Below are positions 1 to 64,000 of a stretch of DNA of 64,000 bases, piece after piece. Below the pieces are notes generated by a model that was not told where the DNA came from, searched no databases, and saw only the letters and a program-made list of their open reading frames with translations. Source of the stretch: Thunnus maccoyii (taxonomy: Eukaryota > Chordata > Actinopteri > Scombriformes > Scombridae); NCBI RefSeq assembly GCF_910596095.1, contig NC_056534.1, positions 9,116,490 to 9,180,489 of the forward strand, in the 5' to 3' direction. The position numbers were made by a program, and so were the translations under genes. Each line of letters starts with the position of its first letter. Position 1 is the first letter of the stretch.

Positions 1-236
1 CTTTATACAGGTACAAGTAAGAAACCTTTCAGAGGCTTAAGACTGATCCTAGAAGAAAGGACAAAGGGAACTGTTGGCTTTTCTTCTGAATTTAACAAGG
101 TATAGCAATGGTCTTATTAGTCAGTCCCTAAAAACTAACCTCTGGCAGATTAGTTACAGATTAATCAGAGGAAATTCTATCAAATTCTAGAAAATCAGGA
201 GACTTTAGCAAAAAAAAACAAGAAATCCACACTAAC

Positions 237-303
237 CACAAACTGCAGGGTTCTCATTTTCGAACCAGTCAGCCAGAGACATCAAAAAGTCAGCCGGAGT
301 GAA
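237..303 (-). other. candidate isolated coding exon
   Basis: Read on the minus strand, a good acceptor (pyrimidine tract ending TTTTTGCAG) is followed by 67 open bases that translate to a peptide beginning FTPADFLMSLADWF and ending NPAVC. A GTTAGT donor then follows. The exon is phase 0 in and phase 1 out, the same phase pattern as the N-terminal exons of the ZNF genes to the right. I do not recognise the peptide. Its phase does not match the donor of the last ZNF-A exon found (phase 1), so it is not simply the next exon of that gene. It could belong to a gene continuing off the left edge, or it could be chance. Confidence 0.2.
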
Positions 304-612
304 CTGCAAAAAGACACAGCCCACGTTCTATCATTTTAAATACTGAAATACTTATCTTTGGCTGAGCATAAACAGTACAGAAAAGCTGCTTGCAGGGAGC
401 ACATTAAGCAGACAACAGCCAAGATTTTCATTTTGTTGTTTGGCCAACTCACAGAATGAATTGACTAAAGTTGAAATTGGCTAAAAATGAGAAGCCTGCT
501 AATATAATCTTGAAGTGAGTTAAAGTGGCTACAGTCAATATTTTCATATTAACAATGGATCACGTGACAGAGACTCTGCAGCTCCTGTCAGCTCTCCGAA
601 GATTTATCGCGT

Positions 613-664
613 CTTTCAGTTTAGCCTTTCAGTTTAGCCTTTCAGTTTAGCCTTTCAGTTTTGG
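613..664. repeat. 13-bp tandem repeat, about four copies
   Basis: The unit TTTCAGTTTAGCC is repeated three times, with a fourth diverged copy ending in TTTTGGC. It is a small minisatellite in otherwise unremarkable flanking DNA. Confidence 0.85.
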
Positions 665-1118
665 CTTTCTGGCCAAAACACAATTTTACTGTTTTGGTTC
701 AGTCTCACCACTCTCATAGCGATGTTTCCAGAAGCAGCCACCTGATAAAAAAACTCTAAACCCACTGCACACTGTATGCCCAGCACCAAACTGCAGACAG
801 ACAAAGTTAGTCACTTGCTGGTGAACACAGTCGAGCTAAAACGCAGCTAAAAGGAGAGTAAATATCGGACTAAATATTCATCAGATGACCAGAAACACGA
901 CTCTAAATTAATACCAATGTTGCTCCGTGTCTGCAGGGTGTGTAAATAGGCAACTGATCGCTAAAAAGTATCAATTTGAAAGATAATGTTAGTGTTGTCA
1001 TTGCCACAGTTTGCTTACGCTGCCCCCTGGTGGCCGAAAACAAAAATCACTGACTGTAGTTAATGCAGGTTTAAGTACCGCCAGCTACAGTGATGCTTTT
1101 GTATTTTTGGGGCATTTT

Positions 1119-1300
1119 TGTCTTGAGTGACTGTGGCTCAGCTGAGCACATTGTCCACTAATCTCAGAGTTGAGAGTTTGATCCCCACCTTATTCTAGCC
1201 GCATGTCAGAATGTCACTGAGCAAGACACTGAACCCAAAATTACCCCTGATGGTTAGGAGTGAAGGTGTGTGAGAATGGGTGAATAAAAGGCAAAAATAT
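1119..1300 (+). mobile_element. degraded tRNA-derived SINE
   Basis: The head has an A-box-like TGGCTCAGCTGAG and a B-box-like GAGAGTTTGATCCC, as in the tRNA-related head of a SINE. The body (TGAGCAAGACACTGAACCC, then AATGGGTGAATAAAAGG) resembles the body of the better preserved copy at 60110-60410. The element is old and diverged and is not a functional tRNA gene. Confidence 0.6.
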
Positions 1301-1434
1301 ATATATAAATTCAGCCCATTTACTAAAACGGGGGGGAGGATGACATGCAAGAAAGCTTAGCAGCCAGAATGACATGATGTGACGATCACTTTATGCATCT
1401 TCATCACTAAACCACCACGATGCCCCTGATAAGA

Positions 1435-1440
1435 TTTATT
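1435..1440 (-). terminator. AATAAA polyadenylation signal, possible end of ZNF-A
   Basis: AATAAA on the minus strand lies about 150 bases beyond the last recognised ZNF-A donor. A short terminal exon near 1440-1500 could splice on in phase 1 and stop within a few codons, and this signal would then end the transcript. If ZNF-A instead continues off the left edge, the hexamer is coincidental. Confidence 0.3.
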
Positions 1441-1589
1441 CAGTGGCGACAGGCACTGTCACACTCAACAGATTGTTTAGGACGGACCTAGACTGAGACC
1501 TGCTCTAGTAAAAGACAGTACATACAGTATAGTGATAAAATTACCATACTGACATTTAACATCTGCACTCCAGTAAAGTATTTACTTAC

Positions 1590-4383
1590 TGTTGACAAGT
1601 TCCTCTTCTTCCTCCTTGACTGTAATTCGAATTTCTGTGTTGCTTTCCTGCTGCTGCTCTTCACTTTCCTCTGGCATGGTGCAATCTTCACTACCAGACA
1701 CTTCATCAGGAGCTTCATCTACTGGGATAAACACAAATCAAACAACCCAAGGGGATTTAAAATCATTCTCAAGGGCATTACTATTCCTTTTTATGTACTA
1801 TATCTATATATCTAAAACAGAAATCTGTAATCTCATGTTAACGTACCGCACAAAGGTTCCTCTTCTTCCTCCTCTTTCACTATTACATTCATGTGTGGAC
1901 TGGAAGTGCTGTCCTCCAGCCGGTCTTCTGTCTCTCTCAAGTTATTTTCACACTGGCCGGCTTTGTCGCAGTTAAGACCCTCTGAGGAACGAGCCTCGAC
2001 TTCGACTGGTACACTCTGACTGTCAGACACCTGTGAGAACAGATCAGAGTCAGAAACAAGCGCTGATTCAGGTCAAAAATGATGCTGTGATGTCGAAATT
2101 TGATGTACACAGTAAATGAACCGCTGTGTATCATCATTACCTCAGTGATATTATTGACCACGTCTTGCTGGGATGATTCACCAACCGTAGCTTGAACCGA
2201 GCCTGAGATGAGACCTGTAGCTGATCCGTTCTTGTTCTGTGTACATGACCTTTTATGGTTTCTGAGCGTCCCTGCCAAGGAGAAGTGCCTCCCGCAGTCC
2301 GCGCAGGTGTACGGCTTCTCGCCGGTGTGGATCCTGGTGTGTCTCCGAAGCTCTCCGGGAGCTACGAAAGACTTATCGCACTGTGTGCAGCTGTAGGGTT
2401 TTTCACCCGTGTGAGTCCTCATGTGCGTCGTCAGAGTCCACTGCTGTGAAAATGTCTTCCCGCAGTCGGAGCAGTGGTAGGGTGTTATGCCGGTGTGGAG
2501 ACGCTCGTGTCTCACAAGCGTACCCGACAAGGCGAACCGTTTGTCACAGAACGAGCACTGATAGGGCCTCTCGCCAGTGTGAGTTCTCTGATGATCTCTC
2601 AGCTCGGCCGCTGAGTTACAGCTCTTATCGCAGTCGGAACACGGAAACTTCTTCCTCGTAAAGCCCGCGACAACCTCAGAGTGCATCGCCTCTAAGTGAG
2701 TTTTCAGATGCCAGTGACGAGAAAAGCTCTTCAGACAGATGGAGCAGTGATACGGCCTCTCGCCAGTGTGAGTCCGCCGGTGTAGTCTCAGCTCGCCCTG
2801 ACTGGCGAACCTTTTCTCGCAGAAAGTGCACGGGAACGGCTTTTCCCCAGTATGGACCCTTTCGTGAATCATGAGCAACCCCTTCTCCGGAAACCTCTTC
2901 TCACACATGGAGCAGGGGAAAGGCCTCTCTCCCGAGTGAGTGCGTAGGTGGCGCTGGAGTTTAGAGGCGTAAGGGAAGTCTTTCCCACACACTGAGCAGC
3001 TATGAAGAGATGGTGGTTTTTCATTTTGACTTTGACCAAATGTCTTTGAGGGGGTCTCCGCAACTCCGATGCCAGGGATAGCACCGTCTCCTGTGTGAAC
3101 AGAGAGATACGAGGGGGCGTTTTATTTAGAAAAACAATAAATCTTTAAGCACAACCGAAGTGATGCTAAAGATGGACAGATGTGTGGCAGAGTTCCAGAT
3201 AGGTCCTTGTGATAATTCGGTGTCATTTAAGGTCACACAGGTTTCTAACAAGTGTAAGAAATTTGAAGTATATCGATTTTCAACTGAAAAAAAAAAGAAC
3301 TTAAAGTATCAGGTCTCAGTACATTTGTAGTCTGAGTAAGTAATTAACTGTGCAGAAATTGTGCATTTAATTTTTTTTTAAATTTATTTTATTTGCACAA
3401 TAAAAACAAAGCGGCATAAACACAACAACAAAAGAGAAGAAACAAATTGTGCAGGTGAGATTTAGAAAACCCCCCCTAGAGGCTTATGGTAGTGATCTCC
3501 CCTCATTACGCATTATAAGCAAATACAAAAGTCATGTGATCCACGAAAATAAACAAACAAGCAAATACAGAATCAAAAGCAAAACATAAAGTAGGCAGCA
3601 CAAAGCCAGCAAAGACACAAAAGAGATAAAATAATGTAATGAGGGTGTGTGTGTGTAGCATTCAGGTACCTCCAGGGATTCACAGGAAAATCAAATACAA
3701 TAGCTTGGCTGGGAATGAATAGAGGAGACTCTGGATATTTCTTTTTCCATGAAGTGCATCCAGTGGCTGCACATTTTTCTTTCATCTGTGACTAATGTTC
3801 GACCTCCATAGAAGATACTTTCGGGGCTAACTCAGAAGCAAAATTAGCATGTTGTAATTTCTTTGTGAGTCAATTCGAGGTGATCAGATTTAGATTTTCT
3901 AGGAACAGTCTTACATCAAACATTAGTTTAAAGGATCCTGTTCAGCAATCATTATTTATAAACTATTGTATTCAGGTGTCACAGGAGTTGAAATAAAAAT
4001 AAATATATCGACTTATTTAAAGTTCTCAAATTATTTATTTATCTGTTGAATCAATTCTGAGGTAAGTTTTGCTCCTGCAGTTTGTGATGACGTATCTGAC
4101 TGCATTATAATGAAAGGTTTTTAATATTTTGACCATGTAAAAGAAACTCCAGTTAAATCCAATAAAATATTACGTTTCACAAAGATGATATTAGTTACAG
4201 GACTGTTGTATTGGATTACATTATTAAGTACTGTTTTTCTTTGCTGTTACAATTCATTTACTCACCGAGATCTGAGAAATCCACTTCCTCTCCATCAGAG
4301 TTGATCAGGCCTCCAATTTCATGCTGATCTTCTTCGGCCAGGATTACAGCTGGTTCAAAGTCCTCTGGGTTTTCAGAGCCCAT
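1590..4383 (-). CDS. ZNF-A: C2H2 zinc-finger protein with nine fingers and acidic C-terminal exons
   Basis: This is a probable nuclear DNA-binding protein. Exons, 5' to 3' on minus: 4383-4266, 3090-2141, 2030-1847 and 1721-1590; phases join exactly (1, 0, 1, 1). Exon 1 starts at the ATG that follows an in-frame TGA and encodes [20 protein letters not shown], then the [10 protein letters not shown] module shared with ZNF-D and ZNF-F. Exon 2 has nine C2H2 fingers with TGE(R/K)P linkers. Finger 5 (CDKSCNSA) has Cys where the conserved Phe sits, and finger 9 ends in Cys (C2HC). Exons 3 and 4 are acidic with [10 protein letters not shown] and [10 protein letters not shown], each a psi-K-x-E site followed by Glu. 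Exon 4 ends at a phase-1 GTAAGT donor, so the 3' end is unresolved: either a tiny terminal exon near 1.45 kb or continuation off the window. Alternatively, exons 3-4 are N-terminal exons of a separate next gene. No KRAB, BTB or SCAN domain was seen. Confidence 0.75.
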
Positions 4384-4797
4384 CCCTCAAACAAACCTTA
4401 CAGAGAAGAACAATCAAGTGTCAGTCAGTAAGTCGAGACTCAACTCAGCAGGTCAATAATCACAAGAGGAAAATGTTATTTGAAAGATTTACATGCGCAC
4501 ATTTAATAAATAATGGCGTAGCGTTAAAACAATCAGAGTCTTATTACAATAGTTTTATACAGTCATGTTCCAATCACAGATATTCCTGTGTAGATGTTTT
4601 CAGAGCAGAAACCAGGCTTGTATTATTGATGACTAATTCAAACAGCACATTTCTTTATTCGTTAACATGTCCTAAACATCTCAGCTCTCTTATCACTTAG
4701 ATATCAGCTGATCAGAACTATTTTAAATGACACTGGTTGTACACTGGAGGCTAATACGGACAAAATAAAGGACAATATTTTCACAATGAGCATCACT

Positions 4798-5126
4798 ATA
4801 CACTCATCGGCCACTTCATTAGGTGCACCTCTCCTAATGCAATCCAATACAACAGCTCTGCCATGAATTCTACTTTTACGAAGCTTATACATTTCCAGTT
4901 TTTGTTGACATTGTCAGAAAGGTTTATGTTTGTTATTGAGATCATAGTGGGTGGTGATGGTGTACTAGAGTGCATGACATTGAACCGTGTTTCTAATATT
5001 TTGTCCACTCCATTAACATACATGAGGGGGGCTAAATATTCAGTAGACCACCACCCACTTCCGAGTTGTTGAGGTGTTGTATTGGATTGTGTTACATTGT
5101 TCCTAATGGAGTGGCCAGTGAGTGTA
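4798..5126 (+). mobile_element. non-autonomous TIR DNA transposon, copy 1 (GGCCACTTCATTAGG family)
   Basis: The left end TACACTCATCGGCCACTTC and the right end GGAGTGGCCAGTGAGTGTA are inverted repeats flanking about 330 bp with no coding capacity. Related copies are at 41960-42230 and, inverted, at 59025-59256. They share internal words such as TTTTTGTTGACATTGTCAG. I recognise the family as common in fish but cannot name its superfamily with certainty. Confidence 0.7.
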
Positions 5127-5235
5127 TGTCTCTTTGCTTTATTGTATAGTGTATTTTGTTTTGTATGAATACAAAGATCCCAAGGGTTCATTCAGTGACT
5201 GTAGTTGTCTTTTTTATGTCTTTCTGTAGCGCTCG

Positions 5236-5500
5236 TTAAGATAAGATAGGACTTAATTGATCCCCAGAGGGAAAATTAGCATTTTACAGCAGTGCAGGAA
5301 ACAAGGTAGCTGATAAGAACTAAACACAACAAAATAAAAAGTCAAGTAAATGGAATTCAATCTATATACATTATAAACATTAAACACATTACAATACTGG
5401 GCTACATGACCTGACTTGTGGGTTGTAAAAATAGAGAAGTTGTGCAAAACATATGCATTATTAATGGTTCTGGTGGATGTAGCTATAGATACGTATGTAG
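5236..5500 (+). mobile_element. retroelement 3'-end fragment (GATAAGATAAGA / TTGATCCCCAGAGGG type)
   Basis: The fragment begins with AAGATAAGATAGGACTT and ATTGATCCCCAGAGGG, typical of a fish LINE 3' end. The body (AATGGAATTCAATCTA, GTTGTGCAAAA, TAATGGTTCT) recurs at 41690-41955. No coding sequence remains. In both places it lies close to a GGCCACTTCATTAGG-type TIR element. Confidence 0.55.
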
Positions 5501-6393
5501 ATGTTATATAGGTGAAAGTTCAAACTAAATTCCCAGCAGATCTCTATGGGAGAAGTATTGTTGTCACTCATCCCCTTAAGCAGGGAGGACTGCTTGTACC
5601 AGCAGTGCCTCCATCCTTTTAAAATGCATCCATTATCCTGCTCAAGGACACTTCAGCAGGGCGGATGCTTTGTTGTGACAACCTGACTGGGCCTTAAAGC
5701 AACAGGAAAATCTCCCTGAAGGATGAGCTGTCCTTAAAATGTTTACTGCATAACGAATATCTTATCCAGGTGCAACATTACTGGTCATGGCACTATGTTA
5801 CTGTGTTTATTATGTACTGTGTGTGTGTGTGTGAAACATCTTATCTGCACTGGGTATCCCTGCTAGCTACGTAGCATTAGCTAGCTGTGACTGCTTTATG
5901 CCACATCATTTAAATCCCACATTAGTCTTGATTTGAGGTTAGATATCAACCTCACTGACTGACCTGTTGGTGTCTGCGGTGTCATAATAACACACATAAC
6001 ATGAGGAACAAACGCGACCAGCAGTGCAGACACCAGTATTTGACCTCTGAATGAGATGTCTCAGTCGGTGACCAGCTCTTTGGTCAAACGACCACCTCTG
6101 CCTCAGAGAAGAAGACTGCTATTAGCCAGCTAGCCACAACCGTCACAGCGTTCACTCGCTTTGCTTGAGCTTAGCAATTAGCTCACGATTAGCCACCTAA
6201 GCTACAACCGCTATTCAACAATAACAAATGAGAGTCCCGACAGATCAACAGTTAAATCCAAGCGTGAACATGCAAAAAAAAAACGTGCTGCAAAATTCAC
6301 ATCAGCTCAGGGCAACACTCGCTAAGTTAGCTAGCTAACGTTTACCAACAGACAATAGACGTTTTGACCAACCTCAGCATAGATTCTCCCTCA

Positions 6394-6396
<3 letters not shown>

Positions 6397-6433
<37 letters not shown>
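6397..6433. repeat. poly(A) homopolymer, 37 nt
   Basis: An uninterrupted A run lies in the presumed 5' region of ZNF-A. It may be the tail of a lost retroposon. Its length is prone to assembly error. Confidence 0.9.
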
Positions 6434-6436
<3 letters not shown>

Positions 6437-6599
6437 GTCGCTCGATAGAAGTTTATTGAGACGACCTGACAATATTCCTACTTTTCTCTCATTTTCATGC
6501 CCAGTGTGTTCAAATAGCGTGTCTAATTAATGACAACTAACTAATGAGGTAAGTTAAATAAGCGTTTGGAGCTGATGACAACCTTTCTAGCATTAGCTG

Positions 6600-6660
6600 G
6601 TAGCCACTTACAGTACAGTCGGAACTTCCGGTTGGCTTTTAACATTAAGTCAAGTCAATA
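6600..6660 (-). promoter_or_regulatory. candidate ZNF-A promoter with ETS site
   Basis: ACCGGAAGT reads on the minus strand at 6632-6624, a strong ETS-family consensus of the kind found close to start sites of TATA-less vertebrate promoters. It lies 2.2 kb upstream of the ZNF-A ATG. A plausible 5'-UTR acceptor (TTCTTCTCTGTAAG) directly precedes the coding exon, so an upstream non-coding first exon near here is reasonable. No TATA box was seen. Confidence 0.4.
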
Positions 6661-6769
6661 ATAGACCCAATAACATTATTATACTGTAGGTTAAAGATCC
6701 TCTCCACACGTTCACCGTGTTTATAAAATACTATACTTTGAATAATAATTTGTAACTGACATATTTTTT

Positions 6770-7450
6770 TCCACACAAAAAAATTTTAATTACCTTGTTA
6801 AAATCCTTAAAGCCCCCCTCCACTCAAAAATGTTTCTCTTCTTGTCCCTTGTGATGTATGTGCAGAGTTTGACACTAGAAGGCTGTTTTAACATTTGCGT
6901 GCTGAAAGTAGAAAGTTTCTCTGTGCTCACTGATAAATACCATTTTAAAGGTGCAGTGTGTAGAGTTTAGTAGTGGCACGAACTTGGCAGAAATGTTATA
7001 TAATATTCCTAAGTATGTTTTAATTAGTGTAAAATCACCTGAAAATAAGAATTGTGTTTTTGTTACTTTAGAACGAGCCCTTTATATCTACATAGGGAGC
7101 AGGTCCTCTTCTACAGTGGCCGCCATGTTGCACTGCCGTGTTTCTACGGCAGCCCAGAATGGACTAACCAAACACTGGCCTTTCGCATTTTTAGCAAGTT
7201 TTGTGGTCACCGTAGGTTATCCTTTATGCTTGGAAGGGGAGGGGTGTTCAGTTGCTAGATGCCTCTAAATTCTACACACTGGTCCTTTAAGGGGCGGGCC
7301 TATGAGCACTGATTTATGACATCACAACTGGTTTGAAGCCAATCATGGTCCAATATTCAACTTGCAAAAGTGTGATGTGGAAACTTGAAGCCTCCAGTAT
7401 ACAAACACTGAGAATTGATTTTTCAGTGAAATAGGAAACATCTTGTGTTC
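6770..7450. repeat. old interspersed repeat, interrupted by a younger TTAA element
   Basis: The left part (AATTACCTTGTTAAAATCC through the CAGAGTTTGACACTAG region) and the right part (GAAACTTGAAGCCTCCAGTA through TTTGCATATTTATAGATT) are two pieces of one repeat. It recurs at 56915-57290 and 58620-58960. The 6949-7286 element sits inside it. Confidence 0.6.
6949..7286 (+). mobile_element. 338-bp TIR element with TTAA target duplication
   Basis: The left terminus AGGTGCAGTGTGTAGAGTTTAG matches the inverse of the right terminus (AGGACCAGTGTGTAGAATTTAG). Both sides are flanked by TTAA, at 6945-6948 and 7287-7290. A TTAA target duplication is known for piggyBac and Kolobok families. No transposase is encoded. 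It is inserted in an older repeat. Confidence 0.75.
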
Positions 7451-8420
7451 AACAGTTAAATTTCTGAAATGAACAATATTTGCATATTTATAGATTTTGG
7501 ATTGAAAAACAGCAAAAATCTTGATGTAAACTATGAAAGTGAACAGTTAACCTTTCTTCAGGGGCCAAATATTTTTATTGGAGGGCCAACAAATAGCTCA
7601 CGGGTCACTATTTGCCTACCATCATTCTACAGCTTCTGTAATCACACATGAATCACATAGGACTCACAAACTAAATCTAGCATGACTCACTTCTTAAAAA
7701 TGTACAAATATATGGAAAAAATCTCAATAAAAAACACTTTTCTATTTCTACCTCTCTTTTGCTATGGCTGCTGTTAATCTAATCTTATAATCTCATCATT
7801 TTAGTGGAAACAAGAACGCAGACAAATACACATCCCTGTTTTACTTTAGTTAAAAAAATTAAAAGAGGCAGGATGTTCCAAAATATGTATTTTTGTATGA
7901 TCCTAGATGCCTCCATGTGAAATTTTTCCAGGGTTGTTGGATTGGTACGTTAATCTGGGGCAGAACATCGGCAGGAATACCAAGAACAAGACTCTGATAA
8001 AATACTGAATATTTATAGACAGATTGATAGATGGTGTTCAAAGAGAGATTTAAGACTAAATCAGTGCTTCTTCACTTGGATGTTGGCAAAAAAACATGGA
8101 GAGAAAACACCACTGACACAGGTGTAACTAACATTAATTGTTGCATTGCATGGCAGTAATTGCTGTAATTAGCTCCAACAGTACTTTTCCTGCTATGACA
8201 AGAGCGCCCATGTAGTGATGATATTATTGCAATAAAATTCTCCTTTTGTTTTTCGTTGTTTTGTTTTTTCTCATATTTCACATTTTTGCAATTTTTTTTG
8301 GTTTCCAAAGCAGCTTTGGCAAGAAAACTGAATGAAATAGAGGAATTTGGTTACTAACATTAATTCCTAACAACAGCAGGGATAATATTAAAACTACTAA
8401 ACTGTAAAAGTTTTGTCTGA
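7451..8420. other. intergenic stretch, nothing recognised
   Basis: AT-rich DNA between the repeat block and the 3' flank of ZNF-B. I see no coding exon, RNA gene or recognisable element. Confidence 0.5.
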
Positions 8421-8736
8421 AACATCTAGCATATATTAATCAATAAAACGTCTTTGTTTAGTTCTTCTGTCAAGAATGCAGTAAGACCTTTTTCCTTTGT
8501 AAAACACTGATTCATGTGGTGACTTGTGAAGTTAAACTATTTGATCAAATCAACCTTTGTCAAAGGTCAAGTTTGGGTCAATCAAAAATATTCACAATGA
8601 TTCACAATATCATGATTTATTTTCTTAAAAACCAAAGTCCCACACAAGTAACAATGGAGCCGACTGTACACACAATAACGTACCTAAGAGTACTATCATA
8701 TTGCTTGACCTATTACTTCAGTCACTTGAAAGATAT

Positions 8737-8742
8737 TTTATT
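8737..8742 (-). terminator. AATAAA polyadenylation signal of ZNF-B
   Basis: Minus-strand AATAAA about 87 bases after the ZNF-B stop codon. Confidence 0.65.
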
Positions 8743-8828
8743 TCCACATAGTAATAGTTGGTAAAAAAAAAAAGATGTACTTTTTCCCTGTATGTCTGCT
8801 CAGATTACTGTAACTTTCCCAGATGACT

Positions 8829-11695
8829 TTAGTGATTATTTTCCACTAACAGCTGTTGTTTTGGTCTGCCCAGCGGCTTTGTTGGCGGTTTTGGCTTCTT
8901 GTCATGAATCTTCAGATGCTTTCGATAACCTTGAGAGTAATAGTAGCACTTCCCACATTTCTCACAAGTATACGGTTTCTCTCCAGTGTGAACTCGCAGA
9001 TGAGCCTTGAGAGCACATGCCTTGGAGTAACTTTTACCACAAATTGAACACAGGTGAGGCCGCTCTCCGCTGTGAGTTTTGAGGTGCCCGGTGAGGTGAG
9101 AGGCCTGTGAGAAGGCCCTCCCGCATTGCTCGCAGTGGTAGTTCTTCTCTCCAGTGTGCGTCAACTCGTGTTTTTTAAGTATGTCTGCTGTGAGGCAACT
9201 CTTTCCGCACTCCGAGCAGAGAAACGGTGAGTCTCCTGAGTGACTGCGCTTGTGTAGTTTAAAATAATACTCGTTTTTGAATGTCTTGTCACAGTGCGGA
9301 CAAGCGTAAGGCTTCTTGTGACTCTCGCGGTGTTCTTCCAGCTGTTGTTTCTGAGGGAAGTCCATCCCACACTCTCCACACATGTGAACTGTTACAGGAG
9401 ATTCTTTAGGGGCACTCTTCTCTTGAACTAACGTCCAATTTGGTAACACTCCTGTAAGAAAAACAAAGACGTTTCATAATTAAATGTAGAACAGGTCTAC
9501 ATTATTAGACATATTATAATCACTGAAAAAAAAAACAACACATGACCAGGGGTCTCATTTATAAAACCAGCGATGGAGGATCCATACTAAAAGCATACAT
9601 GCACACAAAAGCTGAAAACAGTGTGCGCCAAAAAATCTGATTTATAAAACCGTGCATACACACAAATGCATGTATATTTCCCTTCATAAATCACAGTCCA
9701 CTTGGAAATGTGCGCACATGGATCATCCTCATATCCCGCCCACATTCAACCATAAATGGTTGATGCAGAAGTATTCATGAACACTGATGTACATGTGTTT
9801 CTTTCGCCGGGCCAATCAGTCTCTCTGTCTTCAGACGTCTGACCAATCAGTGTCAAGAGTCAACATATGCGCCCTCTCATTCGTCACTTTCACTCAGGCA
9901 GCTGCAGATGAAGGACCGTGACTGCCATGAACTGACTTTTATTGTTTTATTTCCCCGTTTTTGGACTTCTTGAAGTTATGAGTGTAGCCTAAAACAACCA
10001 TATACAACTTCTACAAACATTCCTGTTGATTGTAAAGTCAGACATCTCTCTGTTTCTTACCAGACACCCAGCAGCGGGCCGGCTCCCAGTTAATCAGTTT
10101 TAAGTAGTTTTTACACTCAATATCTACAATACAATAAACACAATATTCATTGATATTTACTCCAGAATCCAGCGCACAGGTGTTTCTCTAATTTACACAG
10201 TCCTCATATGAGTGCAGGAGGTGAAGAAGTGCTGTTGAGGTGACTGGAGAAGACAGAGTGTGTGTGGCAGCCAACGCTGTGTCTCCAGTGACAATCATGT
10301 GTTCACTGCAGTGATTTTACACATATAAACTATATGAAAACTAAAATCATACCTGGTGATATACACACAGTATGAGAAGATATTAAAAATCTATTAGCGC
10401 TTTGGAATCAGTATATTCACGCTTTATATCAAGGAAAGGCAAACCAGACTTTCCTGCAGCTGCTGCAACTGAGCCTCTCCTCCTCCTCGCTGATGAAGAG
10501 TTGAGTGGACTTTGATGTAAGATTTGCGTTGGCTTATATCTTCTCAAATTGAAAGGTGCTTGTGGAATAGTTACGGCTCACTACGAACGCAAATACAGAT
10601 AACACTGCTGGTTTGAATGTTTATGATAACGTGGATCTATAATTAAGGTTTGATATTAAGTGAAATTAAATGTTTGAGAGGATCATTATACAATCTGGCT
10701 TCAATTCACCACCTCACCATCTGCATCGCCAATTTTCTATCTTCTAAATGTTCGTACGCTTGGGTCACAGCTTACGTACAGATGTGCACATTCTGCCATC
10801 AAGTTTTTTATAGATCACAACTTTATCCTGGGAAGTGGCAAACGCCTCTTTCTGGCCCCGTTTTGTGCGTACACAATGGTTATAAATGAGACCCCAGATC
10901 TTTCTACAAGCATCTATATGAAAAACAAACAACATAGACAACAGGAGCTTCCGGTTGCTTCTGACCTTTGTGAACTTTCATGTGTGTTTTGAGGTTTCCA
11001 CTCTGGGTGAATCCTCTTCCGCATATGAAGCACTTGAAAGGTCTTTTCCCTGAGTGGATCACGAGATGTCGTTGCAGAGCGGCGTTGTGAGAGAACGCTC
11101 TCCCGCAGGTCGGACAGTCGTAGCTCTTCTTGGGTCTACGTGGCCCCTGGGGTTGTTTCGGCTCCTCTGACGGTTCTTCCTGAAGCTGCTCGTTGGAGCT
11201 GCTGAGTTCATCGACGGGTTCTGTTCTTCTTGAATTTTCTTTAAAACAAAACCAAAAAAACAAACAAAAGTTAGTGTGACATGGCAGTTTTCTGAGCCCT
11301 TTTAACCATTGTTGCACTACTTTCTTGTTGTTTATGGTATTTCTTATGTACTTATCTACTTTCAGTTGTTTCTTACTTTAATAATTATTTAAAAAAAATC
11401 TTCTCAATGCACTTGTACCTGATCAGATACTTGAGAATTTGTACCACTGCTCTTTCTGAGTCACTGTCCTCTAATGCTTGATTGTCCTGCCTCACTTAGA
11501 AGTGGCTTTTGATAATTATAATATTGATAATTATAATGTTTAATGACCTATTTTTTAATAAAAGACCAGAAAAAAGGTTGACCTTAACCACTGTATTTTG
11601 AATTTAATCACTTTATTTGCACACCTAAAAACTATCATACTGACGAGCTGACCTGTCCTTTATCAATCAACCGTTTCCTCACCGTCTGCACTCAT
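8829..11695 (-). CDS. ZNF-B: C2H2 zinc-finger protein, eight fingers
   Basis: This is a probable sequence-specific nuclear DNA-binding protein of about 302 aa. Exons on minus: 11695-11683 (MSAD plus one base, GTGAGG donor; a short, inferred first exon whose phase fits), 11238-10966 (two fingers) and 9451-8829 (six fingers). All junctions are phase 1. The two-finger exon is preceded by an acidic stretch ([16 protein letters not shown]) and PRRPKKSY, and it splices after MKVHKG. The terminal exon opens [17 protein letters not shown]. It ends [19 protein letters not shown] then LLVENNH and a TAA. Finger 5 (CGKSCLTAD) has Cys in place of the usual core Phe; the ZNF-C copy has Phe. The intron between finger exons holds a 1345-bp transposon. 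The gene is the tandem paralogue of ZNF-C but lacks C's DQEHLEESC exon. Confidence 0.8.
9550..10894 (+). mobile_element. 1345-bp non-autonomous DNA transposon in the ZNF-B intron (PIF/Harbinger-like?)
   Basis: Termini GGGTCTCATTTATAA and TTATAAATGAGACCC are perfect 15-bp inverted repeats, flanked by CAG at 9547-9549 and 10895-10897. The paralogous intron of ZNF-C has a single CAG at 16441-16443 in otherwise matching sequence (CATGAC-CAG-ATCT). That is an exact empty site and proves a 3-bp target duplication. A 3-bp duplication suits PIF/Harbinger, but the family name is inference. No transposase ORF was seen. Confidence 0.85.
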
Positions 11696-11760
11696 TTTCT
11701 CACTCCACGCTGTTTCTGTTGTTGCGTCACATGTCGATGGTGCAACCGAACAACACACCT

Positions 11761-11950
11761 GTTAAATGATTGGCTGTTTGCGTGTCACTCGCAGCACACT
11801 CAATTATCAAAAAGATAATTTAGGCTGTTTTATGAGGCAGGGAGGGAGCACGCTTAGGGTTCGTCTGTTAAATGATTGGCTGTTTGCGTGTCACTCGCAG
11901 GGTATGATAGGCTGATTATGAGCCGGGGAGGGGGCACGCTCAGGGGGTTT
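11761..11950 (-). promoter_or_regulatory. duplicated CCAAT-box promoter segment upstream of ZNF-B
   Basis: Two roughly 106-bp units in tandem each begin GTTAAATGATTGGCTG and continue TTTGCGTGTCACTCGCAG. ATTGG (CCAAT on the minus strand) is at 11769-11773 and 11875-11879. Each unit also contains a GGGAGGG-G/A-GCACGCT GC-rich stretch. They lie 65-255 bp upstream of the proposed ZNF-B first codon, the expected place for a CCAAT/GC-box TATA-less promoter. That they drive ZNF-B is inference. Confidence 0.5.
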
Positions 11951-12231
11951 CTAACAGCATAGCTAATGCTCAGTTACTCCGCTGAGTTAACGCTAACAGC
12001 GCTACAGCCGCTAGCATGAAGATATAAAGCAGAAACAAGCTAAAGTTACTGTTAGTAATCGTCTACAGCACCGTGCACAGAGTCCTCCATGCTGATAGTT
12101 GGAAGCGCATCCAAGCAAATCTGGGTCTTTAGAGCAGCGCCAGTCCTGTTGTAATAAAAATAATTATGAAAAATCAAAAAAAAACAAAAACACAATAAGT
12201 TGACTGTAAGCAGAGCCACAGGGGATTGAAC

Positions 12232-14667
12232 CTACCGCACACAACTACGAGGCATATAATCTTCATCGTTACTGTCATCGTAGTCTGTTTCTACTTCCCT
12301 TGTTTCATCTTCCTCTAACGATGACACAGACTCTGCCTCCTTATCAGAATACCATGTGTCATCTTCCCAGTCAATACTAGCGAAGAAAAAGGATAAATTC
12401 AGAGAGTATTATTCACACACGAAATAATCATTTCCCCCAAGAAAAAGAAAAGTAAAAACATCTCCGCAGTCCACACAGCAACTTTAGGTGGAGTTTTGAA
12501 TGTTGTTAAATTCATCTGCACTGATGTCATCAACGTTTAGATCCAGTGTGGACATACTAAACAGAGAGAAAAAAAAAACAACAACAAAGGACGGGATGTT
12601 ACATCACCACATGTCGCTGAAGTCATTCAGGGACCAAGAATTTATTTTCAAATTTGTACTTTGGAAATAATGTGAACAGAATTCGTCACTATAGTTACCG
12701 TACCTTGCATCCATTTCCTGAATGGCCGACTCCTGAGCGCCGCTGTTGTCCAACTCCTCCACTCCAGCTACTGAGAAGTCATCATCTCTGCAAAAATGAC
12801 AGTAATTACAATAATAATTACACAAGAACATCTGGATCTGTTTACAGGACATTAAATTGTTCTTCCTTCTTTTAAAAAAAAGGACACAACGCAGGACTGT
12901 TGCTGCATAGAAATGGAAACATGGTAGTGGCTCAGCTGATGAAAATGTGAATATTTTTTCTATTGTATCTCTGCCTATACTTCAACCATCCTTCATGTGT
13001 GTAAAACAAATGAGCTACGTATGAGAGAAAGACACATATTTATGAAGCTGTGTTCTTATCTGCATCACTCACCGGTCAGAGAGAGACTCTGCTAATATGA
13101 TAGAGACAGAAGGCGGTGGGGGTCCAGTCAGTCCGTGCTCCGAAGGTGTGGACGATGAATCTTTCTCATAACTACAAAAACACAAAGGCTACAATCACCA
13201 CATTTGTAAATCGTCAAGTTCAAAGCCAACATAGACTTATATAAGATAAATACCATCAAACAACACTCGCTCACAACTGCAAAGCAGACACCGGTGTTAC
13301 ACCATATTTGGTGACCCATCAGATTTTGCGACCTGCAGTGTTGACAGAAGTACTCAGATTCTTTACTTAAGTATTAATACTACATTACAAGTAAAAACCC
13401 TGCATTTAAAATCCTACTTAAGTAAAAGTATAGAAGTATCACCAGCTAAGTTTACATAAAGTACTAATTTTGCAGAAAACTGAGCCCAATTTTCTGCAAA
13501 ATGAGTATTTTTACTTTAATACTACTAGGATTTTCACTTGTAATGGAATATTTTTACATTGTGGTATTAATACTTTTACTTAGGTTTTCAGAAAGCTGCT
13601 GCTCGAGTCCTCCATAAGACCAAGAAAATGGATCACATCACTCCAGTTCTCAGATCTTTACACTGGCTTCCTGTTGATCAAAGAATAGATTTTAAAATAC
13701 TACTGTTGGTTTATAAAGCACTGAATGATTTAGGGCCACTATACATTTCTGATCTGCTGCTACGTAATGAACCATCCAGACCTGTCAGCTCGTCTGGGAC
13801 TGGTCTGCTTTCTGTCCCAGGAGCCAAAACTCAACATAGAGAAGCAGCGTTCAGTTTTTATGCTTCATATATCTGGAACAAACTCCCTGAAAACTGCAGG
13901 TCTGCTGCAACTCTAAGCTCTTTAAATCACAGCTGAAGACTTTTCTGTTTGCTGCTGCCTTTTATTAAATCAAATTTGAGGCTTTTGATAAATATCTTAC
14001 ACTGCACTGTGACTTTTACTCTCCTGCTTTATCTCTTATTCTTTTAGCTTATTTTTATTTCCAATTGAACGCTTTTTTCATAACTGTATTTAAATGTGTT
14101 TTTATATTGACTTGTGTTGCTTTTACCTTCTGTCTTGATGCCTTTTAAGTTATGTAAAGCACTCTGAGTTACCTTGTTGTTGAAATGTCATTCACATATA
14201 AACTTGCCTTGCCCTAAATAAATGATCTTCCAACACTTCAGGTCACCAAATACGGTGTGACACCGGTGAACAGTGTAAACAAACACTGCTGCACAGTCTA
14301 GTTACTACATAACACCTGCAGGGTTGCTAACGTTAGCTAATGAATACAGTAGCTGCATAAGTTAGCTCCATGTTGGCTACATACTTCAGGAAAATAACCA
14401 ACAAAAACAAAACAAACCAGATAATTACCTGTCCAACAGAAACACAGCGACCATGGCATCACTCTTCAGGCCCTTCATCTCTCTCAGTTGTCGCCATCGT
14501 TGAAAAGCGACACCGATGTTGACTCTGGTTTGAGCTCTGGCTTGATCCAACCTCTTTTTGGTCATCGCCTTTTCGACTACTGTCTTTCTCTTCTTGCTTT
14601 GTTTAGCGCTGCACGTTGTTGGACGTAGAGGCGGATTTTGACATTTTGGCTGCACTTTCTCTGCCAT
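12232..14667 (-). CDS. unrecognised small acidic/basic protein with N-terminal RVNIGVAFQRW domain
   Basis: Function unknown. Exons on minus: 14667-14429, 13171-13073, 12787-12704 and 12376-12232. Junctions are all phase 2 and the total is 188 aa ending in TAG. Residues 1-48 are basic (KKRK at 25-28, KKR at 37-39). Residues 49-80 form a helical-looking domain, RVNIGVAFQRWRQLREMKG then SDAMVAVFLLDR, followed by YEKD. I have seen this motif in teleost multigene families without a named function. The C-terminus is very acidic (SIDWEDDTWYSDKEAESVSS through DSNDEDYMPR). An alternative last exon, 12556-12484, uses the same phase and gives 164 aa ending EFNNIQNST. The last exon also carries a good GTAGGT donor overlapping the stop, so more 3' exons are possible. 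No zinc fingers. Splicing into ZNF-B is out of phase, so I treat it as separate. An L2-like LINE fragment sits in intron 1. Confidence 0.6.
13335..13588. repeat. hAT-type non-autonomous element end
   Basis: The segment CAGTGTTGACAGAAGTACTC and onward, with repeated ACTTAAGTA / TACTTTTACTT words, matches the ends of the complete hAT element at 56260-57451. Only one end is recognisable before the LINE fragment begins. Confidence 0.5.
13589..14215 (+). mobile_element. 5'-truncated LINE (L2/CR1-like), C-terminal ORF2 fragment and 3' tail
   Basis: The translation contains KAAARVLHKTKKMDHITPVL, then RSLHWLPVDQRIDFKILLLV and GPLYISDLLL, then WNKLPENCRSA. This is the characteristic end of the reverse-transcriptase protein of fish L2-type LINEs. 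About 115 codons remain before a stop, followed by a 3' UTR with AAAGCACTCTGAGTTACC. The copy is dead and lies antisense in the intron of the 12232-14667 gene. Confidence 0.75.
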
Positions 14668-14829
14668 GCTTGTGCTACTAGCTCGCTAGCTTTAGCAATA
14701 TGTCCGCTTAGCCGAGAGGAGTCCAGCTGTCCGGCTCATGATGGTCCAGCTGCGGCCTTGTTGCGGAACCTACAAACCACGCCCACTCGAACAAGACGCT
14801 ATGGTGGCCGAGGAGGACCATATAGACCA

Positions 14830-15640
14830 TAGCAGATGGAAAATACATAGAAAATGTTATTAAAGGTAGCAATTTTACCAACTATTAAGCAAAGAAAAAA
14901 AGGATATGCGTTTGAGCGACACCAATATATGACTTTCAAATAATGTGGTCTAATCGATGAATGAATGCAAACAAAAGGTGGCTTAGGGAAACAAAAATTT
15001 AAAAAATAAATATAAATGTAGGTATTTTAGTAGTAATAATAATAAGCATAATGAGGATAAACCAGGAATTGTGTTAGCCTAACTGCTAAAAATATATTTA
15101 TAAATTAATATTGATATTTATGAACATTGAAAAAGTTCCACCTGCTCAGATCATATTAATAATAATATTTTACAATAAAATTCTCCTCTTTTCACTACTT
15201 TCCTGCTCTCCTCCTCACGAGTTGCTTTGGCTTACAAAGGGGTGTCTGGGAACCACTGGATAAATACTGTAATTTGAATAACATATATGAACCAACAAAA
15301 CATATTTTTAAGCTTTTTGTTTTTACTTCTTCTGTTAAGAATGCAGTAGGACCTTTTTCCTTTGTAACACATCAATTCATACTGTAATTTGTGAAGTCAA
15401 ACTACTGGATAAAATCAACACTGGTCAAAGGTGAAGTTTGGGTCAATCACAGATATAAACAAATATTCACAATGATTCACAATATGATGATTTATTTTCT
15501 TAAATACCAAAGTCTCACACAAGTAACAATGGAGCTGACTGTACATGCAATAACGTACATACAAGTACTATCATATTGCTCGATCTACCACTTCAGTCAC
15601 TTGAAAGATGTTATATTTCACTTGGTAATAATAGTTGGGT
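14830..15640. other. intergenic, AT-rich; start of the distal duplication copy
   Basis: No exon seen. From about 15270 the sequence matches the 3' flank of ZNF-B (see the segmental duplication). The 150 bp upstream of the 14667 ATG are moderately GC-rich and may hold that gene's promoter. Confidence 0.4.
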
Positions 15641-17100
15641 AAAGAATGATTTATTTACTTTTTTGCTTGTATTGTATGTCTGCTCAGATTACTGTAACTT
15701 TCCCAGATGACTTTAGTGATTATTTTCCACTAACAGCTGTTGTTTTGGTCTGCCCAGCGGCTTTGTTGGCGGTTTTGGCTTCTTGTCATGAATCTTCAGA
15801 TGAGCTTGATAACCTTGATAGTAATAGAAGCACTTCCCACATTTCTCACAAGTATACGGTTTCTCTCCAGTGTGAACTCGCAGATGAACCTTCAGAACAT
15901 ATGCCTTTGAGTAACTTTTACCACAGATTGAACACAAGTAAGGCCGCTCTCCGCTGTGGGTTTTGAGGTGTCCTTTGAGGTGGGAGGCCTGTGAAAACGC
16001 CCTCCCGCACTGCTCGCAGTGGAAGTTCTTCTCTCCAGTGTGTGTCAGCTTGTGTTTTTTAAGTGAGTTTGTAGTGAGGAAACTCTTTCCGCACTCTGAG
16101 CAGAAAAACAGATAATCTCCCGAGTGTCTGCGCTGATGTAGTTTAAAATAATACTCGTTTTTGAATGTTTTACCACAGTCGGGACAAGCGTAAGCCTTCT
16201 TGTGACTCTCGCGGTGTTCTTCCAGCTGTTGTTTCTGAGGGAAGTCCATCCCACACTCTCCACACATATGAACTGTTTCAGGAGATTCTTTAGGGGCACT
16301 CTTCTCTTGAACTAATGTCCAATTTGGTAACTCTCCTGTGAGAGAAACAAAGATATTCATAATTAAATGTAGAACAGGTCTGCATTATTGGACATATTTG
16401 ACATTACACAAGAGCATCTCACTGAAAAAAAACACATGACCAGATCTCTCCACAAGCATCTGTATGAAAAACAAACAATAAAGACAACAGGAGCTTCCGG
16501 TTGCTTCTGACCTTTGTGAACTTTCATGTGTGTTTTGAGGTTTCCACTCTGGGTGAATCCTCTTCCGCATATGAAGCACTTGAAAGGTCTTTTCCCTGAG
16601 TGGATCACGAGATGTCGTTGCAGAGCGGTGTTGTGAGAGAACCCTCTTCCACAGGTCGGACAGTCGTAGCTCTTCTTGGGTCTACGTGGCCCCTGGTGTT
16701 GTTTCGGCTCCTCTGACGGCTCTTCCTGAAGTTGCTCGTTGGAGCTGCTGAGGTCATCAACAGGTTCTGATCTTCTTGGACTTTCTTTCAAACAAAACCA
16801 AAAAAAACACACAAGTTAGTGTGAACATAGCAGTTTTCTAAGCCCCTTTAACCATTGTTGCACTACTTTCTTGTTGTTTATGGTATTTCTTATGTACATA
16901 TCTACTTCTAGTTGTTTCGTGCTTTAACAATTATTTTAAAAAAACAAACAAACAAAAAAAACTTCTGTCTAACACTCTTGCACTTGCAACTGGTCAGCTA
17001 CTTAGGAATTTGTACCAGGGCTCACTCTGAGTCACTGTCCTCTAACGAGTGATTGTCTTGCCTCACGTGTAAGTTGCTTTGGATAAAAGCATCTGCAAAA
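15270..17100. repeat. segmental duplication, distal copy (ZNF-C unit)
   Basis: Close paralogue of 8420-11530 covering the two finger exons, the short intron, the 3' flank and part of the 5' intron. It ends in a SINE-like tail (GCTTTGGATAAAAGCATCTG, then AAATGACTAAATGTAAATG). Confidence 0.85.
15650..15655 (-). terminator. AATAAA polyadenylation signal of ZNF-C
   Basis: Minus-strand AATAAA 58 bases beyond the ZNF-C stop codon. Confidence 0.65.
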
Positions 17101-18840
17101 TGACTAAATGTAAATGTAAACATTTAATAAGTGGTTCCAATAGTTGCAGTACTGATTTGTCATTTTAAAACCTGTATTAATTGTTTTTCTGGCCACTTGA
17201 GGGCAGCATAAACAAGCTGTAAACACAACAATAACATTGGAGTTGGTATAGAAAGCTTGTTAGCAAACAGTTGCTTGTTTACACCAGCAGATTCAAACAT
17301 TAATTTGGAGTCGTGTTTGATCACATACAAGTAGTGATGTGATCCATTGTCGATATAAAGACACTTGATAATATCAACTAACTAATAACCAACCTATAGG
17401 TGCTGTGCTGGGATCCTGGTCCTGTGCTGCAGGTGTCTGATCTTCATGGTGATTTATCTCTGCAGGACTCTTGCTCACGTGCATTTTCTTTGACGTGGTG
17501 TTACGTGTGTGAGATGGACCGAGCCCAACCTGAGAAGGTGGAGGCACAGAGGAAGTCCTAGAGGGCCAGGAGGGCTGCTCTGCTGGACAGCTCTCCTCAA
17601 GGTGCTCTTGATCCTGTGAACACAAGATGTTTTAAATTATTACCAAGCAGATACTCGTAAGACTCTTTCACCTCTTTCTTCAATATTGAGAATGATTAAA
17701 AGAGAAAAAATCTTTATTATCAGATCTGCAAGATACGAAACTAAAATCAGGCAGGGGAGTCTTTGGGCCTTCTCCCTCTGAAGAAAATTTTAGCGATTTT
17801 AATACGACATCCAAAAGTGTAATAGACGCACACATCCCATAAACTTTAAACAGGTGCTTGGATATAGTGTGCGGACTTTGATCTTTCTTTGTTACAGTGA
17901 TTTGAATATGAAAATGAAGCCTTTTGGAGCGCTTTGAGATTAGAATACAATGAGAAAATAACATCTTGTTTTGATAAACACATTTGTTTTATTGAATTTT
18001 GATTATTTTAACCACAATATCTAACTACAGGTGAGAGAGGGGGAGAAGAGGGAGAGCACACATCATGCTTTTCTTTCTTTTTACTTTTAAAGTCTCTTTA
18101 CCTGCACAAGCGTTTCACATGCACCACACTGTAGAAATACTCTGTTAGAAGTAAAAGTCCTGCACTGAAAATATTATTTAAGTATAACAATTAAAATATA
18201 CTTAAGTAACAAAAGAGTACTCTTTATGCAGAATGGCCCATCTAAGAATAATATATATTATATTATTGGATTATAATTATTGATGCATTCATGTGTTCAT
18301 CGCTTTAATGTTGCAGCTGTAAATTAGCTAATTTGAATTTTTTTGTATTTATTACTTTAAGTACTGCTGGGTAGCTTGTGAACTTCCCCCTGGAGACCAA
18401 TAAAGCCTTATTGATGTAATGATATAATAATATCATAATTCATTCATTGATTATAGTCTGTATTGTCAATCTGAATCTGCAAACTAGTTACTAAAACTGT
18501 CAGATAAATGTAGTGGAGTAAAAAGTACAATATTTACCCCTAAAAGTATAAATAAGCAGGAAATAGAAATACTAAAGTTAAGTACAAGTACCTCAAATTC
18601 GTATTTCTGTGCAGTACTTGAGTAAATGTACTCAGTTACTTTCTACCAGTGGTAACTGAGTTGACAAACGCCATGAAGTTAGCTAATGCTAGCTAGTTTA
18701 GCTAACATCACATATCAAGAAGGTGGCTTTAAACGCTCCACGTTATTTACGTAATCTGCACCGCTAACGGCTCTATTTGATCAGGCTGCAGGTGATCAAA
18801 CTTCACTCACAGTAAACTCTCTCATGCGATGGATAATCAT
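15713..18840 (-). CDS. ZNF-C: C2H2 zinc-finger protein, eight fingers
   Basis: This is a probable nuclear DNA-binding protein of 381 aa. Exons on minus: 18840-18811 ([10 protein letters not shown], phase-0 GTGAGT donor), 17613-17394 ([16 protein letters not shown] and on to DPSTAPI, phase 1), 16784-16512 (two fingers) and 16335-15713 (six fingers). Exon 2 is a disordered, Ser/Pro-rich linker. The finger exons are near-identical in plan to ZNF-B, with the same acidic [16 protein letters not shown] lead, the same phase-1 splice after MKVHKG and the same [13 protein letters not shown] tail. The B/C intron here is only about 175 bp and shows the pre-insertion state of the transposon in B. All eight fingers keep C2H2 ligands. 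The start choice rests on the phase match and the GC-rich, CCAAT-bearing DNA just upstream. DNA target unknown. Confidence 0.8.
18130..18655. repeat. hAT-related non-autonomous element in ZNF-C intron 1
   Basis: Both ends have ACTTAAGTA/AAGTACTTG-type words. The right end TGTACTCAGTTACTTTCTAC followed by CAGTG is the inverse of the CAGTGG terminus of the element at 56260. It is old and lacks a clear target duplication. Confidence 0.5.
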
Positions 18841-19060
18841 TCTGGCGTAATTCACTTTAGCCTGACCAAACAAAGTGCCGCACTGTAACCTCCAAACATG
18901 ACTAGAGTAACGATGCACTTTAACGTTCGCGACGAAAATAAAACCGTACCTCAACGTCACGTAGCAGACGAGATCAAAGTTCCGATTGGCCCATAGAAAT
19001 GCACATAAATCGGCGGGAAGAACAATCTCAGCAAAAACAGATAATTGATATTTTATCCAC

Positions 19061-19212
19061 CCGCATTCCGCGAAGACCCGCCCCTCCGCTGCCTCTGATT
19101 GGCTCTGACTGTGATATTCTCATCCTAACCCAATCATCTCACTCCTCCTGGCTAAACCTAACCAGAGCCAGCCAATCAGAGGCAGAGTAGGGCGGGTCTT
19201 CGCGGAATGCGG
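19061..19212. repeat. large GC-rich palindrome with paired CCAAT boxes
   Basis: The left arm (CCGCATTCCGCGAAGACCCG through CTGCCTCTGATTGGCTCTG) and the right arm (AGAGCCAGCCAATCAGAGGC through GGTCTTCGCGGAATGCGG) are nearly perfect inverted repeats of about 46 bp around a 57-bp loop. The loop itself is CCAAT-containing. It lies 220-370 bp upstream of the ZNF-C start and faces a candidate plus-strand transcript. It could be a bidirectional promoter element or the arms of a small foldback element. Confidence 0.7.
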
Positions 19213-20369
19213 CTGGGAAAAAATGAGAAGGGTCCGGCTGCGGCCTGTGGACCATGAATGTGTAAAGACAACTCAATTTATACATCCATGCTGTAGACCA
19301 GGAGGCGTCAGCCTCTACTTAAAACCTCGGGTGTAATCCCCCCTGCGACCACCATGTAAGTTGCAATGGCAGAGTGGCGCTGTCCGTTTACCTGCTCGTT
19401 GACTCCACGGGAAATTAAGACAGCAGAAGCAGCAACAAAGTTTACAACTAACTTGAAACTAACCCTGAAAACTTTAGCCTAAATATGAGATATTCGTGTG
19501 TTTTTTTATGTTTGTGGTGAATGAAACTCTGAAGACTTTTCTTTGTTCGAGCTGATATTTATCTGCTGGCCTTCAGTTAGTTTGTTCCTGACATTTATTC
19601 AGCTGTTTCTCCGCCGTGGAGCCGGATGAACGATAAGAGACAATGTCGTTTCATCTCTGAATTTTTTTGTCATATTGATAACGTAATCTTATCGATGATC
19701 TCTCCACGCGATAACACTAGTAATATTAATTGGTAACAACACCAATGAACACCAGATGACCGTACTGCTCTGTCTCCTGTATTTGTGACTGACAGTAAAC
19801 CAGAGCATTATTGTCTGTGATGTAGTCAGACTGATAATTTGAGTCAGATAAACAAAGCCACGCCACGCTTTTATAAAAGGTAAACACGGCTGTGCACGAT
19901 GTAACTCAGTAAATAAACACTAAAACTCAGTAATATTTGAGGTGTGAGTTATATAAGAGTTAGTTTGTTTTTCCTGTTTTGGAATACACGTGCACACTGA
20001 ATTATTGACCTAATAAGAAATGCCTTATTTTTATTTTACCCCTAATCCTGTCTGTCCCTGTATTCTGATCACAGGCTGCAGGTTCAGTAAATCCAGATTT
20101 CTTTAGTTCTGTCTTTCTCTGTCTGAAATCAGTGCAGTTCAGGTCCGTTCAGCTGCTGAAGAACTATGAGGCAGCATGTGGAGCAGCAGGACTGATTGAT
20201 ATGTTTGTGAATGTATTGATATATTTTATATCTTTTTTTTTCTTGGTAAAAGCAGAATCACACACAGCAGGATGAAACATCTGCAGCTACAGACACAGCA
20301 GATACCTGCTCAGCCTTCTCATCATGACCTCTGACCCTCAGCAGTGGCCTTCACTCAGGCCTCTAATCC

Positions 20370-21120
20370 TGCAGGTCTGATGGCTCCAGGATGAGGATGA
20401 GGATCACACACTGGGTGAGTACATAGTTTCAGTTCAGCGTCATGCTTTTTCCACAGCTGATCTGTACTGATGAGTGTCAGTAATCTCACTGGGTTGTGCA
20501 TATTTTCTTTACAGTCAGCAGAGACTGAGCCTGATCTGAACCAAAAGGTTCTCTGTGATCACAGCGATGGATACGTCTATAATTCTGTGACATCATCAGG
20601 AGATCTGGATCAACAGACCTGATGCTGCTTGTCAAGTAAATATGCACTTGTGTTTATTTCATAGTGCAAAGTTGTTTTTAGTTAAGTAATATTTATTTTG
20701 CGTCCCTGTGTTTTTTTATTTAGCCCTGTAAAAGCTCCTGTGTCTCCTTGAACTGGTCTCATCTTCAGTCCATCAGTGCAACATGGTGAGGAATGAAACT
20801 TTTACTGCTGTTGATTCATAAACAGACAGTTTATGTTCATTATATTACATTCAGACGTACTGACTTCTGTCCCACCAGCATCTCTCCAGACTCTTCTGGT
20901 CGTCCTCCTTCACCTCAGACCTCCATACATCCCTCCTCTGGTCAGACTGCAGCCGCAGCTCTGACAGGACCACAACCAGCCAGACTTTTTGTTTGCCATG
21001 TCTGTATTGACTTTGTGTATTCATCAACATCATCAACATGTGTATAAGCCAATCATATTGGCTGTTATGTATGATTTCATCAAATGTATTGAATTATATA
21101 TAAATATATAATAAATGTCT
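20370..21120 (+). ncRNA. candidate spliced non-coding transcript, four exons
   Basis: Canonical splice sites on the plus strand define exons ending at 20414 (GTGAGT), 20515-20635 (acceptor TTTTCTTTACAG; donor GTAAAT), 20724-20785 (acceptor TTTTTATTTAG; donor GTGAGG) and 20879 to about 21120 (acceptor TTCTGTCCCACCAG). AATAAA is at 21110-21115. No long reading frame spans the exons. The first exon may start further left, near the palindrome at 19061. Coding potential looks absent. It may also be a decayed gene. Confidence 0.35.
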
Positions 21121-22880
21121 CTCCTTATTAGTTGTGTGAATAACATGCAGTGATCTTTACACAGACTATATAATGTTTATCAAAAATGACAAAGTTAAGA
21201 AAATGTGTGTACGAAAAGAAGAGAACCTAATAATATTTAATAATCATCATTAGTTAAGAGTAACGATCATCGTCACTCTGGACCAGGACACTGCTGAAAA
21301 AGATTGTCAGTGTCATCTCAATGAGGTTTTCCAGGTTAAATAAAGGTTAAGTAAAAAGTAAAAACAATAATAATAAAAATGTGTTTAAATGGTAAATGTC
21401 ATAACTGTTGGTCAGAATGCCTTTTATTCAAGTCATTTTGTAGAACATAATTTTACATTGTGAGTGTTTGAAACATTGAAAATGATCTGAAAAAGTATTT
21501 TGGACAAATTTTGAATTCATTGTGTGCAACGAGTTTGCAGATATATTTACGCCACTTTCCTGATTGTCTAATAAGAATAAGAATATTTCCAAACCTCAAA
21601 CCTGAGAATGCAGATTTTTGGTACCATGGATTTTACAGCACCACCTGGTGACACTTTTAACTTCCAACCTTTAAAATTTCATTATCATGTGTGGCCAAGA
21701 ATGATGAGCTCCTTTAATCGCATTTATCATAGATCAAAAAAAAAAATAGCAGTGTGATTTAGTATCACTTACTGTCGTGCCCCTGAGCAAGGCACTGAAA
21801 CTCACGCCTCCCTCTCCTGGACCACTGTAATCCTGGTCACCCTCTGCTGCTCTCCAGTTAGATGTATTCGGGTTTTGGTCCCACGAGTTGAATGACAGGT
21901 AGTGAGCAAAGTTCCATGGAGACGTCTGGAAAATATGAACAATGAATGTGAAGGTTGTGAACAGGCAGCGAGTTTATACTACAATGTGAAAGATGTCATT
22001 TCTCTCACCTGGACCTGGTTCTCTGCAGCATGATTTCCTTGGTCGCCATGGTGATGATGAGGGCTCCTTCCTGTATCAACAAATGATTCCTATTCATTAT
22101 ATTATGGCCACCAGTTACATAATAAATAACTAATGCTTTAGTATATATGTACTTAACAGTTGTGACTTCTGATCACTTGAGGACTGCAGCAGTAACACGA
22201 CTGTGGAATTAAACTATTAAATCCTGAGATTATTATTACAATACAGTCCACACTTGTCCTGTATTATATTGTGACTGACAATAAGTATTACAAATATATT
22301 GGCAACAAAAAAGTAGAGCACTAACAGGAACATTTCTGGTGTTGCTCTTGGAGGGAAAACGTTATATATGTGGCACAAACAGTCCAATTCCAGGCACACG
22401 AGTGGATGGTTAGAAAATAAAAAACCTGTCAGTACAAACAGAGAGGGGAAGACGTTCACAAGAGTCCTGAAGCCAATGAATAAAGTCTTTCTAAATGATG
22501 GAAAAAATCTATTGACAAAACTGACAACTTAGTGGAAGTTAATATTAATTCATCCCACTATTTCAGACCCTAAGAAATTACTTTATTACTAATAAAACTG
22601 GTTAAGGTTCTTATTTGCTCAATAAAACACACTTTTGGCATATATTCTATAGAAAAATCAAGCTGTATTATATTTGTATTGATCTTTGGGTGAGTTGTGT
22701 CATGTTGTGTGGTCTACAATAGACACAAGTATATAAAATAAAAAGAAACATCTTCAAACTGGACTAAGTTCTTGCATATTATAGTTTCCAACTGCTTATC
22801 TCATTTGGTAAAATCATATAAATCTGTAAAGTTGCATATAAATACTTCACATTTTTCATTTAAACTTAACACACTTACAT
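21121..22880. other. intergenic stretch with little recognisable
   Basis: AT-rich DNA between the candidate ncRNA and the ZNF-D 3' end. A possible weak SINE-like segment lies near 21775-21900 (CCCTGAGCAAGGCACTGAAAC, reading partly as the SINE body). No exon seen. Confidence 0.4.
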
Positions 22881-22886
22881 TTTATT
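22881..22886 (-). terminator. AATAAA polyadenylation signal of ZNF-D
   Basis: Minus-strand AATAAA only 24 bases after the ZNF-D stop codon, which implies a very short 3' UTR. Confidence 0.65.
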
Positions 22887-22909
22887 TTTTGGCTCACAGA
22901 TCGAGTCAG

Positions 22910-25900
22910 TCAGTCTGCAAACCTACCGACATCAGGAGGCTCCCAGGTCGGGTCTTCTCCATCTGAGTCAGGCAGAGCGCTCTGTGAGACCTTCTCGAGC
23001 CCGCCCGTCTTCCTGGGACTCCCCTGCTGTCTGGGTCTGCCGAGCTGCCTGGTGGGCCCTATGGGTTTGGCGTTGTGAGTCTTCTTATGGTTGTTAAAGC
23101 CTTGCCTGTAGTAGAAACTCTTCCCACACTTGTCACACTGGTACGGTTTTTCTCCCGTATGAACTCTGAGGTGAACTTTGAGCTCTTCGGTTCTCGCGTA
23201 ACGTTTACCGCAGATGGAGCAGAGGTGAGGCCTCTCTCCAGAATGCGTCACGTAGTGGGCTCTCAGAGTAGACTCCTGCTTAAATCTTTTACCACATATA
23301 ACGCACGGGAAAGGTTTCTCTCCCGTGTGATCTCGCATGTGGTTCTCTAGTCCCTTTGAGGTCTGGAAACCTTTATCACACTGCGAGCACTGGTAGGACT
23401 TCAGACCCTTGTGTCCAGCCTCATGTTCTTTTAGTTTCTGGATATACGTGAATCTCTTGCCACACTGTGTGCAGGAGAATTGTTTCTTTGATTCATGGAC
23501 TTGCTTCATGTGTTCATCTAACAGTTGTTTTTCAGAAAATTGTGTCCAACACAGGTGACAAAAACAGGTTTCCACTGATGACTGAGCCTCTTCGGGTTGA
23601 GCAGAAGTGTTTTCTAAAGCTGCCGTGTTGATAGATTTTCCTGGTGGAAGAAAAACAAGATTAAGTTCATACATCCTTAAAGCTACATGAATACATATTT
23701 TTAAATTAACAATGGATTGAATGACTGTGTGTAATGTGAAAGGTTTCCTTCGTAGCGATGAACTGACAGAAAAAGATCACCTGAGTCTACAGTTCCCCTC
23801 AGCTCTACAGAGTGTTTAAGTGTCTTTCAGGTCATCGTTTGGTTTTACAGCTTGTAATTTTACTGCTTTGGTTCATTGTCAGTTGCCAGATGTTTTCAGT
23901 GAGAAAAAAAAATCTTTCAAACACACAGTACGCCACCTGACCGGTATACAAAGTCTGCGACAAGCTGGTGAACATAATTGAGCATTCAGCAGCTAAAGGA
24001 CCGGATATTTTACCCAGGAGATAATGGACACCATACCAGAGCTAGAAGGATAGTGAATATTGGAGTTACATGTGTCATATGGCCAAAACGTGATTCCAAA
24101 AGAATGCTAATGTTGATCTGGATCTGCCTGATGTGTAAATTAGCCCAAGTTCGCTAACATGTTCTCCACATCAACTTCTTATTATATATATATATATATA
24201 TACTTTTATGACATAGTGTATATCAATGGGGTGTTTTCTACTTGTTATTCTACTAAAAAAAACTGTCTCAACATAAAAAACCACAACAAATGTTGTGAAC
24301 CTCAGTGCTCTCACCTTTATGAACCTTCTGGTGTGTTTTGAGGTTTCCAATCTGTGTGAAACCTCTTCCACACAAAGTGCACTTGTACGGTTTCTTCCCT
24401 GAGTGAATAATAAGGTGCCTTTTCAGAGAGGCACTAGTAGGGAACTGCTTTCCACACGTTGAACAAATGTAGGTCTTTGGAGGCCTGTGCTCTTCTTGTG
24501 GTTCCACAGCCGCTGCCGGTGTTGGATGGTAGATCCGCTGATGAACTATCAAACTTCGATTGGCTCTAAAAGTCTGTCCACAGTCGCTGCACTTGTGAAG
24601 CGAGTGTTTGCCATGTTTCTCTCTCAGATGGCGGTCTCTGGCGTAAACGCTCTGGAAGTCTTTGCCGCAATCTGTGCAGCTGAAGAGCTTCTCAGCCTCA
24701 GTTTTCTTCTGACGTTTCCCGTGCGTTGCTGTTTTCAGAGAACGGTTGGGTTCAGGTTCGGTTGGTGTAGCTGTGTGCGTGTCACCAGGTAATGATGTAA
24801 CACCAGGAGCCGTACCTACATGTATGAAACAGAAAGGCTGGTAGGTGTAAAGATAACAACACCAAAACTGTCACTCTTTCTTCTCTGTTTGGAACATCCT
24901 CCTGAATTTTGTTGACTGACAATATCTCATTTTTGTCTTATGTTTTCATTTATCTCTTGGTTTTCTAAATCAATCTACTGTACAATTTTATTTTTGCTTC
25001 AGACCTACTTGTAATATTATCATTTAAGTGTCTTTTCACCCAAATGACTAAAAAAACATATTTTCTCACATATGTGATAGTGAATGATATCTAGCCATGT
25101 ACATAGTTTTGGTTTATGTGTCGAGGTTTTGAGATCTCTTTCTCTATTTCTGCCTCTGACAAACACAATCGAGGTGTGTTGAACTTAATTTGTGGTGCTC
25201 AAAGCTCCATTCTTTCCAGAATCAGTGCTCCTGTTACTATGAATAACCCACAGACTGTGGACTGTCTATATTTTTCACTGGAACTAATTTCTACTGAGGA
25301 AATACGTCCTTTGGATACTGTTCAGAGTAAGATCAGTGGATTATCCCAAAGACACATTACTGTTGGGCTTTTCAAATGTGATATTCGATGGTTTAAATTA
25401 CTACTTTACTGTCTTTGTATTGTGATGGCAGGTCAAATTTCAAAGATCTCAAAAGCTGACCCTTTAAACTGGAAGCACTTCATTATTTTAACAGCTCTGC
25501 TGACAAAATGTTTACAGTAACATTTCTATGTCCAATAACTTATTTGACTCTCAGGTCTGATGGACACCACACTGTTGTTCTACTACTGAACAGACCTACC
25601 CTCAGGATTCCTGTCCATGTTAACATCTGAGGTAATCAGGCTTCCAGCAGGTTCTCCTCCATCCAAAACTTCAGGTGACCATCCGTGTATACCGAGGTGT
25701 TCCTTCAGTCTGTCCTTGTGGGAGAATCTCTTGTTACACACTGGACAGGTAGAAGGTTTGTCTTTGGTGTGGATTAAAAGGTGTCTCTTCAGTCTGTTCA
25801 GGAAATTAAACCCTTTCCCACATTGGGAACATTTGTGAGGTCTGGTTCCTGTGTGCATCCTCTGATGTCGTTGTAGGGCTCTGCTGTTCGGGAATTTCTT

Positions 25901-26372
25901 GCCACACACTTGGCAGCAAGACCAATCCGTGCATCTGCCCAGCTGCTGATCATCAGTTTGATGCACATCAGGAATGTCTCCTACGCACAGAAACAAGGAC
26001 AGTTAGTTGTCAGATAGAAATACAGACAGCAAGACATCCCCTCTCATCATTTAACAGCATCAGCAGGAAGTAAATATATTATTATTCTCCTCTCCATCTG
26101 TAGCTGAATCAAATAATGTGAATGAGCTGATCTTAGCGTCAAAATATTGTAGCTTCTCTGTGTTGAGCTCTCAGGACTTTTGCAGCTTCTCACTGAATCT
26201 TTGTGGTTTGGAGTTTGGTTTCACTCCACTGTTGCTGTTTTTACTTTCATATATTACATTTACTTATTTACTGTGTCCACTTACCAGAGTTGGCAGGATC
26301 CTGTTCTAACTCTTCTCCTCCTGAGTTGATCAGAACACCAGCTGCCTCCTCTTCTAGCTGCACATTGGTCAT
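22910..26372 (-). CDS. ZNF-D: C2H2 zinc-finger protein, 13 fingers
   Basis: This is a probable nuclear DNA-binding protein of 566 aa. Exons on minus: 26372-26285, 25980-25600, 24815-24315 and 23640-22910. All junctions are phase 1 and sum to whole codons. Exon 1 encodes MTNVQLEEEAAGVLINSGGE, the LINS(D/G)GE module of A and F, then ELEQDPANS. Exon 2 has three fingers. Exon 3 has a basic lead (GKRQKKTEAEKL) and four fingers, ending KTHQKVHKG at the family splice point. The terminal exon has six fingers and a tail with [20 protein letters not shown], then an acidic end (SDGEDPTWEPPDVG). Fingers keep C2H2 ligands, some with an extra residue before the last His. The start is the first ATG in an open frame, but exon 1 is directly preceded by decayed finger sequence, so the true 5' end is uncertain. 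Confidence 0.75.
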
Positions 26373-29072
26373 GACAGCTGTCTCTTTAGTGTGTGTTTTC
26401 AGATGAGACTTCACATCAGAGAAAGGCTTCTCTCTAGTGTGGCTTCATAGGTGGACAATCAAGTAAAACTTTTCGGACAATAGATACATTTGTACGGTTT
26501 GATTCCTCCATGATGTTTCTTGGTGTTTTGGCGCAGACGACTTTAAGTACTGAATTCTTTTTAACAGAGTTGACAGAAATGTTTCCTGCCTTTGTGGGTC
26601 TGGTATCTGGTTTTTCTGCTGCAGTCATCACTAAACAATCTAACTTTTTCTGCAGGAAAGAAAACAAACAATCACAGAATACATTTGATACAAGTTTTAA
26701 AGGGTGTAGTGTCAGATTTAAATGGTGTCTCTTCCTCTGGTGTTTTACTCACCTGGCTGTATGAGAATCCAAGGAAATTCAGCTACAACCTCTGAAGCAA
26801 CTCCGCACTTTCCGCACTTCTCATCTTCAGTTTTTATCTGTTGTGAAACTATTTCACATGTAGTCGTTTCTTATGTTGTCATGTCCAAGCGAAGGATTAT
26901 TTCCACAGTGACTTCCATCCCTGTGAAGGCATTCGTCACTTACGTTGTCATCACTGGGTTGGCTCCCATGTTGCCGTCCATGGTTGGCTTCAGGTAAATG
27001 ATCAGACAGGGTGCCATGGTCAGGGCATTTGCAAGAAGATTCCTTAGAGGGAAACAGAAAAGTAAAGTAAATAAAAAGTAACTCTTTCATACCTTCATGA
27101 CAGTCCAGTCCACTTTGGCTTAGGGTTATAGTTTCATATCAAATCTATTCAGTGTGTTTTCTATATTGACTAAATGCTAATCACATTTTAAAATATTGCT
27201 CACACCCTGCTTCATCACAATTCTCCAGACTTTTCATGACGTTTTTTCAAATACTGTGGTCAAATTTTCATTTAGATGCTTCCTACCTCTTGTGCAGTTT
27301 TATATGAAAATATACAGTATATGTGTGTATATTTGGATGTATGTAAGTGTGTTTGTGTATTTGTATGTAAACACTTCTGTCCGTTATATCTTTTACATTG
27401 CTGTAATTTGCCTAAAGATAATATTTTTTTATCTTGTGCGCACAAGAAAAAATAATCCAGACCTTCAGGGGCTCTGTATTAACATGTAAACAAATAATAA
27501 TATTAGTAGTATCTGACTACCAGTCAGATGTAAGTTTCAAGTCATTATTATTTGTTTGCACATTAATACGAGGTCCCTGAAGTTCCTGACATTTTATAAC
27601 CCAAAATATTTAATAAATGAATCGAAAAAAAATATTAATAGACTAATTAACAATAAAAATATTCAAGCAGCAGCCTGATAAAAGCCATCTTAAAAAACTG
27701 AATTACCTGTTGCTGCTGTAATGGATTTACTTGCTTTTGAGTTCCTCCACAAATCATTACAAATAAGACTTCTCAACATTATAAGTTCTTTGTTCACACA
27801 TAAAAATTGACTATTAATTTGTGAGCTCTTATACCATATGGGCTACATTTATCCTAAACAAAAAAAACTATTTCAAAGCATGCAATGCTTTGGAATAGTC
27901 TTCCACTTTCAATCAATCAATTTTATCTAAAGTGCAGAATCACCATGCTGTGTGGTCCCAATACACTTTACAACTTACTCAAGTACTGTACTTAAGCACA
28001 ACTATGAGGTACTTGTACTTTACCTGAGTATTTCCATTTGATTCTTCTTTATACTTCCACTCCACTACATTTCAGAGGGATATATTGTACTTTCTACTCC
28101 ACTACATTTATTTGACGACTTTAGTTACTTTTCAGATGGAGATTTGACACAATGGATAATATAACAATCTTTTAAAATACAACACATTGTTAAAGATGAA
28201 ACTAGTGGTTTCCAACCTTTTTGGCTTTTGATGTCTTATAAAAAGCAGTGTGTAGTCGGGGTCACAGTTCAGATGTCTATGAGTTGTTAACAGCTCCACC
28301 AAATAGTGATTTTTCCCCCTAAACTTCTCACATGGTTTTATTTTAATGAATGTCCAAATGATCCAATATTTCACCAAAAATCAAAGATTAAAGAATAAAT
28401 CCAAAAACTGTGAAACAAGATTTGTGCATCAGAACATGTTTTTATTTATTTATTTTTCCTTTCTCATTAATCAATCTCTCACGACCCCTCAGATATATGT
28501 GGTGGCCCTTTAGAGGGGCCCGACCCCTAGGTTGGGAACCACTGGACTAAACTAGCTAACTGTATATAAAGTAGTTGAAACTAGCTCCACCTCCAGCAGC
28601 TACAACAGTAACATGCTGCTCTAACACTGATGCTTCACTATTAATAATCTAAAGATGTCATATATAACAATATATCAGTCAGAGGGACCAAACCACTACT
28701 TTTACTGCAATACTTCAACTACATCTGACTGATAATACGTGTGTACTTTTACTTAAGTAGGATTTTTCATGCAGGACTTTTACATTACTTGTAGGGAAGT
28801 AATTTCACATTGCTGCATCGGCACTTTTACTTAAGGATCTACGTATGTCTGATCAGTAACAGTATTTTAACTACTAACTTGAGCTGCTTCAAAATAACTA
28901 ACAGACAGCTATGGCTGATACGGTTTAACCAGAATAACTGCGGGCAACAAACTGGATGCTAACGATGCTACTCAAACTTGCATTTTGTTATTGGACCGTT
29001 GGCTAACGGCTAGCTAGCATGTTGCGCTGAGTCGGCCGTTTTGGGCAATTTTTTTAGACTCACCTCATTCAT
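26373..29072 (-). pseudogene. decayed 5' portion of ZNF-D (or a dead upstream ZNF gene)
   Basis: Three remnants lie upstream of ZNF-D on the same strand. At 29072-29064, ATGAATGAG plus a GTGAGT donor (MNE) mirrors the MFE first exon of ZNF-F. Exon 27042-26753 opens phase 0 with ESSCKCPDHGTLSDHLPEAN. It shifts frame near 26865 and ends in IVSQQIKTEDEKCGKCG through PWILIQPG at a phase-1 GTGAGT donor. Its 290-bp length is one base off what the phases require. At 26649-26373 two fingers are recognisable (HFCQLC, then HHGGIKPYKCIYCPKSFT) but broken by three stops and a further frameshift before HTREKPFSDVKSHLKTHT. This last block runs straight into the ZNF-D start codon. The splice sites look intact, so it may still be transcribed as 5' UTR. 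Confidence 0.65.
27960..28860. repeat. hAT-related element in the pseudogene intron
   Basis: Left words TTACTCAAGTACTGTACTTA and TCCACTCCACTACATTT, and right words TACTTTTACTTAAGTAGG, match the ends of the 56260-57451 element in the same order. Termini are eroded and no target duplication was found. Confidence 0.5.
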
Positions 29073-29639
29073 GGCAGATTAAAAAAAATACGACGTTAGC
29101 TTAAACTCAGAAACCCGAATCTCAGCGTCACCACTGTACGTTTACCAAAAGATAATGTATGTGTTTGTAAAAGCAATAATAACACTACAGCAGTGAGCTT
29201 GAGATGTTAATGTAGAAGGGGGAAGCTAGCTTCAGGGTTGCCAGTTAGGAGGTCTGAAATAAGCAATCCAAGCTGCCAACGACACCTAACGGCTGTCTAA
29301 CGGCTGTTTAACGTTCACTTTCATACACTGATGGCTGAAAACATTGTTCTGCTTTTCAAGTTTAAGTCACTTTATTTAAAATGATTCTCAAAACAAGGAT
29401 TAATATCTAAATCTCTGACAAAGAGAAATGTGAATTTGTGATTTCTATATTGCTCTGATATGCCTTAGAAATTTTTACTGTCTATACATTATTTTACAGT
29501 ATTACTCGCTAGATATCATTCAAGGATTAATAGGCAATATTAAAAAATGAAAAACCTGACTTTTTAACTAATGATGGCTATTATATGAGAGAAAGAGAGA
29601 AGTGTTTTTCCACATTAGCACAAACTCTGAATATTAATG

Positions 29640-30240
29640 CACCACTAACCCTAAAGACGGGTTCACAATTTTTCAAGTTTGTCTTAAAATAATAGTCAGG
29701 AGCCCAAATTACCATTGAAATAGGTTTTTCTTGCCGTAATCATTCCTCCTGTTCATACTGACCATTAGAAGATCCCTTCATAATGCACTTACAATGTAAG
29801 TGATGGAGGCCAAAATCCACAGTCCTCCTTCTGTGCAAAAAATATATATAAAAAGTTTATCTGAAGCTAATATGAAGCTTCAGCCATCAAAATGAGTCAA
29901 ATCAAGTAGATATCTTTCAATATTGGTCTTTTTAGCACCAGCAACTTTTTGTTATTATACGTCCACCACATCTCAACAGGGAAACACAAAGAGGGAATTT
30001 GATGCTAAAAAGACTGTAAATGTGGCAGATATCCACTTGCTGTGACTAATACAGACTGCTGAAGCCTCACATAAGCTTCAGATCAACTTTTAAATGCATT
30101 TTTGCACAAAATGATTGTGTGGACACAATGTGGATTTTAGCTCCCATCAGTTCCATTAAAAGCACATTTGAAGATCTTTCAACAGCCAGTATGAACAGGA
30201 GGAATGATTACAGAGAGCGAAACCTTTTTCAGTGTTCATA
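29640..30240. mobile_element. long-inverted-repeat element, right end truncated
   Basis: The left arm (AAATAGGTTTTTCTTGCCGT, AATCATTCCTCCTGTTCATA, TGTGCAAAAA) is matched inverted by the right arm (TTTTTGCACAAAATG, TATGAACAGGAGGAATGATT, GCGAAACC). Arms are about 150 bp around a 250-bp centre. The outer terminus (AAAGACGGGTTCACAATTTT) survives on the left only; an inverse of that terminus alone is seen at 53860-53925. Non-coding, superfamily undetermined. Confidence 0.6.
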
Positions 30241-31403
30241 TAACGAACAAACATATTATTACGTTAGCTGTAGACTGCAGTTCATCTCTAGAAAAAGCAG
30301 GTAGTCGCAGGGATTTAATAACATTCTTCCAGTTTTTATGATCAAACAAAAGACGATCCTTCCTGTAATTCCTGTAAATTCCTGTGGCGACACTTTGTAA
30401 AGCTGTGATCTCTTTATTACACACATTTCACTCATTCACTCACTGTACTCACTCAGCCTGTTACACCAAATTACTACTACATTAAAATGATACTCCACCC
30501 GCAGTCTTTTCAGTTTCACTTACCTCCCTGAAGGCATGAAGTAAGGAGACTGTTAAAAGTCGGTAGCGTCGTCTCTCGGAGGACAGCAGCTGTATTCAGC
30601 TTGAGGTTTTTACTCAAACGTCTATATAAACTTATGAAACTACTGCTGTATGTCATACTTTCACTGGAATATGGCTTGATACGAAATATTGTTCAGTTCT
30701 ACAACACCCAATCACAGTGTAATTGGATTTTTTTTTCCATTACTTGACAGAAAAAAGTCAAACTGATACACTACATATGAAAAATCTAATGTCTTGCATA
30801 AATACTGACGACTTTTACTGCACACTTTAATGATCACTGGTGCAGCCAATGGTTTTTAGAAGTCACATAATGAGTTAAATGAGTGTGATGAAGAGACTTT
30901 GTATCTAGAAGGTCCAAGAGTTAGTAGAGTAATAGAGCTTGAACATCTGGTTGGGGAAACTCTGTGGGTCTTAATATAAATTTCATAATGTTAAGGATCC
31001 ATTATTTCAAATGTAGAAAAACACTCAGACATGTTTCTGAAAAAAGTCTGTATTCCATCAACATGGACTTTAAAATAATAAGGATATTGTGCATAATTTT
31101 TTTAACATTAAGTACTAGTATTTGGCATGCAGGATACAAAGGCACTCAAATTGTACAGATGGGCTACTAGAGAATAGTAAACATAAAAACATGGGTACAA
31201 AACATGAATACAAGACAGACAACACAGTAAGCTTCCAAATTATTCTTGGCAACCCACACTGACTGTAGCGCAAACTGTATTTTCAGACAGTAACTGTCTC
31301 TGCTGAGGAATTGAAGGAAGGAGAGCAAAAGAGAAGCTCAATTTACTGTAATATTTTCAGACACAGTTAACAACAAAAAAAAAAAAACGACGCATCAACA
31401 GAG
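30241..31403. other. 3' flank of ZNF-F and intergenic DNA
   Basis: No exon, RNA gene or clear element seen. No canonical AATAAA was found close to the ZNF-F stop. ATTAAA on the minus strand near 30825-30830 is a weak candidate. Confidence 0.35.
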
Positions 31404-34131
31404 CTAGATGTCCAGCCTGGCCTGTTGCTTCGGTCTACCGAGCTGTCTGGTCGGCCCGATGCGCCTTCCGGCGTGTGTGCGCTGATGCTGTCGCAGACCC
31501 TGGCGATAAATGAAACTCTTCCCGCATTCTCCGCACTCGTAGGGTCTCTCCCCGGTGTGCAGCCTGTGGTGCACCTTCAGTTCCTCGGCTCTGGAGTAGC
31601 CTTTCCCACAGACGCAACAAATGAAAGGTCTGTCTTTAATGTGGGTCTGGTAATGTGCTGTTAGGTACGAGTTTATCCGAAACTTCTTCCCGCAGATGGA
31701 GCAGGCGAACGGCCTCTCCTCGGAGTGCTGCATCTCGTGCAGCTTGAGAGAGGAAGCGGTGTGGAAGCCTCTTCCGCACTGGGAACAGAGGAAAGGTTTC
31801 TCCCCGGTGTGGATGCGCTGGTGGATCTGTATGTAGCTTTCGTTGATGAACTTTTTGCCGCAGTCGGGGCACGAGTAGGGCTTCTCCTTCACATGGGTTT
31901 TCATGTGTTCTTCCAGCTTCTCTTTCTCGGTGAACTGAATGCCACAGCGGCGGCAGAAGAGAAGCTGCGTTGCGCTGTGCTCGACCGTTTCCGATTCAGC
32001 GGCTGTGTGTGTGGTGATGTGGTGTGCTTGTAGAGCTGACTGACTCTCACAGTCCTTTCCGCACTCCAGGCAATGAAGGGACGACCTGATCCTCGACTCC
32101 CCCGGCAGAGACTTCAAGTATTCAGAGAGTTCTGACGCTATGGGATTCACCTCGTCGTCAAAATCCACAGCACCCTTTCGACCTTCAGAAAGACCAAAGA
32201 GAGACAAATCAGATTTTACTTTTTGTCCTCTTCAGGTATAACAATCTTTGCATTGTTAAGGAGTTCATTACTACTTCACTTTTATGTTTTGTCACGTAAG
32301 TAACGTCTGTAATTTTCCAGACTTTCACAACTATTCTATAGATTGACCACAAGAGGGGAGTGACAAGTTTATTTTTTCCAATGTTAAAATGTCCTGTCCA
32401 GCACATTTCTTGGTCGCAATTGTAAAACCAAAAGAAAAATATGTATGTAATGGGTCGTGTAAAGAAAATCAATATTAACCGATATATCATTATCTGATTT
32501 CAGCCTCAAAAATCCATCTAATCAGTCAGACTATGGTAGAAATGCAAATATCTGAGAGAGTTGTAAATAGTTATAAAGTTGGCATTGTTCTTTAGTTTTG
32601 TTATTATCAACAAATCCCATGAGAAGACAAAAATTAACAACACATTAGTCCATCTTTCAATACGTGAAGTATTGAGAGATGGACTAATTGCCTGTCTGTG
32701 GCTCTCAAAGCCAATTCCTTCCAACTGAAGACACAAATCTTAAAAAAAAAAAGCATCACAAATATATACTTTCCTTTTTTAAAAAGGCTAAATAATTTCC
32801 TAACAACAGCTGGGAACAGAAGTTTTAATCAAATGTAACTCAAACAGGAGAAAATTGTGCATTTATTGAGGACTATTTCCAGATTTGGTGCTCTCTTGTG
32901 AGTATTTACTGCAGCAGCAAAGTGATATTGGAATGACTTCAAATAAACTACAGCGCCCATGTTCATAGTAATAAAAGAACATGTGACCCAGTGCAATAAT
33001 GAAGCTTATTGATGTGTTTTTTTTATAGTTTTAAGACAACAGAGGAATAGGCTACATCAGGCTTTGGAAACAGGCAACAGGACACGTTTGTTTGTATCAA
33101 TTCATTCTTAATTTTGAACTTTTTATGAGATTTATAAAATTACTCGAGTATTACCCGACATATCCTTTAAGTACAGTATCTACAGCTCTCACCTAAGTGG
33201 ACTTTGTAGTGTGTTTTGAGGTTTCCCTTCTGGTTGAAACCGCGACCACAGATGGAGCAGCAGTAAGGTTTCTCTCCTGTGTGGATCAGCTCGTGTCTCT
33301 CTAGTTTGTAGGCATGAGGGAACTCTTTGCCACACACTGAGCAGTGGTAGTCTATCTTCTCTTTGGGCTTCTTCAGGAGCTCAGGAGGTATTTCTATCGG
33401 TACGTGAACCATCTTTCTGCCGGGACGCTTCTTCCCTGTGTGGGGAAAACGAAAGTGAAATTACAGTTATGATATGAGCTTGTAGACTAATCACATACCA
33501 ACCAGATACTGTGCTAACATCCTTAATAGTTTGATGAAACAACTGCAGTCAAATCTGTTTTTTACAAGAAAGATGTTAAAAACGTAATGGAACTGGTTTG
33601 TAATTTACTCACAAACTCAAACCTCCCTAACATTCCTCAGCATGCTATCGGCCAAAATAAAGTAAAAATGGGCAATAATTTGACACCAGCCTTCTGTAGA
33701 TATTAAATACTCAACATGAAATATGACTTAGCTCATGACTGTAAAACACATAGTTAGCTTTTGAAGGTTCTGTAAAGGAATATATATCATTTATTTCGAC
33801 TTTGAAACATCTATGACCTTTAGCTTTTTTAGATCAGACAAAAATGAGTTAATACAAAGCCACTAAAACCACAAAACAATAAAAAAGATATGTAAATGAC
33901 TTCCACACCGCCCAAGTTTCCTCCAATACCCTTTTTTCCTTGTTTTTCTTGTCTGCAGATCCTATCTATTAATCCTATTAATCTAAACTGCTGCTGCTGC
34001 AGTTTTTTGGTGACGGATGACACTAGTTGGACTAGAACTGCAGGTCTGAAACTGCTGCTGCTCTGCATTAGGATGATAATGATACTTTGCATCAATGATG
34101 CTGTGTGTCCTTGTTCTATAATGTGTCTTCC

Positions 34132-34213
<82 letters not shown>

Positions 34214-37200
34214 GATTAAATTAGAAAAAGTTCAGCATTGATACTTATACTGTGGCCTGACAGGCTGGAGTTTGTCCATTAACAGAAAAAACCTGGCAGG
34301 TTTACATTAAAATCATAGTTCCTGTCAACAGTGTGTCCACTGTTCTAAATCACTGCACCAAGTAGATTTAACAAACAAACACACAAACAAACATTAGCCA
34401 GAGCTGTGCTGGTACCTGTACTTTCGCCTCCTTCAGAAGATAGTTTGGCGTCTTTTCTTTTTCTGTAAAGTCTCTTTGCTGGTGAAAGAAAAAATAAGTT
34501 AATTGTTTTTTATCTACAACATAAAGCTAATGTTGAATTGTTAATGGCTAATGAGGGTTGGGTATCGAGAACCAGTTCTGAATTGGTTCTGATTAAACAT
34601 TTTTTAAAACTAGGAAAATGTACTTTTTGATTCTACTCACTCAGCGGTGTTTTATCTTACTGGTGTGTTCAAAGTTTGATGTGCCCTGTCTGCTGTAATC
34701 GCTCCTCATCTGATCAGCTTCTTGAAAACTAAAAAGCATAAAAAATATCCATATCATAGATTTATTTTTCTTTTCTTGCTCAAATAACGCACCAACCAGG
34801 ACCAGTAACTGTTATAAACTCAAACCAATAAGCGGAACTGGATTCAGAAACGATACCCAACCCTACCGATAAATGTCTTTTTTCCTTGTCTTACCCGCCG
34901 CACGACGGAGACTTTTTGAGTTTAATTCTTCTGTTTCCACCGTTGTAGGGAACGTTCTCTTTCTTCTGGTGCGCCTTGATACTATGAGATAAAAATAAAG
35001 ACTTAATATTAATGTACGAAACAGTAACATGAAAAAATGATCATTTTTAGATGCACTGACGAACATTCGGTCACCATGACGTTAAGAGGAAAACTCACTT
35101 CCTGGCTCTGCCTCCAAATCTTCACTTGGCAACTGTGGAGTTTCTGAAATCTTTCTTCTGCTCCTTCTTTTGACTTAGTGACGAAGAAAAAGAGAAGAAA
35201 ACGTTACCATGTGGAGAGAAAAACATAACAACACACAGAAACAATTATTGAATGTTAAGCGAGACAAATATCGACGCCTAAATCTGAATGCCTTTAAAAT
35301 AAAACATTTCACGCTACTCTTACTGTGATTCTTCCAAAGCTGTAACATTTCCCGCTTCAACCAACCGTCACTTCACTCACCACGTTTTGCAGGACCTTCT
35401 TTATCTTCATCTGGGACGTCCGGCGATACCACCGTTACCTCGGGAGCCTTTTTCTTCCTTCTGCGTCTCTTTCCTGTTAACATCAGGTACAAAAAAAAGA
35501 TCAACTCAGGACTGTGTCTGATATTATGTACAACCAGTATCTTTTTTTTTTTTTCCTTTTCGCTTGTGTTTACCACGATTTACTGGCGAAACAGCTGTCA
35601 TCTTCACTACTCTCTCTTTATCCTCCCCTTCATCCCTTTCTTCATCTTCCCCCACAGACACAACTTCCATGATGAGTGTTGGACTACTGCTGTCTCTCTG
35701 GTTTTGGCCTTGCAGCTGAGACTCTGACAGGACGACACCCTGTGATCATAACCATTAAAAACCATTAAAAACCATTAGAAGCACTCCTATTCCAGAGTGG
35801 CTGATGTTTTTATGTTTAATAACCAGTACGCATGAAGCTGCAGTTATGTGTGTTTATGCTCCAGTGAACCATAAAGACACTGAACCTTGTTATAATCTTT
35901 AAAGGGAAAGTGTAGCATAAAACAGAATTTACACTGTGCTATTCCAATCATTTTAGACTGTAAATTAACATCTTAAGACTTAAAATAGATGTTTATGTCT
36001 GACACCTACTGCAAATAAAAAATAGAAATTAGAAAAATAGAATTTGGGGGACAAATAACAGCTGCACCGTCATTTTGGTTTGGATGCACATGAAAACTTC
36101 TGTAGGCAAACTTGTTTTAAAATTAATTTTAATCTAGTCAAGAGTTTTCAAAATGGAAACCTACATTATAAAACTATTACTATGTGATTGTATTACGAGG
36201 GGGGGAGCAAAACTTCCTGGAAGCCATCGATAGCACAGGAGTAGGGTGTAGTTATCGGATTTGCCGCTAGATAGCGTGTACCAACAGCTCGGTGAAACTA
36301 AAATTTGCAGAATGCAATTGCAATTTTGTATTATGGGAGCAATCCCTAATCTACACATTTATCTCTAGAAAATGATGCCTAAAAACAAATTACCTTGCTT
36401 GGGTTGGGACCTTCTGTGCTTTCAGAGCCTCTGTCAGGACTGTCTCCTGTAAAAATCAAGATGTTCAATATGTTAAACATTATATCAAAAGCTTCAGTTC
36501 ATGTTTTCCTAAAAAAACTAAACTCAATTCATACTAACAGTTATTTCTTACTACCCAGTCAACTAATGGACATATAATGACGAAGCAAACAAGAGAAGTA
36601 TGGCTTTGTACAATTCATTTTTAAAATATATCATTGGTCTTGTTTGGAGTACCAAATAAACTCTTCAAAGCTCACATGGAGAAAGCAACGAGAACTCTCT
36701 CTGCAGTAAATAAACGTACAGTCATGAATCACTTACTGCTATCCCACTCCACCACTTCGCCATCAGAGTTGATTAAACCACCGATTTCTTCGTCTTGTTC
36801 CTCCTCTTCCTCCTCTTCCCCCGCTTGCAGCCTGACAGTCAGATGGAGCGTTTGGTCCTCTAAGTTTGCAGATGCCATCTTGAGTCCATGTGACATTAAG
36901 GGTTTACGTTCAGGTGAATCCTAAATACAGATAACAGGTTGATAAGGCGTTCATCCACTCTGATTTCTTTACGTCTTTAAGGTGTTTTGACCCACAAGTT
37001 GAGTCTGACGAGAAGAAATGACGCCAAATTTGAACATTTGTCTCGTTTGGTTGGTTTGCAAAGTGATTCATCTGCCTACATTGATAATCTTAATTTGTTT
37101 GATGCCTAAAATATCAGTTTTATTACTTAATGTCTTTGTGAAAACACTAAAATGCATTTACACTCAAGAAAATGTATATATTAGTCATTGAGTTAATGCT

Positions 37201-40200
37201 GAAGATAGAAAACTGCTACTGGATGACTAGAAAAACACGAGAAAGGACATTTTTCTTTATAAATATACTAATGTTTGCATAATGTTGTAAAATACATTTC
37301 TACAGAAAATATTCATACATACTGTTTGGTAAGGTGCTGATATTTTGGTCTGATGTCCTTCTGCTTCTGTTGACAAAGATGTGCTTTGTTTTCCGTCAAG
37401 ATTCTGGTCTTGAGCGTAACCCTCCTCCCCTCTCTCGCAGACTTTCGCGTTCCTTTTGTGACCGGGGGTCGTCTCACGTACTGCGCAGGAGAAAGGTTTC
37501 TCTCCTGCGTTATTGCACTGATGCACAGACACATGTCCCGGCCCGTTTCCGCGAATACACGAAAGCTTAGGTTTCTCATCTGAATCCATGTGTCTCTGTT
37601 GCTCCTCTGTTGCAGAGGAACTTTGCTCACAGTAAGCGGGACCGGCGGACTCCTCAGAGCATTCCTCCACAGAACAGGATCTCTGGTGTCTCTGTACTCC
37701 ACATGAAACGGAGCTGTCCCTCCCACATGCTTTGAAGTGGGAATGACAAGTGTGCGCGGAAGTATCCTCGTTTTCTACGTCAGAGCCGAAGCTTTCATCT
37801 GTATTTAACAATAAAAAAGGCAAAAACAGAAACTTGAAGAATCAAGACAAAGTGACTGTGTGTATCTCATCTAGTAAGGTGATGCCGGTATTTAAAATAT
37901 GGATTTCATTTTTCCACTCACGATTTTCACTCACAGTCCAGCCTTCCTCTTCCTCTTTGATGATTACTTGAATCTCAGGTGTCTCGCAGGTGTAGTCGGG
38001 GCTTGACGGTGCTTTTTTTGACTCACGACATGGTGAATTCTGGTCACCATAGTTTTCATTTAGACTCAGTGACAATGGATCTTGGAGTTCAGGATCCTAT
38101 TAAGAAATAAAGACAAACGTACTTGACGAGTTCCAGCAACGTACAGTAACAAACCTCAGACACCTCAGAGTTTAGGGCAGATACCATGAAGGGGAAAATT
38201 TTGAAGAATAATATAAGCAAGATCTGGCAGAAATACTTCTGAAGACATGCATCTTAAATTCTGTAAATGGAAAGTATAATTATCGATGGGCCTCTTGCAG
38301 CTTATCAAACTGACGACTTAACAACAGATCAAGTTAGACGACTAATGCAACATTCATTAAGCCAGAACAGGAAGCAGGAAATTACCTTTGTGCCATCTTT
38401 ACAACAAAAAGAATGTTACCTGCATTATCAATCCTGTAGCTTTATATTAAATGTCAGATTTAATATTGTCTTAATTCACACCAGATAGACAGCTGTCTAT
38501 TGCACTAAGTTGATTGAAAAAGCAAAATTTTGGTCACAGACCTTTGACAGGCATTAAACAACTCATATCATATTTAAAACACAAGTTGCAACAGCTAATC
38601 ACAAATCAAATCAAAGAAGGAAGATGGGTCCTTGTTTGTACTTTTCTTGCATATTTTGTAATGGCTGTCAAGTATTTTATATTTCCAGGTTACTTTTGTA
38701 TTCTGTGAATGTTGTCACGCTTTGCTCGTCTCATTTCATGGATGTTTTTGATCAATTACTGACATTGTAATTATCTCAGGTGTTTGTGGTTTGACTGGTT
38801 GTTGCAGCCAGTAGCACTTGTTGCAATAAAAAGTTGTAACACCTGGCATTGACTTTTCAACGTGTGCCGTGTTTTAAACTGTGCAAATGTAAAAGAAGCC
38901 TAAAATAGCTGTTTTTATTGTGTTGCCTATCTCGAGCAATGTGTCAATAAGTTAAACCAGATTTAAACAGAATTTATCATGTTTATAGCTCGACTTTAAT
39001 AAATGAACCAACTATATTATTGTTAATATTAGATTTTATTCACATTGATCTGCAGATGATAGTTGCAGCCATTGTGGCGACAGTTTGTTGACAAAGAAAG
39101 AGATATCAGAGCAAAGTGCTCTGATGTGACCATAACAGTGTTTTTTTGTGTGATTTGGCACATTTATGTGGGTTCACTGGCAAGCAGGTGGCCATTTCTC
39201 TACATATTGAGTGGGAAAAAGAAGCTGTGATAAGAATTACTGTGATTACATTTACGCAACGCTCACAAATTTCCGTTTCAAATCACTGCTAGTTGATTTT
39301 CAAGTTGATGTGGGTACCATTCAGACAGAACAATCACAGCACTGTGTTGATGATCACACACACACAGTTGACAGTTTACACCTTGCTGAAACTACTGTGG
39401 CAGCCCTGCAATGAATCATACCTTTGAGTATTTTATATCATAGGATGTAGGCTAAATGTTAGAAACACCTCACAGTATAACATAATGCAGTTCAACAGCA
39501 CCCCAAACTAGAGACCATTACATTGAAAACACCTCTCTGAATCACTTTCATGTCATGTCACAAAGGGAATTTACTGCAGGGCTGTTGCATTGTTGCTGCA
39601 TGCATTAGTTTCAGCTATGTGTATGTAATTAACTGCTAAGACACTGGTGAGGCCCTTTAAAGACCAGACACATAGATACTTCAAAGTGCTTTACAGATGA
39701 CTGACAAGCTGATAAGAAGACAGTACAAATGTAAACAGAAAAACCATCTGAGACTAATACAAAAAGAAGTGAGATAATAAAACTATTGAAAGAGATAAGT
39801 ATTTACACCTGCAGTATTTACACCTGTATACTACTTCTCTAGCTGAGTAATATATTGTATAAATAAATATTAGGATGTGACCGATACTGGATTTCTGGGG
39901 CCGATCCCAATATTAGGGAGTAAAAAAATTCCGATATTGATATATCAGCCGATAATCTTATTTATACAGAATATATACATAAACACACATTTTTTGCAAT
40001 GATCCTTTAAATGTGGTTATCAAACACTTATGACAAAGCTATGTAATGGAGGCATAATATTTTACAGTTTAACAATAAACTTTGTTATATATAATGACAT
40101 CAGTGCACTGAAACAGTAAACTTCACCGTGAATTTAATAATTATAAATTCATATAAATTTAAAAAAACATTTAAAAAAAACGTACATATATGTTAAACTT

Positions 40201-41308
40201 GAATTAAGAAAAAGGATCAAATATACATAAAATGCTGCCTATATAACTATATATAACACAATTACCAATATATTTGTGATAGGCTGATACTAATAATAAT
40301 AATAATAATAATATTCTATGAACACATCATTCTATTTTAATCTACTATTCAAACTCAATCCAGCATCTTAGTGTAAAGTGTTTATTGGATAGTATATTAG
40401 GATTATGGTTAATAGATATATTACCCTCTATACATATTATCAATGAACAGTGTAAATTCAATACACATTAGAGTTATAATAAAGTCCTGGTATTTCTATT
40501 CTCAGACTTAATTTATTGAATATCTAGTATTTGTTATTTAAGGCTTTATCTCTATATTGTTTTCATATATAACGTTACCTCTTGAGCGTCCTTCATTTAT
40601 TTATTTTTTGTGATTGATGTGACGTGGCTGTTCTTTCCATCTATTAATCTTTTTACTGGACAAAAAGTCAACATTTTGCATGCTTTCATTTGGCCAATGT
40701 AGCGTAGTAAAGCATTATGCCAAATTCACATATTTAAGGGAGGCTGCCAGCTTTAATTTACTCCTTTAATGGATAACAGAAGCAATAGAGATTTGCTCAT
40801 ACAGTGATGGTCTTGAATAAAAGCAATAAGCTGCTGTCTAAAACAAACTTCTCAGTTTTGTTACGTTGTGTAGCATTATCCACAAACATCACCATGAGCT
40901 ATCCGTATTTTCATCAAACTTGGAAACAAAAGAAGCCCAAAAACATCCTGAGCGTCTCCAGAGAGTCATGAGCAGCACATCAATCATTGTAACTTTACAT
41001 CTGTTATTAATTGCAACGCTATAGATTAATAACAAAACGCCACTAGCCAACTAGCTAGCTGTGGTGCTATTGTGACATTAATAGTAGTTAGGGCGGTTGT
41101 TAAATGTAAAAAAACTAAAGAAGGTTAATGTTTAAACTAATGTCACTCCAGCTGTGACACACATGTAACGAGGTACTTCTTGTTTAGCTGCATACACCTA
41201 GCTAACTAACTAACTGTTGTAACAGTAAAGCTAAATCTAAAAATCACAGCAAAACGGCTGCATGCTGTAGCCGAATGGTAGCAAAGTTATGTAGGTTACC
41301 TCAAACAT
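31404..41308 (-). CDS. ZNF-F: 12-exon C2H2 zinc-finger protein with basic mini-exon array
   Basis: This is a probable chromatin/DNA-binding protein, 800 aa. Exons on minus: 41308-41300 (MFE), 38096-37922, 37798-37323, 36920-36737, 36446-36394, 35739-35574, 35473-35381, 35173-35099, 34981-34895, 34478-34416, 33435-33193 and 32182-31404. All phases match and the total is divisible by three. Exon 2 ends with [13 protein letters not shown] (psi-K-x-E plus acid). Exon 3 is an open but degenerate finger exon ([20 protein letters not shown]). Exon 4 holds [20 protein letters not shown], poly-Glu and [15 protein letters not shown]. Exon 6 is acidic. Exons 7-11 each open with a basic patch ([38 protein letters not shown]). 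Exon 11 has two fingers ending HYKVHLG; exon 12 has seven fingers and ends [21 protein letters not shown] shorter isoform could start at Met in exon 4. Intron 1 (3.2 kb) holds repeats. Confidence 0.75.
34133..34211. repeat. (TG)n microsatellite
   Basis: About 39 TG units in the intron between ZNF-F exons 10 and 11. Confidence 0.95.
34555..34865. mobile_element. short TIR element, AGGGTTGGGTATCG ends
   Basis: The left AGGGTTGGGTATCGAGAACC and right CGATACCCAACCCT are inverted repeats about 310 bp apart, a common fish non-autonomous DNA element. It lies in a ZNF-F intron just 30 bp from the exon 9 donor. No clear target duplication was seen. Confidence 0.65.
35746..35780. repeat. 10-bp tandem repeat ACCATTAAAA
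   Basis: Three consecutive copies, the third ending AGAA, lie a few bases outside the ZNF-F exon 6 acceptor. Confidence 0.8.
38097..41299 (-). other. ZNF-F intron 1
   Basis: 3.2 kb without a recognisable exon. The stretch from 39870 to 40320 contains GGATGTGACCGATACTGG, GGGGCCGATCCCAATATT and ATATCAGCCGATAAT words, recognisable as part of a common fish interspersed repeat, followed by a short (TAA)n tract near 40292-40312. The region upstream of the MFE exon (41320-41480) is GC-richer with TTATGGCGGG and may be the promoter. Confidence 0.45.
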
Positions 41309-41689
41309 AGTGTGATGTGAGCTCCGGGCTTGAAGGATGTCATAAGAAAACCAGGCTGGACAGTAAATTAAGCTCAGATGCAGCGTTAGATGACAGCGGC
41401 TGTCAGCGAGAGCTAACGGAGTTGCGCCACCGCTTCTTCTTCTTCGTGTGTTTTTTTTTTTAAAACAGCAGCCAGCATCCGTTATGGCGGGTAACAGAAC
41501 TACACCGCCCCCTACCGAGCAGAGCCTGACAACACACTGCTCCAAGAAGAAGACATTAGTTTACACGCAATTATTGAAAACACAAAAACTGATTGATTTT
41601 GTACATAATTCAAGTTCATATTGTGTATACTGTGTCTGTGTCTATTCTGCATTGTGTAGATGTACATAGATTTTTTAATTATTATTGTT

Positions 41690-41955
41690 AACTAAGATAA
41701 GATAAGATAAGATAAGGAGGAAACAAGGAAAACAGATAAGAAGGAATGAGGAGTAATAAAAGTAATAAAAGAAATAAGTAACAATAACAAACAAAGTAAT
41801 AAAAAAAAACAAAATAAGAACTCAAGTGAATGGAATTCAATCTACATTACAATACTTAGGTTATATGCATCACCTGACTGGTGTGTTGTAAAAATAAAAA
41901 ATAAAAATAAAATAAAAAAGTTGTGCAAAATATGTGAAGAAGTAATGGTTCTTGT
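41690..41955 (+). mobile_element. retroelement 3'-end fragment with (GATAA)n
   Basis: It begins with four to five GATAA repeats and shares AATGGAATTCAATCTA, GTTGTGCAAAA and TAATGGTTCT with 5236-5500. Non-coding. Confidence 0.5.
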
Positions 41956-41959
41956 AGGT

Positions 41960-42230
41960 GTAGCTGGCCATTTCATTAGGAGCACCTGTGTAATCTAATG
42001 CAATCCAATACAACAGCTCTGCCATAAATTCTACTATTAAGAAGCTTCTACATTTTCAGTTTTTGTTGACATTGTCAGAAAGGTGATAATTCTACTTTAT
42101 GTTTATTATTGAGGTCGTAGAAGGTGGTGGTCGTGTACTGAAGGTGCATCATATTGAACGGTGTTTCTAATATTTTGTCCACTTCATTGACATACATGAG
42201 GGGGGCTAAATATTAGGAACACTTTTCAAT
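41960..42230 (+). mobile_element. GGCCACTTCATTAGG-family TIR element, copy 2 (right end lost)
   Basis: GGCCATTTCATTAGGAGCAC starts the element and AATCCAATACAACAGCTCTG and TTTTTGTTGACATTGTCAG follow, as in copy 1. The right terminus is replaced by hAT-end sequence at 42240. Confidence 0.6.
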
Positions 42231-42239
42231 ATAATGCAC

Positions 42240-42372
42240 CTCAGTAAATGTAGTGGAGTAGAAGTACAAAATAGCATTAAATGAAAATACTCAAGTATAA
42301 GTACAAGTACCTTAAATTTGTACTTAAGTATAGTACTTAAGTAAATGTACTCAGTTACATTCCACCACTGTT
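42240..42372. repeat. hAT element end (CAGTGG type)
   Basis: TACTTAAGTA words followed by TGTACTCAGTTACATTCCAC and CACTG, the inverse of the hAT terminus at 56260. It is a solo end or a deletion derivative. A further fragment of the same kind is at 43308-43395. Confidence 0.5.
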
Positions 42373-43505
42373 GACACCCCTCCCCTCCAACAGGAGGTTC
42401 CCCAGCTGTTCCTCACCTCCCACATGGGGAATAACTTTTCCCAAAGGCTGTGAGACTCCTCAACATCCTGCTGCCCCCTCTGCACCGACAGACACTTTTA
42501 GAGAGACTGTGCCTCACACACAACTCCCTCATGCCCTTAACCCCTCTACACACACACACACACACAAATCCAAATGCACTACCTCAGCATCTGGTCAATT
42601 TACGATTACTGGATCATCTGATCCTCTTGCACTATTTAACTTCTGTATATTCTGTGTTTCTGGATTGTATGTTCATGAATGCTGCTACAGTTTCAACTGC
42701 CTGCATCAACTCAGCCTTGCACACTATATTCTTTAGTTTCTAATATTTTTTAATATACTTTTTATCATTTTTAAATACTTCTCTTGTATTTTACACTACT
42801 TTCTCACAAAAGCCCCGGGAACTGCAATTTCATGTCATTATGTGAAGCATTAAACTGAAAGGTAGAAATATAACTGTGGTGAAATAACGTTAAAAGTCCT
42901 TCTATCATTGTATGTGCAAACCTACATGGCAAAAAGCTGTTTTTGATTCTGGTCAGTTACAAACAGATCATAGCCAGAATTTTGGAAATGCTGAGATAAT
43001 GTGTGCAAAGTTTCCCAAGTACAGCAACATCACCCTGAGAATGTTTTGGAAAAATGCAGGTACACATATATATATTTTTTGTTTTACATTAGTTTAACTA
43101 TCACATTATGTTTCTGTAAATTGCTAAATGATCGTCTAAACACAACACTGCCAGCAGAAGAGTTCTGGTAGAGAAATATTTCAACCCCTTTATTTTACTT
43201 AGATGAGTAAACCAGAAGCGATTATCAGGTTTATTTGCTATGCATCTCTTAATGTTGTAAATCAGTGATCATGTGCACTTAGATTTTTGGTTTATTCTTT
43301 TGCAGTGGGGGTAGAAGTACTCTGATAAGTACTACATAACTAATATTTAAGTAGTACTGTAATTAAGTTCTCAATCACATATAAAAAATGACTTAAGAAT
43401 CAGAATCAGACTTTATTCACCAGTTAAGTACACATGTACGAGGACTTTGTTTTGGTGCAGGTGTCAGAACAGCAAAATGAAGAAACAATATAGCAAATGC
43501 TAAAT

Positions 43506-43780
43506 GGTAACTGGCATTTATATAGCACCTTTCTAGTCTTCCGACTACTCAAAGTGCTTTGAATACGGCCTGCATGTCAACAGTCAGCCATTCACACACA
43601 CACACATTCATACACTGATGGAAGAGGCTGACATGCAAGGTACCAACCTGCTCATCAGGAAATCTAATCTAATAATGATTCACACACACTCACACACCAT
43701 TGGAGCAATTTGAGGTTCACTATCTTGCCCGAAGACACTTCAACATATTGTGGTGGAAACTGCCTTTCCATGATCAAACG
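43506..43780 (-). mobile_element. SINE body fragment lacking its tRNA head
   Basis: On the minus strand it carries the same body as the SINE at 60110: AAGTGCTTTGAGTAGTCGGA AGACTAGAAAGG, preceded by a CTGATGAGCAGGTTGGTACC segment. The tRNA-like promoter head is missing. Confidence 0.6.
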
Positions 43781-43789
43781 AATGTGCCA

Positions 43790-45398
43790 GTGAGTGTGCA
43801 AAGATAACATTATGTCAATGAGAGACAGTTCCTAGGGGGTTAGCAAGAAGGCTTATCTGTGGTGTAGCATTTTGGTTTTCTGTGTGAGATGATTAAAGGA
43901 TGCTGAGACAGTATTATTTCTAAGATAAATCATACTTGTATTATCACCAAGCGTCAAGGTTGGTCATGAACTCAGCAATAATGACCAAATGGTTGAGTAT
44001 GATTAAAAAACAAGGTGGAGTCTAGAAAATAAGCTCCACAATATGAGGGGTTAAGAAGGGTAGAAAATATCATGTTTTCTGATTTTGCATTAGGTTTTTT
44101 ATCCCAGGATAAAGGTCTCGGTTTGCTTTGTAGTGCTCTTTATGCACAGTAAACCTATTCACATTGAACTCTACCAGCTTCCAGTGTATTTTTTGAGTCT
44201 TTCTCTTATAAGTTTTGAGTATAATACTAAGTTGTGACAAGATTTATTGGCCAATTTGAAGATTTTTCCACAACAATATGGACCGAGGGAGCCAGGGATC
44301 AAACCACTGATCTTCCTGAACCACAGCCGACCCCAAACAGTAAGTAAAGACAGAACCATCTCAGTCCTCATAACTAAACCTAACCAAGTGGGTGTGTCGT
44401 GTAAAGTACTACGAGTCTGCAGATACACCTACTTGCGAGAAAACGAGCTTTGTTATCTCGAGATGACGAAATAATCAACCCGTTATCGCAAGAAAACAAA
44501 AGGTTGTTTCCTCTTTTTACTTATAATGTTTATCAGAGATCAGGAGCGCCATGCCAGTGAGCATAGAGGGCATCTTGACATCTGTAGCAACTGATTTAAG
44601 CTGAAAATGTCAGATCAAGGAGTACCCATTATTATTATCAATACCTTTATGAGTCACGGCCAAATAGCAGGTTGATTAACTCCTGGTCATAATATGATGG
44701 GATGTTTCCTGTAGGAGAAGTAAAAATAGTACCTTTCAAGCATTTTCATTTTATTAGACTTACTGACAGAAAGGAAGGTGGGGTGGAGAGGGGGAATATC
44801 GATATCACAACATAAATTAATTCGTGATCTATTAAAAAAAATTGCAAGCACGTCCATTCTTGGCTTCCGTAGAAATGTACTGTATAGAGATTTTTTTTAA
44901 TTGTTAACTTAAATGTACAGTATTGGGTAAAAGTTTTAGGCACTAAAAGTAAAGTGAAGATGATCGAAAATAATGCTATGAATCGATCTTTTTTTATTCA
45001 TCAATTAACATCAAACAAAGTTCAGATAAGAGAAAAAACCTAAATGAAATCAATATTTGGTGTGAGTACGCTTTGCCTTTACAACAGCACCAACTGATTA
45101 CTGTACAGTTAATTTCCACCATTACATATTACTATTATGCATGTATGCATATGTTACTGTAAGGTCAACTTGACTGAGTTTTAGTGGTGATTTATGACCA
45201 AACTATCTGGATAAACAGGTCACTGTAACACAGTATGGTCCTCCCCTGTCCGCACCGAGCCAACGTGTAAGTTAATAAGTTACTGTTTGATTATTATCGT
45301 GGTCAGAAATAGGAGAAATAAGTTACCTCAAGCCCGATGTGACTAATATGAACTTTGCACTGGAGCAGCTTCTAAAAGCCACATGGCTGAAGATCAGA

Positions 45399-45400
<2 letters not shown>
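43790..45400. other. intergenic, little recognisable
   Basis: No coding exon seen. A short SINE-like patch with an inverted B box (GGGATCAAACC) lies near 44290. The rest is unremarkable. Confidence 0.4.

Positions 45401-45452
<52 letters not shown>
45401..45452. repeat. (CA)n microsatellite
   Basis: 26 CA units, uninterrupted. Confidence 0.95.
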
Positions 45453-45454
<2 letters not shown>

Positions 45455-45549
45455 CAATCAAGTTTTGTGGACATTACATAGACTTACATTCATTTCCTGG
45501 AGACTTACCCTAACCGTAACCACTGACCTAAAAAATTATTTTTTTCCCA

Positions 45550-45990
45550 ACTGGGTTTAGTTTAGTTAATTTATTTAACAGGGGCCATGCACAACACAAC
45601 CGTCGGGCAGGGAAATTAAAAAAAACAATATAGTACAATACAAACGATTAAAAACAATACAATAACCAAATTTACAAACTGTACATCATATATAAAACAA
45701 CATCATACAAAAATACATTACATACTCTGTATGTTGGAAAACAGTTGGTTCCATACCAGTTGTATTGTATTTATTGGGACCATGTACAGTGTTAAACATG
45801 AATGTTAACATTTGATGTACTGCACCAGAGTTAGCTTAAAGCTAATTTTCATCTGCAGTCCCTTCAGCAGGTCACAATTAAAACACATAACAGCACAATA
45901 ACAAACAGTACAAAGCAAAAAAAAAAACACACAGGACACATAATACAAAATGCAAAGGTACACATAATAGTACATCACATACACTCACAT
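45550..45990. repeat. probable retroelement 3'-end fragments
   Basis: Two similar segments, TTATTTAACAGGGGCCATGC near 45567 and GTATTTATTGGGACCATGTA near 45767, each lead into A-rich sequence. They look like LINE 3' ends of one fish family in tandem. Non-coding. Confidence 0.4.
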
Positions 45991-46145
45991 ACAAAGGTTT
46001 AGATCATTGAACACATGACTGGTTCACTGGGGACACGACTTTTGTCCCAAATCGGACAAAACGTCCCCAAATAACTGGTCCTAAGTCTGAAATTTGTCCC
46101 CAAAAGTAACCTATGACAGACCAAACACACACATTTTGGATAGAG

Positions 46146-46201
46146 GTGTGTGTGTGTGTGTGTGTGTGTGTGTCTGTGTGTCTGTGTGTGTGTGTGTGTG
46201 T
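46146..46201. repeat. (GT)n microsatellite with TCTG interruptions
   Basis: An imperfect GT tract directly upstream of the BFAR CpG-rich promoter region. Confidence 0.95.
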
Positions 46202-46460
46202 ATCCACCAATGAGAAGCGTTATCAGCTACCCGCGTGACACGCTGACGTGCACGTGGGTGTGTTCGTGGGGTTTTCCACGGCAGCGCGCAGCCATGGCGA
46301 CGGCAACTCGAGCAGAAATATGTCTGCGCTCCACGGACGGGTTTGTTTAGGGTTACCTGACCGTAAGCAGACGTAAGTTAGTTAACCAGATGGTGATGTC
46401 ACCCTCCTGCTGCTCACCTGTCAGAGGACATTCCTGAGACGAGGTAAACCTGGGTTAGTT
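46202..46460 (+). promoter_or_regulatory. candidate BFAR promoter and first non-coding exon
   Basis: A GC- and CpG-rich stretch starts with CCAAT at 46207 and contains TGACGTGCACGTGGG (46244-46258), in which a CRE/UPRE-like TGACGTG overlaps a CACGTG E-box. Donor-like GTAAAC after GAGACGAG near 46440 could end a 5'-UTR exon that splices to the acceptor at 47871. Control by ER stress is only a suggestion from the motif and BFAR's ER location. Confidence 0.45.
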
Positions 46461-46989
46461 TACTGAATGACGCTGATTTAGCAAAGGTAAGTTAACTCGG
46501 TGTTGTGTTAGCTGTTAGCGATCGTTTGATGACTAACTAGCATATTATCATTCTTAAAGCTAACCACAGTACATTTAGACTTCTGTAATATTAGTTAACT
46601 GTTGTTTCTGCTTCGTAAAACAGCAGGAAATGTCTCTGCTGAGCTAGCTAGTAGCTAACGACTAGCTAACCATTTACAGATAAAAAGTACAGCTAACGTT
46701 CAGACCAGGATGTGATTAATTCACATCACCCGCTATCCGAAATATTTCACATCAGCCAGTAAACTAACGGTGGTTCTTGGTTTATCTTTGGGTCGTTGTA
46801 TGGTGCTGATAAGTCTACCGTTTGTTGTTTACAGTTTGTGCAGTATCTACTTAATTAACGTTATCATGACCTACTTGCTTGTTTACTTTTGGTTTCTATT
46901 ATTTACTGTGTGTCGTGATAAAGAAATGGTAACGTCACACTCTTGAAACTTCAGCAGTGGCAAAATCAAAAAAAAGTGTTTGATGGTTT

Positions 46990-47360
46990 GTATGCAACTC
47001 TTCTCCCTGTGGCATACACTGAATCTCAGTGGTATCTCACTGTTACTGGCTTATGGTACTTAAAAAAAGATATATCACTTCCACTGACAGATGCTACTTT
47101 CCATTGTTATATACAGACTTTTATTGACATATGCCACCGTTATATGTACCATTTTCATGTGCTATATGCAAGTTTGACAGCAGCAACTAGTCAAAGGGGT
47201 ATACCTGAAGAAATCACACCACAGCTATATGCCAGTAGACAGTGGCATCTGCCAGTGGAACATGAGTGACATACCAGTAAGTGCCATAATAATGGCAGCA
47301 GTATACCAAAAATCAAAAGTGACATACCAGAATCAGCGTACAACATGCCACAAAAGTAAG
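46990..47360. repeat. cryptic array of short palindromic words (TGCCAGTGGCAT-like)
   Basis: Within 370 bp of BFAR intron 1, diverged variants recur every 10-25 bp on both strands: GTGGCATA, AGTGGTATCTCACTG, GACATATGCCAC, TATATGCCAGTAGACAGTGG, GTGACATACCAGTAAGTGCC and others. The pattern suggests a decayed satellite of a roughly 20-bp palindromic unit such as CAGTGGCATATGTCACTG. No coding sense. Confidence 0.5.
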
Positions 47361-47879
47361 AGAAGCATTATAGCAGGTTATTAGCTACTGTTTGATCTTG
47401 GCTTCACTCTTGAAACTTTGTGAAGTTGTCGACCAACTAAAGTTGCATTGTTTTTGTGGAGTAAAGCAGTGCAGACTTATTAAATAGATCTGCCGTTAAA
47501 TGTAGTTTAACCAAGCAGCCTCAATGTAACTTAAAATAATGCAGACGTGATGTTCATTTTGATGGATTTACACAATTTAAGCAAGTTTTAAGAGTCTACT
47601 ATTATATTGTTTTGTTGTAAATAAATGAATGACAGCCAATGGATGTCAAGAAAAATGCTTAAAAAATCGTAAACACAATGGCAGGGTTTGCTAGATGGTC
47701 AGTTGGGATGTTAAGTGCATGTAAATATGCTACAACATTTAAAATAACTGGTATGGACAGTTTTCTCTGAGAAGCCTTTAGAGACCTTATGCATATTTTA
47801 CTTAATCTTTAAACTTATATGATTTTCTCCATTCAGTCCTCCCTTGTAAGCTTGTGTCTTGTCTTTTCCAGACTCGGAT

Positions 47880-50800
47880 ATGCTGCACCAGATGGAAGGG
47901 GATTCATCAGATGACAGTCTGGAGGTGTTAATGGATGAACCCTCTCACTCGAAGCCTTCCACCAATAACATCTCAGAACATGAATTCTCGTGCCACTGCT
48001 GCTACGACATCCTGGTGAACCCCACCACTTTGACCTGCGGCCATAACTTCTGCCGCCACTGTCTGGCTCTGTGGTGGGAGTCTTCTCACAAGAATGAGTG
48101 CCCCGAGTGCCGGGAGAAGTGGGAAGGCTTTCCTAAAATCAACATACTGCTGAGGTATGCTTTTCACAGCTAGACCATATCAGTGGTTGAATGTTTGGTT
48201 TCCAACCACAGTATTCACTTTGTTGCTCTCACGTAGAGAGCAAGAACTGCAGGGGGAAAAAAGTGTATGTGTGTGACAGGTGTGGTTCAAATGCAACTCC
48301 AGTTGAGACTCTGTGTTTACTGACAAAACTGTGTTATTGTATGAGCCCCTTCTCAACCAGAGTTGAGGCTCTTTTACACTGTGAGATGTGAGGCTGTCCC
48401 AGACGAAGGTTGACAGTTGTGACAGAAAAGTGGTGAGGTCTTTGATCGTCCCAAACAGTGTGGTCCTAAATCACACTTGCAGTCACGTTCACCAACGGCA
48501 GATTTAGAGCTTTGGCGACCACGGACAGGCCGTGTCACAATTCACACAGTGTCAGAAATTTAAGACTAAAATCTCCCAATGTGACTGTAGCCATGACCCA
48601 TGTCTACAAAACACCCAGAATCAGAATATGACATGAAGTGACACAGAATACACTGGATGCAAGCAAGTGTAGTGTTGCTTACACAAACATATTTATCTCA
48701 AACTCTTGCATTTGCATTTCATGTAGTTCCCTCTTTTCTTTGGCCGTGACCGACTTCACAATCGTCTCTTCTCCATTTCAGAGTTTTTGATGCAAGGAAG
48801 TGTCAAATAATGGCCGAAGTACATGTCTCTATCACTAAAAGTAACAGAGCCATGTACTCCTGTCCCACAGGTTGTTGTGATCAAGGGTAGAAATTACCAT
48901 ATGTATGTAATTATTTGACAGGGACAATGCTGGTTGATCAACAGGAAAAGAAAAGAACTGTGCCAGATATTAAAAAGGCAGAAGACGGCCTGCTTGCGTC
49001 TAACCGCCTACCAGAACCTAAGTCAGTTAAGCAGAAACTTGAGTTTCCTCATGTTTATTTCCTTTTTAACTGTAGGCAATAAGACACTAGAACTGAATGG
49101 AAGAAGAAAGCAGGAAGTGATGCTTTGTGGGGGTGGTTTACAAAGACTATGTGCACATAAGGCTAAAACCTAAATCAATATGAAATGTCTTTGTACTTGT
49201 CTTTATACTGACATCAAGTTATTAACAACATAAAGCACACAGTGTTTTGGTATGAAAAGGAAAGACTTGATGATGGTGTTTGATTAAACTGTTTCACCCT
49301 CAAACTGGCTGAAGATTCTCATATGCAAGCAGGTCAAATTAAATTTCAAATTCAAACCTTCTCTACGTCCACATTCTCTTTCATCTTCTTATCCCACACG
49401 TTAACTTAAAGCTCTTCTTTCCAGAGATGCAACCGACAAACTGTTTGGTGAGGTTGTGCAGCGGAGGAGAGCGGAGATCCAGGATAACCCCAAAATCTCC
49501 CGGAGTTTACTGGCATTCCAGAGGTAATATAATCTGTGATACGAGCTGTTTTGGTCATTGACTATATGAACCTTCCTGATGTCTGCTCTGTGCTCACTAG
49601 AGGGAAGTGCTTTTATTAAATATACACGTTTTTTTTTTAGGTATGGTGACAATTTGGGTAGATCCAAGACAAACCAGCACAAAGGAGCAGGCTTCTTCTT
49701 CTCTGGAGTCCTCACTGCGCTCTCGTGCGTGGCTGTAAGTACACGATGGCAGTAAAAACACCTGAACTTTTCCACGTTATCTTCTGTAGTAAAATGACCT
49801 CAAATGGTAGGTGGCCTCCAAACTGATCCCACGATAGCGAGCGAACTTCCCCATCTTACTATCAGGTGCGATTACCAGGCGTCAGTGTTACCGTGAGCAG
49901 GTTTTAAGGTTTACCAAGTCAGAAGATTCATCAGATTCTCCAACTGGTCTTTTAATAGTTGGATTGATTTATTGTATGTATCTTCAAGGCACACAGTAAC
50001 CTGCTGGATAACACGATAAAGTATTAACAGTCAAGTTGGGGACAACTTGACTGCATTTTTTTTTGCTTAGCTGAACAAAAACTGAACTAGGGCTGCAACT
50101 AACTATTATTTACATTATCAGTTAATCTGCTAACAGTCCAAAACCAAAAGATCCAAGACCCAAAGTATCTTCATAGAGCTGCTCCACGTAGAAATGACGA
50201 CTGCAAATGTTTTCTTGTAATGATGTTTTACAGAGAATGACATGATGGTCATTTTCTTTTCTTTTTGAAAAATAGAAATCATATATTTTCCTGTTGCAGT
50301 CCATTGTAAGTCGTTGCGGATAAAAGTGCTGTAAAAACTTGCAGCACATTAACTTTTGAGCGCATAATGAGTCGTTTGATCAGTTCGCATTATTGGATTG
50401 GTTAATAAGATTAATTAGAAGCAGTACACAGTCCAGGGTTTAAGCTTATTCTGATGCTTATTTTCAGTATTGAATTGGTGCATTCTTAGTTTGCAGTAGT
50501 GCAGATTAATGAATAATTTGGTTGTGCAGTACATGATGTCCCTTTTTAAAGATAATTTCAGGTTTTTTTTTTCTTGTTTCCACCCTTTCACCCCTAGAAG
50601 CTACCAAATATGCCTTTGGAGGAAATAAGAGTAAATCTGACACCTTATAAGAAGGTTAGATAATGTTGCACTCACACTGTTGTGTATTTCAGTGAAAGGG
50701 ATTTTAGCAACAGATATTTCAAACAGCAGTAATATCTAATGTTTCAAAGCTGTTACAGTAGGGAATGAAGAGGTCAGCTGTTATATCATGTACACAGACC

Positions 50801-53800
50801 ATGTTTATTTTGTCCATGTGGCACTTGGGAGCAACGTCACTGTGTGTCTTGCCACGCGGCAGTATATTTGAGTGTGTGTTGCATGCAAATAGATTACAGC
50901 ATGGTCCTGATTTTGACCCCAGTTCATGGATGAGTGAATCAGGTCATTTTAGGAAAACTGAAAAGGGACCCGGACCTGTTTTTGTGGGTTATATCGTTAA
51001 ATGCGTCCATTTGTTTCGGACTTTGTGTTTTCTTTCACTCAAAAAAAAACATAACCTGCAGAGAGGCTCGTAGTTTTATGATTTAGGAGCTGATTATTTA
51101 TGAATTATCAAAATCTTTCATGATGGCAAAGATTGGCAAACAATCCCCAGGATGAAAACTGGAGGTGATTTCATCTCAAGAGAGACGTTCCCTCTCCAGT
51201 CAGTGGCCTCCTTTTCTCCAGACTCAAGTTTACATGTCTCTCTTTTAGCCTTTGATTTTCAAAACTCAAAAGATATTTAGGTTCATTTTTTCTTTTCAAA
51301 CATTGTACTTGAATAAGAAACTCAGAAACGGCACATGGCTGTCATGGCCTAGAGGTTAAGGTGCCGACTATGATCCACAACGTCTTATAAAATTAATTTT
51401 TTTAACAGTGTAGTTTCTCTTTTTTGTTACATAGATAACACAAAAACATGGGGCTTCACTACACTGAAGTTAATGAAGAGGTCACATTGTGTGATTATTT
51501 TGTATCTGCTAACATACAGTAACTATGGTGGAAACAGGGTGATTGAAAACCTGTAGAAACACACTTGACAATGACTAACATAGTGGCTGTGCACATGTTT
51601 AACAAGAAATGCTCAGAACAGTGCAAATGAGAAGGAGTGATATATTGTTTATAAGATGTGATAAGGATACAATTCAAGTTTTTGTCAAGTCAAACCAACA
51701 TTTAAGAGCAAACTTCTGTTTTCAGTTCTACTTTTATCAGTCAGGTGTGCTGCTGCAGGTTGAATTAAAACAGATACAGTGACCTCAAGTGGTGATGGTT
51801 GATTTCTGCAAGACACCTGGAAAACCTGGGAGATTGTCCTCAGTCTCTATGAGCGAAGCGTTTAGTTAAAATCCTGCTTTTCTCTGCATCTAAATATGTA
51901 AAACATCCTGAAGTACAAGCAGGGTAAACAAGGATTCACTGTACCTGTACTGTACCGTGTGTGTGTTTCCAGGTGATGGTGCTGGTGTATCACTGGAGCA
52001 GCGGCGTGGTGGAGCAGCATGACTTGTTGATCAGTAAACCTGTATCTCGCTGGACGCCGGAAGAAGTCGTTTCCTGGTTGGAACATTTGGGGCCGTGGGC
52101 TCAGCTCTACAGGGAACCCTTCCTGCAGGAGAAAGTCAATGGAAGGTAGAAAAAAATGACACTCATTTTGATTTAAGTACAATTTTATGTTTGTTTGTTT
52201 TTTTTCCATGCAGACATATTTCACCCTACACAATAAAACTGAGTCAAGTCATGTTCCACCTGTTGCACTGTATCCTCTATTTAGGTTTAGACCTGCACAG
52301 ACCAGTTTAACTTTAAGGAGAAAAACCCAGAAGTCTATGTTGTGGCTCATTTTTTTGTGCCATGTGGTGTTGATTTCTTTGCTTTAGGCTTCTGTTGATG
52401 CTGGGAGATGAAGAGTTGTCGAAGCCTCCTTACAGCATCGAAAATCAGGCTCACAGACGAGCTGTTGTGGCTGAACTGGAGAGAGTTAAAGTCCTAGGAG
52501 TCAAACCTCCGCAGAACCTCTGGGAATACAAGGTAAGTACTCTGATTATACCATGAAATGCTTTAGTTTGCACCAAATATTTAGGTGTTGTACCACAGTG
52601 CTTTCATTGACAAACATACTGCATAATTGAGATTTGAAAGTCTCCAATCAGTGAGTTTGTCATGTTTCTTACACAATCAAATGACTCCCTTCTAACTTTT
52701 TCTCACTCTCTGGCAGGCGGCTAACGCGGGGAAGTCTCTGTTCTTGCTGTATGCACTGAAGCGCTCCCCTCGTCTCACACTCTTCTATTTGTATTTATTC
52801 GACTACTCGGAAACCTTCCTGCCCTTCCTGCACACCTGCTGTCCGGCCATCACACACATTGATCAGTCGGTGGAGAGCAGCTTCCTCAACACACAGGTGA
52901 CACTTTTCAAAACAGAACAAACTGTCATGTTAAATCTTGCTGTATAAAAACTAACTTTTACTCATATGTTGTTTTAATGGTTTAAAAGTACCTTTTTTAA
53001 AATGTTTTATTCCATAACTGTCTACCTTTCGTCTTCTATGCTGTTCCTGTGTTTATTAATTAGTTGGAGCCCAGCTGGCGACAGTGGGGAGAGTTTCTTG
53101 TCAAGTACCTCCTGCTTCCGTACCAGCTGATCGCAGAGTTTGCTTGGGACTGGCTGGGCGTCCACTACTGGACGTCTCGCTTCATTATTGTTAATGCCAT
53201 GCTTCTGTCTGTGCTGGAAGGCTGCGCCCTGTGGAGGCTCTGGACCAGAGCCAGGATCAGGTACACATAGTGACATAAACAAACACACAGTCTCCTATAG
53301 GCCTTCATCGTCATGGTAACTAAACAACCCCATAACCTAGAGCTTCCCATAACCTGAACTTTTAAGAATATGTAAGGATGTGGTGCGAGATTCTGCCTAA
53401 AGTTTCCACTTTGTTTTACAAACCGAAAAGTTTTGTACAATGACCTTTAAACATGAGCATAATTAAATGAATAGAAGCTCCCCTCACAGGAGGAAGTGGA
53501 CAGAACGTAGCAGAGAGTGAAGAAGAGAAGCACCAGACCAGCTCCTTCAAGGAAAAATTAAATATAGAGATGTAATGTTTGGTCGCGACTTAGCAGAAAA
53601 AATAGGTCACCAATGGAAACATTACGTGATTTTACAAATACCTACATAACGCAGAAATTACTGGGAAATGTAGTTGAACTAGTAGCATACTCCAACACTG
53701 AGCAAACAAACTCCAGTTTACATAAACAAATACATAACGAGGCAGCAACACACACAGAATATTTCCTGTAAATGGAAACACACTTCCTTGCAACGCTTAT

Positions 53801-54169
53801 ATAAACATGTTTCATTAATTGTTGTCTTTGCTGTATTACAAATGAGCTGTTTCATTCCATTTGGGCTCCTGACTGTTGTTTTAAGACAGACTTGAAAAAT
53901 GATGAACCCGTCCTTTAAGACACCGTAGTGGAACTTCTTCACTAAAACACTAACTCGTGTCTTCCGCTCTCCTCAGGGCACTGCCGCGCAAGATGTGGAA
54001 CCACTTGTGGAAGATGTTATCTCAGGGCTTTGCCTTCGCCCTCCTGTGGCCTTTTGTCCCTCAGTTCGTGTGCAACTGCCTCTTCTACTGGGCTCTCTAT
54101 TTCAGCCCCATCATTAACATAGACCTGGTGGTGCAGCAGCTAATGCACCCAGAAACGCAGGCACTGTGA
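47880..54169 (+). CDS. bfar: BFAR: bifunctional apoptosis regulator (RING-SAM ER membrane protein)
   Basis: An ER-membrane RING-type E3 ubiquitin ligase and apoptosis regulator. Eight coding exons: 47880-48154, 49425-49523, 49641-49734, 51973-52145, 52388-52532, 52717-52896, 53064-53260 and 53977-54169. Phases join throughout and give 451 aa, essentially the human length. The RING is C3HC4: C38-x2-C41, C53-x-H55, C58-x2-C61, C74-x2-C77. A membrane segment covers about residues 140-163 (GFFFSGVLTALSCVA onward). The SAM domain, about 180-248, begins RWTPEEVVSWLEHLGPWAQL. Hydrophobic C-terminal segments include FIIVNAMLLSVLEGCALW and PQFVCNCLFYWALYF, ending LMHPETQAL. The start is the ATG eight bases inside the exon after the acceptor at 47871; fish and human N-termini differ. 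A 5'-UTR exon lies upstream near 46.4 kb. All key residues are present. Introns hold no recognised gene. Confidence 0.95.
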
Positions 54170-54777
54170 CAGACTGCATGCAAGTCAGTGCCCAAGCAAT
54201 GCCGTACAGTTAGCAGCAAATAAAATAGCCAGAAATCTAGTCGCTGAAGAATAGAAGTGTTTACTTTCAGCAGTGAACTCACGTGAGACTGGCTTATTTG
54301 CTGTAGGAAAGGAAGCTTTCTCGCTTCCTGGTTGTCTCTCTGCTGGATGGTTGCCATGTGGAACAGGAGAGAGGCTCTGAACTATTGTCAGTAGAAACAA
54401 AAACCAACGAGATGAGAGACGGTAAAAAATATCTGCGTCGCTATTGACGATGAGAGATTACTGCAGCAATCTCTCTCTCTCTCTGCGTGCATAGTGCATT
54501 CACAAACCACATTGCCTAATGATCCACAGGGCAGTTATGCAAATGATCATCATATTGCAAACACTGGTGGTAGCGAAGACTGGCCTCATGAGTTCCCTAG
54601 AAGCTGATGGCTCTGTAGCACAGAGATGGATGTAGTCTTGAGGAAGTTGAGCTTCTTTTTTTTTTTTTAATGTGTATACAGATCAAATGGCTTCATAGCA
54701 CGTAATCCACAATCAATTAAACTAAGTATCAGTTTGAATGAAGCAGTATTATAATTGTATATGAATCTTTATTCTGC

Positions 54778-54783
54778 ATTAAA
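54778..54783 (+). terminator. ATTAAA polyadenylation signal, proximal, BFAR
   Basis: About 610 bases after the BFAR stop. A canonical AATAAA follows at 55360-55365, so alternative 3'-UTR lengths are possible. Confidence 0.45.
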
Positions 54784-55359
54784 GTCTGTGAATTCTTCGG
54801 GGTTCTCTGGCTGAGACCGAGATCTCAGTGCTACAGAGCTGTCTAAAAAATTCACTCTTCAAGGTTTGGAAACATGATTGCGAAACGTGTCAAATGTTGA
54901 GGTTTATAGTTCCGCGGCCTCGGGCTTCACAGATGATTCAAGAGAAAACAGGAACAGTGTTGGAGAACAGATGTTCAACACTGAAGTTTTGTTGCAGGAG
55001 TTCCAGTGGTTCCTTTTCAAGAGATGTGGCACTTAGATTTTTTTTAAAATCTTATGTTCTTACTTTTTTTTTTGGTTATTTTAAGAAGAAAATGTTCAAA
55101 GCAGATTTTATTCGCTCAAACTGCTGACAAATATTACATTGCACATTTTTTTTATTCAAAAATATTTTGTTTGCAGTATATTGGATATTATACTAGATTA
55201 ATATACTCATGGGATACTACGTGTATCTATTTGATGGGTGGTAGAGCTTAATCAAAGATGTTTTATTTTTACATTGTTCATTTGCACTTCAAAGTTCTAC
55301 ACTGTGATTTTGTTCTTTAAATTGATTTATCTTTTTGATTTTCTCTAATGACAGAAAAA

Positions 55360-55365
55360 AATAAA
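55360..55365 (+). terminator. AATAAA polyadenylation signal, distal, BFAR
   Basis: Canonical hexamer in an A/T-rich context about 1.2 kb after the BFAR stop, followed by a T/G-rich downstream element (TTGTGCAGATTTGTTTTTG). Confidence 0.5.
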
Positions 55366-56259
55366 GATTTTTAAATAATATTGTGCAGATTTGTTTTTGT
55401 CTTAATGTACGTATTTGTGGCCTATTTGAAATGTAATGAAGGAAACAATGTAAAGCACCAAACATCAAAGTCTATAATAGAAATGTTCCTCATCGAACAA
55501 GAGCCTGTCATCTCAAATACTCACACTGAAGTCTCCTCGTCACAGTTTGTTGCTTCTCGTCCTCTCAGTACACCTGAAGAACACTCACCATCCAACAGAA
55601 GTGCAAATCAAAAGTAAACTTTAAAGCTGGAATAAAATCAGGCTTCACAAGACAAGTTATCCATGTTATTTTGTACAATAGTTAAAACACTCTACATCAA
55701 ATTAATCTATAAGTGCACATGACTCCTCTGTGTTTATGCTTCTGGGTTCAATGTGTAGTATCAGTATTATTTTTCAGATGTATGTACAATATAAATCTGT
55801 AAACTAAGACTTGGATCTATTGGACTTTTGCTGTTGTTGCTTCTCAACTCTGCAGCTGGAACAGACTTATTCAAAATCTCACGTCAAATCAGTCTACAGC
55901 TTAAGACCCATTAGTTTTCTTTGGCTTTATCTTGATTTATAACTTATTTTGTGTGTTACACATTTAATGTTGTTAGAAGAGCTGATTTCTCAAAGCCTGA
56001 TACAGGTCGGGGTCACCAAACAGTTGTGTGTCCACTAGACAAGTGATTCCCGACCTCTTCGGCTTGGGAACCGCTTGAGAACCATGGTCCACTTGCAACT
56101 CGTGATATATATATATATAGAAGAAGTGATCACTACAGGGAAGCAAAGATTTGAAAAAAAAAAAAAAAGTGTGAAGGTTATTCTATGCCAACTCCAGGTT
56201 GTTAACCACCGACCAAGACCATTAACATACGCAAAGACAAATTGATATTGATAAATAAA

Positions 56260-57451
56260 CAGTGGTGGAAAGTACATTTTTATTAGGTCGTTGTACTTGA
56301 GTATTTTCCATTTTATGCTACTTTGTACTTTTTACTCCACTGCTTTTATTTGACAGCTGTAGTTACTTTTCAGATTAAAAATTACATTAAATAATATATG
56401 ATAAGCTCATAAAATACAAAAGAAACTGTTGGAGATGAAACCAGTAGTTCCCAAACTGTTTGGTTTGTAACCCAAGTTTAGTTGTGTCTCCTTGTCATGT
56501 TACAGATGTTTGAGTTGTTCAGCAGTTCCACTAAATAAATAATTGTTTTAGGCCCAAAAGGTAAAACTCTAATATTTCACAAAAAAAAAACAACAAAGTT
56601 TAGAGTTTGTAAAATCTGTAAAATGAATCAAATTTTGTGCAGCAGAACATTGTTTTTCCTTTTTTGTACTCGGCTGGTTTAACATGTGTCACAGCAGCCG
56701 ACTCAATATTTGGTCAATATTTTGTACATTTCATTCTCTTCCACTAAAATTTTAACTTTTAATAGCTCTTTTCACTTAAAATATATTTTATGCATTTTTT
56801 ATTGTAAATTTCTTTTTTTATATTATTTACAATTATCTAAAGATCCCCTCCAGACATGTATTAGGACATACAAAAATACTCTGCTGGGAACAATAATGAG
56901 TGTCTTATATGGTTTTTCCACACAAAAAAGTAGAATTACCTTGTTAAAATCCTTAAAATAGTATCTCCTTCTTCTCCCTCATTAAAAATCCCATTAACTA
57001 TGAATATGAGATTATATTTCATTTCAGAAGTTTAACTGCTGGACACATAATGTCTCCTACTGGACTGTACTGGACAAGCAGCAAATTAGATCCTTTAAAC
57101 TAGTTGTGATGTCACAAATAATGTTTGTAGGCCCATCTCAGATTTTCAATGAGGGCAAAAAAACTTTCTACTTTCAGCAGATTAATGTTAAAACAGCTTT
57201 TTGTGTCAAACTCTGCACATACATCATTCTGCACAGTGAAGCTCAATCATTCAATTGTAGGAACAAGAACAAAAACACATTTTTAACTTTTAATAATTTG
57301 TGTATATTTTGACTTAATTCTTGAGGTAAATCTAGCTGATACTGTACTTTTACATAAGTAGGATCTTAAATGCAGTACTTTTACTTGTAATGGAATAATT
57401 TTAATGCTACTTTTACTTCAGTAACGGATCTGAGTACTTCTCCCACTACTG
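56260..57451. mobile_element. complete 1192-bp non-autonomous hAT transposon
   Basis: The termini CAGTGGTGGAAAGTAC and (inverse) CAGTAGTGGGAGAAGTAC are flanked by an exact 8-bp direct repeat TAAATAAA at 56252-56259 and 57452-57459. An 8-bp duplication with CAGTG-type ends is diagnostic of hAT. No transposase. The interior (56915-57290) contains part of the older repeat also seen at 6770-7450. It lies between BFAR and TXNDC11. Confidence 0.9.
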
Positions 57452-57534
57452 TAAATAAACAATTATAATTATAACGAATGAAGTGTATAAATAAGTTGTG
57501 AAATACAAAAGTAAACGTTCATTTTTATTGTCGA

Positions 57535-58059
57535 GAGAACAACAGTCGCCCTCTAGCGTTCAACTGTCTCCATGGCAGCAACGGTTCTCAATGTAGGGAC
57601 TGTCTCAAAAAAGCTCATACAACTCAATAGGCATAACTATCTCTATACACTAATTAAGGACAAATTATGACTTCACAATTATTCCGACCAGCGTGTGAAC
57701 CTAGAAGTCTTTAATCTACTTCTATTTTAACTAATAATCCTGTTTTTACCAATATTTTCACGACAGCGTCACAATATGGCGCGCCTTTCAAACCGCCGGC
57801 AACACTTTTACGCATGCTCCCTGGCGTCGTAGTTGCGGAAGTGAAAAGTCTACGTGGGGAAGAAAGGTTGGTCTGACCGTGTTTGAAAACCTTACACACC
57901 AACAGCACCGATGTCCAATCCAGGTTAGCTCTGTCTCCCGTCGAACCAGCCTGCCTGTCCCCCCTTCACACACTCACACACACATAAACACACCCTCCCC
58001 GTCAGGCAAATGGACGCGTTGGGCGTATAAATGGGACGGAGAGCCGACGACAGCCTGTA
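57535..58059 (+). promoter_or_regulatory. candidate TXNDC11 promoter and 5' UTR
   Basis: CpG-richer DNA with GCGGAAGTG (57835-57843), an ETS-family site, about 220 bases upstream of the start codon, then CTACGTGGGG. An upstream ATG at 58031 opens a nine-codon uORF (ending TAA at 58058-58060) that overlaps the first base of the main start codon, which could restrain translation. Confidence 0.45.
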
Positions 58060-59352
58060 ATGCTGCGCCGGGTGCGGCAGTCTCTCCGGCAGGTGCTGTA
58101 TCTGATGGCCCGGAGACCGGCTCTCCTCTGCGGGGCTATCGTGCTCAGCGTCCTGCTCATACTGGCCGTCAAGTTCACATGCAGGTAAACAGCAGCAGCT
58201 ACTGTAACATATTCAAACACACACAGTCTGAGTTTGTTTGTGTTTAACCGGGCCTGTATGTCACTCACTGAACACAGTGGTTACTTTACTGAAACAGGAA
58301 GGTTGTAGCAGTAAATTAGCTGCTCCTAATAAATAATAATCTACTTATAACCAATCAGGGTCTTCATTGTGTTGTGCGGCTGACCTGACGTGTGCTGTAG
58401 GGACAAGAGGATTAACTAATGCTTTAAAGCTTTTAAACAGACAGTGTACTATCAGTGGCCATGCACTCTTTACATTTGGGACTTTTAGCAAAGGTTTTGG
58501 TCATTATTTAGCCTCAATATTTAATGCTTTTGTCAGATAATGTTAAGTTATTGTTACAGAGAAGTCAATGTTCACTGGATTTACATTGTTTGGTTGCACA
58601 GCACAACCTTCAGTTTAGAAGATTTAAAGTCCACTTGCACTCAAAAATATGTTTTTCTTTTTTGTTCCTACAATTGAATGTTTGAGCTCGGCTGTGCAGA
58701 ATTTGGTCCTGTATACAATAATAATTCTTTAATTTGTATAGTGTACATATGTATGTCATCTATAAACTTGAAGCCTCCAGTATACAAACATTGAGAATTG
58801 ACTTTACAGTGAAGTAGGAGACATATTATGTCCAGCATTTAAACTTCTCAGATTCAATATGTTTGCATATTCATAGATTCGGGATTTTCTTTAACGAGGG
58901 AGAATGAGATGTAATTTTAAGGATTTTAACAAGACAATTAAACTTTTTTGTGTGTGTAAAAACAACATTATATTGATGATTAGAGTGAGTGATTGATTAC
59001 AGTGCATTTGTCCACTCGATTATACATACAGGAGGGGGGCAAAATATTAGGAACACAATGTAACGTGCTCCAGTACGCCACCAGCATCCACTATGACCTC
59101 AATAATAAACATAAAGTGGAATTATCACCTTTCTGACAATGTCAACAAAAACTGAAAATGTATAAGCTTCATAAAAGTAGAATTTATGGCCGAGCTGTTG
59201 TACTGGACTGCGTTAGATTGCACAGGTGTTTCTAATAAAGCGCTTGGCCAGTGTATTTTTAAATGACCCTGAAGATATCAGTGTCAGTGTAACTACCACA
59301 GCTGTGTGGTAACATAAGAACACACATTCAGCCTCCCAGTGAACCCAGCTGT

Positions 59353-59393
<41 letters not shown>

Positions 59394-62300
59394 GCCAGTG
59401 AGAATGAAACTTGAAACAAATACAGACAAATTAGCTCCTCACATCCTGCTTGTCATCCTGTTCACTGGTAGTTTTGCTCCAGCTGTGACAACCTTATCTT
59501 TGGGACTGTTGATCGAGACATTTGAGGACATAACCTTGATCTTTTAAGAAACAGTGATGGACATTTTTCACCATTTTCTCACCTTTTAACAACCAAATGA
59601 CCAATTGATTAATTGATAATGAAAATAACCATTAGTTGAAGCCGTAGATATGCTTTTTATTTTGGGATGTAGGGAGGTACAGATACAACTTTTTCTCTCC
59701 TGAAGTAGATTATGATCTGTAGACTTCACTGTGTGGAACAAGTTGGAAAAATATTTATGTAAGATAACGTGAAGTCAGGGATTGTTGTGGCTTTAAAAAC
59801 TGAGTCCTGCCTTTACTGATCGGAAACACTGACTTTTCTAATGATCTGTATTTAGTGTGAGTCGGTTACATCTTGGCTGATACCCACTCTGCTTAATAAG
59901 GTCAGTATATATCAGCACTGACATTGATCCAGCGTATTGGATTTGTGCATGTGTAATGTCTATGTCCATGATGTAGTACAGTTCTTGGAAAATCAATTGA
60001 GAAACTGTTAATGTATTAAAATAACCAGACCAGTTAAAGTACTTGACGAATCAAGGTGCACTTCCTTACATATAAACAGTGAAGCAACAACTAACAATAC
60101 TGTCATTATGGGATGGCTGTAGCTCAGTAGGTAAAGCAGGTCGTCCGCTAATCGGAAGAGCGGCGGTTCCATTCCTGGCTCCTCCAGTCTGCGTGACAAA
60201 GTGTCCTTTGGCAAGATACTGAACCCCAAATTGCTCCTCGTGTGCGCGAGTGAATGTGCACTAGATTAGATCCTGATGAGCAGGTTGGCACCTTGCACGG
60301 CAGCGTCTGCCATCAGCGTATGAATGTGTGTGTGTGGGTGAATGTTGGCATATATTGTAAAGTGCTTTGAGTGATCGGAAGACTAGAAAGGCGCATTTAC
60401 CATTAATGAATCTGCTGATTTATTTTCCTGATTAATTGCTTGGTCTGCCCATCACAGTTTTCTACAGCCCAAGGTGATGTTATCAAATGTCTTCTTCAAA
60501 CAGTCTAAAACCCAAAGATATTCAGTTTAATCCAATGTCAAGACAAAGAAAAACAGCAAATTCTCTTATTTAAGAAGCTGGAACCATGAAATGTTTGGTA
60601 TTTTCACTTGAAAACTGAATTTTCTGTCGATCAACTTGTCATTGTAGCTCTAATAAACAATACAGTATTGTGAAGTCACTGGTGGTAGACAAATAAATAT
60701 CGTCTCAGGAGGTATACTGTCATATCTCCTCATGTCATTATGATTCTTGTCTTTCCGTAGCCGTGCTAAGAATGTGGTGGCAGCAGCTCGGCCTCCGCTG
60801 CGGTTCTTCTCTGCCGAGGCCCCGGTAGTCGACCTCTACTTGGGTCAGCTGGATCAGGTAAGTTTCAAATATAGATGAGCACCTGACACAAACATTTTAT
60901 CACAAATCCGGTGTTAAAGGACGGTGTTGTTTTAACAGACAGGCTTGAAAAAATTGTGAACTTACGCTGGAATTATTATTAAGAAGAGAAGCACGTGCTA
61001 AATGCAGTCTCAGTTTTTACCAGACCCCTCAGATAGATTAACAATATCTTCTATTTATGATGAAGTGTCCAACCTGCAGACTCCCTTATTAGATGTTTTA
61101 AAATCTGCTTGTGAAATTGATCTGGGGTTGGATATAACAATGAGAAGAGGCAACAGCTTCAATTTGTACTTGGCTCTAGTTCAAGGTGCTCCATCGACTG
61201 AATTTCTCAGAAGTTAAACTTGCTAAAACGTGTCCTAAAGTAGATGTCATCTTTGACCAGTGCAGATTGCTCAAATGTTTTCGTACTTTCCTAAATTATC
61301 AGCTTTCTGGAGCTTTATGTGTCTGGTATTAACATTAAGTGTGTGTAGTGTTAAAGTCAAGACCACACGTCAAACACAAACTGAATCTAGGACGACGATT
61401 AAGAGTTCAACATGTCAGTCACATTCATTTCCTCTCCAGGTGGAGCGTCTCAGGAGCATGGCCGAGGTGTCTCTCATTTTCTTCTACGCACCCTGGTGTG
61501 CTCACTCCATGGCCGCCCGGCAGGAAGTGCAGCTGGTAGCGAAGAAGCTGGCCAAACAGGTACAGATCACCTGACGTCACAACAACAAGCACTCAGAACA
61601 ACAATAACCTCAGCTGTACAGTTAGAAGAAGTACTTTGTCGTCATAGAAACATTCTTGTTGACTTAAAGAGACAAATTAAACATCTTACATCTGAATATG
61701 GCTTATAGGACTTACTTACTTAACTTCTCAATTTATGTGGAGTTAAGAATTATAAATCATAGACCCGCTTTATATATATATACTGGATGTCTCTGACTGC
61801 TTGGATCTAGTTTTTCAGGCACTGAGGACGAGGCCTGATTTTAGACTCAAAAATGAAAACACACCATAACCGGTTTGAGATCTGGAAAAAGTTTTGTTTG
61901 TTCAACACTGTCCCTCTGTCTCTTTCACAAACACAGGTGCAGTTTGTGGCAGTTAACTGCTGGTGGAGTCAGGGGAAATGCAGGAAGCATAACCGCTTCT
62001 ACCAGTACCCGATCGTCCATCTGTTCTACAGGAGGTGAGACAGAGAAGACTGTCTTTGACTGTGTTTGATAATGATGTTTGATGCTCATCCTTTAATTAT
62101 GACGTGTGTGTAACAGAAGCACTTCACTGAAAAATACACCAAAACTGCTTTTATCTAACGAACCCTTCTGGCTACTGAAAATGTTTGTGCTTTGTGGCTT
62201 CAAATTATTGTAAGACAATTCATTCACTTTCTTTTAAATGAACTGAAATGCATCATTAGCTTCTGTATTACATTTATTACACTGGCGAAACAAAAACAAG

Positions 62301-63900
62301 TTCTCAGTCATTTATAGAGCTGCAACTATTTGCTGATTAGTCGATCGACAGAAGATTAACTTGCAACTATTTTGACGATCAAATAATCGTTTATGTAATT
62401 TTTAAAGCAAAAATGCTGAATATTCCTTAGTTCAAGTCTCTCAAATGTTAGAATTTGTGGATTTTATTGGTCTTACAAAACTTTGGACTGTTGATCGGAC
62501 AAAATAAGAAATTTGAAGACGTCACCTTAGACTCCAGGATGTTGTGATGGGTGTTTTTCACCATTTTCTGATGTTTTATTGACTAAATGAAATGAAAATA
62601 ACTATTAGTTGCAGCCCCAGTAATTTCAGAAGACTGTTTAGTGGAAACAGCTACATCGACTTTATAATAGTTGCTGGCTTAAACTTGATCACCTGATTTA
62701 TTGCATTTTCAGTCATCAGTGTGTCGTATATCTTAGAGAAAACTGTGATTATGTCGGTTTTCTGTAGTTTCCTTTGGTATTTATAGATTTATGATCCATT
62801 ATATTGTTTGTCTCTGTGTCTCTGTGCTGCAGGTTCGGGCCTATAGAGTACAGAGGTCCATTTGTGGCTCCGTATGTGGAAAGTTTTATCCTCAGAGTCA
62901 TCACACCGCTGACTTACCTCCCATCAAGAGCCACGCTCGAGGAGTTCCTCTCCTATCACGAGGTACAGTAGGTTTGAGCTTCAGGTCAATCTGAAGGAGA
63001 TCCGGCAGAGAATCAGCTACAGCGAGTTTAATCCTGATCGACTACAGCTGTGTGAGCTGCTCCTGTTTGAGCTCACTCCTGCACTTTAAACCGTTACAGT
63101 TATGTAATTTGCTAATTTTAGCTGTGCTCAAGGTGTCAACTTTGAATGAAACTGTATTACCTTATGATGTATTCTGATTGGCTGTGTCTTCTGTGTTTCT
63201 AGCCTCGAGTGGTGGGTTTCTTCCAGTTTAACTCTTCTCCTCAGCCGCCAGGATATATCACATTTCTGTCCTCTGCCCTGCAGGCTCTAAAAAGGGGTAA
63301 GAAGTCATCATGCAGCTTTGAGGCCACATCTTTTGGTTCTGTACAAGTTTTTGTAATTATTTTTTATTAACTTTTCCAATAAGTACAAAACATAATGAAA
63401 CACAAGACCACATATTACAGTAAATCAGTGAGAAATAAGTAACAGAACAAAACAAAATAAATCTGAGCAAATATAATTAGCTACAAATACAGTAAGGAAA
63501 ATGATAAACTGTGGAAACAAAAATAATGGGGCACCATATATCAATAAATGACATAAATGAGGTAACACATTTTCCTTAAAAAACAAATTGTAGGAGGAGT
63601 ATTTACTTCCTGTTAGATTTCTTCCTTTATATAAATCAAAAGATTTGACTAAACTTCATAAAACATCACTTGGTAATTATTCTGTACAGGTTTTTGATCA
63701 TTTCAAGTTTGTAAGATTAGATTATAATAATAGAAAGGACAGAAAGTTTCCAGTCTTCAGCTCTGAGTCTCTGTTGTGCTGCTGCAGACTTCCGTGGCGT
63801 GGTGCGTTTCGGGGTGGTGACCAACAGACAGGTGGCAGAGGCCATCTCACTTAAAGAAGATGGAACCGTTTACCTCCACAGAAGATTTAACTCCTCTTTG
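58060..63900 (+). CDS. txndc11: TXNDC11: thioredoxin-domain-containing protein 11, 5' part
   Basis: An ER-membrane member of the PDI-like family, known in mammals to bind dual oxidases (DUOX/DUOXA) and to take part in ER-associated degradation. Seven coding exons lie in the window: 58060-58184, 60761-60857, 61440-61559, 61937-62034, 62833-62962, 63203-63296 and 63788-63900. All are in phase and give the first 259 residues. The gene ends at a GTAAGA donor and continues off the right edge; the human protein is about 985 aa. There is an N-terminal basic stretch, then a signal-anchor at about 24-41 ([19 protein letters not shown]). Thioredoxin-like region 1 carries APWCAHS (C94-A-H-S97), a single-Cys CxxS form as in the human first domain. 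Conserved blocks include [30 protein letters not shown] and [11 protein letters not shown]. The start at 58060 is the only in-frame Met before the anchor. Confidence 0.93.
58620..58960. repeat. old interspersed repeat, same family as 6770-7450
   Basis: Shares CTTGAAGCCTCCAGTATACA and GAGAATTGACTTTACAGTGA with the right part of the 6770 copy, in the same orientation. It lies in TXNDC11 intron 1. Confidence 0.55.
59025..59256 (-). mobile_element. GGCCACTTCATTAGG-family TIR element, copy 3 (inverted)
   Basis: It reads inverted relative to copies 1 and 2: CTGACAATGTCAACAAAAAC, then AAAGTAGAATTTATGGC and finally GCGCTTGGCCAGTGTAT. In TXNDC11 intron 1. Confidence 0.6.
59354..59388. repeat. (AC)n microsatellite
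   Basis: About 17 AC units in TXNDC11 intron 1. Confidence 0.9.
60110..60410 (+). mobile_element. tRNA-derived SINE, well preserved
   Basis: The head GGGATGGCTGTAGCTCAGTA carries the A box (TAGCTCAGTAGG) and the B box GGTTCCATTCC is at 60165-60175. The body has GATACTGAACCCCAAATTGC and TTGTAAAGTGCTTTGAGTGA, then GAAGACTAGAAAGGCGC. Related pieces are at 1119-1300 and 43506-43780. It lies in TXNDC11 intron 1. Confidence 0.85.
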
Positions 63901-64000
63901 GTAAGATGTCATCAGGCCACGATAGACGATACATTAAAAAATTGTAGTAAATATAATAAAATACTGAATAAATGTTGAATGTATGCTGTCTGTTTGTTTT

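Follow-up and report, generated by a model that had tools for sequence, protein, structure and literature searches.

A fish C2H2 zinc-finger gene with a series of small basic exons, likely related by old duplication

Why does a zinc-finger gene carry, directly ahead of its fingers, a series of very small exons that each open with a cluster of lysine and arginine? The gene, ZNF-F, lies in the window, a stretch of 64,000 nucleotides (C2:9116490-9180489) from a 782-Mb fish genome in 54 contigs. Its exons were read from the minus strand, and their lengths match exactly those of an earlier sequence-only reading (Table 1). That reading had described exons 7 to 11 (E7-E11) as phase-symmetric, with lengths divisible by three and a K/R cluster right after each splice junction, and both descriptions were borne out. 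Each of the five exons is flanked by AG and GT, has a length that is a multiple of three, is entered and left in phase 1, and begins with a basic patch. The interval 34416..35473 covers only the four mini-exons E7-E10, with E11 sitting 3' of it. Most of the 416-nt intron between E9 and E10 is taken up by an inverted-repeat element, which lies outside the exons and is probably a small DNA transposon. A long (TG)n run was found at about 34135-34211, in the intron between E10 and E11.

Table 1. Exons of ZNF-F and related features, in positions of the window
Feature	Position	Strand	Length and phase	Remarks
E4	36737..36920	-	184 bp, 0->1	Acidic N-terminal exon; in-frame ATGs (MASANLEDQ...); junctions read from sequence
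E5	36394..36446	-	53 bp, 1->0	Junctions read from sequence
E6	35574..35739	-	166 bp, 0->1	Acidic; donor weak (score 0.4)
E7 mini-exon	35381..35473	-	93 bp, 1-1	KRRRRKKK; acceptor score 2.8
E8 mini-exon	35099..35173	-	75 bp, 1-1	KRRSRRK; acceptor score 2.5
E9 mini-exon	34895..34981	-	87 bp, 1-1	SRRTRRKR
E10 mini-exon	34416..34478	-	63 bp, 1-1	KRLYRKRK; acceptor strong (8.2), donor 0.4
E11	33193..33435	-	243 bp, 1-1	KKRPGRK, then two C2H2 fingers
E12, last exon	31404..32182	-	enters in phase 1	GRKG at entry; more C2H2 fingers and tail (PT..LGRP.QQ)
Element in intron 9-10	34554..34864	.	~310 bp	Perfect 14-nt terminal inverted repeats (AGGGTTGGGTATCG)
ZNF-B, last exon	8829-9451	-		PT..LGRP.QQ tail
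ZNF-C, last exon	15713-16335	-		PT..LGRP.QQ tail
ZNF-D, last exon	22910-23640	-		PT..LGRP.QQ tail

The basic mini-exon pattern in ZNF-F is real and goes beyond chance. Within the 566-residue frame from E4 to E12, every nine-residue stretch with at least five K/R sits at one of the five E7-E11 junctions. In E7-E10, K/R account for 26/36 of the first nine residues vs 7/66 of the remainder (Fisher P 3e-10), a value that, like the other patch statistics, comes from a handful of short sequences and from thresholds partly set after the exons had been seen. Candidate exons of phase 1-1 and 24-260 nt were listed using simple home-made splice matrices of generic values. Strict splice thresholds retained E9 and E11 alone among E7-E11. 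Lowered thresholds yielded 42 candidates on the minus strand of the window, of which only E7-E11 carried at least five K/R among their nine opening codons; on the plus strand, none of the 36 candidates had at least five, and one had four. Under identical thresholds, 28 other 10-kb loci of this genome, read on both strands and selected for fingers rather than at random, gave 2/342 such candidates. The same scan also found two basic starts in other phases (L014 and L024). Twenty-five of these loci surround finger hits; of the remaining three, two (L006 and L007) flank the window and one (L017) falls between two hits. L001-L003 had been fetched as possible paralogues on the basis of two-finger similarity and were used only as background. 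Against this background of 2/342, five basic-start exons stand consecutively in ZNF-F.

A simpler count, of acceptor-like sites followed by nine stop-free codons with at least five K/R, gave 8/3509 in the background loci, 6/348 on the minus strand of the window and 2/410 on its plus strand. The six minus-strand sites were those of E7-E11 and one that is out of frame within E4. A chance reading frame was rejected on both the candidate-exon and the acceptor-site counts, window vs background loci. Genome-wide, a DNA pattern consisting of an acceptor and the heptad found 602 matches vs 575 in a reversed control, i.e., no enrichment, so the motif by itself proves nothing.

ZNF-F encodes a C2H2 protein, with Pfam PF00096 matching nine stretches (E 1e-40). 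All Pfam matches above the cut-off on E4-E12 are C2H2 finger models, and NCBIfam, a library built for prokaryotes, gave no named domain for the basic patches; the earlier statement that no named domain has this form holds within these two libraries. No KRAB match at E<=1 was found by Pfam in E2-E12, which includes the candidate exons E2 and E3. A match of candidate exon E3 to PF11327 (E 0.0015, 19.6 bits vs a cut-off of 25) was taken as chance or composition. An AT-hook array was also rejected, given that the E7-E11 patches have no GRP core and Pfam finds no AT-hook match at E<=1; the sole GRP of the E4-E12 frame lies in the E12 tail.

Are the five patches related to each other? In a gapless alignment anchored at the junction, the heptads of E7-E11 share the register K-R-R-x-R-R-K, which E10 (L-Y) and E11 (P-G) match loosely. 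Gapless sum-of-pairs scores compared with internal shuffles gave P = 0.0016 for the first seven residues and P = 0.0027 for eight, and codon order compared with codon shuffles gave P = 0.0003 over 21 nt. The corresponding results for nine residues (P = 5e-5) and 27 nt (0/20000 shuffles) partly reflect the basic run ending at residue 7-8. Column 3 of the heptad is Arg in four of the five exons, encoded by CGC, AGG, CGC and CGT, which points to conservation of the residue, beyond a mere purine run. The shared register in residues and codons, together with the symmetric phases, makes a repeated origin likely, suggesting that the E7-E11 patches derive from old tandem exon duplication. Taken alone, the phases of the mini-exons are less telling because phase 1 is seemingly the rule across the paralogue group: the two-finger exon of ZNF-B (273 bp) is 1-1, and the last exons of ZNF-B, C and D are entered in phase 1.

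Tandem exon duplication had been proposed in the sequence-only reading, which named pairwise alignment of the mini-exons and their introns as a check. Old duplication offers the simplest account of the patches, though it falls short of proof. Whole-exon alignments were weak among the 21 pairs of E5-E11, with uncorrected P values of 0.01 for the best pair, E8-E9, and 0.013 for E7-E9, and E5-E10, a pair of no expected kinship, reached P 0.03. The introns share no common sequence, with none of the 10 pairs below P 0.085. The weak exon pairs and the absence of intron likeness suggest that any duplication is old. For a second shared motif in the exon tails, P ranged with the chosen width from 0.0025 to 0.048 when E11 was included and from 0.04 to 0.15 for E7-E10 alone; because the segment picked in E9 shifts with width, this motif was given little weight.

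The resemblance of the patches could instead have been driven by splicing. In that case, short exons with mediocre splice sites would depend on purine-rich enhancers near the acceptor, whose AAG/AGA runs would by coincidence be read as K/R, the exons would have arisen separately, perhaps through exonization, and converged, and any role in the protein would be minor. Consistent with this explanation, purines make up 69-86% of the first 29 nt in E7-E11 vs 54-65% of the remainder of these exons, Arg codons within the patches are AGR:CGN 15:3 vs 18:15 elsewhere (P 0.065), and splice sites are modest at several exons (donors of E6 and E10, 0.4; acceptors of E7 and E8, 2.8 and 2.5). However, the codon order is shared beyond what composition accounts for (P 0.0003), the column 3 Arg interrupts the purine run by way of CGC, AGG and CGT, and a purine-rich start is missing from E5, E6 and E12 of ZNF-F. 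We therefore consider splicing-driven convergence possible but doubtful.

ZNF-F forms a paralogue group with ZNF-B, ZNF-C and ZNF-D of the window, all having a two-finger exon and a last exon ending in PT..LGRP.QQ. This motif follows the last finger and is built on a GRP core resembling that of an AT-hook; nine residues of an eleven-residue stretch are invariant. The whole last exons of ZNF-B, C and D are 45-49% identical to that of ZNF-F. A coding pattern for LGRP[KR]QQ found six matches in the genome, four of which are ZNF-B, C, D and F, and three in the reversed control. ZNF-B (8829-11238) and ZNF-C (15713-16784), both on the minus strand, are apparently close duplicates with identical tails. 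Among the 147 of 1323 candidates that were scored in a genome search with E12, the nearest were ZNF-D (51%), ZNF-C (48%) and ZNF-B (47%), and the next were other finger stretches with 37-50% identity. By E-value, E11 is nearest to ZNF-D (60%), ZNF-B (50%), a finger ORF at C15:1346130 (63%, in a shorter alignment) and ZNF-C (49%). Searches with E11 in prokaryote and virus contig collections gave 90 and 10 pattern stretches, respectively, none of which was confirmed, as expected.

The mini-exons themselves have no such relatives in the searches made. The joined E7-E11 peptide had four matches at E<=10 in the 782-Mb genome, all to its own exons (11 candidates scored), and E4 matched only itself at E<=1 (7 candidates scored). 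The window scans for candidate exons and acceptor sites found no basic mini-exons near ZNF-B, C or D, so even among the paralogues no retention of the trait was observed. The two-finger exons start with ENSRRTEP in ZNF-B and ESPRRSEP in ZNF-C, sequences that are mildly basic at best and whose first residue is read on the assumption that a G precedes the junction. L001-L003 were rejected as paralogues on account of their 2+3+1 finger plan and the lack of a basic 1-1 exon; they presumably resemble another finger family, Ikaros-like.

Three further genes were noted in the window. On the minus strand at about 12050-14670, there is a multi-exon gene seemingly starting with MAEKVQPKCQ...; its first exon contains RVNIGVAFQRWRQLREMKGLKSDAMVAVFLLDR and had no Pfam match. 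On the plus strand, one neighbour contains a RING finger (47850-48173, Pfam E 6.7e-9) and another a thioredoxin-like stretch (61257-61574, Pfam E 4e-4, below the cut-off). We guess that these two are BFAR and TXNDC11, respectively.

What might the mini-exons do? All 16 of the possible skip combinations of E7-E10 keep one open frame, in agreement with the earlier claim that no choice of skipped exons shifts the frame. The further proposal of that reading, a dose-adjustable set of NLS or DNA/RNA-contact patches, would depend on actual skipping, and the NLS or contact role is a conjecture. Measured from VSPVNR up to the first finger, the spacer grows from 35 residues (net charge +6) when the mini-exons are left out to 141 residues (+22) when all four are present. 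Our overall reading, to which we give a probability of roughly 0.55, is that ZNF-F is a single-copy C2H2 gene with phase-1 exons that were duplicated long ago and that encode an additive basic spacer, tunable if the exons are skipped. The four small phase-1 exons would have been gained or kept in ZNF-F through old tandem exon duplication. Each unit appears to follow one plan, with the basic heptad K-R-R-x-R-R-K at the junction and an S/T/P/E-rich stretch after it, and the units would jointly form a strongly basic, probably disordered spacer of up to 141 residues before the first finger. Such a spacer most likely acts additively, through non-specific electrostatic contacts with nucleic acid (DNA or RNA) beside the sequence-reading fingers, and as a source of redundant import signals. 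The 1-1 phase of every unit would let splicing retain any combination of them in frame, and if cells make use of this, the spacer charge would be tuned between +6 and +22. E10 would be the first candidate for skipping and the likeliest cassette exon, since its donor (0.4) is the weakest among the mini-exon donors.

The basic patches might alternatively constitute an import switch similar to that of MBNL1, in which skipping drops nuclear localization signals and sends the protein to the cytoplasm. The ELM expression for a monopartite signal matches 4/5 patches, and skipping of the MBNL1 exon 5 that bears such a signal is described as moving the protein to the cytoplasm (PMC10721184). However, the stricter expression K-[KR]-x-[KR] fits E7 only among the five patches, and the E11 patch and the fingers are present in every isoform considered. 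Finger domains can drive import, as the abstracts of two studies indicate (PMC5790263, PMC3960175), so skipping would rarely abolish it. We regard an import switch as improbable, and as less likely than additive electrostatic contact combined with redundant import signals. It is very unlikely that the mini-exons are unused, i.e., decayed or never-transcribed exon-like stretches inside one long E6-E11 intron, for although direct joining of E6 to E11 would also be in frame, four open and phase-matched candidates share a rare feature within ~1 kb, vs 2/342 elsewhere.

A more elaborate mechanism can be imagined, in which E7-E10 serve as an electrostatic dial: splicing would set the number of heptads, and phosphorylation of the central residue would silence single heptads, thereby grading the affinity for DNA or RNA. 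The residues at the heptad centre are R, S, T, Y and P in E7 to E11, respectively. We consider this mechanism a long shot. Under the additive spacer reading, if the number of exons varies, ZNF-F would provide a natural isoform series differing only in the count of like-charged units before the same fingers. Such a series would offer a direct test of how flanking basic charge affects target search and affinity. Should the exons be constitutive, the gene would still exemplify a short non-finger module that has been multiplied through exons in a ZNF gene, beside three related genes of the cluster in which the scans detected none.

ZNF-F is best read as a C2H2 gene in which a basic spacer exon is repeated, which would be a variation on a known gene type. 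A search of open-access literature, covering titles and the starts of abstracts, found no description of repeated basic mini-exons in a ZNF gene. To our knowledge, HMGA proteins have no C2H2 fingers, and the fingers of MBNL proteins belong to a class other than C2H2. HMGA2 and HMGA1 contain several short basic AT-hooks that contact DNA, each in a separate exon (PMC7353061), and the AT-hook is defined on TPKRPRGRPKK (PMC11354804). HMGA2 thus resembles ZNF-F in its exon plan, with short basic motifs in separate exons, but the AT-hooks have a GRP core that is lacking in the ZNF-F patches. In MBNL1 and MBNL2, exon 5 bears a nuclear localization signal and its skipping changes the place of the protein in the cell (PMC10721184); the ZNF-F units are in frame and would allow such skipping, but there is one such exon in those genes, whereas ZNF-F has four consecutive related units. 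KLF6 has a 5' basic region that adjoins its C2H2 fingers and is removed by splicing in a known variant; however, the start of the abstract does not describe this region as a repeated exon unit (PMC2936564).

Two comparisons come from fish. The FiNZ-ZNF genes resemble ZNF-F as fish C2H2 genes whose N-terminal part is rich in glutamate; they are described as having one FiNZ exon, encoding the 28-residue FiNZ sequence, followed by a single finger-array exon, in a family presented as unique to cyprinids (PMC10547256). In contrast, ZNF-F has nine exons from E4 to E12 with its fingers in two of them, a comparison of exon plan only. Teleost Piccolo resembles ZNF-F in that a unit has been multiplied within one gene, selectively in teleosts according to its abstract (PMC3484663), but the unit amplified in Piccolo is a finger domain, whereas in ZNF-F it is the basic patch.
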